Below, piece after piece: positions 1-64,000 of a DNA stretch of 64,000 nt (positions are counted from its first letter, which is position 1; the number at the start of each line of letters is the position of its first letter). A model generated the notes under the pieces. It searched no databases. It was not told where the DNA came from and saw nothing but the letters and a program-made list of their open reading frames with translations. Source of the DNA: an uncultured Pseudomonadota bacterium (lineage in GTDB: Bacteria > Pseudomonadota > Gammaproteobacteria > Steroidobacterales > Steroidobacteraceae). The position numbers and the translations under genes are program-made. Where the stretch lies: assembly GCA_903868595.1 (NCBI GenBank), contig CAIPVV010000042.1:62001-126000 (forward strand), given 5' to 3'.

Positions 1-1190
1 AGCTGCAGCACGGTTCGCGCCGGGACATCGAGGAGGTCATGGCTGACCTGCGCGCGCAGGTCGCGGCGCGGGTTCCCGGTCTGAACATCGAGACGGCGCA
101 GCTCATGGAGGATCTGATCGGCGACCTCACGGCGGTGCCGCAGCCGGTGGAGGTCAAGCTCTTTGGCCCAGACCTTGAGGCCCTGCGTGCGCAGGGCCGG
201 GCCGTTGCCAAGCGGCTGGCTAAGGTGCCTGGAGCGGTTGAGATCCGTGACGGCGTGGTGATCGCGGGCGACGCGCTCGAGATACACCTGGATCCGGTGC
301 GCGTGGCGCAGGAGGGCCTGACGGCGGAAGCCGTCGCGGCGCAGCTGGAGTCGCTCGTCGGCGGTTCGCTGGCCGGGAAGATCCTGGTAGGGGAGAAGCT
401 GGTCGGCATCCGCCTGCACACGCCGGGCGCGCTGCGGGATCGCGTGGAGGCGCTGGGTGATCTGCAACTGCGCGCCCCGGACGGCCACCTGCTGGCCCTG
501 CGCCGGGTTGCGACGATACGAACTGCTGCCGGTCAGGCGCAGGTCGTGCGCGAAGACCTGGCGCAGATGGTCGCCGTCACGGCGCGACTGGAGGGACGGG
601 ACCTGGGCTCGGCGATGAGCGATGTCCAGCAGGCCGTGCGCGACATGCACCTGCCGTCGTCCATTCGCGTGGAGTATGGCGGGCTCTACCGGGAGCAGCA
701 GGCTTCCTTCCGGGGTCTGGCCGTCGTGTTCGTGACTGCGCTGTTGCTGGTGACGGCGCTGCTGCTCTACCTGTACGAGCAATGGGCGATCGTGCTGTCC
801 ATCCTTGCCACGATCGGTGCATCGGTCAGCGCGGTATTCATTGGTCTGTGGGTCACGGGGACGGAGCTGGATATCTCGGCGCTCATGGGCCTTACGATGG
901 TCGTGGGCATCGTGGCGGAAGTGGCGATCTTCTTCTTCGCCGAGATCTCCACCGGCCAGCAGTCGGACGCGAGCCAGGTGATCCAGGCGGGCAGCCGGCG
1001 CCTGCGACCCATCTTGATGACCTCGCTCATCGCGGTCCTGGCGCTGCTGCCGCTCGCCCTGGGCCTGGGCAACGGCGCCTCGATGCAGACCCCGCTGGCC
1101 ATTGCCATCATCTCCGGGCTCGTGGCTGCCGTGCCGCTCGTGCTCCTGTTCATGCCATCGCTATACTGGCGGCTCAAGGATCACGGCTAG
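1..1190 (+). CDS. RND efflux transporter permease subunit, C-terminal part (5' end outside window)
   Basis: The frame is open from base 3, so the gene starts before the window and only about the last 395 residues are seen. The visible part has a periplasmic porter-type region with LFGPDLEAL and a hydrophobic C-terminal bundle starting near base 715. That bundle contains the MVVGIVAEVAIFFFAE helix typical of the CusA/CzcA-like side of the RND superfamily, and ends YWRLKDHG. Such proteins are proton-driven inner-membrane pumps that work with a periplasmic adaptor and an outer-membrane channel. Partner genes would lie to the left and are not visible. The substrate (heavy metal or organic) cannot be fixed from this fragment. 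A copper-type ATPase lies 5.6 kb downstream, but a link is only inference. Confidence 0.88.
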   Translation, partial: LQHGSRRDIEEVMADLRAQVAARVPGLNIETAQLMEDLIGDLTAVPQPVEVKLFGPDLEALRAQGRAVAKRLAKVPGAVEIRDGVVIAGDALEIHLDPVRVAQEGLTAEAVAAQLESLVGGSLAGKILVGEKLVGIRLHTPGALRDRVEALGDLQLRAPDGHLLALRRVATIRTAAGQAQVVREDLAQMVAVTARLEGRDLGSAMSDVQQAVRDMHLPSSIRVEYGGLYREQQASFRGLAVVFVTALLLVTALLLYLYEQWAIVLSILATIGASVSAVFIGLWVTGTELDISALMGLTMVVGIVAEVAIFFFAEISTGQQSDASQVIQAGSRRLRPILMTSLIAVLALLPLALGLGNGASMQTPLAIAIISGLVAAVPLVLLFMPSLYWRLKDHG

Positions 1191-1205
1191 CCAGGGTGTC
1201 TGCCG

Positions 1206-1808
1206 ATGTCAGCGTATTGGGACGAGCGATATGGCCGCGAGGGCTACTACTACGGCACGCAGCCCAACGACTTTCTGGTGGCGCAGGCGGCGCGCATGGC
1301 CCCTGGCGGGCGGGTGCTCTGCCTGGGCGAGGGCGAGGGTCGCAATGCCGTGTGGCTGGCCGAGCAGGGCTATGCCGTGCTGGCCATCGACCAGTCGCAG
1401 GTCGGCTTGGCCAAGGCAGCAGCCTGGGCTGCCGAGCGGGGCGTCCGCCTGCCGGCGCAGTGTGCCGACCTCGCTGACTATCAGGTGACCCCGGGTCACT
1501 GGGACGCCATCGTCAGTATCTGGTGTCACCTGCCGGACGGCTTGCGCCGGGACGTACACCGACGTTGCGTGCGCGGCCTTGCCCCGGGCGGCGTGATCAT
1601 CCTGGAAGCCTACACGCCAGAGCAGTTGCGCCACCGGACCGGGGGGCCGACCAGCCTGGACCTGCTGCCGACGCTGGCGCTGCTGCGCGAGGATTTCCAA
1701 GGCCTGCAGATCCTGCACGGCGAGGAGTGCGAGCGCCACGTGGCCGAAGGGAGCCGGCACCTGGGCCTCAGTGCCGTCGTGCAGGTCGTGGCGCAGAGGG
1801 CGGTCTGA
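1206..1808 (+). CDS. Class I SAM-dependent methyltransferase (TehB-like)
   Basis: A 200-residue soluble protein. It has an N-terminal YGTQPNDFL segment (residues 16-24), then the SAM-binding motif I LCLGEGEGRNAVWLA (residues 38-52) and an acidic residue ending strand 2 (AIDQS, 60-64). This is the layout of small TehB/UbiE-type methyltransferases. The gene starts 16 bases after the RND pump gene stops, on the same strand, so co-transcription is likely. No strong Shine-Dalgarno sequence is seen before the ATG. The substrate is unknown. TehB relatives methylate tellurite or small thiols, and a detoxification role beside an efflux pump is a reasonable inference, no more. Confidence 0.85.
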   Translation: MSAYWDERYGREGYYYGTQPNDFLVAQAARMAPGGRVLCLGEGEGRNAVWLAEQGYAVLAIDQSQVGLAKAAAWAAERGVRLPAQCADLADYQVTPGHWDAIVSIWCHLPDGLRRDVHRRCVRGLAPGGVIILEAYTPEQLRHRTGGPTSLDLLPTLALLREDFQGLQILHGEECERHVAEGSRHLGLSAVVQVVAQRAV

Positions 1809-1881
1809 CCGCCAGGTCGTTATCGCCGGGCGGCGGCGATCCCCTGCCCTCCCGGCCGGCGTTCTTTACAGGAGACTGTCT

Positions 1882-5212
<3,331 letters not shown>

Positions 5213-5220
<8 letters not shown>

Positions 5221-5350
5221 GTTCGAAGCGGTTGAGTTCGCGGTGCTTGCGCACGCGGCGGGCGTTGAAGACCCGGCCATCGGCCGCGATGTAGACGCCG
5301 GGCGGCGAGCGCTGCACACCGCACGCTGGCCGATGGCCGCACCGCCTCCC
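5213..5350 (-). pseudogene. Possible short gene remnant downstream of the rhamnosidase
   Basis: On the minus strand a 46-codon frame with strongly GC3-biased codons ends at 5213. It includes PPGVYIAADGRVFNARRVRK and finishes with a basic tail. An in-frame TGA lies upstream and no ATG is present, only an internal GTG. I do not recognise the family. It could be the 3' end of a decayed gene, or simply a high-GC open frame. The rest of the 265-base gap between the rhamnosidase and the oxidoreductase gene shows nothing I can name. Confidence 0.2.
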
Positions 5351-5485
5351 TCAAGGAGGTCGTGGCCGCGCCGCGGCCCCGGGGTGCGCCCTCGATCGTC
5401 AAATCCGCAGTGATGCGCGTGGATCCGGTCGCCCCGACGGATGCGGCTGCCAGGCCACAGCCGGTCGGTGGCGGCGCGGACGCCC

Positions 5486-6472
5486 CTACACGGTGACGAT
5501 GACCTTGCCGACCTGCTGGTTGCTCTCCAGGTAGCGGTGGGCGTCCGCGATCTGGGCCAGCGGGAACGTCTTGGCGATGACCGGCTTCAAGTGACCTGCG
5601 GCCAGGCCCCGCAGGATCAACTCCTTCACCCGGGCAAAGCGCGCCGGGTGATGACTGATGTAGGACAGCACCCAGCCGCGCAGGCTCAGTGACTTCAGCG
5701 CCGCCGGCCAGTGCGGGTAGGGCGTCGGCTGGCCGCTCAGGCTGCCGTAGATGATCAGGATGCCTCCCTCGGCCATTGCATTGGCGAGTGTCTCCACGTA
5801 GGGGCCGCCAACCGGGTCGAACACGACGCGCGCGCCCTTGCCGGAGGTGATGCGCAGCACTTCGGCGGCCACATCGCACTCGGCGCTGGCCACGACGTGT
5901 CGGGCACCCTGCGCCTTGAGGGCCTCTGCTTTCGTGCTGTGGCGGGTGAGGGCAATGGGCTCCGCGCCCACCCAGTTGGCGATCTGGATCGCCGCCAGGC
6001 CGACGCTGCTGGAGGCGGCGGGTATCAACACGTAGTCGCCCACGGCCGCCCTGCCGGCCTCGACGATGCCGAAGGCCGTCAGGTACTGCATCCAGACCGA
6101 GGCGGCCTCGACGGGGGAGAGGTTCTGCGGCGCCGGCAGCACGCTGCGTGCCGGCACGATCGCCTGTTCTCCATAGACTCCGTACTCCCCGAGCCGGTAG
6201 GTCGGGATGACGCACACGGGATCGCCCACGGCGAAGCCGGTGACGCCGGCTCCGAGGGCTTCGACCTGGCCGGCGGCTTCATAGCCGAGCAGCGACGGCA
6301 GTTTCGGCTGGTGCAGGTAGCCGCCGGAGCGATACATCGCTTCGGAGCGATTCAGGCCGATGGCCTGCACGCGGATCCGAAGTTCGCCAGCGCCGGGCTC
6401 GCCGACGTCGGCATCCTCCAGCTGCAGGACTTCCGGTCCACCGGTCTTGTATAGGCGTACGATCTTGCTCAT
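5486..6472 (-). CDS. Zinc-independent medium-chain alcohol dehydrogenase / quinone oxidoreductase
   Basis: A 328-residue cytosolic NAD(P)H-dependent oxidoreductase of the MDR superfamily. The start at 6472 gives MSKIVRLYKTGGPEVLQLED, the usual first strand of quinone oxidoreductases, and has GGGAG upstream; longer frames add non-homologous sequence. The N-terminal GroES-like fold has GYEAAGQVEALGAGV. The Rossmann fold carries SSSVGLAAIQIANWVGAEP near residues 145-165, and GKVIVTV closes the protein. The structural-zinc cysteines of true alcohol dehydrogenases are missing, which fits the quinone oxidoreductase or enoyl reductase branch. It stands alone and diverges from the metal ATPase gene. 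The physiological substrate cannot be told. Confidence 0.88.
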   Translation of the reverse strand: MSKIVRLYKTGGPEVLQLEDADVGEPGAGELRIRVQAIGLNRSEAMYRSGGYLHQPKLPSLLGYEAAGQVEALGAGVTGFAVGDPVCVIPTYRLGEYGVYGEQAIVPARSVLPAPQNLSPVEAASVWMQYLTAFGIVEAGRAAVGDYVLIPAASSSVGLAAIQIANWVGAEPIALTRHSTKAEALKAQGARHVVASAECDVAAEVLRITSGKGARVVFDPVGGPYVETLANAMAEGGILIIYGSLSGQPTPYPHWPAALKSLSLRGWVLSYISHHPARFARVKELILRGLAAGHLKPVIAKTFPLAQIADAHRYLESNQQVGKVIVTV

Positions 6473-6607
6473 CAGCAGCTCACTCCCGAACGTGTTGGGT
6501 GTTGCCGTCCTATCCAGGCCAGCCGTGGTGCCTCGCAGATACGGCGACGATGTGTCTGCCGCCAATGAGAGGGGGGCGGCGGGTGAAAATCAAGCGGGAT
6601 ATCCATC

Positions 6608-6641
6608 TTGAATCCGCCCGCCGGCGGAGGGACCCTGTAAA
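6608..6641 (+). promoter_or_regulatory. Inverted repeat between promoter-like hexamers upstream of the metal ATPase
   Basis: A perfect dyad TCCGCC-CGCC-GGCGGA (6613-6628) lies between TTGAAT (6608-6613) and TGTAAA (6636-6641), about 130 bases before the copper-type ATPase gene. A dyad between -35 and -10 boxes is how MerR-family metal sensors such as CueR bind. However, the spacer here is 22 bases rather than the usual 19-20, so the assignment is weak. Confidence 0.2.
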
Positions 6642-6768
6642 CGGGACGGCGCGAACCTGACGAGCCGGCTCGTCGGCGTGGCTGCCCCGGCGTCGGGCTC
6701 GGTGTTCGCCTCGCGGCCAGATCGCCCCGGGGGCCGCCCGCCTACCCGGTTCCAGGCCGAGGCGCCTC

Positions 6769-9048
6769 ATGAAAGATCCTGTCTGTGGAATGAACGTGAC
6801 CGAGGCCTCGCCGCACCAGCTTGTGCGGGGGACGCAGCACTTCTATTTCTGTGGTGCCCGCTGTCGGGAGCGGTTTGCCGCGGATCCCCCGAAATACCTG
6901 GCTGCGCCGGAGCAGGCGACGCCGCGCGAGTCGGCGCCGCCGGCGCCCAAGGGGACCGTCTACGTTTGCCCCATGCACCCGGCGGTGCACCAGGACCGCC
7001 CCGGCCAGTGTCCCCGGTGCGGCATGGCGCTGGAGCTGGCGCTGCCGGACCTCACGGAGCACCAGAATCCCGAGCTCGTGGATTTCACACGACGCTTCTG
7101 GAGAACCCTGCCGCTGACCGGGGTCGTGTTTGCGCTGGCGATGTGGGGCGGGCCAGCCCACGGGGTCTTGATGGCCTACCAGAGCTGGCTGGAGCTGCTG
7201 CTGGCATCCCCGGTCGTGCTGTGGGCCGGCGGGCCGCTGTTCCAGCGGGGATGGCTGTCGCTGCGGCATCGCAGTCCCAACATGTGGACCTTGATCTCGC
7301 TGGGGGCGGGTGCCGCGTTTCTGTACAGCGTGGTCGCAACCGTCCTTCCCGGAGCCTTTCCCGCGGCCGTGCAATCCATGGGGCGGACGGCCGTCTATTT
7401 CGAGGCGGCGGCGGTCATTATCTCCCTCGCCCTGCTCGGACAGATGCTGGAGCTGCGGGCGCGCTCCCGAACCGCCTCGGCGATTCGCGCGCTGCTGAAG
7501 CTTGCCCCGAAGACCGCACGGCGCATCCGCGCCGATGGCGTGGAGGAGGATGTCGCGCTGGAGGCCGTTAAGGCGGGCGATGTGCTGCGCGTCCGGCCCG
7601 GCGACAAGGTCCCGGTCGACGGCCTGACCCTGTCCGGCGCGAGCACGGTGGAGGAGTCCCTGATCAGCGGCGAGTCCTTGCCCGCGGCCAAGGGCCCGGG
7701 GGATCCCCTCATCGGGGGAACGCTGAACGGGGCCGGCACGCTGACCCTGCGGGCCGAACGGGTGGGCGCCGAGACCCTGTTGGCACAGATCGTCCAGCTC
7801 GTCGCCCAGGCGCAGCGCAGCCGTGCGCCGCTGCAGCGACTGGCTGACGTGGTGGCAGGCTATTTCGCCGAAGCCGTCGTGGTCATCGCGCTGGTGACGT
7901 TCGCCGCGTGGCTGTACTGGGGGCCGCAGCCCAGTTGGCTGTACGGACTCCTCAGCGCCGTCTCCGTCCTGATCATCGCGTGCCCCTGTGCCCTGGGGCT
8001 GGCCACGCCGATGTCCATCATGGTGGCCAGCGGTCGGGGCGCCATGCAGGGCGTGCTGTTCAAGGACGCGGTCGCCATCGAACGCCTGGGCAGCGTGGAT
8101 ACCCTGGTACTGGATAAGACCGGTACGTTGACGCAGGGCCGGCCTGAGGTGACCCAGGTGATCGCGGCAGCGGGCTTTGCGCAGGGGGAGGTCCTGCAGC
8201 TCTCGGCCAGCCTGGAACAGGGCAGCGAACACCCGCTGGGGTCGGCGCTGGTGCGGGCAGCCCGCGAGAAGGCCCTGGAGCTGGACGTCCCGCAGCAGTT
8301 TCTCTCCACGGCCGGCTCGGGCGTTGCCGGCAGGGTGAACGGCCGGGCGCTGCGGCTCGGCAGCGCGGCGCTGCTCGGGGAGGTTGGTATTTCGGTGCAG
8401 GCGCTGCAGGCGGATGCCCAGAGGCTGCAGCAGCGCGGCGCGAGCGTGGTGTACCTGGCCGTGGACGGCCACCTGGCTGGCCTTCTCGCGGTTGCAGACC
8501 CCATCAAGGCAACGACCGCAGCGGCACTCACGACGCTGCGCAACGCGGGTCTTCGCATCGTCATGGCCACGGGTGACAGCCTGGCCACGGCCTGCTTCGT
8601 GGCCCAGGCGCTCGCCATCGAGACCGTGCATGCGCAGGTCAAGCCCGCGGGGAAGCTGGAGTTGGTGGCTGCGCTGCAGGCGGCCGGACATGTGGTCGCG
8701 ATGGCCGGCGACGGGGTAAACGATGCCCCTGCACTTGCCAAGGCCGACGTGGGCATCGCCATGGGCACCGGTACGGACGTGGCGCTGCACAGCGCCGCTA
8801 TTACCCTGGTCAAGGGTGATCTCAACGGGATCGTCAGGGCGCTGGAGTTGTCCAAGGCAACCGTGCGCAACATGCACCAGAACCTCGCCTTCGCGCTGCT
8901 GTACAACGCGCTGGGGATCCCGTTGGCCGCGGGGGCGTTGTATCCGCTGACCGGCATGCTCCTCTCGCCCATGATTGCCGCGCTGGCGATGACTTTCAGT
9001 TCCGTCTCGGTCGTCGGCAATGCCTTGAGGCTGCGGCTGAAGCACTAG
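6769..9048 (+). CDS. P1B-type heavy-metal ATPase, probably Cu(I)-exporting, with YHS domain
   Basis: A 759-residue inner-membrane pump. N-terminal domains in order: a YHS domain (about 1-45, with DPVCGM and YFCGARC), then a short heavy-metal-binding domain (65-88, YVCPMHP...CPRCGM). It lacks the classic CxxC HMA domain. The catalytic core has actuator SGES (300-303), the intramembrane CPC metal site (405-407), the phosphorylated aspartate in DKTGT (D449), HP (488-489) and GDGVND (647-652). Late helices contain LLYNALG and MTFSSVSVV, which match the Cu(I)-ATPase subgroup. It presumably extrudes cytosolic copper or silver at the cost of ATP. No copper chaperone or CueR gene is adjacent. Metal specificity is inferred from the membrane motifs. 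Confidence 0.93.
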   Translation: MKDPVCGMNVTEASPHQLVRGTQHFYFCGARCRERFAADPPKYLAAPEQATPRESAPPAPKGTVYVCPMHPAVHQDRPGQCPRCGMALELALPDLTEHQNPELVDFTRRFWRTLPLTGVVFALAMWGGPAHGVLMAYQSWLELLLASPVVLWAGGPLFQRGWLSLRHRSPNMWTLISLGAGAAFLYSVVATVLPGAFPAAVQSMGRTAVYFEAAAVIISLALLGQMLELRARSRTASAIRALLKLAPKTARRIRADGVEEDVALEAVKAGDVLRVRPGDKVPVDGLTLSGASTVEESLISGESLPAAKGPGDPLIGGTLNGAGTLTLRAERVGAETLLAQIVQLVAQAQRSRAPLQRLADVVAGYFAEAVVVIALVTFAAWLYWGPQPSWLYGLLSAVSVLIIACPCALGLATPMSIMVASGRGAMQGVLFKDAVAIERLGSVDTLVLDKTGTLTQGRPEVTQVIAAAGFAQGEVLQLSASLEQGSEHPLGSALVRAAREKALELDVPQQFLSTAGSGVAGRVNGRALRLGSAALLGEVGISVQALQADAQRLQQRGASVVYLAVDGHLAGLLAVADPIKATTAAALTTLRNAGLRIVMATGDSLATACFVAQALAIETVHAQVKPAGKLELVAALQAAGHVVAMAGDGVNDAPALAKADVGIAMGTGTDVALHSAAITLVKGDLNGIVRALELSKATVRNMHQNLAFALLYNALGIPLAAGALYPLTGMLLSPMIAALAMTFSSVSVVGNALRLRLKH

Positions 9049-9091
9049 AGAGGGGAGAACGCGGATCTGGCGTTGCACAGCCCCACAGGAA

Positions 9092-9116
9092 ACGCCGCCA
9101 CCCCGGGGGGCGGCGT
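9092..9116. terminator. GC-rich hairpin between convergent genes
   Basis: ACGCCGCC (9092-9099) and GGCGGCGT (9109-9116) form a perfect 8-bp stem, with ACCCCGGGG between them. It sits just past the metal ATPase stop and just past the stop of the opposing SYLF gene, so it could end transcription in both directions. No T-tract follows on either strand. Confidence 0.4.
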
Positions 9117-9119
9117 GGC

Positions 9120-9737
9120 TCAAGCTGCGGCGTGCCGCGGCCGCGCCGGCACTGGCGCTGGCTCGGCGCGCTCTTTGTGCTGGAAGGAGAACTTCTGGCC
9201 GGCCAGCGTGGCGTTGTACATCAGGCCGCCCTTGGCGATCGTGAAGATGGCCATGCCCTGGTGGTACTCACCCTCGGTCTTGGCGTTGCCGCGATCCGTG
9301 CTGGCCGCGGCGTTGGCGCCTTCCGTGCCCGCACTGGCCGATGCCGCTGCGGTAATCACGATCGCGCCGACGTCACCACTGAATTGAAAGTTACCGGACG
9401 TGAATTCATCCAGCGCGGCCTTGTTGTCGAAGAAGATGATTTCGCTGTACGCCTGGCCGCCGGCCTGCAAGCCGATGCTGACCTGGTTCATCGTGACCTT
9501 GCCGATGCGTTGCCCATGGTCGTAGACGTGGCCGGAGCCATGCGCTGCGCCGATGCCGAGCCCGCCCTTGCCGATGGTCGGGAAGACGGCATAGCCGTAG
9601 CTGTTGTCGAAGTAGGCGCTACTCTCGTGCGAATGCTTGAATAGGCGGACCGTGTCCTGGTCGTTGGCCGCGTATGCGGTCCCGACGGTGGCCATCAGCA
9701 CGGCGGTCCGCAGCAAGGTGCGAAATCTCATGGTCAT
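9120..9737 (-). CDS. SYLF/YSC84-domain lipid-binding protein, exported
   Basis: A 205-residue protein with an N-terminal signal peptide (about residues 1-23, TAVLMATVGTAYA-AND). The body is typical of SYLF (DUF500/YSC84) proteins: SYGYAVFPTIGKGGLGIGAA, GKVTMNQVSIGLQAGGQAYS and IIFFDNKAALDEFTSGNFQF. Family members bind phosphoinositides or other acidic lipids; bacterial ones are periplasmic and of unclear role. An Ala/Ser/Thr-rich insert (about residues 130-155) lies inside the domain, and the C-terminus is Ala/Pro-rich. ATG at 9737 or 9731 would serve equally. It converges on the metal ATPase gene and has no operon partner. Confidence 0.88.
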   Translation of the reverse strand: MTMRFRTLLRTAVLMATVGTAYAANDQDTVRLFKHSHESSAYFDNSYGYAVFPTIGKGGLGIGAAHGSGHVYDHGQRIGKVTMNQVSIGLQAGGQAYSEIIFFDNKAALDEFTSGNFQFSGDVGAIVITAAASASAGTEGANAAASTDRGNAKTEGEYHQGMAIFTIAKGGLMYNATLAGQKFSFQHKERAEPAPVPARPRHAAA

Positions 9738-10075
9738 TGGATAGTTCCTTGGCAGTATCAGCGGGTTCTGGCTCTAGGCCGGTCCGCACAGGTTGCGCCG
9801 CCGATACCGGCCGGGTCTGTCGCCTGGCGTACGGACGTGTCCAAGCGGGCGGGCGGACCCCGTCGCGCCGGCCGCTTGATGGCGTCCACGGGAGTTGCTC
9901 AGGGGCAGAAACACAGCCAAAATCCACGGCCGGTCGAACCTGGCGGCCGGTTCCCTGCCCGCGATCGCCGGCCGGCTTGTCGGTAGCCGCAAGCTGCAAG
10001 GCAAGGGGCAGTTGCTGCACGCCGTCGGCCGGAGAGAGGGGGATAGGTCCAGCGTCGGGGCGGGAGTCGGGATCC
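9738..10075. other. Intergenic region, no gene recognised
   Basis: These 338 bases lie between two divergent genes and must hold both promoters. I see no convincing -35/-10 pair, no RNA structure I can name, and no coding frame with family resemblance. Confidence 0.4.
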
Positions 10076-10546
10076 ATTAAAGAAGAACTTCTAAGCCAGC
10101 AGCGGATACTGCGCACCGTTGCGGCCTTCGAGGCTGCCAAGGGCCTGCTCGTGTTGTTCGCAGGCGTAGGTGTCCTGACCTTGCTGCATCGGAATGTTCG
10201 GGCTGTCGCGGAAACCTGGGTGGCACAGCTGCACCTCAACCCCGCGCATCACTACCCGCGCATTTTCCTGGATGTGGCGGCGGACGCCGGCAACGGTGGC
10301 TTGTGGACCCTCGCGGTCGCCGCGCTGGTCTATGCCAGCGTGCGCGCCATCGAGGCGTATGCCTTGTGGCATGGGCGGGCCTGGGCGCAGTGGTTCGCGG
10401 TGTTGAGCGGATCGGTGTACATCCCGTTCGAGCTTCGCGAGCTCTACCTTCATCCGGGACCCATCACCTCCGTGGCCCTGGTGATCAATATCCTGATTGT
10501 CGGGTACCTGGCCTACGGACTTCGAAAGTCAGCCGCCAAGGTCTAG
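10076..10546 (+). CDS. DUF2127 family membrane protein
   Basis: A small membrane protein of about 156 residues with hydrophobic helices: LLVLFAGVGVLTLLH, the middle of the protein around LWTLAVAALVYASVRAIEAY, WFAVLSGSVYIPFELRELY, and a final LVINILIVGYLAYGLR. The FEAAKGLLVLF opening and the YIPFELRELY segment are hallmarks of DUF2127, whose function is unknown. The start is a problem. Homologous sequence begins at an ATT codon (10076) preceded by CGGGAG, and no ATG, GTG or TTG lies in frame within the previous 90 bases. A rare ATT start, the CTG at 10106 or a lost start codon are all possible. Confidence 0.7.
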   Translation: MKEELLSQQRILRTVAAFEAAKGLLVLFAGVGVLTLLHRNVRAVAETWVAQLHLNPAHHYPRIFLDVAADAGNGGLWTLAVAALVYASVRAIEAYALWHGRAWAQWFAVLSGSVYIPFELRELYLHPGPITSVALVINILIVGYLAYGLRKSAAKV

Positions 10547-10611
10547 GCGGACCAGGCGGCGGTTTTCGCCCCGCGCACGGCGAGGCGCACAACCTGGGTA
10601 TCCACGGCCGG

Positions 10612-11010
10612 TATCCGGCCACGGCCATGGCCTCTGACGGCTGTAACCGGCATACGCAGTCCTCCGATCAGTCGGTGTCCGCGGATCTCTTCCTGCCCAA
10701 GGAGTTGGGCGGGCCGGACACGCCAGCGACGGCCACGCCGGAGCAACTGTTTGCAGCCGGCTCTGCCGCGTGCCTCGGGGGCGCGCTGGATTTCGTGGCC
10801 TCATCCAAGAAGCTCAAGGCCAAGCCCTTACCGGCTCGGTTTCGATCGGGCGTCGCGACGAAGCTGGATGTGGCCTTGAGGTCAAGTTGCTGGTGCCGGA
10901 TAGGCGCCTTGATCGGGCAATCTGGCTGGCGCTGGCTGCCGAAGCCCGCGAGCAGATCGCTCCCTACTCGCCTGCCACGCGCGGCAAGCAGGCCGGCTTG
11001 CGCGTTGCTG
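10612..11010 (+). pseudogene. ohr: Frameshifted organic hydroperoxide resistance gene (ohr/OsmC family)
   Basis: Two overlapping frames together read like one Ohr peroxidase. Frame one gives YPATAMASDG, LFLPKELGG, PEQLFAAGSAACLGGALDFV, with the first reactive cysteine codon at 10771-10773. Near base 10825 the homology jumps frame and continues as TGSVSIGRRDEAGCGLEVKL, then EQIAPYSPATRGK. In working Ohr enzymes the second stretch is VCPYSNATRGN, with the resolving cysteine; here that codon is GCT (10959-10961, alanine). No start codon precedes the conserved Y-ATA segment. Ohr normally reduces organic hydroperoxides with a Cys-Cys pair, so this copy should be inactive. The frameshift plus the missing cysteine argue for real decay rather than a single sequencing error. 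Confidence 0.75.
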
Positions 11011-11104
11011 AGGCTTCGCGAGCTCGCAGGTGGCGGGCAGCACCAGGGCGGATTCCCAGGCCTTGCTGTCCTCGTTGCTGCGCCGTTAAACACGCCGTGG
11101 GACG

Positions 11105-11127
11105 CGCCCCGGAGGGCCTCCGGGGCG
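11105..11127 (-). terminator. Strong hairpin downstream of btuB
   Basis: CGCCCCGGAG (11105-11114) and CTCCGGGGCG (11118-11127) form a 10-bp perfect stem with a 3-base loop, about 30 bases past the stop codon of the BtuB-like receptor on the minus strand. No T-tract follows, so it may be a terminator or a 3'-end stabiliser. Confidence 0.4.
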
Positions 11128-11155
11128 ATGAAACGCGCCGTCGCCGCAGGGTGTT

Positions 11156-13093
11156 TCAGTAGTTTAGCCGCAGGCCCAGCGCACCCGTGCGCGGAAGGGT
11201 GCCGTAACCGGCCACGGTCTCGTAACGCCGGTCCAGGGCATTGTCCACCCGCGCGTACCACTGCAGGTTCGCGCCGAGCGTCTGGGAGATCGTCAGCCCG
11301 ATCAGGGTGGTGCCCGGAAGCTGGAGGGCCTGCAGGCTGTCGTCATAGTGGCTGCCGATGTAGGCGGCACCGATACCCAACGTCCACCGGGCCGCAGGCG
11401 TCCAGTCCGCCCGCAGGTTGGCGAGGGTGTTGGGCCGGCGGGCCAGCTCCAACCCGGTCAGTGAATCGATACTGCGCATGCGTGTCAGGTTGCTCGTCAC
11501 GCGCAGTGCGCGACTGGCCTGCATCGTGAGTTCAAGCTCCAGGCCGTGGGCGCGAGAACGGGCGATGTTGTCATAGTAGCCATACGGGCGGGTCGTGCAG
11601 GCCGGCGTAACGACGGGGTAGCAGCTGAAGAAATCGATCTGGTCGTGCGTGCGTCGCTCGAAGTAGGTGGCCGACAGCCGCAGGCGTCCGTCCAGCACGC
11701 CCTGATCCACCCCGGCCTCCCAGCCGCGCGAGGACTCGGCGGCCAGGTTGCGGACGGGGTTGGAGTAGGGGGAGAAGAGTTCATAGAGGCTCGGCGCCTT
11801 GAAGCCATCGCCGAGGTTGGCGCGCAGCACGGTGGCGGTGCCGATCGGCTGCCAGGCAGCCGAGAGCTTGATCGATCCGTGATTGCCGAAGCCGGAGTTC
11901 TCATCCCGACGCAATCCGCCGGTCAGGGTGAGCTGCTGGCGCAGCGTGCTCTGGTACTGCACGTAGTAGCCGTTGATGCGCGATTGCCCGGTCGTGGGCA
12001 CCGGGTTGGGATCGAACGGGCTGGGCGCCCCGGTGTTGAGCGTCGTGCGCTGGGTTTCCGCGCCAAAGCTCAACTGGTTGGCGGGGGCGAGATCCAGCAC
12101 CCCCTGGTATTCCAGCCGGCGGGATTCCCCGTGCGCAAAGAACGTCTCGGTCACGCCCAGCGTAGGGTCATAGAGCTCCCGGTCGCTGCGTGAGCGCAGC
12201 ACCGCAAGGCGGTTGTGGAACCGTTCGTCCAGCAGGTCCAGGTTCAGCCCCAGGTAGGCCGTGAGCAGGCGGTTCTCGCCATACTCGGGGGTGTCCTGCA
12301 AGCGGTAGTCCGGCGGCGGGTATCCGTCAAAGCCGACATGCGAGCGCGTGAAATAGCTGCGGGCGTCGATGCTCAACGCATCCGTAGCGTGCCAGCGCAG
12401 GTTTGCCGTGGCACCGAGGTTGCGGTACGGATCTGTTTCCCGGTTGCCATCGCTGGCCGCAGCTGCAGAGACGCTGCCGCTGCGGAAATAATTCAGGGCC
12501 GCACCGTATTCCAGTGACTCACGGGTGCCGGCGGCGGAAAGCGTGCCCCGGTAGGTGTTCAGCGAGCCGCCCTCGGCGGTCAGGTTCCAGGCCGGTGGGC
12601 CGTCGTGGCCGCGCTGGCTGATGAGGTTGATGACGCCCCCGATGGCGTCGCTGCCATACAGCGTGCTCTGCGGCCCGCGCAGCACTTCGATGCGCTCCAG
12701 GTTGTTGGCCAGCAGGTCGGAAATGATCGCAGCGCCATCCGGGGCGCTGGGATCGTTGACGCGCACGCCGTCGATCAGGACCAGGGTCTGGCCGGCCAGG
12801 GTGCCGCGCAGGCCGATCCCTGCGGGTTGGCCATAGCCGCCGTTGCGGATGACCACCAGCCCCGGCGTCTCCTGCAAGGCATCGGAGAGCACGACGGTCT
12901 GGTGCAAGGCGATCTCCGGGGCCGTGATCAGGGAGATCGATTCGCCGGTCAGCGCGCGGGGCTGTTCCGTGCGGGTGGCGGAAACGACTACGGCGTCAAG
13001 ATCGCCGCCGGAGGACACGTCGTCCGCGAGGCCGACGGTTGAGCAGAGGCTCGAAACCAATAGAAACGTGAGGGGGGCGCGTGAGGGGCGCAT
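11156..13093 (-). CDS. btuB: TonB-dependent outer-membrane vitamin B12 receptor (BtuB-like)
   Basis: A 645-residue outer-membrane receptor. The start at 13093 has AGGAG 7 bases upstream and gives a signal peptide (MRPSRAPLTFLLVSSLCSTV, cut after GLA). A TonB-box-like DAVVVSATR follows near residues 33-41. The plug domain includes LRGTLAGQTLVLIDGVRVND and IEVLRGPQSTLYGSDAIGGV. A long beta-barrel ends in an aromatic residue (LRLNY), as outer-membrane proteins require. The cobalamin riboswitch in its leader identifies the ligand class: the receptor takes up cobalamin or a corrinoid, using TonB energy. The likely inner-membrane partner is the BtuFCD-like operon at 45.7-48.3 kb. No other gene shares its transcript. 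Confidence 0.92.
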   Translation of the reverse strand: MRPSRAPLTFLLVSSLCSTVGLADDVSSGGDLDAVVVSATRTEQPRALTGESISLITAPEIALHQTVVLSDALQETPGLVVIRNGGYGQPAGIGLRGTLAGQTLVLIDGVRVNDPSAPDGAAIISDLLANNLERIEVLRGPQSTLYGSDAIGGVINLISQRGHDGPPAWNLTAEGGSLNTYRGTLSAAGTRESLEYGAALNYFRSGSVSAAAASDGNRETDPYRNLGATANLRWHATDALSIDARSYFTRSHVGFDGYPPPDYRLQDTPEYGENRLLTAYLGLNLDLLDERFHNRLAVLRSRSDRELYDPTLGVTETFFAHGESRRLEYQGVLDLAPANQLSFGAETQRTTLNTGAPSPFDPNPVPTTGQSRINGYYVQYQSTLRQQLTLTGGLRRDENSGFGNHGSIKLSAAWQPIGTATVLRANLGDGFKAPSLYELFSPYSNPVRNLAAESSRGWEAGVDQGVLDGRLRLSATYFERRTHDQIDFFSCYPVVTPACTTRPYGYYDNIARSRAHGLELELTMQASRALRVTSNLTRMRSIDSLTGLELARRPNTLANLRADWTPAARWTLGIGAAYIGSHYDDSLQALQLPGTTLIGLTISQTLGANLQWYARVDNALDRRYETVAGYGTLPRTGALGLRLNY

Positions 13094-13254
13094 GAGGAAC
13101 TCCTGGGCGAAGGGGCCAGGAGCCGAGCCACGGAACGGCTTGCAGACTTCAATGAAACCAAAGGCATGACAGGTCCCGCGGTGACGACTCCAACTGTCGC
13201 CTCCACGGATAAACCGTAGCCCCCGGTGCACCCCGACCGATAGCAGGACGACGG

Positions 13255-13420
13255 TGCGAGGCAGGTTTCCTGGCTTACGGCTCCTTCGCGTTTCGTCCGC
13301 CTTCCCAGGCCGCGGCCCAGTGGCGTGTGGACGATCGCTCGCCGATCACAGTTGCGGGGGCAGCCGCGGTCTTGAACCGCGTTCCCTTAAATCCCTTGCG
13401 GGAACCTTGCACCTACGCCG
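13255..13420 (-). ncRNA. Cobalamin riboswitch in the btuB leader
   Basis: Read on the minus strand, the leader contains the conserved cobalamin-aptamer blocks in order: AGGTGCAAGG (13405-13414), then AAGGGAA and CTGCCCCCGCAACTG (within 13345-13392), GCCACTG (13318-13324), the B12-box GCCTGGGAAGGC (13299-13310), and the 3' block TAAGCCAGGAAACCT (13263-13277). It lies about 160 bases before the btuB start codon. Known switches of this class turn btuB expression off when adenosylcobalamin or another cobalamin binds. The expression platform (ribosome-site masking or termination) should lie within 13094-13255 and was not folded here. Confidence 0.95.
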
Positions 13421-13429
13421 GACCCTAAC

Positions 13430-13920
13430 TGCACAAGCCCCCACGGGTCAACATGCCAGGATCGCTCGCTGCAGGGCGCTGCGCGCGAGGCGTGAACGTC
13501 CGGAAGTAGCCGTCCTGACGCGGCGGCCTTGCCAATAAAGTTGTGCGGAGCGTTTCACCGCGCCCTTGAGGAGATGGCCGCGCATCCCGATGCGTGGCTC
13601 GTAGTGACGCCAGAAGTTGCACCGGACCACGTGTCTGCCCCTGCAGCCCAGCTCGCGCCCCCACGGCCCCGGGGAGCCTTGGGGAGACGCTGCGGCGAGC
13701 GAGCGGAGCGCGCAGCCTCGTGATCGCCACGGCAGCGTGGATCAGTCAGCATGAAAGGCTTCTGGGTGGCGTGAGCAGCAGTCACGGCTCCCGCGCGGGC
13801 GCAGACTTTCGCCGATTCGAGGCCGGACGCTCAGGCACGAACCAGGGGTCTTGTGCGAAGGTTGCTGCAATCCTTGCGTCGCGCTCCTCTGGGGGAGCAC
13901 GACCCCCTGCCGGTTACTGG
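13430..13920. other. Intergenic region with no recognised gene
   Basis: About 490 bases between the riboswitch and the damaged VOC gene. Short open frames exist on both strands, including a plus-strand one with ALEEMAAHPDAWLVVTPEVA near 13560-13620, but none shows a start site or family resemblance I trust. The btuB promoter should lie at the left edge, upstream of the aptamer on the minus strand. Confidence 0.35.
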
Positions 13921-14293
13921 ATGAGACCACTACACCCTGAGCGCCCATCGCGGGGTACTGGAGGTCCTGCGGCAGTTCTACAGGGATGTGGTGGGTCTGC
14001 GGGTGGGCCCCCGACCCGCGCAGCGTCGCTTCGGATACGGGCTGTATGCCGGCGAGGTCGCCGTGGTGCACCGGTCGGAGGCCGACCCGGATGAGCAGCG
14101 TGCCTTGCCCGCGCGCGGCACGTTCACTCCTGCGGCGTTTCGCGGGCAGGGGTTGCAGCCACAGCAAGCGATCTTGCGCCGGCATGGCATTGCGGTTCGG
14201 GTGGTGGACGATCCGCAGCAGCGGCAGCTCTTCTTCTCCGATCCCGCCGGAAACGGCGTGGAACTGGCCTGCGCGCGGGACGACAACGCGTAG
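13921..14293 (+). pseudogene. VOC (glyoxalase/bleomycin-resistance) family gene with disrupted start
   Basis: The frame ending at 14293 encodes a single VOC-fold domain: LRQFYRDVVGLRVGPRP, YGLYAGEVAVVHR, then LRRHGIAVRVVDDP and QLFFSDPAGNGVELAC, the usual last strand with its metal-binding-type glutamate. The homology starts at HYTLSAHRGVLEVL. In that frame a TGA (13922-13924) comes directly before, and no ATG exists; the first GTG (13988) would cut off the first strand. An ATG at 13921 would join the frame if one base were removed right after it, giving M-D-H-Y-T-L. This looks like a one-base insertion at the second codon, or a sequencing error. The stop lies 3 bases from the convergent UDG-like gene. 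Substrate unknown. Confidence 0.65.
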
Positions 14294-14296
14294 GCG

Positions 14297-14941
14297 TCAG
14301 GCCAAGGCGTCGCGCAGCTGGCCGCGAAACAGCTTCGCGCCGCCCATCGAGGGATGGCGCAGGGGTTTGGCCTCGCAGCCCACCTCGCGCAGCGAGGCTT
14401 CGGCCGTGCGCCCGACCGCAAAGACGGTCGCCTGCGGGAAGGCTGCCAGCAGCGCCTTGAGCACCGGCACGCCCACGAGGCGCTCCTCCCGGGTCGGGGT
14501 GCGGTTGGACTGGCGGTTGCCGGGCTGGTGCGGGTGCCAGGGATAGGCGTTCCACAGCGCGGTGCAGTCCGCGATGCCCAGTTCCTGAAGCGTTCCCCAC
14601 ACGGTCGTCGCCGAGGGCTCGCTCCACGGGATGTGCCGCGTGGAGAGCCGGCGTCCCTCGCTGGTCACGCGGGGGATCTGGCCCGCCAGGATCAAGCGCT
14701 CACTGGTGAAGGGAATGCCGCTGACGTGGCATCCCTGGTAGCCGGGCGCTTCCCCGAGCAGGATCACGCGGATCGGCGCGGCCAGGTGTGCCCGGAGCCG
14801 CTCCAGGCGGGCTTGCGGGGCGTCCTTGGCGGCGTCCGTGCCGGGGTCGCGCTGCGTCCAGGGATTGAAGACATGGGTGGGCGGCTCGGCTTCCAGCAGG
14901 CGCCAGAATCGGCCCAGGGCAGGGGATCTCATGCGGTTCAT
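14297..14941 (-). CDS. Uracil-DNA-glycosylase-fold protein
   Basis: A 214-residue soluble protein. It carries the UDG-superfamily active-site loop LLGEAPGYQGCHVSGIPFTS (residues 61-80), an ALWNAYPWHPH segment (128-138) and the DNA-minor-groove loop RHPSMGGAKLF (195-205). This pattern belongs to a branch of uracil-DNA-glycosylase-like proteins distinct from classical Ung. The family removes damaged bases such as uracil from DNA in base-excision repair; the exact substrate of this branch is uncertain. ATG at 14941 is used and 14932 is also in frame. It diverges from yaeQ across a 50-base gap. Confidence 0.8.
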   Translation of the reverse strand: MNRMRSPALGRFWRLLEAEPPTHVFNPWTQRDPGTDAAKDAPQARLERLRAHLAAPIRVILLGEAPGYQGCHVSGIPFTSERLILAGQIPRVTSEGRRLSTRHIPWSEPSATTVWGTLQELGIADCTALWNAYPWHPHQPGNRQSNRTPTREERLVGVPVLKALLAAFPQATVFAVGRTAEASLREVGCEAKPLRHPSMGGAKLFRGQLRDALA

Positions 14942-14991
14942 CCGTGCGACACTTCAGGTACCCCCACCAGTGTACAAGTGACCCCACCGTT

Positions 14992-15534
14992 ATGGCGCTG
15001 AGCGCGACGATGTATGTCTTTACCGTGCGTCTGGTCGATGCCGACCGCGGGATCTACGAGACCCTGAACCTGCGCCTGGCGTGCCATCCGTCCGAGACGG
15101 TGGAATTCCTGCTGACGCGGCTGCTCGCCTATTGCCTGGAGTACGGCGAGGGCATCGCCTTCTCCAAGGGCCTGTCGGATCCGGATGAGCCCGCGGTGTT
15201 TATCCGCGACCTGACGGGGGCGCTCAAGGCCTGGATCGAGGTCGGCACACCCGATGCAGCCCGCCTGCACAAAGCCAGCAAGGCATCGCCCCGGGTCGCC
15301 GTCTATGTGCATCGCGACGCCGAGTCCTGGCTGACGCGCCTCGCCGGAGAACGCATCCATCGCGCAGCGGATATCGCCGTGCACCTGCTGGACCGCGACC
15401 TCCTGGCGGCCCTCGCGCAACGCCTGGATCGGCGCATGGAGTGGGACCTCTCGGTGGCGGAGGGAAACCTGTACATCACGCTGGGCGAGGAGACGCTGTC
15501 GGGCCTGGTGACCACGCGCCGCCTCGCCGAGTAG
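14992..15534 (+). CDS. yaeQ: YaeQ family protein
   Basis: A 180-residue soluble protein. ATG at 14992 gives MALSATMYVFTVRLVDADRG, the standard YaeQ opening. YETLNLRLACHPSETVEFLL follows (residues 21-40), then IEVGTPDAARLHKASKAS and a closing region with MEWDLSVAEGNLYITLGEE. YaeQ proteins adopt a PD-(D/E)XK nuclease-like fold and are found mainly in proteobacteria. A link to RfaH-like transcription control has been proposed, but the biochemical role is not settled. Length matches the family. It is followed after 123 bases by the pirin gene on the same strand. Confidence 0.92.
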   Translation: MALSATMYVFTVRLVDADRGIYETLNLRLACHPSETVEFLLTRLLAYCLEYGEGIAFSKGLSDPDEPAVFIRDLTGALKAWIEVGTPDAARLHKASKASPRVAVYVHRDAESWLTRLAGERIHRAADIAVHLLDRDLLAALAQRLDRRMEWDLSVAEGNLYITLGEETLSGLVTTRRLAE

Positions 15535-15657
15535 CGCGCGGTGCTCCCGCGCCCTGAGGTCGGGCGGCGGCGGCGGTCGGCCGGAGCAACCGGTTGACGC
15601 TCGGTTCGCAACGACCGTAGCCTGACCGCAGCTCATCTCTCGCCTTGGAGCACTGCA

Positions 15658-16536
15658 TTGCTGGATTTCGTCCTGGATCAACGCCGTCGTAGCCTGGGCG
15701 CGCTGGAAGTGGGACGGGTGCTGCCCGCGGTAGGGCACACGATGGTGGGCCCGTTCATCTTCCTGGATCACGTGGGGCCGGTGCAATTGCCCGCGGGACT
15801 CTCTCGCGATGCCGACGTGCGGCCGCATCCGCATATCGGCCTCTCCACCGTGACGTACCTGTTCGACGGCGAAATCGTTCATCGCGACAGCGTCGGTGCC
15901 CACGAGACGATCCGCCCGGGCGAGGTGAACTGGATGGTCGCAGGTCGCGGCATCACGCACTCCGAGCGCTTTGAGAAGGCTCGCCGGGAAGGCGACCGGC
16001 TGCATGGCATACAGATCTGGGTTGCGCTGCCGGATGGCCAGGAAGAGGTGGCACCGGAGTTTGCGCACTACGATGCCGCGGTGCTGCCTCAGCGGGAACA
16101 CGACGGCGTTTGGCTGCGCCTGATCGCCGGCCAGGCCTACGGCCTGGTTTCACCCGTGAAGACGCACTCGCCGCTGTTCTACCTGCATGCTCGTCTCGAG
16201 GCGGGGGCGGTACTGGAACTGCCTGCCGAATACCCGGAGCGCGCGGCCTACATCGTCTCCGGTGCCGTGACCGTGGACGGTGCGACACACCACGCGGGCC
16301 GCCTGCTGGCCTTCGCCGCCGCAACCCGCGCCGTGCTGGCCGCGCAAACCGCGGCCGTGGTCATGCTGCTGGGCGGGGCGCCGGTGGGTCAGCGCTTCAT
16401 CGACTGGAATTTCGTCTCCTCGTCGAAGCAGCGTATCGAAGCGGCCAAGGCGGACTGGCGGGCCGGGCGCCTGAAGCTGCCAGACCTGGACCAGGCGGAG
16501 TTCATCCCCCTGCCACCGGAGCAACCGGACCGATAG
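15658..16536 (+). CDS. Pirin family protein
   Basis: A 292-residue bicupin. The start is TTG at 15658 with TTGGAG about 10 bases upstream; no ATG lies near the beginning of homology. The N-terminal cupin holds the metal ligands at the same numbers as human pirin: H57 and H59 in RPHPHIG, and H101 and E103 in GRGITHSE. The C-terminal half has the second cupin (PLFYLHARLEAGAVLELPAE) and ends FIPLPPEQPDR. Pirins bind Fe and act as quercetin dioxygenases or redox-dependent regulators; which applies here is unknown. The reading frame is intact. Directly after its stop lies a fragment of an ABC ATPase gene. Confidence 0.92.
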   Translation: MLDFVLDQRRRSLGALEVGRVLPAVGHTMVGPFIFLDHVGPVQLPAGLSRDADVRPHPHIGLSTVTYLFDGEIVHRDSVGAHETIRPGEVNWMVAGRGITHSERFEKARREGDRLHGIQIWVALPDGQEEVAPEFAHYDAAVLPQREHDGVWLRLIAGQAYGLVSPVKTHSPLFYLHARLEAGAVLELPAEYPERAAYIVSGAVTVDGATHHAGRLLAFAAATRAVLAAQTAAVVMLLGGAPVGQRFIDWNFVSSSKQRIEAAKADWRAGRLKLPDLDQAEFIPLPPEQPDR

Positions 16537-16850
16537 ACCCCGCGCGGCTCGCGATCGTCCAGTCGGTGATCTGCGAGCCGCAGATCCCGTGGCTGGATGA
16601 GCCCTTCGCTGCACCGGATCCCGGCATCACGGCGGACAGGCACCGGATTCTCCTCGACCTGTGGGAGGCCAACGGCAGGACGAGCTTCCTGATCTCGCAT
16701 GACCTGCCGGAGAGCTTCGCGCTGGGCACGCGTCGGTTGACCTGCGCCAAGCTGCGGCCTGACCCGCAGTCGCCGCAGGCCTGCGGCGCGGGCGTCACGC
16801 CCGACATCCCGCCGCGCCGGCGCTCGACCCAGCCGCGGGTGGCGGCCTAA
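16537..16850 (+). pseudogene. 3' fragment of an ABC transporter ATPase (nitrate/taurine/urea type)
   Basis: Immediately after the pirin stop a frame opens that reads like the last third of a NitT/TauT-type ATPase: ARLAIVQSVICEPQIPWLDE (Walker B, with the aspartate and glutamate kept), a D-loop-like PDPGI, LLDLWEANGRTSFLISHDLP (H-switch histidine), LGTRRLTCAKLRPDPQSPQA and a final TPDIPPRRR. The Walker A, Q-loop and ABC signature are absent and no start codon exists. It is therefore a truncated leftover and should not make a working ATPase. The tail resembles ATPases linked to urea carboxylase or short-chain amine transporters. Its TAA overlaps the TAG of the opposing FHA gene. Confidence 0.7.
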
Positions 16851-17980
16851 TCCGTCGAGTCGGGTTTGCTGCGCGACTTCAGGTAAGCCTGGGCCAGGGA
16901 TTCGGCGAACAGGTGCGGCAGTTGCCCGTCGGGTATCTGCGTCAGCGAGCGATAGAGCTCGCCATAGACGTCCCAGCTGCCGGTCTGCGTGCCACCCGAG
17001 GCGGCACGCGAGGCGATGCCCTGGGGATCCAGGTAGGCCAGGAAGGACTGCACGGCCTCGCGTAGCGCGGGGCGCAGCGCCGCGTCATGGCGACGGGCAT
17101 CCGCAAAGTAGGCTCGCAGCAGCATCACTGCATCCAGCTCATGGCCCTCGTGGCCGGTCAGCAGGCGCATCAGAAAATCCGTGGATGCCAGAGAGTCCGG
17201 CGCCGGTCCTTCCACATCCGGTGCCCGCACGTCGATCGCGTACTGGTGCTGGAAGGCGCGCTGCGCGCGCACGATCTCCTGCAGGCCCAGCACCGTCTCG
17301 CGCAGCAATTGGCCCGCCAGCAGCAACATGCGTGAATCCGCGTCCGGCGGCAGTTGCGCCACGTCCAGGCCCGCCCCCCGGCAAAAAGTCTGCAATCCCG
17401 AGCGCACGTCGAACAGCGCGGGCGTGCCGCCCCCGAAGCGGGCACGCGCCGCGGCGCGCGCGCGTTGCAGCCGGTTCTCGGAGGGCTCCTGGGCAGGGGC
17501 GGCTGGGGGGGCAGCGCTCCCCTGGCTGCGCAGCAGCTCCTCCAGGTTCAGCGAGGCATCGATGTCCCCGGCTTCCTGGTCGCGGACCCCGGGCGTGCGC
17601 AGCGGCACGACCCGATCCGCGGACACCCGGGAGGCGCAGAGGCCGCTGTCCTCCTCGAAGGGTCCGATGCTGGCGCGGATCAGGTATTCGCCGAGCCGCA
17701 GGGTGTCGCCGTCGCGGACCGTGTAAGTGCCCTGGCGGCCCAGTGGCAGGGCATCGCCGTTGATGAACACGCCATTGGTGCTGGTGTCCTCCAGGACGAA
17801 GGCGTCTTCCCGGAAGTGGATGCGGGCATGGTGGCCGGAGAGGTAGTAATTGGGATCCGGCAACACCCAATCGTTGTCCGCGGCCCGGCCAATCGCGCCT
17901 CCAGACAGGCCAAAGACGGCCTGGACGCGGTCTGCCAGCGCCTGCCGGTGCTCGCTGATTATCTCCAAGCGCAAGGCCAT
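16847..17980 (-). CDS. tagH: FHA-domain protein, TagH-like (type VI secretion-associated), orphan
   Basis: A 377-residue cytosolic protein. The N-terminal FHA domain (about 26-98) contains GAIGRAADNDWVLPDPNYYL, SGHHARIHF and the TSTNGVFIN phosphothreonine-binding loop. A low-complexity linker (about 140-185) follows. The C-terminal region (about 195-370: LLLAGQLLRETVLGLQEIVR, FLMRLLTGHEGHELDAVMLL, SFLAYLDPQGIASR) matches the conserved C-terminal domain of TagH/ImpI proteins. In type VI secretion systems such proteins are phosphorylated by PpkA and switch assembly on. No other type VI gene is in the window, so this copy is separated from any machine or has another role. The only other kinase gene, a Ser/Thr kinase at 44 kb, is not adjacent. 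Confidence 0.85.
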   Translation of the reverse strand: MALRLEIISEHRQALADRVQAVFGLSGGAIGRAADNDWVLPDPNYYLSGHHARIHFREDAFVLEDTSTNGVFINGDALPLGRQGTYTVRDGDTLRLGEYLIRASIGPFEEDSGLCASRVSADRVVPLRTPGVRDQEAGDIDASLNLEELLRSQGSAAPPAAPAQEPSENRLQRARAAARARFGGGTPALFDVRSGLQTFCRGAGLDVAQLPPDADSRMLLLAGQLLRETVLGLQEIVRAQRAFQHQYAIDVRAPDVEGPAPDSLASTDFLMRLLTGHEGHELDAVMLLRAYFADARRHDAALRPALREAVQSFLAYLDPQGIASRAASGGTQTGSWDVYGELYRSLTQIPDGQLPHLFAESLAQAYLKSRSKPDSTD

Positions 17981-18011
17981 GAGCCGTCTGATCCTGCCTG
18001 TCGTTCCAGCC

Positions 18012-18017
18012 TATAAT
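18012..18017 (+). promoter_or_regulatory. Consensus -10 box upstream of the DUF1820 gene
   Basis: A perfect TATAAT lies 39 bases before the DUF1820 start codon in otherwise GC-rich sequence. Only a poor -35 match (CTGATC) lies at a suitable distance. It would drive the DUF1820-purL pair. Confidence 0.4.
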
Positions 18018-18056
18018 ACAAGGCGGCCCGCTTCGTGGCCGCCCGCCCGGGTCGTC

Positions 18057-18398
18057 ATGGCATCCAACCACATCTTCAAGGTCCTGTTCGTGAACCAAGG
18101 CAAGGTTTACGAGGTGTATGCCCGCAAGGTCAGCCACGGCAGTCTTTTCGGCTTCGTAGAGGTCGAGGAGCTGGTGTTTGGCGAGCGGGCAGGGGTGGTC
18201 GTGGACCCGGGCGAAGAGCGCATCAAGAGCGAATTCGAGGGGGTCAAGCGCAGTTACCTGCCCCTGCACTCGGTGTTGCGGATCGATGAGGTCAGCAAGC
18301 GCGGTACCAGCAAGATTTCCCAGTTTGACGGCAACGTAACGCCGTTTCCCTCGCCGGTGTACGCACCGCCGGCCGGTGATCCCGGCCGCAAGCCCTAA
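18057..18398 (+). CDS. DUF1820 family protein
   Basis: A 113-residue soluble protein. ATG at 18057 gives [20 protein letters not shown], the usual start of DUF1820 proteins. [20 protein letters not shown], the conserved [20 protein letters not shown] and the FPSPVY end follow. These small proteins are widespread in gammaproteobacteria and have no known function. The gene lies 14 bases upstream of purL on the same strand, so the two are probably co-transcribed. The spacing hints at a housekeeping setting but not at a role. Confidence 0.9.
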
Positions 18399-18412
18399 AA
18401 AGACGGTATTCC

Positions 18413-21400
18413 ATGCTCCAGATCACCGGTGGCCCGGCCACCTCCGATTTCCGTCTAGCCAAGCTCCTGGAGCAGTTGCGGGCCCGCGAGCCGGCCATCC
18501 GGGGGTTGACGGCCCACTTCACGCACCTGGTGGACCTGGCCGGATCGCTGGGCGTCGAGCAGGAGCGGGTGCTGCGGGCGTTGCTGACCTATGGCCCGCG
18601 CTACGCGGCGACCGGTACGCCGCTGGGGCAGTTACTGCTGGTCGTGCCGCGTCCCGGCACGACCTCCCCCTGGTCCACCAAGGCCACCGAGATCGCCCGG
18701 GTCTGTGGCCTGGGGCCGGTAGTGCGCATCGAGCGGGGCATCGAGTTCCGGCTGGACGCCCAGGCCCTGCTGCTGCCCGCCCGGCTGCGGGAGCTGGCCG
18801 CCCTGCTGCATGACCGCATGACCGAGGCGGTGCTGCTGGAGGGGGAGGACGCGGGCCGTCTGTTCGCGCACCCTGCGCCCCGGCCGCTGCGCAGCGTGCC
18901 GCGCGATGCCGACTCGCTCGCCCGTGCCAACCGCGAGATGGGGCTCGCGCTGAGCGACGATGAGGTGGAGTACCTCGCCAGCAGCTTTGCGCGCCTGGGC
19001 CGCGATCCCACGGACGTGGAACTCATGATGTTCGCGCAGGCGAACTCCGAGCACTGCCGGCACAAGATCTTCAACGCGACCTTCGTCATCGACGGCGTGG
19101 AGCAGCCCAAGTCGCTGTTCTCCATGATTCGCAACACCCACGCGCTGGCGCCGCAGGGCGTGCTCTCCGCCTACCGCGACAACGCCTCGGTGATCGAGGG
19201 CAGCACCGCGATCCGCTACTTCCCGGATCCCTCCACGGGCGTCTACGGCGGCCAGCGCGAGGCAGTGGACATCCTGATGAAGGTGGAGACGCACAACCAC
19301 CCGACCGCGATCTCCCCGTTTGCCGGCGCGGCCACCGGATCCGGCGGCGAGATCCGCGATGAGGGCGCCACCGGCAAGGGCGCCAAGCCCAAGGCGGGCC
19401 TGGTGGGCTTCTCGGTCTCCAACCTCAGGATCCCCGGCTTCACGCAGCCCTGGGAAGAGGACCACGGCAAGCCGGAGCGCATCGTAACGGCGCTGGACAT
19501 CATGCTGGAGGGACCGCTCGGTGCCGCGGCCTTCAACAACGAATTCGGGCGTCCCTGCATCAACGGCTATTTCCGCAGCTTCGAGCTGGCGGAGGATGCC
19601 ACCGGCCGTCGCGTTCGCGGCTACCACAAGCCCATCATGATCGCCGGCGGCCTGGGCAACATCCGCCGCGACCATGTCGAGAAGGATGACTGCCCGGTGG
19701 GTGGCCACATCGTGATCCTGGGCGGTCCGGCGATGCTCATCGGCCTGGGTGGCGGTGCCGCCTCCTCGATGGACAGCGGCGCCTCCAGTGCAGACCTGGA
19801 CTTCGCCTCCGTGCAGCGTGGCAATCCGGAGATGCAGCGCCGCGCGCAGGAAGTGATCGATCGCTGCTGGGCGCTCGGCGCAGCCAATCCGATCCACCTG
19901 ATCCATGACGTGGGCGCCGGCGGGCTCTCCAATGCGGTGCCCGAGGCGGTCTCTCACAGCCACCGCGGCGCACGCGTTGACTTGCGAAGCGTGCCCAACG
20001 AGGAGCCCGGCATGTCGCCGATGGAGCTGTGGTGCAACGAGGCGCAGGAGCGCTACGTGCTCATCGTCTCGCGCGCGGGGCTCGCGCGGTTCGAGGCCAT
20101 CGCGCGCCGCGAGCGCTGCGTGTATGCCGTGGTGGGCGAGCTCACCGACGATGGCGTGCTGCGCGTCCAGGACTCGCAGTTCCACAACAACCCGGTCGAC
20201 ATGCCGATCGATGTGCTGCTGGGCAAGCCGCCGCGCATGCGTCGCGACGTGCGCACGGTGGCCCCCGCGCACCGGCCGCTCGACCTTGCCGGCGTGACGC
20301 TGGAGCAGGCGGCACTGCGCGTGCTCGCGCACCCGGCGGTGGCCGACAAGACCTTCCTCGTGACCATCGGGGACCGCAGCGTCGGTGGCCAGATCAGTCG
20401 TGACCAGATGGTGGGGCCCTGGCAGGTGCCGGTGGCCGACGTCGCCGTCACGCTCTCCGACTACTTCCAGCACAGCGGCGAGGCGATGGCGATGGGGGAG
20501 CGCACGCCGCTGGCGCTGCTGGACTCCGCCGCCGCGGCGCGCATGGCGGTGGCCGAATCGGTGACCAACCTGCTGGCGGCGGACGTTGCGCGCCTGGGGG
20601 ACATCCGCCTCTCGGCCAACTGGATGGCCGCCTGCGGCGAGCCGGGCGAGGATGCCGCGCTGTACGCCGCCGTGCACGCGGTGGGCGAGGAGCTCTGCCC
20701 GGCGCTGGGCATCGCGATCCCCGTGGGCAAGGATTCCCTCTCGATGAAGACCGCCTGGCGCGATGCGCAGGGCGGCAAGTCCGTGGTCGCGCCGGTATCG
20801 CTGATCGTGTCGGCCTTTGCGCCGCTGGCGGATGTCCGCCGCACGCTTACCCCGCAGCTGAACCTGGCGGCCGGCCCCACGCAGCTGCTGCTCATCGACC
20901 TGGGCGGCGGCAGGCAGCGGCTGGGCGGCTCGATCCTCGCGCAGGTCCACGGCCAGCTGGGCGAGGGTCCGCCTGACCTGGAGGATCCGGCGCGGCTGGT
21001 GGGGTTCGCGGCGGCGCTGCGCGCCGCGCGCGCCGCGGACCTGCTGCTCGCCTATCACGATCGCTCCGACGGGGGCCTGCTGGCCACGCTGTGCGAGATG
21101 GCCTTCGCGAGCAGCAGCGGCCTGGCGGTCACCCTGCCGGAGGCGGCCGGTCCGCTGCTGCCTGCGCTGTTCAGCGAGGAGCTGGGTGCGGTGGTGCAGG
21201 TGCGTGATGGCGACGTGGCGCAGGTCCTGGCGCTGTTTGCAGAACAGGGCCTTGGCCCCTGGGTCGCTCCGATCGGCGCCCCGCAGGCGGCGCGGACGCT
21301 GCAATTTGCCGGCGCGGGTGAGGGCCTCATCCTCGCGCTGGACGAGGCACGGCGCGCGTGGAGCGAGACCTCGCACCGCCTGCGACTGCTGCGCGATGAT

Positions 21401-22294
21401 CCGCAGAGTGCGCGGGAGGAGTTTGCCGCGCAGCTGGATGCGTCCGACCCGGGCCTGAGCTTTCGCCTGAGCTTCGATGCGCAGGCCGACATCGCCGCAC
21501 CCTACATCGCCACCGGCGTGCGACCGCGCATCGCGGTGCTGCGCGAGCAGGGCGTGAACAGCCAGGTGGAGATGGCGGCGGTGCTGGATCGCGCCGGCTT
21601 CGAGGCCCACGACATCCATATGAGCGACATCCTCTCCGGCGCCCGCACGCTGGCGCAATTCCGCGGGCTCATCGCCTGCGGCGGCTTCTCCTATGGCGAT
21701 GTGCTGGGCGCCGGCGAGGGCTGGGCCAAGTCGATCCTCTTCCATGCCGAGGCCCGAAGGCAGTTCGTGGACTTCTTCGCCCGCGGCGATACGTTCACGC
21801 TGGGCGTCTGCAACGGCTGCCAGATGCTGGCGGCACTGAAGAGCCTGATCCCCGGCACCGAGCACTGGCCGCGCTTCGTGCGCAACCGGGGCGAGCAGTT
21901 CGAGGGGCGCTTCAGCCTGGTGGAGATCTTGCAGTCACCCTCCGTCCTGCTGGCGGACATGGCCGGCTCCCGCCTGGCGGTGGCCGTGGCCCACGGCGAG
22001 GGACGCGCGGAATTCGCCGACGCCGGCCAGCGCCAGCGGCTGGAGGACGCAGGCCAGGTGGCGTTCCGCTACATCGACAACCACGGGCGGGCCGCCACGA
22101 CCTATCCGGCCAACCCCAATGGCTCGCCGGCGGGTATCGCGGCCGTGACCAGCCGCGACGGCCGCGTGCTGCTCACCATGCCGCACCCGGAGCGCTCCTG
22201 GCGCGTGGCGCAGAACTCCTGGCATCCCGCGCAGGCGGGCGAGTTCAGTGGCTGGATGCGCCTGTTCCGCAACGCCCGGCGGTGGGTGGGGTAA
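18413..22294 (+). CDS. purL: Phosphoribosylformylglycinamidine synthase (FGAM synthetase)
   Basis: A 1293-residue single-chain PurL, the large form of gammaproteobacteria. It converts FGAR, ATP and glutamine to FGAM in the fourth step of purine synthesis, in the cytosol. In order: an N-terminal PurS-like region, a linker, two AIRS-like synthetase halves ([20 protein letters not shown] near 210; [20 protein letters not shown] near 290; GVNDAG-like loops later) and a C-terminal glutamine amidotransferase domain (from about 1035). The nucleophile is Cys1133 in GVCNGCQM, and the catalytic His/Glu pair follows in [12 protein letters not shown] at 18413 follows an A-rich leader with a weak Shine-Dalgarno. 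No purine-repressor site was found. Confidence 0.97.
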
Positions 22295-22296
22295 GT

Positions 22297-22323
22297 GGGG
22301 CTGCTGACCCCCGTGGCAGCCCC
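22297..22323 (+). terminator. Hairpin just after purL
   Basis: GGGGCTGC (22297-22304) pairs with GCAGCCCC (22316-22323) across an 11-base loop, beginning 3 bases after the purL stop. No T-run follows, so intrinsic termination is uncertain. Confidence 0.4.
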
Positions 22324-22775
22324 CCGCAAACGCGCGGCCCGCGCTGCGCCTGATCCCTGCCGGAATCAACGCCCGGATCGCCCGCTGCCGCGGACCCGCT
22401 GTCCCCCCGGGTTTCGGCGGATCCCCTGCCCGGAGGGCACGGGCGTCGCGGCCTGGATGGCAGCGACGCGATGGCCACGGCCTGGCCTGCGGGCAAGTGT
22501 CCTGGCCGTGTCGGTGTAAGACAATAGAGCCTGCTGTTCGCACCCCAAGTCAGCGCGGAACTTCAGGCTGATCCTGATTCCAGGGTGTTGTCCCGCAGCA
22601 ACAAAAGCCAATCGTCATCAAACCGTAACGGTCCGGTCAGCGCGTTGAAACACGGCTTTGGGATCCTGCAAGCCCAGACAGAGGCCGGCAGGGCAGGCAA
22701 GGCGCGCAAGCGTTCGGCACCCCACGCAGCACCTCTTGTCGTTGCGCTGTTTCCAAAAAACCGAGGTGTCCACCT
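22324..22775. other. Long leader region of the TonB receptor
   Basis: About 450 bases between the purL hairpin and the TonB receptor gene. The left half shows nothing recognisable. Around 22560-22660 the base composition becomes less GC-rich and includes the PHO-box-like repeats listed separately. The receptor promoter is expected there. Confidence 0.4.
22612..22640 (+). promoter_or_regulatory. PHO-box-like direct repeats upstream of the TonB receptor
   Basis: Three 7-base units, TCGTCAT (22612-22618), CCGTAAC (22623-22629) and CGGTCAG (22634-22640), are separated by exactly 4 bases. That is the 11-base period of PhoB-binding PHO boxes, whose unit is CTGTCAT. The matches are 5-6 of 7 for the first two units and fewer for the third. 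The site is about 140 bases before the receptor start codon. Confidence 0.35.
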
Positions 22776-24980
22776 GTGGCCGTTCCCGTCAGCACTGCTC
22801 TGATCCGACGTACTGTTTCCCTCATCCTGCTGGCTGCCAGTGCGCAGGCTGCCCATGCCGACGCCACGCCTGAGGCGGGCGGCGCCGAGCTGGAAACGGT
22901 GGTTATCGACAGCAAGGCCTACCGGGCCGCCGGTCTGGCCACGGCGGTATCGCCCTCGCAGGTGTCCGTTGACTCCGTCGCGCCGGTCTCCATCGTCAGC
23001 GACAGCTTTATTCGCAACTTCACCTCGCCGGTGGCGGATTACGTGCAGGTGGTCGGCATGACACCGGGTGCCTTTGGCTTCTCGGCCAACGGCGCGGGTC
23101 TGGGTGACACCAAGGTCACCATCCGCGGGTTGAATGACGGCAACTTCAATATCACCTTCGACAACATCCCGTTCTCGGACACCAACGGTACGAGCCACCA
23201 TTCCTGGGGCTTCTTCCCGTCGCAGTTCATCGGTGGTGCCGTGGTTGATCGCAGTCCGGGCACCGCAGGCTCCATCGGCCAGGCTACTTACGGTGGCAGT
23301 ATCGACCTGCGCTCGCGGATTCTGTCGGCGGAAGAGAGCCGCTCCGTCACGGTATCGGACGGCACATGGAACACGCGCCTGGTGAACCTGGAGTACCAGA
23401 GCGGGGATTTCGGGTCCGACAAGGACCAGCGCCTGATGTTCAACATCCATCGTCTCCTGTCAGACGGCTACCAGACCTACAACAGCCTGGGCCGCACTGC
23501 CGGTTCCTTCAAGTATCAGGCGGCGCTGGCGCCCTCCACCCAGCTCACCCTGTACTACGATTACCAGGCGCTCACCAGCAATGCCCCCAGCGTCAAAGGT
23601 GTGTCTCGCACCAACTACCTCCTCGGCAACTACACGGCGTTGCTGAGTGGGGATCCGACCAAGGGCAACTTCTACGGCTTCAATTTCTACAATGTGCCGA
23701 CCAGCTTCGGCTACGCGCAGATCACCACCGAGCTGGGTGGCTGGACGGTGGACAACAAGGCCTACCGCTACAGCTACCATAACAAGCAGAATTACAACAA
23801 CTCCCTGACCGTGATCAGCGCCACCAGCGCCGTGGACAAGCTCAACTCCTACCAGACTGCCGGCGACCTGCTGCGCCTGAGCCGCGATTTTGGCCGGGAC
23901 ACGGTGCGCATGGGTCTGTGGGTGGATGTCGCCAACAGCTATCGCTACCAGATCAAGGCGGATCCGCGCACCTACGTGGACGTGGCGGTGCCGAACTTCT
24001 CCGAGAAGTACACGACGCGCACGGTGCAGCCGTATGCGGAAAACGAGTTCAAGTTCACCGATCAGCTCTCGGCGCTGGTTGGCATCAAGTACTCCAACTA
24101 CAACCAGTCCTTCGTGCACCTGCAGGACAATGGTGGGGCCGTGGGTCCCCTGGGTGGCATATTCAGCAGCGCCACCAATACCGTGACCGGTGGCCTGCCC
24201 AGCATTTCCAACAAGGTCACCTACTCCGACTGGCTGCCCTCGGTTAGCCTGCATTACCTGCTGACGCCCAACTGGTCGACCTACGCCCAGTACGTCTACG
24301 GCGACTCGATTCCCTCCACCAGCATTTTCGATGTGAAGAATGCGCAGCCTCTGAACACGCCGAAGCCGCAGCTGGCGAAGGTTGCGCAGCTGGGCACGGT
24401 CTGGGCGTCACCGCAGTTCATGGCGGCCCTGGATGTGTACCACATGCGCCTGGATAGCCCCTGGGTGGCAGGTCCGGTCGACCCCGCAACAGGTGAAGCC
24501 ACCTGGACGCCGGGTATCAGCGAGACGAGCAAGGGTATTGAGGGTGAACTGAGTTATGTCGTGGGCGGCGGCTTGAGTGTCTATGCCAATGCCACGATCG
24601 CTAGCGTCAAGCTGGCCTCCGGTCTCTGGCTGGCCGGTGCGCCGAAGGACACCGAAAAGCTCGGTGTGACCTATACCAACCAGGGCCTTTCCACCAGTGT
24701 GCAGGTGGAGCGCATCGGTGACACTTACGGCGCCGGCCAAGCCACTCAGAACGACTTCCTGATCAGTCCGATCGTGGTGACCAATGCGTTCCTGAACTAC
24801 ACCTTCCTGGAGGGCATGTGGAAGGTGCAGGGGTCGGTAAGCAATCTGTTCGACAAGCACAACATTCTGGGTGTGGCCAGTGCGGTGACGGGCAGCAAAA
24901 CCGCGAACCCTCTGGGGGGTGACCTCCTGACCATCCTGCCGGCACGCAGCCTGAACGTGACGGTGACGGTCAAGTTCTAG
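22776..24980 (+). CDS. TonB-dependent outer-membrane receptor, unknown ligand
   Basis: A 734-residue outer-membrane receptor. The start is GTG at 22776 with GAGGTG 8 bases upstream. The signal peptide covers about residues 1-28 (RRTVSLILLAASAQAAHA). A TonB-box-like LETVVID follows, then a plug domain with ADYVQVVGMTPGAFGFSANG, TKVTIRGLNDGNFNITFDNI and YGGSIDLRSR. The barrel is rich in Tyr/Asn and ends TVTVKF with the needed terminal aromatic. The plug resembles receptors of Xanthomonadales-type bacteria that have several dozen paralogues. A PHO-box-like sequence in front suggests phosphate control and a phosphorus-bearing ligand, which is inference. A strong terminator separates it from DUF1800. 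Confidence 0.9.
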   Translation: MAVPVSTALIRRTVSLILLAASAQAAHADATPEAGGAELETVVIDSKAYRAAGLATAVSPSQVSVDSVAPVSIVSDSFIRNFTSPVADYVQVVGMTPGAFGFSANGAGLGDTKVTIRGLNDGNFNITFDNIPFSDTNGTSHHSWGFFPSQFIGGAVVDRSPGTAGSIGQATYGGSIDLRSRILSAEESRSVTVSDGTWNTRLVNLEYQSGDFGSDKDQRLMFNIHRLLSDGYQTYNSLGRTAGSFKYQAALAPSTQLTLYYDYQALTSNAPSVKGVSRTNYLLGNYTALLSGDPTKGNFYGFNFYNVPTSFGYAQITTELGGWTVDNKAYRYSYHNKQNYNNSLTVISATSAVDKLNSYQTAGDLLRLSRDFGRDTVRMGLWVDVANSYRYQIKADPRTYVDVAVPNFSEKYTTRTVQPYAENEFKFTDQLSALVGIKYSNYNQSFVHLQDNGGAVGPLGGIFSSATNTVTGGLPSISNKVTYSDWLPSVSLHYLLTPNWSTYAQYVYGDSIPSTSIFDVKNAQPLNTPKPQLAKVAQLGTVWASPQFMAALDVYHMRLDSPWVAGPVDPATGEATWTPGISETSKGIEGELSYVVGGGLSVYANATIASVKLASGLWLAGAPKDTEKLGVTYTNQGLSTSVQVERIGDTYGAGQATQNDFLISPIVVTNAFLNYTFLEGMWKVQGSVSNLFDKHNILGVASAVTGSKTANPLGGDLLTILPARSLNVTVTVKF

Positions 24981-25005
24981 GCGTTCCACATTACTGACGG
25001 TTACG

Positions 25006-25037
25006 GGGCCCTGCAGCGCAAGCTGCAGGGCCCTTTT
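25006..25037 (+). terminator. Rho-independent terminator of the TonB receptor gene
   Basis: A 12-bp perfect stem, GGGCCCTGCAGC (25006-25017) with GCTGCAGGGCCC (25022-25033), encloses the stable tetraloop GCAA and is followed at once by TTTT. It lies 25 bases past the receptor stop. It is the clearest intrinsic terminator in the window. Confidence 0.9.
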
Positions 25038-25136
25038 CATTGGTGCATTGGCCATCCGGCGTCAACCCTTGGGTTTCGCATTCGTTAGAGCTGGCATAAG
25101 GTAAGGCCGCGACAGCCCGCAGGGGCGGGAGGGGCG

Positions 25137-26522
25137 ATGACGGTGGCAGCTGATGCGGAGATTGCAGCGAACCGGTTCGGTCTGGGCGCGCGTGCGGGCG
25201 AGCTTGCGCTGCTGGGTTCCGGCGCGCGCGAGGCCTTGCTCTCGCAGCTCAAGGGGCCCGCACCGCTGATCGGGCAGCCGCTTAAATCCTCCCGCGAAGT
25301 CCTGGCCGCCGCGATCGACCTGCGGCAGGAGCGCCGCGAGGCCAAGGCCGCCGTGGACGCGGTGCAGGTGGCGATGAAGGTTCGCCAGCTGTACGCGCCG
25401 GTCTACGTGGAGGAGGTGCTGGCGAGATTTCGGGCGGCCGTCTCCACGGATCAGAGCTTCATCGAGCGCCTGGTGCAGTTCTGGAGCAACCACTTCGCCG
25501 TGTCGGTCGATAAGGTCGCCGTACTGGGCGTCGCCGGTGCGATGGAGCGCGAGGCGATCCGGCCGCACGTGCTCGGTAACTTTACCGACATGCTGCTGGC
25601 GGTGGAGCGCCATCCGGCGATGCTGCTGTACCTGGACAACCAGGCGTCCACCGGGCCGCATTCCCAGGCCGCCCTGGCGCTGGAGCGCCGCGGCAGCAGC
25701 CGCAGCGTGGGACTCAACGAGAACCTCGGGCGCGAGATCCTGGAACTGCACACCCTGGGCGTGGACGGTGGCTACAGCCAGCAGGACGTGACCACGCTGG
25801 CGGCGATCATCACGGGCTGGTCCGTCGGCAACACGGCACGGGGGCCGCGGGGCGGCACGCCCGGCGAGTTCTTCTTCCGCGAGGCGCTGCATGAGCCCGG
25901 CAGCAAGAACCTGCTGGGCAGGACGTATCGGCAGGACGGGCGGGAGCAGGGCGAGCACGCGCTGCGCGACCTGGCCGTGCACCCCCGTACCGCACGGCAC
26001 CTGGCGACCAAGCTGGCACGGCATTTCATCGCCGACGAACCCCCTGCGGCGGCCGTGCAGCGCATCGAGCGGGCCTACGTGGAGAGCCGCGGTGACCTGC
26101 CGACGACCTATCGCGCGCTCCTGCAGTGCCCGGAGGGCTGGAACCCGCAGGCCGCGAAATTCAAGACGCCGCGGGACTACGTGTACTCGGTCTACCGCGC
26201 GCTCGCGCTGCCGGTGGGCGGTGAGCGCCGGGACTTGGCGCCGTTTGAGCTGCTGGGGCAGCGAAGCTTCCAGCCCGGCTCGCCCGCCGGCTACCCGGAT
26301 CGCAGTGTCGACTGGGATGGCTCTTCCGCGCTGCTCAAGCGCATCGAATGGGCCAGTGCCCTGGGCCAACGTCTGGGCTCCAAGGTCGATGCGCTGCAAC
26401 TGGCCGATGCCGCGCTCGGCTCGACGCTCAGCGCGGCCACGCGCAACGGCGTCGAGCGGGCGCAGGATGGCGCGCAGGCGCTGACGCTGCTGCTGGCTTG
26501 CCCGGAGTTCATGCGCCGCTGA
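25137..26522 (+). CDS. DUF1800 family protein
   Basis: A 461-residue protein. It begins with the DUF1800 signature AANRFGLGARAGEL and continues with LVQFWSNHFAVSVDK, MLLYLDNQASTGPHSQ, LNENLGREILELHTLGVDGG and YSQQDVTTLAAIITGWSVG. It ends in ACPEFMRR, the typical last motif. ATG at 25137 follows GGAGGGGCG. No signal peptide is obvious. DUF1800 and DUF1501 genes occur together in many bacteria and are thought to belong to an exported, possibly polymer- or surface-related pathway, but no biochemical role is proven. The next gene (DUF1501) follows after 33 bases, so the two form an operon. Confidence 0.93.
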   Translation: MTVAADAEIAANRFGLGARAGELALLGSGAREALLSQLKGPAPLIGQPLKSSREVLAAAIDLRQERREAKAAVDAVQVAMKVRQLYAPVYVEEVLARFRAAVSTDQSFIERLVQFWSNHFAVSVDKVAVLGVAGAMEREAIRPHVLGNFTDMLLAVERHPAMLLYLDNQASTGPHSQAALALERRGSSRSVGLNENLGREILELHTLGVDGGYSQQDVTTLAAIITGWSVGNTARGPRGGTPGEFFFREALHEPGSKNLLGRTYRQDGREQGEHALRDLAVHPRTARHLATKLARHFIADEPPAAAVQRIERAYVESRGDLPTTYRALLQCPEGWNPQAAKFKTPRDYVYSVYRALALPVGGERRDLAPFELLGQRSFQPGSPAGYPDRSVDWDGSSALLKRIEWASALGQRLGSKVDALQLADAALGSTLSAATRNGVERAQDGAQALTLLLACPEFMRR

Positions 26523-26555
26523 GCGCCATCGGCGCCTGACGGACTGGAGATCACC

Positions 26556-27845
26556 ATGACTGCCTATACACGTCGGGATTGGCTCAAGCACGGCCTGGCC
26601 GTGGGCGCACTCGCCGCCGGTCCCGGATTGATGACCTCGCGCCTGGCCTTCGGAGGGCAGGGCAGCGGTGAGTCCCGCTTCGTCTTCGTGATCCTGCGCG
26701 GCGCGCTCGACGGGTTGACCGCGGTGCCGCCGGTGGGCGATCCGGCCTACGCGGCGCTGCGCCGAGAGATCGCGGTGCCGCCCGTCGGCGCGGACAACGG
26801 CGCGCTGCGGCTGGACGGCACCTTCGGCCTGCACCCCGCCTTCACCTTCCTGTCGGAGGCGTGGGCCGCGCGCCAGCTCACCGTGCTGCAGGCCGTGGCC
26901 ACGCCCTACCGGGAGCGCTCGCACTTTGACGGACAGGATGTGCTGGAGAGCGGTTATGCGCGAGCGCACGCCGTGCAGAGCGGCTGGCTGAACCGGGCGC
27001 TGGCGCAGCTCGGCGGGGCGCCGCGCCGTGAGGCGGGCGTTGCGCTGGGCGCGAACATCCCGCTCGTGATGCGCGGTCCCGCCGAGGTCGCCTCCTGGTC
27101 GCCCAGCCGCCTGGCGATGCTGGATGAGGACACGCTGCAGCGGATCGCGGATCTGTACGCGCACGATCCGGTGCTGGGCGCCCGGCTGGCCGATGCCCTG
27201 GCCAGCGATGCGATCGCCCAGGCGGCGCGGGCGGAGGGCAAGGCGCAGGAGTCCGCCGATGCCACCGCGGCGGCAGCGGCGAGCGGCGAACCGGTGATGG
27301 CGGGCGCAACCGCCGCCCCCCGCCAGCCCGGCGCGGCGCAGTACGCGGAGACGGTCCAGGCCGCTGCCGGGTTTTTGAAGCGCCCGGACGGCCCGCGGGT
27401 CGCCGTGTTCGATACGACGGGCTGGGACACGCACGCCAATGAGGGCGGGGCGCAGGGGCAGCTGGCGCTGCGGCTGCGTGCGCTGGATGCCGGGCTGCGC
27501 GCGCTCAGGGACTCGCTGGGACCGGTGTGGGACCACACGGCCGTGCTCATCGCCACCGAGTTCGGGCGTACCGCGGCCGTCAACGGTACGCGCGGCACGG
27601 ACCATGGCACGGGCGCGGCGGCGTTCCTCCTGGGCGGTGCGGTGCGGGGTGGCCGCGTGATCGCCGATTGGCCCGGCCTTGGCCCGCAAGCTCTGTACGC
27701 CGGCCGGGACCTCAAGCCGACCACCGACCTGCGCTCGGTGATGAAGTCCGTGCTGCGCGACCACCTGCAGGTGCCGACGCGGCATATCGATGCCCAGGTC
27801 TTTCCGGATAGCCTGGCGGCGCCGTATCTCGACGGACTGGTGTAG
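26556..27845 (+). CDS. DUF1501 family protein, Tat-exported
   Basis: A 429-residue protein. The N-terminus has a twin-arginine type signal (TRRDWLKHGLAVGALAAGPG, residues 5-24), so folded export to the periplasm is likely. The body has RFVFVILRGALDGLTAVPPV, FGLHPAFTFL, VFDTTGWDTHANEGG and TEFGRTAAVNGTRGTDHGTG, the metal-site-like motifs of DUF1501. These place the family in the alkaline-phosphatase/sulfatase-like fold. The gene pairs with DUF1800 upstream, as in many genomes. A GGAG sits 8 bases before the ATG. Its stop is followed at once by a ribosome-site-like GGGGAGG leading into a broken amidase. Substrate unknown; the phosphatase-like fold would suit a phosphate-regulated locus. Confidence 0.93.
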   Translation: MTAYTRRDWLKHGLAVGALAAGPGLMTSRLAFGGQGSGESRFVFVILRGALDGLTAVPPVGDPAYAALRREIAVPPVGADNGALRLDGTFGLHPAFTFLSEAWAARQLTVLQAVATPYRERSHFDGQDVLESGYARAHAVQSGWLNRALAQLGGAPRREAGVALGANIPLVMRGPAEVASWSPSRLAMLDEDTLQRIADLYAHDPVLGARLADALASDAIAQAARAEGKAQESADATAAAAASGEPVMAGATAAPRQPGAAQYAETVQAAAGFLKRPDGPRVAVFDTTGWDTHANEGGAQGQLALRLRALDAGLRALRDSLGPVWDHTAVLIATEFGRTAAVNGTRGTDHGTGAAAFLLGGAVRGGRVIADWPGLGPQALYAGRDLKPTTDLRSVMKSVLRDHLQVPTRHIDAQVFPDSLAAPYLDGLV

Positions 27846-27854
27846 GGGAGGACC

Positions 27855-28917
27855 CTGGCTGGGGATGGTGAGGGGTCGATCGAGCTGGCCTCGGCCACGC
27901 TGCAGCTGGCGGCCCTGCGGGAGGGACGCATCGGGTCCGTGGAGCTGCTGGACCTGATGCTGGCCCGCGTCGAGCAGGCGAACCCGGCGATCAACGCGGT
28001 CGTGACGCTGGATGCGGAGCTGGCCCGCGAGGCAGCCCGCGCCGCCGATGACGCGGCGCCGGTCGAGCGTGGCGTGCTGCATGGCCTGCCGATGACGATC
28101 AAGGATGCGTTCGAGGTCGTGGGCATGACCGCCAGCTGTGGCCTGCCGGACTTCGTGCAGCATCGTCCGCTGCGCGACGCCGATGCGGTGGCGCGCCTGC
28201 GGGCCGCCGGCGCGATTCCCTTTGGCAAGTCCAACGTGCCGGTGCTCCCGGTACGGCGTGGACGGTCGCTGCGTGGCCGCCCTGCAGGCCTTTGCCGCCA
28301 CGCTGCGGCGGGCCGGCGCCCCGGTGGATGAGGTCGCGCGTCCGGAAATCGACTACGCGGTCAGCGACGACCTGTATGTCGCGATGCTCTTCCGGGCGAT
28401 CTCCACCGGCCTGCCCGAGAGCCTGCTGCAGGCGACCGAGCAGGCCGCCCTCGACTATGCGGAGGGGCCGCGCGGCTATCCGGCCCGCATCGCCCGGGCC
28501 GTGCGCCTGGGCTATCCGGCGATGGAGCAGTTGCTGGAACAGCAGCAGCGCCTGTGCCGGGCGTGGGCGCGCTTCTTCGAGCGCTTCGACGTGATCCTCT
28601 GCCCGATCATGCCGACGGTGGCGTTTGCGCACGATCCTTCCGGCAGCGGCCCCCGGCACATCGCGCAGTACGCGCGGCGTCTGCGCATCGACGGGACGCA
28701 GCAGCCTTACCTGAACGGCCTGCAGTGGCCCGGGTTGGCAACAGTGGCGAACCTGCCCGCCACGGCCCTGCCGACCGGCCAGTTCGTCGAGGGCCTGCCC
28801 GTGGGTGTGCAGGCGATCGGTCCGTACCTGGAGGATCGCACGCCGCTGCGCTTTGCCCAGTGCGTGCAGCAGGCCCTCGGCGGCTTTGTGGCGCCGCCGC
28901 TCCGCGCGGGGAGCTAG
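27855..28917 (+). pseudogene. Amidase-signature gene with large internal deletion
   Basis: The first part (27855 to about 28245) reads like the start of an amidase: SATLQLAALREGRIGSVELL, AINAVVTLDAELAREAARAA and GLPMTIKDAFEVVGMTASCG, including the catalytic lysine (codon 28101-28103), up to GAIPFGKSNVP. Then the sequence jumps frame to VDGRCVAALQAFAATLRRAG and runs on to a normal C-terminus (FDVILCPIMPTVAF, LATVANLPATALPTGQ). About 130-150 residues are missing, including the glycine/serine-rich signature with both catalytic serines. The frame also has no ATG; CTG at 27855 behind GGGGAGG is the best start. The gene cannot make an active amidase. Its TAG overlaps the TAG of the opposing alanine-rich gene within CTAG. 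Confidence 0.8.
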
Positions 28918-29381
28918 GTCGAGGTCGACCGGACGGCGGCGGCGGCCTGGCGTGCCAGCCGCGCGGCCTCAACGGCCGATTCCGCAGCGAACTTGGAGGC
29001 GGCTGCCGCCTGGGCCGAGGCATGCGCGGAGATTTCACCGGCATATTGAGAGGCCGCTGCGGCCGCCGCCGCCGCCGCCGCTTCCACGGCCGACGCGGCA
29101 GAGGCTTCCGCCGCCGCCGCCGAGGCTGCAGCCGCGGAACGAAGCACGTGGTCGACGGCGATTTGCGCCGCTTGCGCTGCGCTACGGGTGGCTTCTACGC
29201 AACCGGCCGCGGCGGTGGCGGCCCGCGTGGCCGCCTCGGCGGAATTGCTCGTCAGTTCCTGCAAGGACGCCAGCGCCTCCGCATACCGCTTGTTGACGAT
29301 GCTGTAGCCCTCCTGCAGGCGCGACACATCCCGCTGTAGCGCAGCAAGCTGGGTGTGAATTTCGGAGATGTCGTTGTCCAT
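28914..29381 (-). CDS. Alanine-rich coiled-coil protein, function unknown
   Basis: A 155-residue protein with no signal peptide or membrane helix. Residues 1-30 form a regular heptad coiled coil (ISEIHTQLAALQRDVSRLQE). From about residue 45 the protein is very alanine-rich, with charged or polar residues spaced at helical intervals (ASKFAAESAVEAARLARQAA), predicting one long amphipathic helix. I know no named family. The gene follows the hybrid histidine kinase gene by 13 bases on the same strand, so the two are surely co-transcribed. Start 29381 is chosen because the coiled coil begins there. A pure GCC repeat lies inside. It may be a scaffold or signalling partner of the kinase, which is inference. 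Confidence 0.75.
   Translation of the reverse strand: MDNDISEIHTQLAALQRDVSRLQEGYSIVNKRYAEALASLQELTSNSAEAATRAATAAAGCVEATRSAAQAAQIAVDHVLRSAAAASAAAAEASAASAVEAAAAAAAAAASQYAGEISAHASAQAAAASKFAAESAVEAARLARQAAAAVRSTST
29062..29079. repeat. GCC trinucleotide tract inside the alanine-rich gene
   Basis: Six perfect GCC units on the plus strand encode part of a run of ten alanines on the minus strand. Such tracts can gain or lose whole codons by replication slippage without breaking the frame. Confidence 0.8.
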
Positions 29382-29394
29382 GGGAATCCGTCGG

Positions 29395-31782
29395 TTAATG
29401 CAGCGGGCCGTCCTGCCTGGCGGGAGACATCGTGGCGACCGCCGAGGGCGCAACGCTGCCGCTGGAGTTGAGCAGTCGGGCGATCGTCGTGCCGAGTTCC
29501 GCAACCGTATCGGGCTTGTAGAGCAGCGCCTGCACGCCGGCAGCGGGCGCGGCGACTTGCAGCTCGGGGCTAATGTAACCGGAAATCAGCACGACCGGCA
29601 GGTCCGGGCGGAGGGCCTTCAGGGCGCGGGAGAACTCCAGTCCCGTCATGCCGGGCATGTTGTAGTCCGTGATGGCCAGCGTATAGCGATCGGAATGGGC
29701 CTGCAGCTCGGCCAGCGCGGCGCGGGGATCCGTGTAGGCACTGACCCGGTAGCCCTGGCGCTCGAGCAGTCTCTTGACCAGGCTGCTCAAGGCCGGTTCA
29801 TCGTCCACGTACAGCAATCTCGTTCCCGGTCGCACCACGGCAGCCTCGGCCGCGCTGGGTAGGATGGATTCGGCCGCCGGCCCTTCGGCGGCTGGCAGAT
29901 AGATCCTAAAGACGCTGCCGGTGCCTGGCGTGGAGTCCACATGCACAGAGCCGCCGTGCGCCTGCACAATGCCGTAGAGCACCGACAGGCCCAGCCCCGT
30001 GCCCTCGCCCAGCGGCTTGGTGGAGAAGAAGGGCTCGAAGACCCGTTTGCGGACTGCTTCAGTCATGCCGGGGCCGTTGTCGCTGACGGTGATCCGGGCA
30101 TAGCGGCCCGCTGCCCCGAGCGGCGGCTCCGTGTCGCTGGGTAGCGTGCAGGGGTCCACGCGAACTTCAATGCGCCGTGGCCGGCCGGCCACGGCGGGTG
30201 CCTGCCAGGCATTGTTGCAGAGATTGAGCAGCGCCTGTTCGATCTGCAGGTGATCGGCCAAGACCCGCGGCGCCTCGGGATGGCAGTGGACCGCGAGGTC
30301 CACGCCGGCGGGCAGCGCCGAGCGCAGGAAGGTGAGCGATTCGGCGACCACGGGCCCCAGCGCGATGACCTCCCGATGCAGCGGTTCCCGCCTCGCAAAG
30401 CCCAGGATCTGCTGGACGAGCCGCGTTGCGCGCTCGGTGGCCCGGGCGATCTCCTCCAGGGGAATGCGGGAGGTGGAGGAGGGCGCTATCTCCTCGCGCA
30501 GGAGGTTTACGCTTGCCAAGATGATCGCCAACGCATTGTTGAAGTAGTGCGCGACGCCACCGGCCAAGGTGCCCAGCGCCTGCATCTTCTGGGATTCCCG
30601 CAGCTGTTCCTGCAGCGCGACGTTCTCGCGCTGGATGCGCTTCCAGTCGGTGATGTCGCGCCCGATCATCAGCAGGCACCTCTCCGTGCCGAAGTCCACC
30701 GACTCCACCCACAACATCACCGCGCGCGTGCTGCCGTCCTTGCGGCAGAGCTCGACCTCGACGTCGAGGGCCAGGTGGCCCTCGATCGCATTCACGGCGG
30801 TCGCAGTGGCCTGCTGGGACTCATCCCACAAGCCCAGTTCCACCGCGGTATGGCCCACGGCTTCGGTCCGCCCGTAGCCCGTGATGCGCTCAAAGCCCAT
30901 GTTCGCCTCGAGGATCTCGCCGGACTGCAGCCGCGAGAGCGTGATGAGGTCCGCGCTGGCGTTGATCGCCTTGGCGAACTTGAGCTCCGAGGTGCGCAGC
31001 GCCGCCTTGTTCCACTGCAGCTCGCTGATGTCGAGCATCACGTGGAAGTAGCCGCGCAGGTTTCCCGTCGTATCCCGCAGCGCCGTCAGCGTGGAGCGGG
31101 CCCAGAGCGGCGCGCCGTCCTTGCGCCGGTAGGCGCAGGTCTCCTCCAGGCGGCCCAGCAGCGCCGCCATGGCCAGCTGCGCCCGCGGCTTGCCGGCCAC
31201 GGCGTCCTCGAGCGCAGACAGCCGCGCGTAGTCCTGACCGATCATCTCGGCGTTGCTGTAGCCGGTGAGGCTTCGCGCGCCATCGTTCCAGGTCAGCACC
31301 TTGCCATGCGCGTCGAGCATGACGACCGAGCACTCGGTCATGCGGTCCACGATGTCCCGCAGGTGGCGGGCATACTCGGCCGCGGCGGAGTCGACGAGTG
31401 GGCCCACTGCGGGCTGCTTTGCGAGGCTGATGACCAGCCATCGGCCCTCGACGAACAGGGCGCCCTGCGGGGCTTCCAGGAGCACCGCCGGCGTGCTGCG
31501 CGTCGGCACTTCATGATGGCAGGAGAGGCCGCTTTGGCTGGCGGCGATGGCCTCATCGCACTGCCGCTCCAGCTGCGTCTCGGACAACGCGAAGACCTCG
31601 CAGGGGGAGAGGCTCAGCAACTCCTCGCGGCTGCGGCCCAGCAGCGCACAGGCGGTGGTGTTGACGTCAAAGAAACGCAGCGTTGCACGATCCACGAGAT
31701 AGATCGCGTTGGGAGAGAGATCCATCGCCGCTTGGAACCGGGTCAAGGCTTCCTGCGGCGGCAAGGCCCCCGTTGGCGCCAT
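29395..31782 (-). CDS. PAS-domain hybrid histidine kinase with C-terminal receiver
   Basis: A 795-residue soluble sensor kinase with no membrane helices. Three PAS-like domains are visible (about 12-110, 140-255, 265-385). The phospho-acceptor helix has GGVAHYFNNALAIIL with His412; the more usual sequence is HDFNN. The ATPase domain carries N523/N524 (LCNNAWQA), DNGPGM (568-573), FEPFFSTK and GTGLGL (594-599). A fused receiver domain (663-775) has the acidic pair in YVDDE, phospho-acceptor Asp706 (ITDYNMPGM) and Lys756. Phosphate likely passes from His412 to Asp706; no separate output regulator is next door. The PAS ligand is unknown. It heads a two-gene unit with the alanine-rich coiled-coil gene. 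Confidence 0.93.
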   Translation of the reverse strand: MAPTGALPPQEALTRFQAAMDLSPNAIYLVDRATLRFFDVNTTACALLGRSREELLSLSPCEVFALSETQLERQCDEAIAASQSGLSCHHEVPTRSTPAVLLEAPQGALFVEGRWLVISLAKQPAVGPLVDSAAAEYARHLRDIVDRMTECSVVMLDAHGKVLTWNDGARSLTGYSNAEMIGQDYARLSALEDAVAGKPRAQLAMAALLGRLEETCAYRRKDGAPLWARSTLTALRDTTGNLRGYFHVMLDISELQWNKAALRTSELKFAKAINASADLITLSRLQSGEILEANMGFERITGYGRTEAVGHTAVELGLWDESQQATATAVNAIEGHLALDVEVELCRKDGSTRAVMLWVESVDFGTERCLLMIGRDITDWKRIQRENVALQEQLRESQKMQALGTLAGGVAHYFNNALAIILASVNLLREEIAPSSTSRIPLEEIARATERATRLVQQILGFARREPLHREVIALGPVVAESLTFLRSALPAGVDLAVHCHPEAPRVLADHLQIEQALLNLCNNAWQAPAVAGRPRRIEVRVDPCTLPSDTEPPLGAAGRYARITVSDNGPGMTEAVRKRVFEPFFSTKPLGEGTGLGLSVLYGIVQAHGGSVHVDSTPGTGSVFRIYLPAAEGPAAESILPSAAEAAVVRPGTRLLYVDDEPALSSLVKRLLERQGYRVSAYTDPRAALAELQAHSDRYTLAITDYNMPGMTGLEFSRALKALRPDLPVVLISGYISPELQVAAPAAGVQALLYKPDTVAELGTTIARLLNSSGSVAPSAVATMSPARQDGPLH

Positions 31783-32140
31783 ACCTAGTCACTCGCAACG
31801 TCTGCGTACGTGACGTCAGGCTACCGTAACTCAACTCGCCTGCCATAGGTATTTGTGCCGGTGCCGGTGGAATTCAAGGTCCGGCGGCTCGAACGGGTGT
31901 GAGGCAGCGCCTGGGGTACAAGCCGGCGCGGGGAGGGTGGCGACGCGCCGTGGAAGGCGCGCAGGCTGTAGATGCCGCACCGCAGCTTGCGTCGCTGCTG
32001 GCCGTCGTTGCGGCGGTCGAGCCGGCAGCAGCACCCAGCCCTCTAAGTGCAGCAGCACCACCAGCGCGCCCGTCACCGCGGTGGTGGCGACCCCGAGCAG
32101 GTTCACGGGCCGGTGGGTGTACAGCGCCGGCAGGTCTTGC
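31783..32140. other. Region between kinase and MFS genes; possible hydrophobic remnant on minus strand
   Basis: No intact gene. On the minus strand, directly after the MFS stop, a frame reads VNLLGVATTAVTGALVVLLH, which looks like a membrane helix, then Pro/Arg-rich sequence to a stop near 31831. It could be the decayed end of a membrane-protein gene, but I cannot assign a family. The kinase promoter must lie near 31783-31850, and I see no clear boxes. Confidence 0.25.
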
Positions 32141-33349
32141 TCAGGGCTTGGGGCGCAGCGGCAGCCGGGATGTGAGGAGCAGGCCGGCCACCGCGCCGGC
32201 GGCGGCCAGCAGCAGGGCGGCCGCCAGGCCCGTGCGGCTGGCGACCTGACCCCAGAACACGCTACCGGCGGCAAGGCAGCCGTAGAACACCGCGGTGTAG
32301 AGTGCCATGCCCCGCGCGCGCATCCAGTCCGGCACGGCCACCTGCGCGGCCACGTTCAAGGTGGAGAGCGAGGCGATCCACGACGCACCGGCCAGCAGGC
32401 TCGCCACCATGCCCAGGGCCGGGACGTGCAGCAGCGCGTAACCCGTCATCGCCAGGGCGGTGCCCACGGTACCGGCGACCAGGGTCCCGTCCAGGCCGAA
32501 GCGACCCCGAAGTCGCGGCAGGAACAGCGCGCCGGCGACGGCGCCGGCGCCGATGAGTCCCACCAGGACGCCGAACAGCTGTGCAGTGCCATTGAGCTGC
32601 ACGCGGGCGATCAACGGCAGCAGCGCCCAGTAGGCGCTGCCGAAGAGATAGAAGAGGACGGAGCGCAGCAGCGTGTTCTGCAGCCCCGGGTTGGTGCGCG
32701 CCTGATCCAGGCCCTGCAGCAGGGCGGTTACGAAGCCCACCGGGGGTTCCTTGCGCGGCGGGTCGGCGGCGGGCTTCCAGATAAGGAGCGCCGCGATGAC
32801 CGCGATGAAGCTGACCGCATTGAAGAAGAAGGGCCAGGCCATGCCCAGGCCGGCGATCAGCACGCCGCCCAGCGCGGGCCCGATCGCCCGGCTGATATTC
32901 ATGCCCACCGCGTGCAGGGCGATGGCCGGCAGCAGGTTCTCGCGCGGCACGAGCTTGGGCAGGATCGCCTGCCAGGCCGGCGAGAGGATCGCGGTGCAGA
33001 CACCCATGCCGAAAGTCACCAGCAGCAGGATCGGCTCCGTCACGGCGTGCTGGACCACCAGGACGCCCAGCACCCCCGCCAGCAGCAGCATGACGGTCTG
33101 CACGACCACCTGCAGGCGTCGCTTGTCCATGCGGTCGGCCAGCGTGCCGGCGGGCAAGGCCAGCAGGAACACCGGCAGGGCGGTGGCCGCCTGCACCAGG
33201 GAGACGGTGGCGGGCGACGCATCCAGCGTCGTCATCAGCCAGCCGGAGGCCGAATCGTGCATCCAGCTGCCGATGTTGGAGACCAGCGCCGCGCTCCACA
33301 GGAGCGCGAAGTCACGGTTGCGAAACGGACTCCAGGCGCTGGCGGTCAA
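32141..33349 (-). CDS. Major facilitator superfamily transporter (MFS_3/EntS-like)
   Basis: A 402-residue inner-membrane protein with about 12 hydrophobic segments. It starts with FRNRDFALLWSAALVSNIGS and GWLMTTLDASPATVSLVQAA, as in the MFS_3 group that includes the enterobactin exporter EntS. The loop LADRMDKRRLQVVVQ after helix 2 is the MFS signature. The start is most likely TTG at 33349, four bases after the stop of the DUF1330 gene, with GAAGG inside that gene as ribosome site; longer frames run through DUF1330 in another frame. The substrate is unknown; relatives export siderophores or drugs. It is translationally linked to DUF1330. Confidence 0.87.
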   Translation of the reverse strand: MTASAWSPFRNRDFALLWSAALVSNIGSWMHDSASGWLMTTLDASPATVSLVQAATALPVFLLALPAGTLADRMDKRRLQVVVQTVMLLLAGVLGVLVVQHAVTEPILLLVTFGMGVCTAILSPAWQAILPKLVPRENLLPAIALHAVGMNISRAIGPALGGVLIAGLGMAWPFFFNAVSFIAVIAALLIWKPAADPPRKEPPVGFVTALLQGLDQARTNPGLQNTLLRSVLFYLFGSAYWALLPLIARVQLNGTAQLFGVLVGLIGAGAVAGALFLPRLRGRFGLDGTLVAGTVGTALAMTGYALLHVPALGMVASLLAGASWIASLSTLNVAAQVAVPDWMRARGMALYTAVFYGCLAAGSVFWGQVASRTGLAAALLLAAAGAVAGLLLTSRLPLRPKP

Positions 33350-33353
33350 CGGC

Positions 33354-33641
33354 TTACAGGCCTTCGGTGATGAAGACGCGGTAGTCGCCGGCCTTGAAGC
33401 GATGCCGTACCGCTTCCTGGTAGGCGGTGCTTCTGTACCAGGCCAGTGCCTCGGCGTAGCTGGGGAACTCGGCGACGACGGCGCCCTCGATCGGCGGGCC
33501 TTCCAGCGTCTCGATCTTGCCGTAGATGGCCAGCGGCTTGACCGTATGGCCCGCGAAGGTCGCGGGTACCTTGCCCATGTAGGTTTCAAACTCGGCGGGG
33601 TCGCGCATCCGGTCACGCATAAAGACGATGTAGGCGGCCAT
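33354..33641 (-). CDS. DUF1330 family protein
   Basis: A 95-residue protein of the dimeric ferredoxin-like alpha/beta-barrel class: MAAYIVFMRDRMRDPAEFET, then KPLAIYGKIETLEG, VVAEFPSYAEALAWYRSTAY and DYRVFITEGL. Length and motifs fit DUF1330 fully. The function is unknown; the fold is shared with small monooxygenases and stress-related proteins. It sits 22 bases after ettA and 4 bases before the MFS gene on the same strand, so all three could be one transcript. Confidence 0.93.
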   Translation of the reverse strand: MAAYIVFMRDRMRDPAEFETYMGKVPATFAGHTVKPLAIYGKIETLEGPPIEGAVVAEFPSYAEALAWYRSTAYQEAVRHRFKAGDYRVFITEGL

Positions 33642-33663
33642 GTGTCGGGCTCCTGATCGATTG

Positions 33664-35340
<1,677 letters not shown>

Positions 35341-35440
35341 GCGCTGCTTCTGCTTATGATCTGCGGGGTGTGCCACGGCCGGCCGCGGCGGGGCGCATTA
35401 TCGGGCAAACCCCTGGCGCTGTCGCCCCGCGACAGCGCCG

Positions 35441-36439
35441 ATGGCCATGCTAGGCTCGCTTGCTGTGGATACCACCCCGCCCCGAGTGCTGGTCGTCAAT
35501 GATGAGCCGCTGGGTCGCTACGGCTTCCCCGACGGGCACCCGTTCGCACCGGACCGGCTGGCCGCCTTCAACCGCGAGTTCCGCGAGCGCGGCCTGGGCG
35601 CCCGCGTCCTCGCGGCGGCCTCCCGGCAGGCGACGGAGCAGGAACTGCTGAGCTTCCATACCGCCGGCCACCTCAGCCGCGTGCGCGAGCGCTCGGTGCT
35701 GGGCAGCGGCTACCTGGACGGCGGGGATACGCCGGCCTACCGCGGCGTGTTCGAGGCGGCCGCGCAGGTGGTCGGGGCGACGCTGACCGCGGTCCACGCG
35801 CTGATGGCAGGGGAGGCGCGGCGCGCCTTCGTGCCGATCGCCGGCCTGCACCACGCCGCGCGCGATGCCGCGGCCGGATTTTGCGTCTTCAACGACATTG
35901 GCGTGGCCATCGAACTGCTGCGCCGGGAGCACGGGCTTGCGCGCATCGGCTACGTGGATATCGATGCCCATCACGGCGACGGCGTGTTCTATGGGTTCGA
36001 GGCCGACCCGGGCGTGATCTTTGCCGACATCCACGAGGACGGCAGCAGCCTGTACCCCGGCACCGGGGCGAGCTCGGAAACCGGCCTCGGGGAGGCCGCC
36101 GGCACCAAGCTCAACATCCCGCTGCCGGCGGAGAGCGGGGATGCGCAGTTCCAGGCGGTGTGGCCGGAGGTGCTGGCGCACCTGGCGCGCTTCCAGCCGC
36201 AATTCCTGATCCTGCAATGTGGCGCGGACAGCTTGGCCGGGGATCCGCTCACCCACCTGCGCCTGACGAGCGCCTCCCATGCGCAGGCCGCGCGGGACCT
36301 GGTGGCCCTGGCCGAGCGGCTGGGGCACGGCCGGGTGCTGGGCCTGGGCGGCGGCGGCTACAACCGCGGCAACCTCGCCCAGGGCTGGAACGATGTCGTG
36401 GAGAGCTTCCTCGCCCCCGCGCCGTTGCCGATCGGCTAA
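35441..36439 (+). CDS. Histone-deacetylase family amidohydrolase (AcuC/acetylpolyamine type)
   Basis: A 332-residue cytosolic zinc hydrolase. The conserved blocks are [20 protein letters not shown] (catalytic His pair H137/H138), [12 protein letters not shown] (zinc ligands D175 and H177), [10 protein letters not shown] (zinc ligand D263) and the glycine loop with tyrosine [10 protein letters not shown] (Y307). Bacterial members remove acetyl groups from proteins, acetylpolyamines or acetoin-linked targets; the sequence does not say which. ATG at 35441 is used, and an in-frame GTG at 35465 is a possible alternative nearer to the conserved start (PRVLVVNDE). It is followed after 28 bases by glyA. 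Confidence 0.92.
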
Positions 36440-36467
36440 AATGGCCGACCACCTCGGAGAGCGCTTC

Positions 36468-37721
36468 ATGTTCAGTAAGTCGATGAATATTGGTGATTTC
36501 GACCCGGCCCTGTCGGCTGCCATCCAGGCCGAGCGCGTCCGCCAGGAGGATCACATCGAGCTGATCGCCTCGGAGAACTACGCCAGCCCCCGGGTGCTGG
36601 AGGCCCAGGGGTCGGTGCTCACCAACAAGTACGCCGAGGGCTATCCGGGCAAGCGCTACTACGGGGGCTGCGAGAACGTGGACGTGGCCGAGCAGCTGGC
36701 CATCGATCGGGCCAAGGAGCTCTTCGGGGCGGACTTTGCCAACGTGCAGCCGCACTCCGGCTCCCAGGCCAACGCCGCGGTGTACCTGGCGCTGCTGCAG
36801 CCGGGCGATACGGTCCTGGGGATGAGCCTGGACCAGGGCGGCCACCTGACGCACGGCGCGAAGGTGAATTTCTCCGGCAAGCTGTTTCGAGCCGTGCAGT
36901 ACGGCCTGCGTCCGGACGGTCTGATCGACTACGAGCAGGTCGAGCAGCTGGCGCTGGCCGAGCGCCCCAAGATGATCATCGCGGGCTTCTCGGCGTATTC
37001 GCGGCACCTGGATTTGCCGCGCTTTCGCGCGATTGCCGACAAGGTGGGCGCGCTGCTGTGGGTGGACATGGCGCACGTGGCGGGCCTGGTGGCCGTGGGC
37101 CTCTCGCCCAACCCGCTGCCGCTGGCCGACGTGGTCACCTCCACCACGCACAAGACGCTGCGCGGCCCGCGCGGCGGCCTGATCCTGGCGCGCGCCAACG
37201 ATACGATCACCAAGAAGCTCAACTCCCTGGTCTTCCCGGGTACCCAGGGCGGCCCGCTGATGCACGTGATCGCCGCCAAGGCGGTGGCCTTCAAGGAAGC
37301 GCTGGAGCCCGGCTTCAAGGCCTACCAGCAGCAGGTGCTGGATAACGCCAGCGCGATGGCCGCCGAGCTCATGCGCCGTGGCTACCGCATCGTCTCCGGC
37401 GGTACCGACAACCACCTCTTCCTGCTGGATCTCTCCGACAAGCCGATCAACGGCAAGGAAGCCGACGCTGCCCTGGGCCACGCCAACATCACCGTGAACA
37501 AGAACGCGGTCCCCAACGACCCGCGCCCGCCCATGGTCACCAGCGGCATCCGCATCGGTACCCCGGCGTCCACGACCCGCGGCTTTCGCGTGCCGGAGGT
37601 CGTGCAGGTGGCGGGCTGGATCGCCGACGTGCTGGATGCCAGCGGCGCGCCGGAGAGCGTCGCGCGCACGCGCGGCAAGGTAGTGGAGCTGTGCCGCCGC
37701 TTCCCCGTGTACGGCAGTTGA
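36468..37721 (+). CDS. glyA: Serine hydroxymethyltransferase
   Basis: A 417-residue PLP enzyme, the same length as E. coli GlyA. It interconverts serine and glycine with transfer of a one-carbon unit to tetrahydrofolate. ATG at 36468 has GGAG 9 bases upstream; an in-frame ATG at 36441 lacks this. Motifs are [40 protein letters not shown], and the PLP lysine K229 in [34 protein letters not shown] lies near the end. It starts a run of glyA, nrdR and riboflavin genes, an arrangement common in gammaproteobacteria. Confidence 0.98.
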
Positions 37722-37756
37722 CCCCGTAGGGGCCCGCGGCAACCCGATACCAGCCT

Positions 37757-38275
37757 ATGCACTGCCCATTCTGCGGACACGAGGAGACCAAGGTCACCGA
37801 CTCGCGTTTGGCCGGCGCCGGCACGCAGATCCGCAGGCGTCGGGAGTGCCTCTCCTGCGGCGAGCGCTTCACGACGTTCGAGACGGCCGAGCTGGTCATG
37901 CCGCTGATCGTCAAGAGCGACCAGAGCCGCATGCCCTTTGACGAGGCGAAGCTACGCGGTGGCATGGAGAAGGCGCTGCAGAAGCGCCCGGTGAGCCGCG
38001 AGGCGATCGAGGAGGCGGTCGGGCGCATCTGCCACAAGCTGCGCAGCCTGGGCGAGCGCGAGGTGCAGTCGCGCACGGTAGGGGAGCTGGTGATGGAGGA
38101 GCTGCATCACCTGGATGAGGTGGGCTACGTGCGCTTTGCCTCGGTATACCGCAGCTTCCAGGACGTGGATGCCTTCCGCGACGAGATCGAGCGGCTGAGT
38201 GATCGGCGCAGCGCCAGTCGCGAGCAGCTGCCGCTCCTGCCGGGCTTGCCCGCCAAGGGGCCCCGCAAGCCATGA
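37757..38275 (+). CDS. nrdR: Transcriptional repressor NrdR
   Basis: A 172-residue repressor of ribonucleotide reductase genes. The N-terminal zinc ribbon has cysteines 3, 6, 31 and 34 ([19 protein letters not shown]). An ATP-cone domain follows (about 49-140: [39 protein letters not shown]), which senses ATP and dATP. The C-terminal tail is basic. The stop overlaps the ribD start by four bases (ATGA), so translation is coupled. NrdR binding sites would be at nrd promoters, none of which are in this window. Confidence 0.97.
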
Positions 38276-39385
38276 GCCGCACGGAACTCTCCTCCGCCGG
38301 CTGGAGCGACTTCGACCGCGCGATGATGACGCGGGCGCTCTCACTCGCGCAGCGCGGCCTCTACACCACCGATCCGAACCCGCGCGTCGGCTGCGTGCTG
38401 GTGCACGGCTCGCAGATCGTCGGCGAGGGCTGGCACCAGCGCGCCGGCTCACCGCATGCCGAGCCCAACGCGCTGGCGGCGGCGGGTGCGCGCGCGCGGC
38501 GCGACCGCGTACGTGACGCTGGAGCCCTGCAGCCACCAGGGCCGCACGCCGCCGTGCACCGAGGCGCTCATCCAGGCCGGGGTTGCCTGTGTGATCTACG
38601 CGCTCAAGGACCCCAATCCGCGTGTCTGTGGCGAGGGGGAGGGGCAGTTGCGGGCCGCCGGCATCCCCGTGCGCAGCGGGCTCCTGGCCGAGGCCTCGCG
38701 CGAACTCAACTGCGGCTTCGTGAAGCGCATGGTCAGGGGAGTGCCGTTTGTGCGCGTGAAGCTCGCGATGAGCCTGGATGGGCGCACGGCGCTGGCCAAC
38801 GGCGCGAGCCGCTGGATCACGCAGGAGGCGGCCCGCAACGACGTGCAGCACTACCGCGCGCGCTCCAGTGCCGTCTTGACCGGCATCGGCACGGTGCTCG
38901 CCGACGATCCGGCCCTGAACGTGCGCCTTCCCGAGAGCGACCGGCAGCCCTGGCGCGTCGTGCTGGACAGCCAGTTGCACACGCCTCCCACGGCCCGGCT
39001 GGTGGCCGGCGAGGGCCCGGTGCTGATCCTGGCGGCGCGGGACGATGCGGTGCGGCGCGCGGCCCTGCAGGCGCAGTCGGCGGCGGTGGAGATCCTGCCG
39101 GCCGACGGGGCACACCCCTCCCTGCAGGCGGTGCTGCAGCGCCTGGGGCAGCTGGAGATGAATGAGGTCTGGGTGGAGGCCGGCCAGCGGCTCGCCGGTG
39201 CGTTCGTGCGCGAGGGGCTCTTTGATGAGCTCCTCGTGTACGTGGCCCCGTCGCTGCTCGGCGGCGATGCACGGCCGCTGCTGCAGTTGCCGGCGATCAG
39301 CAGCCTCGAGCAGAAGGTCAAATTGCAGTTCACCGATTTTCGCGCGGTCGGAGAGGACCTGCGCCTCACGCTGAGGCCCGCCTGA
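38272..39385 (+). CDS. ribD: Diaminohydroxyphosphoribosylaminopyrimidine deaminase / reductase, with apparent frameshift
   Basis: RibD carries out the second and third steps of riboflavin synthesis. The deaminase domain starts [20 protein letters not shown] and reaches [20 protein letters not shown] and the zinc motif HAE ([15 protein letters not shown]). Near base 38495 the frame breaks within an alternating GC run and resumes in another frame at [20 protein letters not shown], with both remaining zinc cysteines. The reductase domain ([50 protein letters not shown]) runs to 39385. Matching relatives of the [11 protein letters not shown] type suggests two bases lost from the repeat. As the rest is well kept and the pathway is essential, a sequencing or assembly error is likely; true inactivation is possible. 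One base separates it from ribE. Confidence 0.85.
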
Positions 39386-39386
39386 C

Positions 39387-40022
39387 ATGTTTACCGGCAT
39401 CATCCAATCCGTGGGCCATGTCGTCGCGGCCGAGACGCGCGGCGGCGACCTGCACCTCACGCTGGATGTGGCCGAGCTGGCCGCGCGCGTGGACCCGGTG
39501 CGCCTGGCAGTGGGGGAGAGCGTCGCGGTGAACGGCTGCTGCCTGACGGTCGTGGAGCCGGCGGCCGGGCGCTTCAGTGCCGACGTGTCGCGCGAGAGCC
39601 TGAACCTCACGACGCTGGGCGCGTTGCGGCCCGGGGATCGGGTGAACCTGGAGCCGGCGCTGCGCGCCGGGGATCCGCTGGGTGGCCACCTGATGACCGG
39701 CCATGTGGATGGCCGCGCGCAGGTGCTCGCCCTGCAGCGCGATGCCCGGTCGCTGCGCGTGACGATCCAGGTGCCCCCGGAGTTTGCCAAGTTCATCGCG
39801 CCGAAGGGCTCGGTGGGGCTGGACGGCATCAGCCTCACGGTCAACGAGGTGGACGGGCGGCGCTTTGGGGTGAATCTCATTCCCCACACGCAGCAAGTCA
39901 CCACGTTCGGCACGCTCGCGGTCGGCCAGTGGGTGAACCTGGAGGTCGATACCTTGGCCCGGTACGTTGAGCGGATTCTCGGGTCGACTCAGTCCGTGCC
40001 GCTGGGCAGGGAAGTCGGCTAG
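39387..40022 (+). CDS. ribE: Riboflavin synthase, alpha subunit
   Basis: A 211-residue enzyme that makes riboflavin by dismutation of two 6,7-dimethyl-8-ribityllumazine molecules. It begins with the hallmark MFTGIIQSVGHV. There are two lumazine-binding barrels: VGESVAVNGCCLTVVEP and GGHLMTGHVDGRAQV in the first, KGSVGLDGISLTVNEV and GVNLIPHTQQVTTF in the second. A short C-terminal helix for trimer formation (VDTLARYVERIL) follows. The ATG lies one base after the ribD stop, so the two are coupled. Some databases call this gene ribC. Confidence 0.97.
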   Translation: MFTGIIQSVGHVVAAETRGGDLHLTLDVAELAARVDPVRLAVGESVAVNGCCLTVVEPAAGRFSADVSRESLNLTTLGALRPGDRVNLEPALRAGDPLGGHLMTGHVDGRAQVLALQRDARSLRVTIQVPPEFAKFIAPKGSVGLDGISLTVNEVDGRRFGVNLIPHTQQVTTFGTLAVGQWVNLEVDTLARYVERILGSTQSVPLGREVG

Positions 40023-40243
40023 TTTCGGCTGCGGGTCTGCACGCGCACTTCCGGGGCGCGTGAATCAGGGGGGCCGCGGTACGCGGAACCGAAGCAGGCG
40101 GGTCGCCAGAGCGCATCCTGCCGCGCCGACCACGGTGAGCCGTTGCGGCGACGGGCCGTCCCGGGTGGCGTCACTCGGTGCGCTACAAGCCTGCCGGTGC
40201 GGTACGGGGTGGACGAGCCTGCCCGCGGGGAGCGGGTCAAGCG

Positions 40244-40545
40244 ATGGAGCGTCAGGGCATCCGTGTCTCCCGCTTCACCGTTACAGTGCTGGCGCTGGTG
40301 GCACGGCGTCAGGAGACGGCGGCCTGTGCCCTGCTGCGCACCGACTACACCCTGCCGCTCCTCTCGGGACCGCAGGTCGCGCGCGAAGCCCGTGCGATCC
40401 GCGCCGACCTGCCCGGGGTGGTGATCTGCGGTTTCGTGGACGAGGCGCTGCGCGCCCAGGCGGCCCTGGGCGGACCTGCGCGAAGTGCTGCCCCAGGCCG
40501 ATACGATCCCGGTGCTCGCCGCCACGGTGCAGCGCGTCATCACAG
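40244..40545 (+). pseudogene. Decayed response-regulator receiver domain inside the rib cluster
   Basis: Between ribE and ribBA lies sequence resembling the receiver domain of a hybrid sensor kinase. From ATG 40244 the frame gives MERQGIRVSRFTVTVLALVA, then RTDYTLPLLSGPQVAREARA (phospho-acceptor-like Asp) and DLPGVVICGFVDEALRAQA. Near 40465 it shifts frame and ends REVLPQADTIPVLAATVQRV. The frame change, the absence of the acidic-pair first strand and the lack of any kinase upstream mark it as a remnant. It resembles the receiver of the hybrid kinase at 29-31 kb (ERQGYRVSAYTDPRAAL; ITDYNMPGMTG), so they may be of one paralogous family. The flanking 200 bases on each side hold nothing I recognise. 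Confidence 0.65.
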
Positions 40546-40730
40546 CGCAGGCGCCGCCGCCGGGCGACCCGACGAGCGGTGCATGCCGGCCACGCGCCCC
40601 GCGTCCGCGGCGGCGCTGGCGACCGGCGCTCACGAACAGTCCGGGTACGCCCGGGGGTTGGCCGCGCGCGGCCGGGCCTTGCGGCGCCATCGGGAGCCGC
40701 CCCACACCGAGCGCTGCTAGACTGCGCGGC

Positions 40731-41870
40731 ATGAAAGCAGGCCCCAAGCTCGTCGAGTCCGCCAGCGGCTTCGACCGGATCGAAGACATCCTCGCCGACC
40801 TTGCCGCCGGCAAGATGGTGGTCATCGTCGATGATGAGGACCGCGAGAACGAGGGCGACCTGCTCATGGCGGCCGCCAAGGTGCGCCCGGAGGACATCAA
40901 CTTCATGGCGCGCTACGGGCGCGGCCTGATCTGCCTGACGCTGACGCGGGAGCGCTGCGCGCAGCTGCGGCTGCCGCTGATGGTCAGCGACACGGATCGC
41001 GAGCGGCGCACGAACTTCACGCTGTCGATCGAAGCCGTGGAAGGCATCACCACCGGCATCTCCGCCTACGACCGTGCCAAGACGGTGCAGGCGGCCGTGG
41101 CGCCCGATGCCCGTCCGGATCACCTGCGCCAGCCGGGCCACGTGTTTCCGCTGATGTCCCAGCCGGGCGGCGTGCTGACGCGCGCGGGTCACACCGAGGC
41201 GGGCTGCGATCTGGCGCGACTGGCAGGCCTTGAGCCCTCCGCCGTCATCGTGGAGATCATGAACGACGACGGCACGATGGCCCGCCGGCCGCAGCTGGAG
41301 GTGTTTGCCAAGCTGCACGGCCTGCGCATGGGCACGATCCGCGACCTGATCCGCTACCGCCTGCGCAACGAGCGCAGCGTGGAGCGCATCGCCGAGCGCA
41401 CCATCACCACCGAGTTTGGCGAGTTCCGCCTGTACTGCTACGAGGACCATGTGCATCGCGACCTGCACCTGGCGCTGGCCAAGGGCCCGCTCACGGGCCC
41501 GGAGCTGCCGCTGGTGCGCGTGCACCTGGCCGATACCCTGCGCGACCTCCTGTGCGTGCGCGGTGAAGGCCGTGCCTGGACGCTGCGGGCGGCGCTGGAG
41601 CGCATCTCCCGCGCCCCCAGCGGCGTGCTGGTGATCCTGCGCGAGCAGGAAACGCCGCGGGAGCTGGCGGACGCCATCCAGGGCCTGGCGCGGCGCGAGC
41701 CGCCCTCGCAGGGCGATAATTCGGTGCTGCGCACCTACGGCGTGGGTGCGCAGATCCTCAAGGACCTGGGCGTGCGGCGCATGAAGGTGCTGTCGGCACC
41801 CAAGCAGATGCACGGCATCTCCGCTTTCGACCTGGAAGTGGCCGAATACGTGGGCGAAGAGAACGCCTAA
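40731..41870 (+). CDS. ribBA: 3,4-dihydroxy-2-butanone 4-phosphate synthase with degenerate GTP-cyclohydrolase-II-like domain
   Basis: A 379-residue two-domain protein. The N-terminal RibB domain (about 1-210) has VVIVDDEDRENEGDLLMAAA, INFMARYGRGLICLTLT and the active-site RAGHTEAGCDLARLAG; it makes the four-carbon riboflavin precursor from ribulose 5-phosphate. The C-terminal half (about 215-375) has the RibA fold (TTEFGEFRLYCYEDHVHRDL; LRTYGVGAQILKDLGVRRMK). However, the zinc-binding cysteine cluster and the SECLTGD-type motif are replaced by HLADTLRDLLCVRG. It should therefore not hydrolyse GTP. Such RibB-RibA-like fusions are known in gammaproteobacteria, where another GTP cyclohydrolase II gene supplies the activity. 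ATG at 40731; ribH follows after 53 bases. Confidence 0.93.
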   Translation: MKAGPKLVESASGFDRIEDILADLAAGKMVVIVDDEDRENEGDLLMAAAKVRPEDINFMARYGRGLICLTLTRERCAQLRLPLMVSDTDRERRTNFTLSIEAVEGITTGISAYDRAKTVQAAVAPDARPDHLRQPGHVFPLMSQPGGVLTRAGHTEAGCDLARLAGLEPSAVIVEIMNDDGTMARRPQLEVFAKLHGLRMGTIRDLIRYRLRNERSVERIAERTITTEFGEFRLYCYEDHVHRDLHLALAKGPLTGPELPLVRVHLADTLRDLLCVRGEGRAWTLRAALERISRAPSGVLVILREQETPRELADAIQGLARREPPSQGDNSVLRTYGVGAQILKDLGVRRMKVLSAPKQMHGISAFDLEVAEYVGEENA

Positions 41871-41923
41871 CTCCCAACTTCGGGCGGGGGCCGCAGGGCC
41901 CTTTCGCTATACTCCGTCGCCTC

Positions 41924-42430
41924 ATGTCCAAATATCGCCTCGTGGAGGGCGCGCCGCAGGTGTCGGCGACGTCCGAGCGCAAGACCAGCACGGTCGCGCG
42001 CGACCTCTCGGTAGCCATCCTGGCCGCCCGCTTCAATGAGTTCATCGTCGATCCGATGGTCGAGGGTGCCCTGCAAGCCTGGGAGCGCCACGGCGGCCAG
42101 CCTGACCGCATCACGCTCGTGCGGGTGCCGGGCGCGTTCGAGCTGCCGCTGGCCGCCAAGCGCTTTGCGGCCAGCAAGCGCTATGACGCCATCGTCGCGC
42201 TGGGCTGCGTGATCCGGGGCGATACGCCGCATTTTGACTACGTTGCCGGCGAGGCCGCGCGTGGCATCGCGAATGCCGCCATGGAGACCGGCGTGCCGGT
42301 GGCCTTCGGCGTGCTCACGGTGGAGAACGTCGAGCAGGCGATCGAGCGCGCCCAGCCCGCCCGCATGAACAAGGGCGGCGAGGCCCTGGAATGCGCCATC
42401 GAGATGGCCCTACTGTTGCGGCAGGCGTGA
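41924..42430 (+). CDS. ribH: 6,7-dimethyl-8-ribityllumazine synthase
   Basis: A 168-residue enzyme that condenses the RibD product with the RibB product to give the direct precursor of riboflavin. Motifs are SVAILAARFNEFIVDPMVEG, RVPGAFELPLAAKRFAASKR, and VALGCVIRGDTPHFDYVAGE with the catalytic histidine. The C-terminal GGEALECAIEMALLLR is also typical. The first 25 residues are a basic extension before the fold. nusB starts 5 bases after its stop, the classic ribH-nusB pair. Confidence 0.97.
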   Translation: MSKYRLVEGAPQVSATSERKTSTVARDLSVAILAARFNEFIVDPMVEGALQAWERHGGQPDRITLVRVPGAFELPLAAKRFAASKRYDAIVALGCVIRGDTPHFDYVAGEAARGIANAAMETGVPVAFGVLTVENVEQAIERAQPARMNKGGEALECAIEMALLLRQA

Positions 42431-42435
42431 GTACC

Positions 42436-42888
42436 ATGACCAGTGCCTCGGGCAAAGCCCGCATGAACCGCGCCTCCGCCACCCGTGCGCTCGCCCGCAA
42501 GCTGGCGCTGCAGGCGCTGTATCGCTGGCAGCTCAATCCCTGCGAGTGGCAGGACCTGCAGGCGGAATTCCTCGCCACCGAGGAGGGTCCGCGTGCCGAC
42601 CGCGAGTATTTCCAGGTGCTGCTGCAGTCGATCTGCACGGATATCGCCAGCCTGGATGAGGCCATCACCGGCTGGGCGGATCGCCCGAGCGGGGAGCTGG
42701 ATCCGATCGAGCGCGCGGTGCTGCTGATTGGCGTGCAGGAACTGCGCTCGCAGCTGGAAGTGCCCTACCGCGTGGCCATCAGCGAGGCGGTCAGCCTCGC
42801 GCGGCGCTTCGGGGCGACCGACGGCCACAAGTTCGTCAATGCCGTGCTGGATCGCGCCGCCCGCAGCCTGCGTCCGCTGGAAACCTAA
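42436..42888 (+). CDS. nusB: Transcription antitermination factor NusB
   Basis: A 150-residue all-helical RNA-binding protein. With NusE (S10) it binds boxA and keeps RNA polymerase going through rRNA operons. ATG at 42436, five bases after ribH, gives MTSASGKARMNRASATRALA. RKLALQALYRWQLNP follows, and the conserved end ISEAVSLARRFGATDGHKFV then NAVLDRAAR. Length fits the family. It is followed after 16 bases by thiL. Confidence 0.96.
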   Translation: MTSASGKARMNRASATRALARKLALQALYRWQLNPCEWQDLQAEFLATEEGPRADREYFQVLLQSICTDIASLDEAITGWADRPSGELDPIERAVLLIGVQELRSQLEVPYRVAISEAVSLARRFGATDGHKFVNAVLDRAARSLRPLET

Positions 42889-42904
42889 AGAGGGCCGCAT
42901 CCCC

Positions 42905-43909
42905 GTGCCGGTCGGCGAATTCGACCTGATCGATCGCTATTTTCGGCGCCTGGATCGCCCGGGCGGGCATGCGCGCGCCGACGTGCTGCTGGGCGTGGGC
43001 GATGACGCCGCGGTGCTGCGCGTACCTGCCGGGCAGGAACTGGTCGCGGCCATCGACACGTTGGTGGAGGGCCGGCACTTCCTGCCGGGCTGCGCCCCGC
43101 AATCCATCGGCCACCGGGCGCTGGCCGTGAACCTCAGTGACCTGGCCGCGATGGGGGCGGAGCCGGCCTGGGCGCTGCTGGCGCTGACGCTGCCGGCGGC
43201 CGAGGAGGCGTTCCTGGAGGCCTTCGCGGCAGGGCTGGGACGGCTCGCGGCCGCCCACCACGTGGCCCTGGTCGGGGGCGATACCACCGCCGGTCCCCTC
43301 ACCGTCTCCGTCCAGGTCCTGGGTTTCGTGCCACCCGGCCAGGCGCTGCGTCGTGCCGGTGGCGCCCCCGGGGACCTGCTGTTCGTCAGCGGGACGCCCG
43401 GCGATGCCGCGGCGGGCCTGCAGCTGGAGCGGCGCGCCGCGGACGGCGGGGTCGCTCCGCCCGGCGAGGCGGCAGCGGGCCAGGCGCTGCGCGAGCGTTT
43501 CCTCTATCCGACGCCGCGGGTCGCCCTGGGGCGAGCGCTGCGCGGCCTGGCCTCCGCCTGCATCGACGTCTCGGATGGCCTGGCGGGCGATGCGGCGAAG
43601 CTGGCGGCCGCCAGCGGCTGCGGACTGCGGCTGGAGGCCGACGCGCTGCCGCTCTCCCCGGCACTGCGTGCGCTGGCAGGCCCCGAGCGCGCGCTGCAGC
43701 TGGCGCTGGAGGGTGGCGATGACTATGAGCTGTGTTTTTCGCTGCCCCCCGCGCAGCTGCCGGAACTTGCGGTCGCGGCCCAAGCTGGCGGCTGCCCGCT
43801 CACCTGCATCGGGGTGCTGGAGCAGGCCCCGGGCGTGCGCCTGTACCGCGGCGGCAAGATCCAGCCGTACGTTGCCACCGGCTACGACCACTTCGCGAAC
43901 AGCGGTTGA
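42905..43909 (+). CDS. thiL: Thiamine-monophosphate kinase
   Basis: A 334-residue enzyme that phosphorylates thiamine monophosphate to thiamine diphosphate. The start is GTG at 42905, giving the usual GEFDLIDRYF opening; no closer ATG exists. Motifs are LLGVGDDAAVLRVPAGQELV, AIDTLVEGRHF, NLSDLAAMGAEPAWALLALT and LVGGDTTAGPLTVSVQVLGF for ATP and metal binding. CIDVSDGLAGDAAKLAAASG and GGDDYELCFSLPPAQLPEL make up the C-terminal part. It closes the rib-nusB-thiL cluster. Confidence 0.96.
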   Translation: MPVGEFDLIDRYFRRLDRPGGHARADVLLGVGDDAAVLRVPAGQELVAAIDTLVEGRHFLPGCAPQSIGHRALAVNLSDLAAMGAEPAWALLALTLPAAEEAFLEAFAAGLGRLAAAHHVALVGGDTTAGPLTVSVQVLGFVPPGQALRRAGGAPGDLLFVSGTPGDAAAGLQLERRAADGGVAPPGEAAAGQALRERFLYPTPRVALGRALRGLASACIDVSDGLAGDAAKLAAASGCGLRLEADALPLSPALRALAGPERALQLALEGGDDYELCFSLPPAQLPELAVAAQAGGCPLTCIGVLEQAPGVRLYRGGKIQPYVATGYDHFANSG

Positions 43910-43980
43910 TCCGCGAGGCGCGTCACACTCGTGGATCGGGGGGCGGCATATCCTCCAACCAGTAAGGATCCAGAGTCCCC

Positions 43981-45294
43981 ATGTCCCGACCCCTCGCCAC
44001 CATGAGCCTTGACGCGCGCGCTGCCGTTCCGGACCGCATCGGCAAGTACGTCATCATCAACGAGGTGGGACGCGGCAGCACCGGCATCGTGTACCTCTCG
44101 CACGATCCGTATTACGGCCGCGATGTCGCGATCAAGGTCTACAACAGCGTCCAGGGGATGGATCCGGAGAAGGCGCGCGTGGCGCGCACGATGTTCCTCT
44201 CCGAGGCCCACATGGTGGGCATGCTGCAGCATCCCAACATTCTGCCGATCTACGATGCCGGCGAGGAAAACGAGCGCTGCTACATCGTCACCGAGCACGT
44301 GCACGGCGCGCGCACGCTGGCGGCTTTCTGCCGGGCCGACAACCTGCTGCGCACCGACGTGGTGGTGGAAATCCTCTTCAAGTGCGCCAAGGCACTGCAC
44401 TACGCGCACTCGCGCGGCGTGATCCATCGCGACATCAAGCCCTCCAACATCATGCTCACGCAGGACGGGGACGTGCGCATCATCGACTTCGGCATCGCGC
44501 TGGTGGCCGATAGCGAGATCTCGCGCATCGAAGGCATCGCGGGCAGCCCCAGCTACATGTCACCCGAGCAGGTGCAGAACCAGGATCTCACCAACCGTTC
44601 CGACCTGTATTCCCTGGGCGCCGTGATGTACGAGCTGCTGACCGGCGCGCGGCCATTCCGCGCCGGCAACCTCGCCAAGCTCTTGCACCAGATCGTCTAC
44701 GCGACGCCCGCCCCGATCCACACGCTGCGTGCGGACGTGCCGGAGGAGCTGGAGATGGTCGTGGCGATGGCGCTGCAGAAGGATCCGGAGAAGCGCTACC
44801 GCAGCGGCGTGGACTGGGCAGCGGCGCTGACGCGCGTGCACCAGAAGCTGCGCGCGCAGGCGGCCGACATGGCGCAGACCGAGCAGTTCGCGCTGCTGCG
44901 CCGCCTGAAGTTCTTCCACGAGTTCTCGCACTCGGAGATCTGGGAGGTGCTGCGCGCCAGTGCCTGGCAGGACTACGCGGCCGGCGAGGAGATCGTCAAG
45001 GAAGGCGAGATGGATGAGCGCTTCTACATCGTGGTCTCCGGGACCTGCAACGTGGAGCGCAACAACGGCACGCTGGGCAGCCTGGGCGCCGGGAATTGCT
45101 TCGGGGAGACCAGCTACGTGCCCGGTGCCAAGCGCCATGCCACGGTGCGCGCCGCCGGCCCCGTGACCGCGCTGCGCGTGAGCTCCACGCTGCTGGAGCA
45201 GGTCTCTGCCTCCTGCCAGCTGCGCTTTAACCGCGTGTTCCTGCGTTCCCTGATCGAGCGCCTGCAGGGCTCGGAGCGCGTTCCCGCCTCCTGA
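43981..45294 (+). CDS. Ser/Thr protein kinase fused to a cyclic-nucleotide-binding domain
   Basis: A 437-residue cytosolic protein with no membrane segment. The Hanks-type kinase domain (about 23-285) is complete: glycine loop VGRGSTGIVYL (29-39), Lys52 in VAIKVY, HRDIKPSN (149-156, catalytic Asp151), DFG (169-171) and SPSYMSPEQ (189-197). The C-terminal domain (about 305-420) is a CRP-type cyclic-nucleotide-binding fold: FFHEFSHSEIWEVL, YAAGEEIVKEGEMDERFYIV and a phosphate-binding-cassette-like FGETSYVPGAKRHATVR with FGE at 374-376 and Arg385. It may be controlled by cAMP, cGMP or a related ligand, but the cassette is imperfect. It stands 72 bases after thiL and has no visible phosphatase or substrate gene nearby. 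Confidence 0.92.
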   Translation: MSRPLATMSLDARAAVPDRIGKYVIINEVGRGSTGIVYLSHDPYYGRDVAIKVYNSVQGMDPEKARVARTMFLSEAHMVGMLQHPNILPIYDAGEENERCYIVTEHVHGARTLAAFCRADNLLRTDVVVEILFKCAKALHYAHSRGVIHRDIKPSNIMLTQDGDVRIIDFGIALVADSEISRIEGIAGSPSYMSPEQVQNQDLTNRSDLYSLGAVMYELLTGARPFRAGNLAKLLHQIVYATPAPIHTLRADVPEELEMVVAMALQKDPEKRYRSGVDWAAALTRVHQKLRAQAADMAQTEQFALLRRLKFFHEFSHSEIWEVLRASAWQDYAAGEEIVKEGEMDERFYIVVSGTCNVERNNGTLGSLGAGNCFGETSYVPGAKRHATVRAAGPVTALRVSSTLLEQVSASCQLRFNRVFLRSLIERLQGSERVPAS

Positions 45295-45597
45295 TCCCCC
45301 CGGGGATCCTGCGCCAGCCCGTACCTGGCGCTGGCGCGCAGTACCCGGCCCGACGAGAACGGCAAGGCACCGGCGCAGTTCCGGTTGCCGCGGGAGGGGT
45401 TGCTTGCGGCAACGAGGCGACCCGGGAGAGCGGCGCCGTGCGCGCCGAACCGGTGTCGGCGGGAACCCCCATCGGTCCGCGGTCTGCGCGGATCGCTGCG
45501 CCGGCCCGGACGCTGGGCGCGGCACTGCGTGCCCACACCCTGCGGGAGGTACGTCGGGTAAAGGGCCTGCGCGTGGAGGACTGGCGGGCGCCGTAGC
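45295..45597 (+). pseudogene. Possible decayed coding region downstream of the kinase
   Basis: Two frames with strong coding-like GC3 bias run on from one another. The first (45310 to about 45415) includes LARSTRPDENGKAPAQFRLP. The second (about 45420 to the TAG at 45595-45597) includes AALRAHTLREVRRVKGLRVE and ends DWRAP. Neither has a start codon and I know no family. Together they could be the end of a lost gene with one frameshift. The remaining 100 bases before btuF show no riboswitch or clear promoter. Confidence 0.25.
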
Positions 45598-45700
45598 GCC
45601 TGGTGACCGTGGGATCAGGCCGCCGGGCAGGGGCGACAGTCGGGCGCCAATCAGGGATGATTCGGGCCTCTCACGTGGCCTACCAGGTACCTTCGGCCCC

Positions 45701-46588
45701 ATGTCTTTCCCTATCGGCCCGGCGCACTCGGTGTCGCGTGGCGCGGGCGCGCTCATCGCCGCCGCGGCCTGCCTGCTGCTGGCGCTGCCTGGCGGGGCCG
45801 GTGCGCAGGAGCCGCCGCGCCGCATCCTCTCGCTGAACCTCTGCGCCGACCAGCTGCTGCTCGCCTTGCTGCCGCCGGAGCGCATAGTCTCGCTGACCTG
45901 GCTGTCGCGCAGCGAAGGGGATCCGGACCTGGTGCCCCTGGCGCGGCGCATCGCGGCCAACCACGGCACGGCGGAGGAGGTGCTCGCCGCGCAGCCGGAC
46001 CTGGTGATCGCCGGCACCTACACGACGTCGGCTACGCGTCGCCTGCTGGCGCGCACCGCCACGCCCTTGCTGGAGCTGCCCGCCGTGCAGGACTGGGCGG
46101 GCATCCGCCGCGTGACGCGGCAGGTGGCGCGGGCGGTGGGCGCGGAGGCGCGCGGCGCGGCGCTGCTCTCGCAAATGGATGCGACGCTCGCGGCACTGGC
46201 ACGCACGCGCCCGGCCGATCCGGTGCGCGTGATCAGCTGGGGCGGCGGCGGCAGTGACGTGCCGGGCCGCGATACGCTCTTTGACCAGATACTCACCGCA
46301 GCGGGCGGGGAGAACCTGGGCGCGCCCCTGGCGGGCCGCGCCAGCGTGGACCTGGAGCAGTTGCTGCAGGCCCGGCCGGAAGTCCTGATGCGCGGCTCGG
46401 CCTACGCGGCGATGCCGGCCGTGCGCAACCAGGCCGCCGCGCATCGGCTGATCCAGCGGCTCTATCCGCAGGCCCAGCTCACCTATCCCGAGGCGCTCTA
46501 TGGCTGCGGGGTGCCGAAGGCGGCGCAGGCGGCCCTCGCCCTGCGGGCGCAGCTGCTGGCCGCGCGTGCTGCGCGGGGGCCGCGATGA
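45701..46588 (+). CDS. btuF: Periplasmic cobalamin/siderophore-binding protein (BtuF-like)
   Basis: A 295-residue solute-binding protein with a signal peptide (about 1-36, ALIAAAACLLLALPGGAGAQ). The mature protein has the TroA/BtuF-type opening RILSLNLCADQLLLALLPPE, then AEEVLAAQPDLVIAGTY, VISWGGGGSDVPGRDTLFDQ and VDLEQLLQARPEVLMRG. Such cluster-III binding proteins carry B12 or ferric siderophores to a BtuCD/FecCD-type permease. ATG at 45701 is the first codon that gives an export signal. Its stop overlaps the permease start (46585). B12 as ligand is inferred from the BtuB in the window; no riboswitch precedes this operon. Confidence 0.85.
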   Translation: MSFPIGPAHSVSRGAGALIAAAACLLLALPGGAGAQEPPRRILSLNLCADQLLLALLPPERIVSLTWLSRSEGDPDLVPLARRIAANHGTAEEVLAAQPDLVIAGTYTTSATRRLLARTATPLLELPAVQDWAGIRRVTRQVARAVGAEARGAALLSQMDATLAALARTRPADPVRVISWGGGGSDVPGRDTLFDQILTAAGGENLGAPLAGRASVDLEQLLQARPEVLMRGSAYAAMPAVRNQAAAHRLIQRLYPQAQLTYPEALYGCGVPKAAQAALALRAQLLAARAARGPR

Positions 46589-47580
46589 GGGGACAGCGAC
46601 GCGCGCCGTTGCTGGGGCTGCTGCTCGCGGCGCTGGCCGCGCTGTTCGTCCTGTCGCTGCTGTCCGGGCGGGTGTGGTTGTCGGCCGCGCAGGTCTGGGA
46701 CGCGCTGCGGTCGCCGTCCGATCAGCTGCCCAGCCTGATCGTGCGGGAGCTGCGCCTGCCGCGCGCCGTGCTCGCCTGCCTGGTGGGTGCGACGCTGGGG
46801 CTGGCCGGCGCGGTGCTGCAGGGACTCACGCGCAACCCGCTGGCCGAGCCCGGGCTGCTGGGCGTCTCCTCCGGTGCCGCGCTCGGCGCCGTGCTCGCGA
46901 TCTACACGGGCCTGGCCACGGCGCTGCCGCTGGCGACGCCGGTGCTGGGGCTCCTCGGGGCGTTCGCCGCCGCGCTGCTGACGCTCACGCTGGGCCGCGG
47001 CGGTGGTGTGCTGGTGCTGATCCTGGCCGGCGCCGCGGTCTCCGGCCTCATGCTCGCCGGCACCGCGCTGGCCTTGAACCTCGCGCCCAACCCCTACGCC
47101 GCCTATGAGATCTCGATGTGGCTCCTGGGCTCGCTGGCCGACAAGAGCTGGGACCACGTGCTGCTGGCCGCCCCGTTCATCGTGGCGGGCCTGCTGCTGC
47201 TGGCCAGTACGGGTCGCGCGCTGGATGCGCTGGGACTGGGGGAGGTGCAGGCGGAGAGCCTGGGTATCGACCTTGCGCGCGTGCGCGCCGTGGTGCTGGT
47301 GGGCACCGCGCTGAGCGTCGGGGCCGCGACCTCCGTGACGGGGGCGATCGGCTTCATCGGCCTGCTCGCGCCGCACCTGGTACGCCCGTTCGTGGGCCAC
47401 GAGCCGCGGCAGGTGCTGCTGCCCGCCGCACTGGCCGGTGCGCTGCTGCTGCTGGCCGCGGACATCGGCACCCGCCTGCTGCCGTTTGAGCAGGAGCTGA
47501 AGCTGGGCGTGCTCACGGGACTCACCGGCACGCCGTTCTTCCTGTGGCTGGTGCTGCGGCTGCGGCGGGTGGCGCCGTGA
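46585..47580 (+). CDS. btuC: FecCD/BtuC-type ABC transporter permease
   Basis: A 331-residue inner-membrane permease with about ten hydrophobic segments. Family landmarks are LIVRELRLPRAVLACLVGAT, LAGAVLQGLTRNPLAEPGLL and SSGAALGAVLAIY. ATSVTGAIGFIGLLAPHLVR then PFVGHEPRQVLLPAALAGA form the cytoplasmic coupling region. Overlaps of four bases on both sides (with btuF and the ATPase gene) show a tight operon. It imports the ligand delivered by the BtuF-like protein; B12 versus ferric siderophore is not decided by sequence alone. Confidence 0.9.
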   Translation: MRGQRRAPLLGLLLAALAALFVLSLLSGRVWLSAAQVWDALRSPSDQLPSLIVRELRLPRAVLACLVGATLGLAGAVLQGLTRNPLAEPGLLGVSSGAALGAVLAIYTGLATALPLATPVLGLLGAFAAALLTLTLGRGGGVLVLILAGAAVSGLMLAGTALALNLAPNPYAAYEISMWLLGSLADKSWDHVLLAAPFIVAGLLLLASTGRALDALGLGEVQAESLGIDLARVRAVVLVGTALSVGAATSVTGAIGFIGLLAPHLVRPFVGHEPRQVLLPAALAGALLLLAADIGTRLLPFEQELKLGVLTGLTGTPFFLWLVLRLRRVAP

Positions 47581-48344
47581 CCCGGCTCGCCGCGAGCGGG
47601 CTGAAGGTGTCGCGCGGCGGTCGCTGGATCCTGCAGTCCGTCAGCGTCGAGGCCCAGCGCGGGGAGTTCATCGCCGTGCTCGGGCCCAACGGCGCGGGCA
47701 AGTCCACGCTGCTGTCGGTGCTCGCCGGCCTGCTCAAGCCCGAGGAGGGCCGCGTGCTGCTGGACGGGCAGCCCGTGGCGGGCATCGCGCCGCGGCTGCT
47801 CGCGCGCCGGCGCGCGTTCCTGCCGCAGAACCCCCGCTGCGACTGGCCCCTCCCGGTGGAGCGCCTCGTGGCGCTGGGGCTGACCCCGAGCCTGCCGGCC
47901 TTCGGCGGCTTCACGGCCGAGGATGGCGCGCGCATCGAGCTCGCGCTGGCGGCCTGCGACCTGCTGGAGCATCGCCAGCAGAGCGCAACCACGCTCAGCG
48001 GCGGGGAGCTGTCGCGCGCGATGCTGGCGCGCGCCTTGGTCGGGGATCCGGACCTGCTGATCATCGATGAGCCGCTGACCGGGCTGGACCCGCGCCACGC
48101 GCTGGATGCGGCACGGCGGCTGGGGCGCCTGGCGCGGGAGCAGGGGAAGCTGGTGATCGCCGCGGTCCACGACCTGAACCTGGCGCTGCGGCATGCGACG
48201 CGGATCTGGGCCCTGCGGGACGGGCGCCTGCTGGCCGACGGGCCGGCGGCGACGACGCTCAACGCGGCCCTGCTGCGCGAGGTCTATGACGTGACCGGCT
48301 GCGTGGCCGGCGAAGGTGCCCAGGCCTACGTGGACTACGCCTAG
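47577..48344 (+). CDS. btuD: ABC transporter ATP-binding protein (BtuD/FecE-type)
   Basis: A 255-residue ATPase. GTG at 47577 overlaps the permease stop (GTGA) and gives MTRLAASGLKVSRGGRWILQ. Walker A is GPNGAGKS (36-43), Q-loop FLPQNP (81-86), signature LSGGE (140-144), Walker B LLIIDEP (160-166), and the H-loop is in AAVHDLNLAL. Subfamily features match the iron-siderophore/B12 importers. It powers uptake with the permease upstream. It ends convergent with the SDR gene, with a small hairpin between them. Confidence 0.9.
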   Translation: MTRLAASGLKVSRGGRWILQSVSVEAQRGEFIAVLGPNGAGKSTLLSVLAGLLKPEEGRVLLDGQPVAGIAPRLLARRRAFLPQNPRCDWPLPVERLVALGLTPSLPAFGGFTAEDGARIELALAACDLLEHRQQSATTLSGGELSRAMLARALVGDPDLLIIDEPLTGLDPRHALDAARRLGRLAREQGKLVIAAVHDLNLALRHATRIWALRDGRLLADGPAATTLNAALLREVYDVTGCVAGEGAQAYVDYA

Positions 48345-48362
48345 CCGGCGCAGTCACGCAGG

Positions 48363-48382
48363 CCCGGGTTACAACCCCCGGG
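48363..48382. terminator. Short hairpin between convergent btuD and SDR genes
   Basis: Two CCCGGG arms (48363-48368 and 48377-48382) enclose TTACAACC between the btuD stop and the opposing stop at 48383. Only 6 bp and no T-tract, so it is a weak bidirectional terminator candidate. Confidence 0.3.
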
Positions 48383-49474
48383 TCAGGCCTTGCGGCGCGC
48401 CCCGAGCTTCTTGGCGCGCTCGCGCACGTACAGCGAGTTGTGCAGCGTCGTGGTCTCGCTGCCCAGCCGGCTCTGGGGCGCCTGGGTGTGCGGCACGGAG
48501 GCCATCAGGGCTTCCACGCGCTCGCGCATGCCGGGGCCGAACTCCGGGTGCGAGAAGATCCACAGGTCGTTGCTGCGCACGCCCGCCAGCACGATGCGCC
48601 CCGCCTCCAGCGGGTCCATGCCCACGCCGATGATCTTGCGGATCATCGCCTCGTTGGCCGGCGCATCGGGGATGGCGACCTTGCCCTTCGCGTCGGCGAA
48701 GGCGGCGCTGACGTTCTTCTCCAGCTCGAAGATGTTGGTGTTGACCAGGCCCGGGCAGTACACCGAGACGCCGACGTTGGCCTTGGCCGTATCCAGTTCC
48801 GAGCGCAACGCCTCCATCATGCCGACCACGGCGAACTTCGTGGCCGTGTAGGCGCCGGCGCCGCCGCCCTCGGAGGGCAGGATGCCGCCCATCGAGGAGG
48901 TGGTCAGGACGTGACCGCCCTCGCCGTGCTTGCGGATGCGCGGCAGGAACTCGCGCACGCCGTTGAAGACGCCCGTGAGGTTGATGGCGACCGTCTGGTC
49001 GAAATCCTTGTACTCGGTCGCCGACAGCGGGCTCAGCAGGCCGATGCCGGCGTTGTTGGAGATCAGGTGGATCTTGCCGAACTTGCCCTCGATCTCATCG
49101 GCGGCGGCGCGCATGGCATCGCGGTCGATGACATTGACCTTGATCGCGTGCACGCGGTCGCGGTCGCCCTTGAACTGGGCCAGGGCGCTGTCCAGCTGGT
49201 CCTCGCGGATGTAGCCGATGACCACCTTCATGCCGGCCTCATGGAACACGCGGGCCTGTCCCAGGCCGATGCCGCTGGAGCCGCCGGTGATGAAGGCGAC
49301 CTTGCCGGCGACGTCCTTCAGCGGGGCGGCAGCGGCCGGCGCGGCAGCAGCGGCGGGCGCCTGCTGGGCCACGGCAGAGGAGCCGGCGAGGGCGGCGAGG
49401 GAGGCCGCACCGGTGGTGAGCGCCAGGCGCTCCAGGAATCGGCGACGATCAAGACCCGAATCTTCAATGGACAT
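48383..49474 (-). CDS. Short-chain dehydrogenase/reductase with twin-arginine-type N-terminus
   Basis: A 363-residue protein. Residues 10-36 look like a Tat export signal (DRRRFLERLALTTGAASLAA then LAGSSAVAQ), followed by an Ala/Pro-rich spacer. The SDR domain has nucleotide motif ITGGSSGIG (62-70), NNAG (140-143), catalytic Ser in TTSSMGG, and YxxxK as Y209/K213 (AYTATK). The C-terminus is Lys/Arg-rich. SDRs use NAD(P)H, which is not available in the periplasm, so a Tat signal is odd; glucose-fructose-oxidoreductase-like enzymes that carry their cofactor out are one precedent. Start 49474 is the natural one, giving MSIEDSGLDRRRFLERL. Substrate unknown. Confidence 0.88.
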   Translation of the reverse strand: MSIEDSGLDRRRFLERLALTTGAASLAALAGSSAVAQQAPAAAAAPAAAAPLKDVAGKVAFITGGSSGIGLGQARVFHEAGMKVVIGYIREDQLDSALAQFKGDRDRVHAIKVNVIDRDAMRAAADEIEGKFGKIHLISNNAGIGLLSPLSATEYKDFDQTVAINLTGVFNGVREFLPRIRKHGEGGHVLTTSSMGGILPSEGGGAGAYTATKFAVVGMMEALRSELDTAKANVGVSVYCPGLVNTNIFELEKNVSAAFADAKGKVAIPDAPANEAMIRKIIGVGMDPLEAGRIVLAGVRSNDLWIFSHPEFGPGMRERVEALMASVPHTQAPQSRLGSETTTLHNSLYVRERAKKLGARRKA

Positions 49475-49509
49475 GTGTACTGCTCTCCGCGGAATTGGAT
49501 CGGCCCATG

Positions 49510-49710
49510 CTACACCGCCGCTTGCGTCGAGTGCCCGGGCCTGCGGATCCTCAGGCAGGTCATCGGCTGGCCGGGCGCCCGGCTGATCCTCACCGCCTGC
49601 CCGTGGCGCAACGGCAGGGGCTCGGCGTGCTGCGTGCGCCACAGCCGCTCCCAGGGTGCCGGGCCCTCGGCCGCGCTGAACCTGACCTGGATGGGCATCG
49701 GCACGGTCAT
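49510..49710 (-). CDS. Small hypothetical protein coupled to the DNA glycosylase gene
   Basis: A 66-residue frame whose ATG overlaps the stop of the upstream deoxyinosine-glycosylase gene (ATGA). It reads MPIQVRFSAAEGPAPWERLW, then RTQHAEPLPLRHGQAVRISR, and ends HSTQAAV. There is no signal peptide or membrane helix, and I recognise no family. The stop-start overlap and the absence of any better gene in this gap support it, but the length is short and high-GC DNA gives chance frames. Confidence 0.4.
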   Translation of the reverse strand: MTVPMPIQVRFSAAEGPAPWERLWRTQHAEPLPLRHGQAVRISRAPGQPMTCLRIRRPGHSTQAAV

Positions 49711-50231
49711 GCTGTGGCAGCGGGCGCGGCCCGCCAAGTCAGGCGCTGCCAGGCGGCAAGCTTGGTGGCGCGCGCGATGCTGGCATTGGCCGGGCTCGTC
49801 GACGGCAGGGCAAGGTAAGTCAGCGGCTGCGCGCGCGGCGCCAGGCGCGGCGGGATGCGCTGGGCAAAGAGGCGCTGCGCCGTGGCGCCGTTGAAGGCGA
49901 TCGCCTCCAGGCTGGGGTGGGTGTCGATGAGCTGCGCGACGTCGTTGTAGCGCAGCGTCGCGAGCTGGATCGCCGCGTCCAGGCTGCCCGGGCGCGTCGC
50001 CTCCTGCACCACGTCCCACACGGCGACGCCGCCCTGCGTGAGGAGCGCGCAGCGCTGCGCATAGGGCAGGGCGCGCGCGACGCCGAACAGGGACTCCATG
50101 AAGTCCCAGAACAGGTTGCGCGGATGGGCGTAGTACTGCCCGGCGGCCAGCGAGGCGCTGCCCGGGAGGCTGCCCAGGATCAGCAGGCGGGGGTGGGATC
50201 CCAGCAGCGGCGGGAAGGACCTAGGCCGCAT
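49707..50231 (-). CDS. DNA-deoxyinosine glycosylase
   Basis: A 174-residue protein of the UDG superfamily. The active-site loop is [20 protein letters not shown] (17-36), followed by [26 protein letters not shown] and the closing loop [10 protein letters not shown] fit the hypoxanthine (deoxyinosine) glycosylase branch, which removes deaminated adenine from DNA. The start at 50231 overlaps the end of folE2 by 11 bases, so translation is coupled to that gene. Specificity is by family resemblance. Confidence 0.85.
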
Positions 50232-51039
50232 CCTTGTCGCGCTCGATCAGCGCGTAGGCCGAGTGGTTGTGGATGGACTCGAAGTTCTCCGTCTCCACCA
50301 CGTACGCGGCGACGCGATCCTCCTTGTTCAGGCGCCCGGCGACGTCGCGGATGATGTCTTCCACGAACTTCGGGTTGTCATAGGCGCGCTCGGTCACGTA
50401 CTTCTCGTCCGGGCGCTTCAGGATGCCGTACACCTCGCAGGAGGCCTCCTGCTCGGCGATGTCGATCAGGTCCTCGATCCACAGGTGAGCGCGCAGCTTG
50501 GCGCGGATCGTGATGTGCGAGCGCTGGTTGTGCGCGCCGTAGTCGGAGATCTTCTTGGAGCAGGGGCACAGGCTCGTGACCGGCACGACCACGCGTACCC
50601 ACATCTGCACCTGGCCGTCGCGCACCTCGCCGATGAGGCTCGCCTGGTAGTCCATCAGGCTCTCCACGCCGGAGACCGGCGCCTTCTTCATCACGAAGAA
50701 GGAGAAGTTCATCTCGATGTGGCCGGCCGTGGCATCCAGGCGCTGCGTCATCTCCGCCAGCATGCTGCCGAAGGACTCCACCGAGATCTCCCGCTCGCGG
50801 TGCAGGATCTCCACGAAGCGCGACATGTGCGTGCCCTTGAAGTTGTGCGGCAGCTGCACGTACATCGCGAAGGTGGCCACGGTGTGCTGCTCGCCGGCCG
50901 AGCGGTCCTTGAGCCGCACCGGGTGGCGGATGTCCTTGATCCCCACGCGGTTGATGGGCAGGCGGCGCGTATCCGGGCGGCCCTGGACGTCCTCGATCGG
51001 GGCGGGCGCCGCGGCGCGTGTGACGGCGGGGGTTCTCAT
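50221..51039 (-). CDS. folE2: GTP cyclohydrolase IB (FolE2)
   Basis: A 272-residue metal enzyme that makes dihydroneopterin triphosphate from GTP for folate and queuosine. It is the isoform that does not need zinc. Start 51039 gives [20 protein letters not shown]. Motifs are [30 protein letters not shown], and the metal cysteine and neighbours in [20 protein letters not shown]. In several proteobacteria folE2 is under Zur control when a zinc-dependent FolE exists elsewhere; I see no clear Zur site. It follows dxs by 50 bases and overlaps the deoxyinosine glycosylase gene. Confidence 0.95.
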
Positions 51040-51062
51040 CAAGGCAATGTACGGGCGGGGGT

Positions 51063-51083
51063 CAGGCGGTTCAACCCCGCCTG
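51063..51083 (-). terminator. Hairpin between dxs and folE2
   Basis: CAGGCGG (51063-51069) pairs with CCGCCTG (51077-51083) over a 7-base loop, between the dxs stop and the folE2 start on the minus strand. It could attenuate read-through or structure the folE2 leader. No T-tract follows. Confidence 0.3.
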
Positions 51084-51089
51084 GGGGGG

Positions 51090-52991
51090 CTACAGCCCCG
51101 CGACCGAGCGCGAGGCCGCCGCGGTGAGGGTTTCCCACCAGCCCGTGACGCGCGTCACGATGCCGGCCGTGTCCAGGCCTGCCGCCTGCAGGCAGTCCTC
51201 GCGCGAGCCGTGCTCGATGAAGCGGTCCGGGATGCCCAGGTGCAGGCGCGGCACCAGCACCTGCGCCGCGTCCAGCACCTCGCTGACCGCGCTGCCGGCG
51301 CCGCCGGCCACGGCGTTCTCCTCCACCGTCACGATCGCGCGCGAGCGCAGTGCAAGCCGGAGGATCGCCTCCTCATCCAGCGGCTTGACGAAGCGCATGT
51401 CCAGCACCGTGGCGTCGAGCCGCTCGGCGGCGAGCAGCGCCGCCTGCAGCAGCGTGCCGAAGGCCAGGATCGCCAGGCCGCTGCGGCCCTCGCGGCGCTG
51501 GACCGCACGGCCCACCGGCAGGGCGGCCATCTCCTGCGCGATGGGCGCCCCGGTGCCCAGTCCGCGCGGGTAGCGCACGACCGACGGCTGCTTGAGCGTC
51601 GTGCCGGTGAAGAGCATCTGGCGGCACTCGTTCTCATCCGACGGCGCCATGATGACGAGGTTGGGGATGCAGCGCAGGAAGCTCAGGTCGTAGCTGCCCT
51701 GGTGGGTCGCGCCGTCGCCCCCGACCAGTCCCGCGCGGTCCAGCGCGAACAGCACGGGCAGGTTCTGCAGCGCCACGTCGTGGATCAGCTGGTCGTAGCC
51801 GCGCTGCAGGAACGTGGAGTAGATCGCCACGACCGGCAGCAGCCCCTCGCAGGCCAGGCCCGCGGCGAAGGTAACGGCGTGCTGCTCGGCGATCGCGACG
51901 TCGTAGTAGCGGTCGGGGAAGCGGCGCGAGTACTCCACCATCCCCGAGCCCTCGCGCATCGCCGGCGTGATGGCCACGATGCGCTCATCCAGCGCGGCGA
52001 TGTCGCACAGCCAGCTGCCGAAGATCTGCGAGTAGCTGGGTCCGGTGGTCTTTTCCTTGAAGATCGTGCCGCTGCTCGGGTCGAACGGACCGGGCCCGTG
52101 CCACTTGATCGGATCGGCCTCGGCCGGCGCGTAGCCCTTGCCCTTGGTCGTGATGACGTGCAGGAACTGCGGGCCCTTCAAGCTGCGGATGTTCTTCAGC
52201 GCGCCGACCAGCGCGCCCAGGTCATGGCCGTCGATCGGCCCGATGTAGTTGAAGCCCATCTCCTCGAACAGCGTGCCGGGCAGCATCATGCCCTTGACGT
52301 GTTCCTCGGAGCGGCGGGCGAGCTCGCGCATCGTGGGCAGGTGGCTGAGGACCTTCTTGCCCCCCTCGCGCAGCGTGGAGTACATGCGGCCCGCCAGCAG
52401 GCGCGCGAAGTACTGCGACAGCGCGCCCACGCCCTCGGAGATCGACATGTCGTTGTCGTTGAGGATGACCAGCAGGTTGGCGGGCAGCGTGCCGGCGTGG
52501 TTCAGCGCCTCAAACGCCATGCCGCCGCTCATCGCCCCGTCGCCGATCACCGCCACCGCGTGGCGCTGCTCGCCCTTGCGCTGGGCGGCGATCGCCATGC
52601 CCAGGGCGGCGCTGATGGAGGTGCTGGAGTGGCCGGTGCCGAAGGTGTCGTAGGGGCTCTCGGCGCGGTTGGGGAAGGGGGCCAGCCCGCCCTTCTGCTT
52701 GATGCTGCCCAGCTGCTCGCGCCGACCGGTCAGCACCTTGTGCGGGTAGGCCTGGTGGCCCACGTCCCAGACGATGCGGTCGTACGGCGTGTTGAAGACG
52801 TGGTGCAGGGCGATCGTGAGCTCCACCGTGCCCAGGCCCGCCGCGAAATGGCCGCCGCGGGTGCTCACCGTCTGGATCAGGAACTCGCGCAGCTCCGCGG
52901 CGAGCTGCGTGAGCTCGGCCGTGGACAACCCGTGCAGGTCGGCAGGCGATTCAATACTGTCGAGCAACGTGGTGCGCACCGGTCCGGCCAT
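51090..52991 (-). CDS. dxs: 1-deoxy-D-xylulose-5-phosphate synthase
   Basis: A 633-residue thiamine-diphosphate enzyme, the first step of the MEP isoprenoid pathway. The N-terminal domain has [20 protein letters not shown], the thiamine-binding [18 protein letters not shown] and LNDNDMSIS. The central domain has [20 protein letters not shown] with the catalytic glutamate, then [20 protein letters not shown]. The C-terminal domain ends in a short alanine-rich tail. It lies 24 bases after ispA, as in many gammaproteobacteria (xseB-ispA-dxs). Confidence 0.97.
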
Positions 52992-53015
52992 GGGGGAGCA
53001 GTCTACACCGCAGCC

Positions 53016-53930
53016 CTAGTGGCTGCGGTCCACGACGAAGTGCGCCAGGGCCTCCAGGGAGGCGGCGCGCGCACCCAGCGGGGCCAGGCTCGCGATCGCG
53101 TTGTCGCGGGCCTGGGCGGCCCGCGCCCGGGCCTGTTCGAGCCCCAGCAGGCTCGGGTAGGTCGGCTTGTCGCGGGCGGCATCGGCCCCGACCTGTTTGC
53201 CGATCGTGGCCACGTCGCCCGTGACGTCCAGGATGTCGTCCTGGATCTGGAAGGCCAGGCCCAGCTCCGCGCCGAAGCGGGAGAGCGCCTGGAATTCGGC
53301 GCCCGGGCCCACCTGGGCCGTGACCGCCCCCAGCAGCACGCTTGCGCGGATCAGCGCCCCGGTCTTGGAGCGGTGCATTTTTTCCAGTTCCGGCAGGGTC
53401 AGGGGACGCCCGACGGCCTCCAGGTCAATGGCCTGGCCGCCGGCCATGCCGGCCGTGCCGATGCCCTGGGCCAGCACCCGCAGCCCCAAAAGCCGCGCCT
53501 CGGCGCTCACGCCGGGCGAGTCGTCCTCGGCGATGAGGCCGAAGGCCAGCGCCTGCAGCGCATCGCCCACCAGCACCGCCGTGCCCTCGTCGAAGGCCTT
53601 GTGGCAGGTCGGGCGGCCACGGCGCAGGTCATCATCGTCCATCGCCGGCAGGTCATCGTGCACGAGGCTGTAGGCGTGGATCAGCTCCACCGCGGCGGCC
53701 GGCGCATCCAGTGCCTGAAGGCTTGCGCCCAGGGCGGACCCGGCGCAGTAGACGAGGATCGGGCGCAGGCGCTTGCCACCGCCCAGCACGCTGTAGCGCA
53801 TGGCCTGCAGCAGCCGCGGCGTGCCCGGATCCTCCAGCCGCAGGTAGCGATCCAGCATCTGCTCGGACCGCTCCCGGTAGCGCTGAATATCCACCGCCAG
53901 GTCGCCAGGCGTCCCGGCCTTATTCATCAT
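53016..53930 (-). CDS. ispA: Polyprenyl (farnesyl) diphosphate synthase
   Basis: A 304-residue prenyltransferase that builds farnesyl diphosphate from IPP and DMAPP. The first aspartate-rich motif is LVHDDLPAMDDDDLRRG, the second is FQIQDDILDVTGD, and GGKRLRPILVYCAG lies before them. LLGLEQARARAAQ and SLEALAHFVVDRSH close the protein. ATG at 53930 (or 53927) overlaps the end of xseB. With dxs next to it, it joins both ends of isoprenoid supply. Confidence 0.95.
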   Translation of the reverse strand: MMNKAGTPGDLAVDIQRYRERSEQMLDRYLRLEDPGTPRLLQAMRYSVLGGGKRLRPILVYCAGSALGASLQALDAPAAAVELIHAYSLVHDDLPAMDDDDLRRGRPTCHKAFDEGTAVLVGDALQALAFGLIAEDDSPGVSAEARLLGLRVLAQGIGTAGMAGGQAIDLEAVGRPLTLPELEKMHRSKTGALIRASVLLGAVTAQVGPGAEFQALSRFGAELGLAFQIQDDILDVTGDVATIGKQVGADAARDKPTYPSLLGLEQARARAAQARDNAIASLAPLGARAASLEALAHFVVDRSH

Positions 53931-54195
53931 CACCGTCCAGGCTGGCCGCCTCGGCGCTGAAGTCCCGCGTACGCGTCTCGGCGCCGTCCTTCAGCAGGAT
54001 CTCCACCTTCTGCTGCGCGGCCGAGAGCGCCGTCTGGCAGTGGCGCGTCAGCGCCACGCCGCGCTCGAAGCTGCGCAGCGCGTCCTCCAGCTGCAGGTCG
54101 CCCCGCTCCAGGCGCTCCACGAGCGCCTCCAGCTCCTCGAGGGAGGCCTCAAAGTCGGGGGCCGGTTCGGCTTCTGCGGGGGTCTTGCGCGCCAT
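53920..54195 (-). CDS. xseB: Exodeoxyribonuclease VII small subunit
   Basis: A 91-residue helical protein. Start 54195 gives MARKTPAEAEPAPDFEASLE. The family core ELEALVERLERGDLQLEDAL and SFERGVALTRHCQTALSAAQ follows, with VEILLKDG near the end. XseB wraps around XseA to form the single-strand-specific exonuclease VII. The xseA gene is not in this window. It heads the minus-strand xseB-ispA-dxs group. Confidence 0.94.
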   Translation of the reverse strand: MARKTPAEAEPAPDFEASLEELEALVERLERGDLQLEDALRSFERGVALTRHCQTALSAAQQKVEILLKDGAETRTRDFSAEAASLDGDDE

Positions 54196-54660
54196 AGGTA
54201 TCCCGGTGGAAAACGGACTCAACGAGGTCAGCGCCCGACACGTTATACAGGCCGGGCGGAGGAGTCCAACGCTGGTTGACGCTCCCTGCGGGGCAAGTCT
54301 AGAGTCTGCGCCGCCTCGAGTCTGCCTCCGGCGCCGCGCCCTTTGCGCGGGCCACCGGGAGATACCGCTGAAGCTGACGGCCGACGACCTGCAGAGCCTG
54401 GAGAGTGATGCGAACTCGCAGGGCGCGCTGCGCCTGCGCCTCGCGGCGCTGCGTGGCGGGGGCTCGCGCTGTCTGCTGCGGCTGGCCGGTTGCGCGCCGG
54501 CGGGGCTTGTGCATTTCCTGCGCTTTGCGCTGACACCTGCGATGATTGGCGCCCTGCCGACGGGCGCCGGTCTAGCCGCTGGCGTCGACCACCCGGCCTG
54601 CCGCCACGGGGTCGACCCCGTTCCCCACCAGAGTCCTAACGCCCTTACGGCTGATTTCGA
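54196..54660. other. Divergent region between xseB and parE
   Basis: This 465-base region must carry the promoters for xseB (minus) and parE (plus). It holds a hairpin GGCGCCC (54548-54554) / GGGCGCC (54562-54568) and a plus-strand open frame listed separately. I see no clear promoter boxes. Confidence 0.4.
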
Positions 54661-54664
54661 ATGA
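54368..54664 (+). CDS. Possible short ORF overlapping the parE start
   Basis: A frame of about 98 codons whose TGA overlaps the parE ATG (ATGA). The first part looks protein-like (LKLTADDLQSLESDANSQGA, GLVHFLRFALTPAMIG); the second half is less so. There is no ATG at the beginning; CTG at 54368 behind GGGAG is the best start, and an ATG occurs only at 54542. I know no family. It may be a leader ORF, a decayed gene or chance. Confidence 0.22.
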   Translation: MKLTADDLQSLESDANSQGALRLRLAALRGGGSRCLLRLAGCAPAGLVHFLRFALTPAMIGALPTGAGLAAGVDHPACRHGVDPVPHQSPNALTADFE

Positions 54665-56553
54665 CACCGACCTATAGCGCATCAGATATCGAAGTCCTCT
54701 CCGGCCTCGACCCCGTCCGGCGGCGTCCGGGCATGTACACGGAGACCACGCGTCCCAACCACCTCGCCCACGAGGTCATCGACAACAGCGTCGATGAGGC
54801 GCTGGCCGGCCACTGCAACGAGATCAGCCTCGTGCTGCACAAGGACGGCTCGATCTCCGTGGCCGACAACGGCCGCGGCATGCCGGTGGACATCCATCCC
54901 AAGGAGAAAGTGAGCGGCGTGGAGCTGATCCTCACGCGCCTGCACGCGGGCGGGAAGTTCTCCGATACCGCCTACAGCTTCTCCGGCGGCCTGCACGGCG
55001 TCGGCGTGTCGGTGGTGAACGCGCTCTCGCGACAGCTGGAATGCTGGGTACGGCGCGGCGGCAAGGAATACAACATCGGCTTTCGCGATGGCCACATCGC
55101 CTCGAAGCTTGAGGAGATCGGCACCGTTGCCAAGAACAACAGCGGCACGACGGTGCGCTTCTGGCCGGACCCGAAGTTCTTCGACACCGACAAGTTCCAG
55201 GTCTCCGACCTCCGGCACACGCTCAAGGCCAAGGCCGTGCTGTGCCCGGGCCTTCGGGTCAAGTTCGAGAACGAGGCGACGGGCGAGAAGGAGGAGTGGT
55301 TCTACACCGGTGCGCTCAGCGAGTACCTGCTGGAGCAGCTGGGCAGCGTCGAGCGCCTGCCCAGGGAGCCGCTGACCGGCAAGGGCGGCTCGGCCCATGA
55401 CTCGGTCGAGTGGGCGCTGGCCTGGGCGCCGGACATGACGCAGGCCGTGGCCGAGAGCTACGTGAACCTGATCCCGACCTCCGGCGGTGGTACGCACGTC
55501 AACGGCCTGCGCGGCGGCGTGTGCGCGGCGGTGCGCGAGTTCGCCGAGTTCAGGAACCTTTTGCCGCGCGGCGTGAAGCTCTCCCCCGAGGACATCTGGA
55601 GCGGGGTGTCCTTCGTGCTGTCGATGAAGCTGCGCGAGCCGCAGTTCGCCGGCCAGACCAAGGAGCGCCTGGGCTCGCGCGAGGCGGCGGCGCTGGTGGA
55701 AGGCTACGCCCGCGACAGCACGGCGCTGTGGCTCAACCAGCACCCGGATTCCGGCGAGAAGATCGCCGCCTTTGCGATCTCCAACGCGCAGGACCGCATC
55801 AAGGCCGCGCAAAAGGTCACGCGCAAGCGCGCCGTGGCGGGCCCCGCCCTGCCGGGCAAGCTGGCCGATTGCACCAACCAGGACCCCAAGCGCTCCGAGC
55901 TCTTCCTGGTCGAGGGCGACTCGGCCGGTGGCTCCGCGCGACAGGCGCGGGATCGTGCCACCCAGGCCGTCATGCCCCTGCGCGGCAAGATCCTGAACAC
56001 CTGGGAGCTGGAGCACGGCCAGGTGGCTGCCTCCGAGGAAGTGCACAACATCAGCATCGCGATCGGCGTGGACCCGGGTTCGGCCGACATCTCGGAGCTG
56101 CGCTACCACAAGATCTGCATCCTCGCGGACGCCGACTCCGACGGCCAGCACATCGCCACGCTGCTCTGCGCGCTGTTCCTGCGCCACTTCCGCCCGCTGG
56201 TGGCCAACGGCCACGTGTTCGTCGCCATGCCGCCCCTGTACCGCATCGACGCGGGCAAGCAGGTGAGCTATGCGCTGGATGACGCCGAGCGCGACGCCTT
56301 CCTGCAGAAGCTCTCCGCCGAGCGCAGCCGCGTCAAGCCGGTGGTGACGCGCTTCAAGGGCCTGGGGGAGATGTCGCCGCTGCAGCTTCGCGAGACCACC
56401 ATGGACCCGCCGACGCGCCGCCTCGTGCAGCTCACGGTGGAGGCCAAGGACGATACCGAACAGCTCATGGACATGCTGCTGGCCAAGAAGCGCGCGGGCG
56501 ACCGCCGCGACTGGCTCGAGCAGAAAGGCAACCTTGCCGACGTGCAAGTCTGA
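54661..56553 (+). CDS. parE: DNA topoisomerase IV subunit B
   Basis: A 630-residue ATPase subunit of the enzyme that separates daughter chromosomes. The GHKL ATPase domain has RRRPGMYTETTRPNHLAHEV, IDNSVDEALAGHCNEI and GGLHGVGVSVVNALS. The transducer has PTSGGGTHVNGLRGGV. The TOPRIM domain has EGDSAGGS (from E418) and the magnesium site DADSD (D490, D492, D494). The length and the absence of the large GyrB insert mark it as ParE. parC follows 18 bases later, as expected. Confidence 0.96.
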   Translation: MTPTYSASDIEVLSGLDPVRRRPGMYTETTRPNHLAHEVIDNSVDEALAGHCNEISLVLHKDGSISVADNGRGMPVDIHPKEKVSGVELILTRLHAGGKFSDTAYSFSGGLHGVGVSVVNALSRQLECWVRRGGKEYNIGFRDGHIASKLEEIGTVAKNNSGTTVRFWPDPKFFDTDKFQVSDLRHTLKAKAVLCPGLRVKFENEATGEKEEWFYTGALSEYLLEQLGSVERLPREPLTGKGGSAHDSVEWALAWAPDMTQAVAESYVNLIPTSGGGTHVNGLRGGVCAAVREFAEFRNLLPRGVKLSPEDIWSGVSFVLSMKLREPQFAGQTKERLGSREAAALVEGYARDSTALWLNQHPDSGEKIAAFAISNAQDRIKAAQKVTRKRAVAGPALPGKLADCTNQDPKRSELFLVEGDSAGGSARQARDRATQAVMPLRGKILNTWELEHGQVAASEEVHNISIAIGVDPGSADISELRYHKICILADADSDGQHIATLLCALFLRHFRPLVANGHVFVAMPPLYRIDAGKQVSYALDDAERDAFLQKLSAERSRVKPVVTRFKGLGEMSPLQLRETTMDPPTRRLVQLTVEAKDDTEQLMDMLLAKKRAGDRRDWLEQKGNLADVQV

Positions 56554-56571
56554 ACCTAGCCGGGACCCATC

Positions 56572-59654
<3,083 letters not shown>

Positions 59655-59688
59655 TGCGCTGGCGGAGCGGCGCCGGGCGCGGGGTGGC

Positions 59689-60342
59689 GTGAATTTTCTC
59701 GATATCCTCGCGCTGCTGGCGCGGGGCGCAGGCTACACCGTGCTGGTCACGCTGGCCTGCAGCGCCACGGGCCTGATCGTGGGGCTGGCGATAGCCACCC
59801 TGCGACGCCTGCGCCTGCCGGTGGTCCTGCCGCTGCTGGACGTCTACACCTATGTCTTTCGCGGCATCCCGGTGCTGGTGCTGCTGTTCATCGTGTACTT
59901 CGGCCTGCCGGGGATCGGACTGAAGGTGCCGCCCCTGCTGTCAATGGTGCTAAGCCTGGGTCTGATCGCCGGCGCCTACCTGGCAGAGGTGTTCCGCGGC
60001 GCGCTGGAGTCGGTCGACGCGGCGGAAATCCTCGCTGCGCAAGCATCAGGCCTGGGGCGCCTGCAGGTGCTGGCGCTGATCGAGCTGCCACAGATGCTGC
60101 GCTTTGCCGTGCCTGGAATGGTCAATGAGTTCACCACCGTGCTCAAGTACTCGCCGTTCGCCTACACGGTAGGCCTGCCGGAAATCACCAAGCAGGCGAC
60201 GACCCTGACAGCGACCACTCAGCGCGGCCTGGAGATTTACCTGGCCGTGGGCCTGATGTATTTCGCCGTCTTTCGCATCCTGCTGATTGCGGTGCGCTGG
60301 ATTGAGCGGCGCTACCGGGTACCGGGAATGGTGCCTGCGTGA
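59689..60342 (+). CDS. Amino-acid ABC transporter permease (HisM/GlnP type)
   Basis: A 217-residue inner-membrane permease, starting at GTG 59689. Hydrophobic segments include YTVLVTLACSATGLIVGLAI and VLVLLFIVYFGLPGIGLKVP. The coupling loop has AEVFRGALESVDAAEILAAQ then ASGLGRLQVLALIELPQMLR. It is of the His/Glu/Gln/Arg permease family. Its stop overlaps the ATPase start (GTGA), so the pair is coupled. It likely forms a heterodimer with the second permease. Confidence 0.93.
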   Translation: MNFLDILALLARGAGYTVLVTLACSATGLIVGLAIATLRRLRLPVVLPLLDVYTYVFRGIPVLVLLFIVYFGLPGIGLKVPPLLSMVLSLGLIAGAYLAEVFRGALESVDAAEILAAQASGLGRLQVLALIELPQMLRFAVPGMVNEFTTVLKYSPFAYTVGLPEITKQATTLTATTQRGLEIYLAVGLMYFAVFRILLIAVRWIERRYRVPGMVPA

Positions 60343-61082
60343 GCCCGGTGCCGCTGATCCAGGTGCGCGAGCTGGTCAAGGACTTCGACGGCCAGCGCGT
60401 GCTGGCGGGCGTGAACCTGGACATCATGGAAGGGGGCATCAAGGTGGTGATGGGGCCCTCCGGCTGCGGCAAGTCCACGCTGTTGCGCTGCCTGAACCGC
60501 CTGGTGGAGCCCACGTCCGGTACGATCCATTTGCGCGGCCAGCTGGTAACCGGTGCCGGGGTGGATGTGCGGGCGCTGCGCCAGGGCATCGGCTTTGTGT
60601 TCCAGCAGTTCGCGCTGTACCGGCATCTCACGGTGCTGGACAACGTGAGCCTGGCGCTGCGAAAGCTGCGCGGGATGCGCCGCCTGGAGGCGGAGCAGAA
60701 GGCGATGTACGAGCTGGCCCGCCTCGATATGGCGGCGCATCGGGACAAGTACCCCGGGCAGATATCCGGCGGGCAGAAGCAGCGCGTGGCGCTGGCCCGT
60801 GCGCTGGCCATGGACCCTGCCGTGGTGGTGATGGATGAGCCGACCTCGGCGCTGGATCCGCTGCTGACCCGCGAGGTCGCGCAGCTCATCCAGCGGCTGC
60901 ATGGCGAGAAGGTGACGCTGCTGTGCGTCACCCACGACGTGCTGCTGGCGCGCAGCATCACCGAACAGGTGGTGTTCCTGGATCGGGGGGTGGTGCGGGC
61001 GGAGGGCAGCATCGAGCACCTCTCCAGCGCTCATCCGGATGCGCTGATCCGCGACTTCTTCGGGCGCGAGTCCGGCGCATGA
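60339..61082 (+). CDS. Amino-acid ABC transporter ATP-binding protein
   Basis: A 247-residue ATPase, starting at GTG 60339. Walker A is GPSGCGKST (39-47), the Q-loop is at Q90 (VFQQF), signature ISGGQKQR (142-149), Walker B VVVMDEP (162-168), and the switch histidine is in CVTHDVLLAR. Features match GlnQ/HisP-type ATPases. It overlaps both neighbouring permease genes by four bases. Confidence 0.94.
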   Translation: MSPVPLIQVRELVKDFDGQRVLAGVNLDIMEGGIKVVMGPSGCGKSTLLRCLNRLVEPTSGTIHLRGQLVTGAGVDVRALRQGIGFVFQQFALYRHLTVLDNVSLALRKLRGMRRLEAEQKAMYELARLDMAAHRDKYPGQISGGQKQRVALARALAMDPAVVVMDEPTSALDPLLTREVAQLIQRLHGEKVTLLCVTHDVLLARSITEQVVFLDRGVVRAEGSIEHLSSAHPDALIRDFFGRESGA

Positions 61083-61756
61083 CGGGCGGCTGGCCTGCGT
61101 TCTGCCGCGACCTGCTGGAGCAGTTTCCGCTGATCTTCACGGGCCTGGTGCAGACGCTGCGGCTCACCGCGATCATCAGCCTCACGGGCCTGCTGGGCGG
61201 CATCGTGGTCCTGTACCTGACGTTGAGCCGCAGCCCCATCGTGCGCCGCCTCACGCAGGCCTACATCTCCTTTTTCATCGGGATGCCGCTGATCGTCCTG
61301 CTGTTCCTCTTGTACTACGGGCTGCCGCAATGGGGTATCCGCTTGTCGCCCTTCGTGGTCGCCGTGGTCGGTTTCACGCTCAACGTGGCGGCCTACAACG
61401 CGGCCTATCTGACCTCCGCATACAATGGGCTGGAGCAGACGGAGCTGGAGGCGGGGCGCGCGCAGGGGTTCAGCCACCGGCAGGTTTTTGCCCTGTTGAC
61501 GCTGCCGCAGGTGCTGCGCATGTCGGTGCCGGCGCTCACCAACCAGGTCATTCTCAACCTGAAGGACAGCACCCTGGCCTTCCTGATCCAGTACACCGAG
61601 TTCTTCGCGCGCATCCAGGAGCTGGCGTCGACCAACTTTCAGTTCTTCAAGGCCTACGCGCTGGCGGCGCTGGTCTACCTGCTGCTGGTCTCGGCCATCG
61701 TGCTGGCGGCGCGGGCGGTGGAAAAACGGGTGATCATTCCCGGCCTGCTTGGCTAG
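61079..61756 (+). CDS. Amino-acid ABC transporter permease, second subunit
   Basis: A 225-residue permease. ATG at 61079 overlaps the ATPase stop (ATGA). It has FTGLVQTLRLTAIISLTGLL, FFIGMPLIVLLFLLYYGLPQ, and the coupling loop AYLTSAYNGLEQTELEAGRA then QGFSHRQVFALLTLPQVLRM. NLKDSTLAFLIQYTEFFARI near the end is typical. It completes the transporter with the permease before the ATPase gene. The gene converges on the FimX-like gene. Confidence 0.93.
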   Translation: MTGGWPAFCRDLLEQFPLIFTGLVQTLRLTAIISLTGLLGGIVVLYLTLSRSPIVRRLTQAYISFFIGMPLIVLLFLLYYGLPQWGIRLSPFVVAVVGFTLNVAAYNAAYLTSAYNGLEQTELEAGRAQGFSHRQVFALLTLPQVLRMSVPALTNQVILNLKDSTLAFLIQYTEFFARIQELASTNFQFFKAYALAALVYLLLVSAIVLAARAVEKRVIIPGLLG

Positions 61757-61779
61757 CGGGGTGATCGGCTGCCACCGGC

Positions 61780-63900
61780 CTACTTGGCGCTGATCACGAC
61801 CTCCTCGGGGGTCTGCACGAAGTAGCCCTGCAAGTACTGCACGCCCAGCTGCCACAGTACGGCCATCGTGTTGGCGTCCTCGACGCGCTCGGCGATGGTC
61901 GCGATCTGTTTGGCGGTGCCCGCCTCCACGATGAGCTTGACCTTCTGCTGCAGGGCCTCGTCGTCGGGCAGGCCCTGCATCAGCGAGCCATCGATCTTCA
62001 GGAAGTCCAGCTGCAGCTTGCCGATCAGGCCCAGGGGATCGCGCCCGGCGCCAAAGTGCTCCAGCGCGAAGCGCAGCTGGCGCTCGTGCAGGGCGGAGGC
62101 CAGGCGGCGGATCTCCTGCACATAGCTGGCGGCGACCTCCTCGGTCACCTGGAAACAGATGCGGTGCGGGTCCACCAGGGACGCCTTGAGCTGGGCATCC
62201 AGCCACGCGGCCAGCGTCGGGTCCAGCGCGCTGCTGCGCGAGAGGCGCACGAACAGGCAGCCCGGCTTGTTCTTGGCGGCGAAGTTGAAGGCTGCCGCGA
62301 TGACCCAGCGGTCGATGTTCTTCAGCAGGTCGTTGCGCTCGGCCGCCGGCATGAACTCCGAGGGCAGTACTTCCTTGCCCTGCGTGTCCACCATGCGCAC
62401 CAGCACGTCGAACATCTGCGTGTCGGTGCCCTGCAGGCTGGCCACCGGCTGCTGCACGAGCCGGAAGCGGTTATCCATGAGGGCCGCCTTGATGTGCTTG
62501 ATCCACACGGCATCGTAGGACTGCACGCGTGCGTCGGCATCCGTGTGGTCGAAGGCGCACAGCTGGTTGCCGCCGCGCTGGAGACCGCGGCGTGCCGCAT
62601 CCAGCGCATCGCTGATGATCGCATCCAGGCGCGGGGAGACGTTGGGCACCAGGCTCATGCCCACCGTGAGCGTGGCCTTGATGGATTTGCCGGCGAGCGG
62701 GAAGTCGTGGCGCGAGACCTTGTCCAGGAGGTGCTCGGACCAGGCCTCCGCATCGCGTTGCGTACCGCGCTCCAGCAGTGCCATGAGCCCGGTGCCGCTG
62801 TAGTGGCCCAGCAGGTCGTTGGGCAGCAGCTGCGACTTCACCAGGTGGGCGAAGGCGGGGATGAACTCCTCGCTCTCCACGGCCCCCAGGTCGCGCTCGA
62901 TGGTGGAGAAGTGATCGGGACGGATGCAGAGCAGGTAGCGGCCGCCGCCCTGCACCGAGGTCTTCAGGCGCTTGGCGATGAGCTCAAACAAGGACTGGCG
63001 GTAGAGCAGGCCCGTCCGCGGGTTGCGGCGCGTGGCATCGGCCAGCTCCGCGGCCAGCTGCCGGTCGTCGCGTTTCTGCGCGGGCACGACCAGGCGTACG
63101 CAGGACTCGCCCTCGCGCTCGCCCAGCGAGAGCGTGAGATCCAGCGGCACCGCGCTGCCATCGGGCAGCAGCGCGTGGACCTTCAGGGCGTGGTCTTTCC
63201 AGCGACCCTGCAGGCAGGCGATCAGCGCTCCCTTGAGCGCGGCGTGCGTGTTCTCCTCGAAGAAATCCATGATCGGCTGGCCGGTAATGGCGCTGGCTTC
63301 CTCCACGCCCACCAGCTCCAGCCACGAGGCGTTGGCCTCCACCAAGATGCCTTCCTGCACCTGGGCGATCGCATCGTTGGAGCGCCTGAGCACGTTCTCC
63401 AGCTGCTTGCGGTAGTCGTTGGCCGAGCGCAGCGTGCCTTCCAGCGCGCGCTCCAGGCGGTGGGCGCGCAACTCCCGCGCCACGACGGCCTGCAGCCGCG
63501 TCGGGTTGTTGAAGGTCACGCAGTCGCGCGCACCCAACGCCAGGTCCTGCGCGATGACGTCCTCATCGACCTGCGGGCGCACCACCACCAGCGGCAGTTC
63601 CGGTGCGAAGCGGTCGCGCAGCTTGGCGATCATCTCCAGCTCCGCCCCGTCCTGGCTGATGTAGACGAGCATTTCCGGGTTGATCTGGATCAGCGCGTCG
63701 GCCAGGTCCTGCAGCCCCGGGATCCAGGTGCAGTGGGCCGGAATACCGATACGCCGCAGCAGGCTGTTCAGGGCCTCCACGGGGTCGCGGGTCTGGCTGG
63801 CCACGACCAGGGGAACGGCGGCGGTGTCGAGCAAGGCGATCTCCGTTTGCGCTGCAGAAAATAGTAAACCAGAACGACGCTTGCGGTTGTGAGCGCTCAC
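61780..63900 (-). CDS. fimX: FimX-like protein: receiver-like, PAS, degenerate GGDEF and EAL domains
   Basis: A 706-residue cytosolic protein. Domains: receiver-like (about 25-145) without a phospho-acceptor aspartate at the normal site; PAS (about 165-275); GGDEF-like (285-450), where the active-site motif is replaced by HYSGT (366-370); and EAL-like (465-700), where EAL is replaced by DVL (498-500) in FDVLVRMVD. Both enzyme activities should be lost. In Pseudomonas and Xanthomonas FimX such a protein binds c-di-GMP through the EAL domain and steers type IV pilus assembly and twitching. The QQPVASL and LQLDFLKIDGSLM segments are consistent. No pilus gene is in the window. The symbol is by domain order and resemblance. 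Confidence 0.85.
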   Translation of the reverse strand: MSAHNRKRRSGLLFSAAQTEIALLDTAAVPLVVASQTRDPVEALNSLLRRIGIPAHCTWIPGLQDLADALIQINPEMLVYISQDGAELEMIAKLRDRFAPELPLVVVRPQVDEDVIAQDLALGARDCVTFNNPTRLQAVVARELRAHRLERALEGTLRSANDYRKQLENVLRRSNDAIAQVQEGILVEANASWLELVGVEEASAITGQPIMDFFEENTHAALKGALIACLQGRWKDHALKVHALLPDGSAVPLDLTLSLGEREGESCVRLVVPAQKRDDRQLAAELADATRRNPRTGLLYRQSLFELIAKRLKTSVQGGGRYLLCIRPDHFSTIERDLGAVESEEFIPAFAHLVKSQLLPNDLLGHYSGTGLMALLERGTQRDAEAWSEHLLDKVSRHDFPLAGKSIKATLTVGMSLVPNVSPRLDAIISDALDAARRGLQRGGNQLCAFDHTDADARVQSYDAVWIKHIKAALMDNRFRLVQQPVASLQGTDTQMFDVLVRMVDTQGKEVLPSEFMPAAERNDLLKNIDRWVIAAAFNFAAKNKPGCLFVRLSRSSALDPTLAAWLDAQLKASLVDPHRICFQVTEEVAASYVQEIRRLASALHERQLRFALEHFGAGRDPLGLIGKLQLDFLKIDGSLMQGLPDDEALQQKVKLIVEAGTAKQIATIAERVEDANTMAVLWQLGVQYLQGYFVQTPEEVVISAK

Positions 63901-63948
63901 ACCCCCGGGAGGCAGTGTGAGCGCGTTCTTGCGGGGGTCGCTAGGGGT

Positions 63949-64000
63949 TTAGCTGCTGGACACCGGGGTCTTGCCGGGCCGCCCGGCGATCTCGCGCACC
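63949..64000 (-). CDS. C-terminal end of a gene continuing beyond the window
   Basis: A minus-strand frame open to the right edge ends at a TAA (63949-63951). The last residues would be VREIAGRPGKTPVSSS. Its position directly upstream of the fimX-like gene on the same strand fits a neighbouring gene, but 16 residues are too few to name it. Confidence 0.4.
   Translation of the reverse strand, partial: VREIAGRPGKTPVSSS

Follow-up and report, generated by a model that had tools for sequence, protein, structure and literature searches.

The locus raises the question of whether a bacterial Ser/Thr protein kinase that carries a cyclic-nucleotide-binding domain (cNBD) on the same chain could be controlled by a cyclic nucleotide and, if so, by which one. 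The gene is located in the window, by which we mean the whole 64,000-nucleotide stretch of DNA that was analysed, whose contig belongs to a genome assembly of 3.03 Mb (Table 1). Its codon GC content of 65, 43 and 91% at positions 1, 2 and 3 respectively was the pattern of a real gene. The Pkinase and cNMP_binding matches lay so far above the curated Pfam cut-offs that they are not due to chance, and their order, kinase first and cNMP domain second, was the reverse of that in PKG, as the first-pass annotation of this DNA had noted. That annotation was also right that the protein has no membrane segment, as the highest 19-residue mean in a hydropathy scan was 1.08. The full-length AlphaFold model of the protein had a pLDDT of 82 and a pTM of 0.78, with low confidence at residues 174–187 in the activation segment. 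A scan for promoters and terminators found none.

Table 1. Features of the kinase-cNBD gene and the genes upstream of it (positions in the window)
Feature	Position (bp)	Strand	Residues	Basis and remarks
ribE	39387..40022	+		Pfam Lum_binding
ribBA	40773..41870	+		Pfam DHBP_synthase and GTP_cyclohydro2; start uncertain
ribH	41924..42430	+		Pfam DMRL_synthase
nusB	42391..42888	+		Pfam NusB, E 2.7e-27
thiL	42929..43909	+		Pfam AIRS/AIRS_C; named from operon position/synteny; start codon uncertain
Kinase-cNBD gene	43981..45294	+		ATG start, stop codon included; 437 aa product
Hanks-type protein kinase domain	44047..44799	+	23-273	Pfam Pkinase, E 1.2e-50; PknB/PknA structures the best fold matches
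Activation segment (DFG...SPE)	44485..44568	+	169-196	RD-type kinase
Cyclic-nucleotide-binding domain	44968..45204	+	330-408	Pfam cNMP_binding, E 8.5e-17; Foldseek; phmmer
Phosphate-binding cassette FGETSYVPGAKRHATV	45100..45147	+	374-389	
Conserved C-terminal helix	45208..45273	+	410-431	AlphaFold model and conservation; candidate lid and dimer interface

Inspection of the kinase domain revealed the complete catalytic set (K52, E75, H149-R150-D151 and D169-F170-G171) which, together with the Pfam match, confirmed the earlier description of a complete Ser/Thr kinase with Lys52, HRD and DFG. The Gly-rich loop, VAIK Lys, HRD, DFG, SPE and kinase fold that mark a Hanks-type kinase were all present. 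An alignment of 96 rows (the window protein and 95 distinct orthologs) showed no variation at K52, E75, HRD, F170 or G171, and in an alignment of 49 rows S181, S189 and S191 of the activation segment were invariant. A VIA search with the full model aligned 252 residues of the kinase with the PknB-type structure 5u94 (Z 30.6, rmsd 2.2, 35% identity); the matches listed were to kinases only, so this search says nothing on the cNBD. Sequence and model agree in assigning the kinase domain to the bacterial PknB type. The same genome encoded other kinases, among them one with HEAT repeats (G000:C43:146454-147248, an 867-aa frame) and one with TPRs (G000:C10:100720-101409, an 819-aa frame), and had two PP2C-type phosphatase matches.

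The C-terminal domain, modelled alone, had a pLDDT of 86, and Pfam, the model and Foldseek agreed on a CNB fold with a beta barrel and flanking helices. Its best Foldseek matches were cAMP-bound PfPKA-R, PKA RI-alpha, PKG and CRP-type domains, and phmmer revealed Plasmodium PKG and PKA RI-alpha to be the closest solved structures by sequence. The CRP-like ligand domain annotated at the C-terminus was thus borne out; failure to be predicted as a CRP fold had been named as what would refute it, and the domain does match cAMP- and cGMP-binding folds. The cassette FGETSYVPGAKRHATV aligned without gaps to the PKA (GELALIYGTPRAATVVA) and PKG (GELALLYNDPRTATVIA) consensus sequences in the available part of a 2007 survey (PMC2246266), each of which contains one arginine. 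F374, G375, E376, G382 and R385 were fixed in 96/96 rows, such that every row had the Glu and Arg of a canonical cassette as that consensus defines it. The first-pass reading of FGE and one arginine therefore stands but its verdict of 'not perfect' does not, and a degenerate cassette was rejected. Additionally, G354 was invariant (49 rows) and matched by position Gly169 of PKA, which is described in the same part of the survey as co-conserved with the cassette arginine and tied to canonical cassettes. In the same 49 rows C412-N417, F420, L421 and R427-Q429 of the C-terminal helix were invariant, making this helix a candidate lid and dimer interface.

A search for distant homologs gave 63 matches, which formed 45 rows besides that of the window once duplicates were removed; one row (L130) was unaligned and blank. 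The cassette was retained in nearly all of the 44 readable rows, the departures being VGE in L173, an arginine shifted by one in L120 and short insertions in L171 and L172. On sequence and model the C-terminal domain is predicted to be a receptor for cyclic nucleotides whose phosphate-binding cassette is complete, and with the cassette intact the absence of a ligand is less likely. A domain that needs no ligand, serving as a structural or dimerisation module in a kinase whose control lies with partners or solely with phosphorylation of its activation segment, would fit the conservation of the C-terminal helix, which is as strong as that of the cassette, and CNB families with non-canonical cassettes do exist; however, several such families in the available part of PMC2246266 lack the cassette Glu or Arg, both of which are invariant here (96/96). 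We regard such a module as improbable.

The residue after the cassette arginine varied in the 96 rows, being T in 50, Q in 21 and L in 15, and was H in the window protein. This residue biases a cNBD towards cAMP or cGMP, and Thr at this position favours cGMP in PKG. The ligand could accordingly be another cyclic nucleotide working the same switch, either cGMP or, as with the TIR effectors of Pycsar, a pyrimidine cNMP; this reading draws on Thr being commonest here and on the Foldseek/phmmer matches, which also included the PycTIR cNBD and PKG domains with bound cGMP. We nevertheless think it unlikely that cAMP is replaced in this way. The window genome encoded one class III cyclase, in which the motifs IKTMGD and RDVFG were located, and the Lys and Asp in these are presumably those typical of adenine-specific class III enzymes. 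The kinase-cNBD gene has moreover been inherited vertically within an operon, in contrast to a defence effector, which has its cyclase next to it. Nothing was found in favour of c-di-GMP as the ligand. A CRP-like protein was also present in the genome, and there was no match to a class I cyclase. A further protein of this genome combined a tandem cNBD with a rhodanese domain (G000:C53:10319-10975, a 368-aa open frame).

Within the window's family, 102/120 sampled genomes from 24/25 genera carried the kinase-cNBD at E <= 1e-80; the 18 that did not all had a class III cyclase match. The first-pass annotation had proposed a database search for the domain order and a check of cassette conservation, and the same order was found in these 102 genomes with the cassette conserved throughout the 96 rows. 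A one-off fusion was rejected because of this spread. At the level of the class, 105/369 genomes matched at E <= 1e-60, where no more than four candidates from each genome were scored, and at least 72 of these (the window's included) covered both domains among the matches listed, often with two to four matches; one of those counted (G292) has a longer-reaching match that starts at residue 116. In a sample of 398 genomes from the phylum, rows with both domains came from the window's class only and matches outside it were to the kinase alone. The named relatives belonged to the Steroidobacteraceae and Woeseiaceae, and the loci included cultured members of Steroidobacter, Povalibacter and Peristeroidobacter.

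The window has the gene order ribE-ribBA-ribH-nusB-thiL-kinase, with 71 nt between the end of thiL and the kinase-cNBD gene. In nearly all relatives examined this gene closed a ribD-ribE-ribBA-ribH-nusB-thiL-(pgpA) operon, so the kinase is probably expressed constitutively alongside housekeeping enzymes and regulated by its ligand, not at the level of transcription. Synteny was compared in 80 named loci, retained from a set of 194, 73 of which had at least 1.5 kb upstream. Here thiL was on the same strand no more than 1 kb upstream of the kinase in 72/73 loci, with pgpA between the two in 34, and the sole exception was L009 (also L091), where thiL was missing upstream and nusB adjoined the kinase. 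The gap between pgpA and the kinase, which depends on estimated start codons, was 10 nt or less in 20/29 loci with pgpA called directly upstream; where pgpA was missing the similarly estimated gap after thiL was tens to about 200 nt. On the other side of the gene a periplasmic-binding component, a FecCD permease and an ABC ATPase (45404-48344, + strand, Pfam), an uptake set of the cobalamin or siderophore type, separated the kinase from a folE2/dxs block. A FecCD permease and ABC ATPase pair also lay a few kb from the kinase-cNBD gene of a distant class member (L153), and Rfam gave a single gathering match in the window, a cobalamin riboswitch (13243-13424, - strand, 114 bits).

The linkage to thiL was also present in more distant genomes (L151, L154, L156, L158 and L161) and extended over seven tool-numbered families. 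A second set of copies consisted of kinase-cNBD pairs around a CBS-domain protein and pgi: in L145-L150, L152, L153 and L162 the pairs lay on either side of a CBS-domain protein and/or glucose-6-phosphate isomerase encoded in the opposite orientation. In many kinases of this CBS/pgi group (L122, L124-L129, L133, L136-L138, L140 and others) DFS replaced the catalytic DFG. Because adenine nucleotides are ligands of CBS domains, the paired copies could conceivably have a link to energy sensing. A tree of 54 rows (the distant rows without L130, plus nine family rows) had a 99/99 branch which split 20 thiL-linked rows from 20 CBS/pgi-linked rows; two unlinked copies sat beside the thiL group. Linkage and tree together indicate that the gene stayed in one operon across the seven families. 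Recent acquisition by mobile DNA was rejected, since both its position and the tree mark the gene as resident.

Whether the operon says anything about the role of the kinase is a separate matter from its ligand. The gene may be a passenger that is kept by vertical descent and convenient expression with no riboflavin, thiamin or lipid link, as might be expected from its last position, from the longer gap after thiL where there is no pgpA and from the copies elsewhere in the class that adjoin the CBS protein and pgi. A linkage kept over seven families and the short gap after pgpA in most of the loci where it was called directly upstream argue the other way, and in our judgement the passenger reading has roughly an even claim to be right; it is compatible with control of the kinase by cAMP. 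Presence in 102/120 family genomes and operon linkage in 72/73 loci point to a selected function for the gene.

A class III cyclase was found in 113/120 family genomes and, across the class, in 63/71 genomes with the kinase-cNBD compared to 174/297 others; its gene was not adjacent to the kinase-cNBD gene. The remaining 8/71, which included all three sampled f120 genomes, kept the kinase with no class III match, a finding that favours the ligand-free module considered above; the f120 loci (L132, L134 and L141) retained the cassette despite this. The one class III cyclase of the window genome (G000:C50:4826-5752) carried an FHA domain at its C-terminus (E 7.3e-13). The FHA domain is a phosphothreonine reader, so cAMP and phosphothreonine signalling may converge on this FHA-cyclase, which is a candidate partner for the kinase-cNBD. 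The FHA-cyclase was matched in 92/120 family genomes and, with both domains, in 84/369 class genomes (own included; 93 had any match, and G483, cut by a contig end, was left out). Among cyclase-bearing class genomes it was present in 43/63 with the kinase-cNBD vs 40/174 without, a comparison uncorrected for shared descent, and 28/71 kinase-cNBD class genomes had no FHA-cyclase. Counted by tool-numbered families, again uncorrected for shared descent and with the total assumed to be 160 or 182, 23 had both genes, 12 the kinase only and 23 the FHA-cyclase only.

Within the family the FHA-cyclase was found in 85/102 genomes with the kinase vs 7/18 without. One genus, g13, accounted for much of this difference: 8/9 of its genomes lacked both genes and the ninth (G089) had the kinase alone. 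Removal of g13 left 85/101 vs 7/10 (p 0.37), so the within-family association is essentially one joint loss. A kinase motif was located near the FHA-cyclase in only 1/30 loci. The kinase and FHA-cyclase might form a two-way feedback loop, in which the kinase would be switched on by cyclase-made cAMP, and the FHA domain would in turn recognise phosphothreonine that the kinase produces. That such a loop is a bacterial invention independent of PKA/PKG and core equipment of this group seems to us very doubtful.

The explanation we favour for the locus, whose chances we judge to be about evenly balanced, is that the protein is a soluble, cAMP-responsive Ser/Thr kinase which would act like PKA/PKG by convergence, outside that family. 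The class III adenylyl cyclase of the cell would make cAMP, which would bind the cassette with Glu376 contacting the ribose and Arg385 the phosphate. Closure of the C-terminal helix, itself conserved, over the ligand may then determine how the cNBD pairs or docks, as happens in CRP, PKA-R and PKG, and the kinase domains, freed or paired, would trans-phosphorylate their activation segments and then their substrates. The suggestion of a possible link between nucleotide signalling and phosphorylation through this kinase gains strength from the invariant cassette, the PKG and PKA RI-alpha matches and the genome's class III cyclase and CRP-like protein. Bacterial cAMP is best known for its action via transcription factors. 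If the explanation is true, a conserved, mostly single-copy soluble kinase whose cyclic-nucleotide receptor is intact would provide a direct route from cAMP to protein phosphorylation, with an evolutionary origin separate from that of PKA/PKG.

The architecture as such is already known in prokaryotes and is uncharacterised, to go by the available parts of three publications. A 2012 review (PMC3415842) mentions prokaryotic kinase-CNB fusions and leaves their ligand control as a question, the 2007 survey (PMC2246266) lists kinases among the partners of its 'Other_bacterial' CNB group, and a 2024 study of Planctomycetota kinases (PMC11032199) places the cyclic nucleotide-binding domain among the few domains shared with the kinases of yeast and C. 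elegans. The fusions of PMC3415842 and PMC2246266 couple a CNB domain to a protein kinase domain, as here; unlike here, their description in those parts is silent on family, domain order, synteny and distribution. A search of the openly accessible literature found no mention of the thiL-linked family, of its cassette and spread or of the FHA-cyclase as its partner. As cultured members exist, ligand control of a prokaryotic kinase-CNB fusion is directly testable in this family.

Comparison with known systems places the protein outside each of them. It shares RD motifs with the PASTA/PknB-type kinases (PknB, PknA and StkP), which are the best sequence and fold matches of its kinase domain; these have a transmembrane segment and extracellular PASTA repeats, whereas the kinase-cNBD has neither and carries a cytosolic cNBD instead. 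With CRP/Vfr-type regulators it shares the CNB fold, a cassette of the FGE...R type and a helix after the barrel, but CRP/FNR factors have a C-terminal HTH, to which the kinase-cNBD had no Pfam match, its output being a kinase. PKA consists of separate R (tandem CNB) and C subunits and not of one chain with one cNBD. Eukaryotic PKG is closest in plan, with kinase and CNB on one chain, a canonical cassette and, by sequence, a CNB domain near which the cNBD falls together with that of PKA RI-alpha. However, PKG has tandem N-terminal CNB domains and an AGC-type kinase, whereas the single cNBD here is C-terminal and the kinase is nearest to PknB, which sets the protein outside the PKG family; the fusion of kinase and CNB domain most likely arose independently of PKG.
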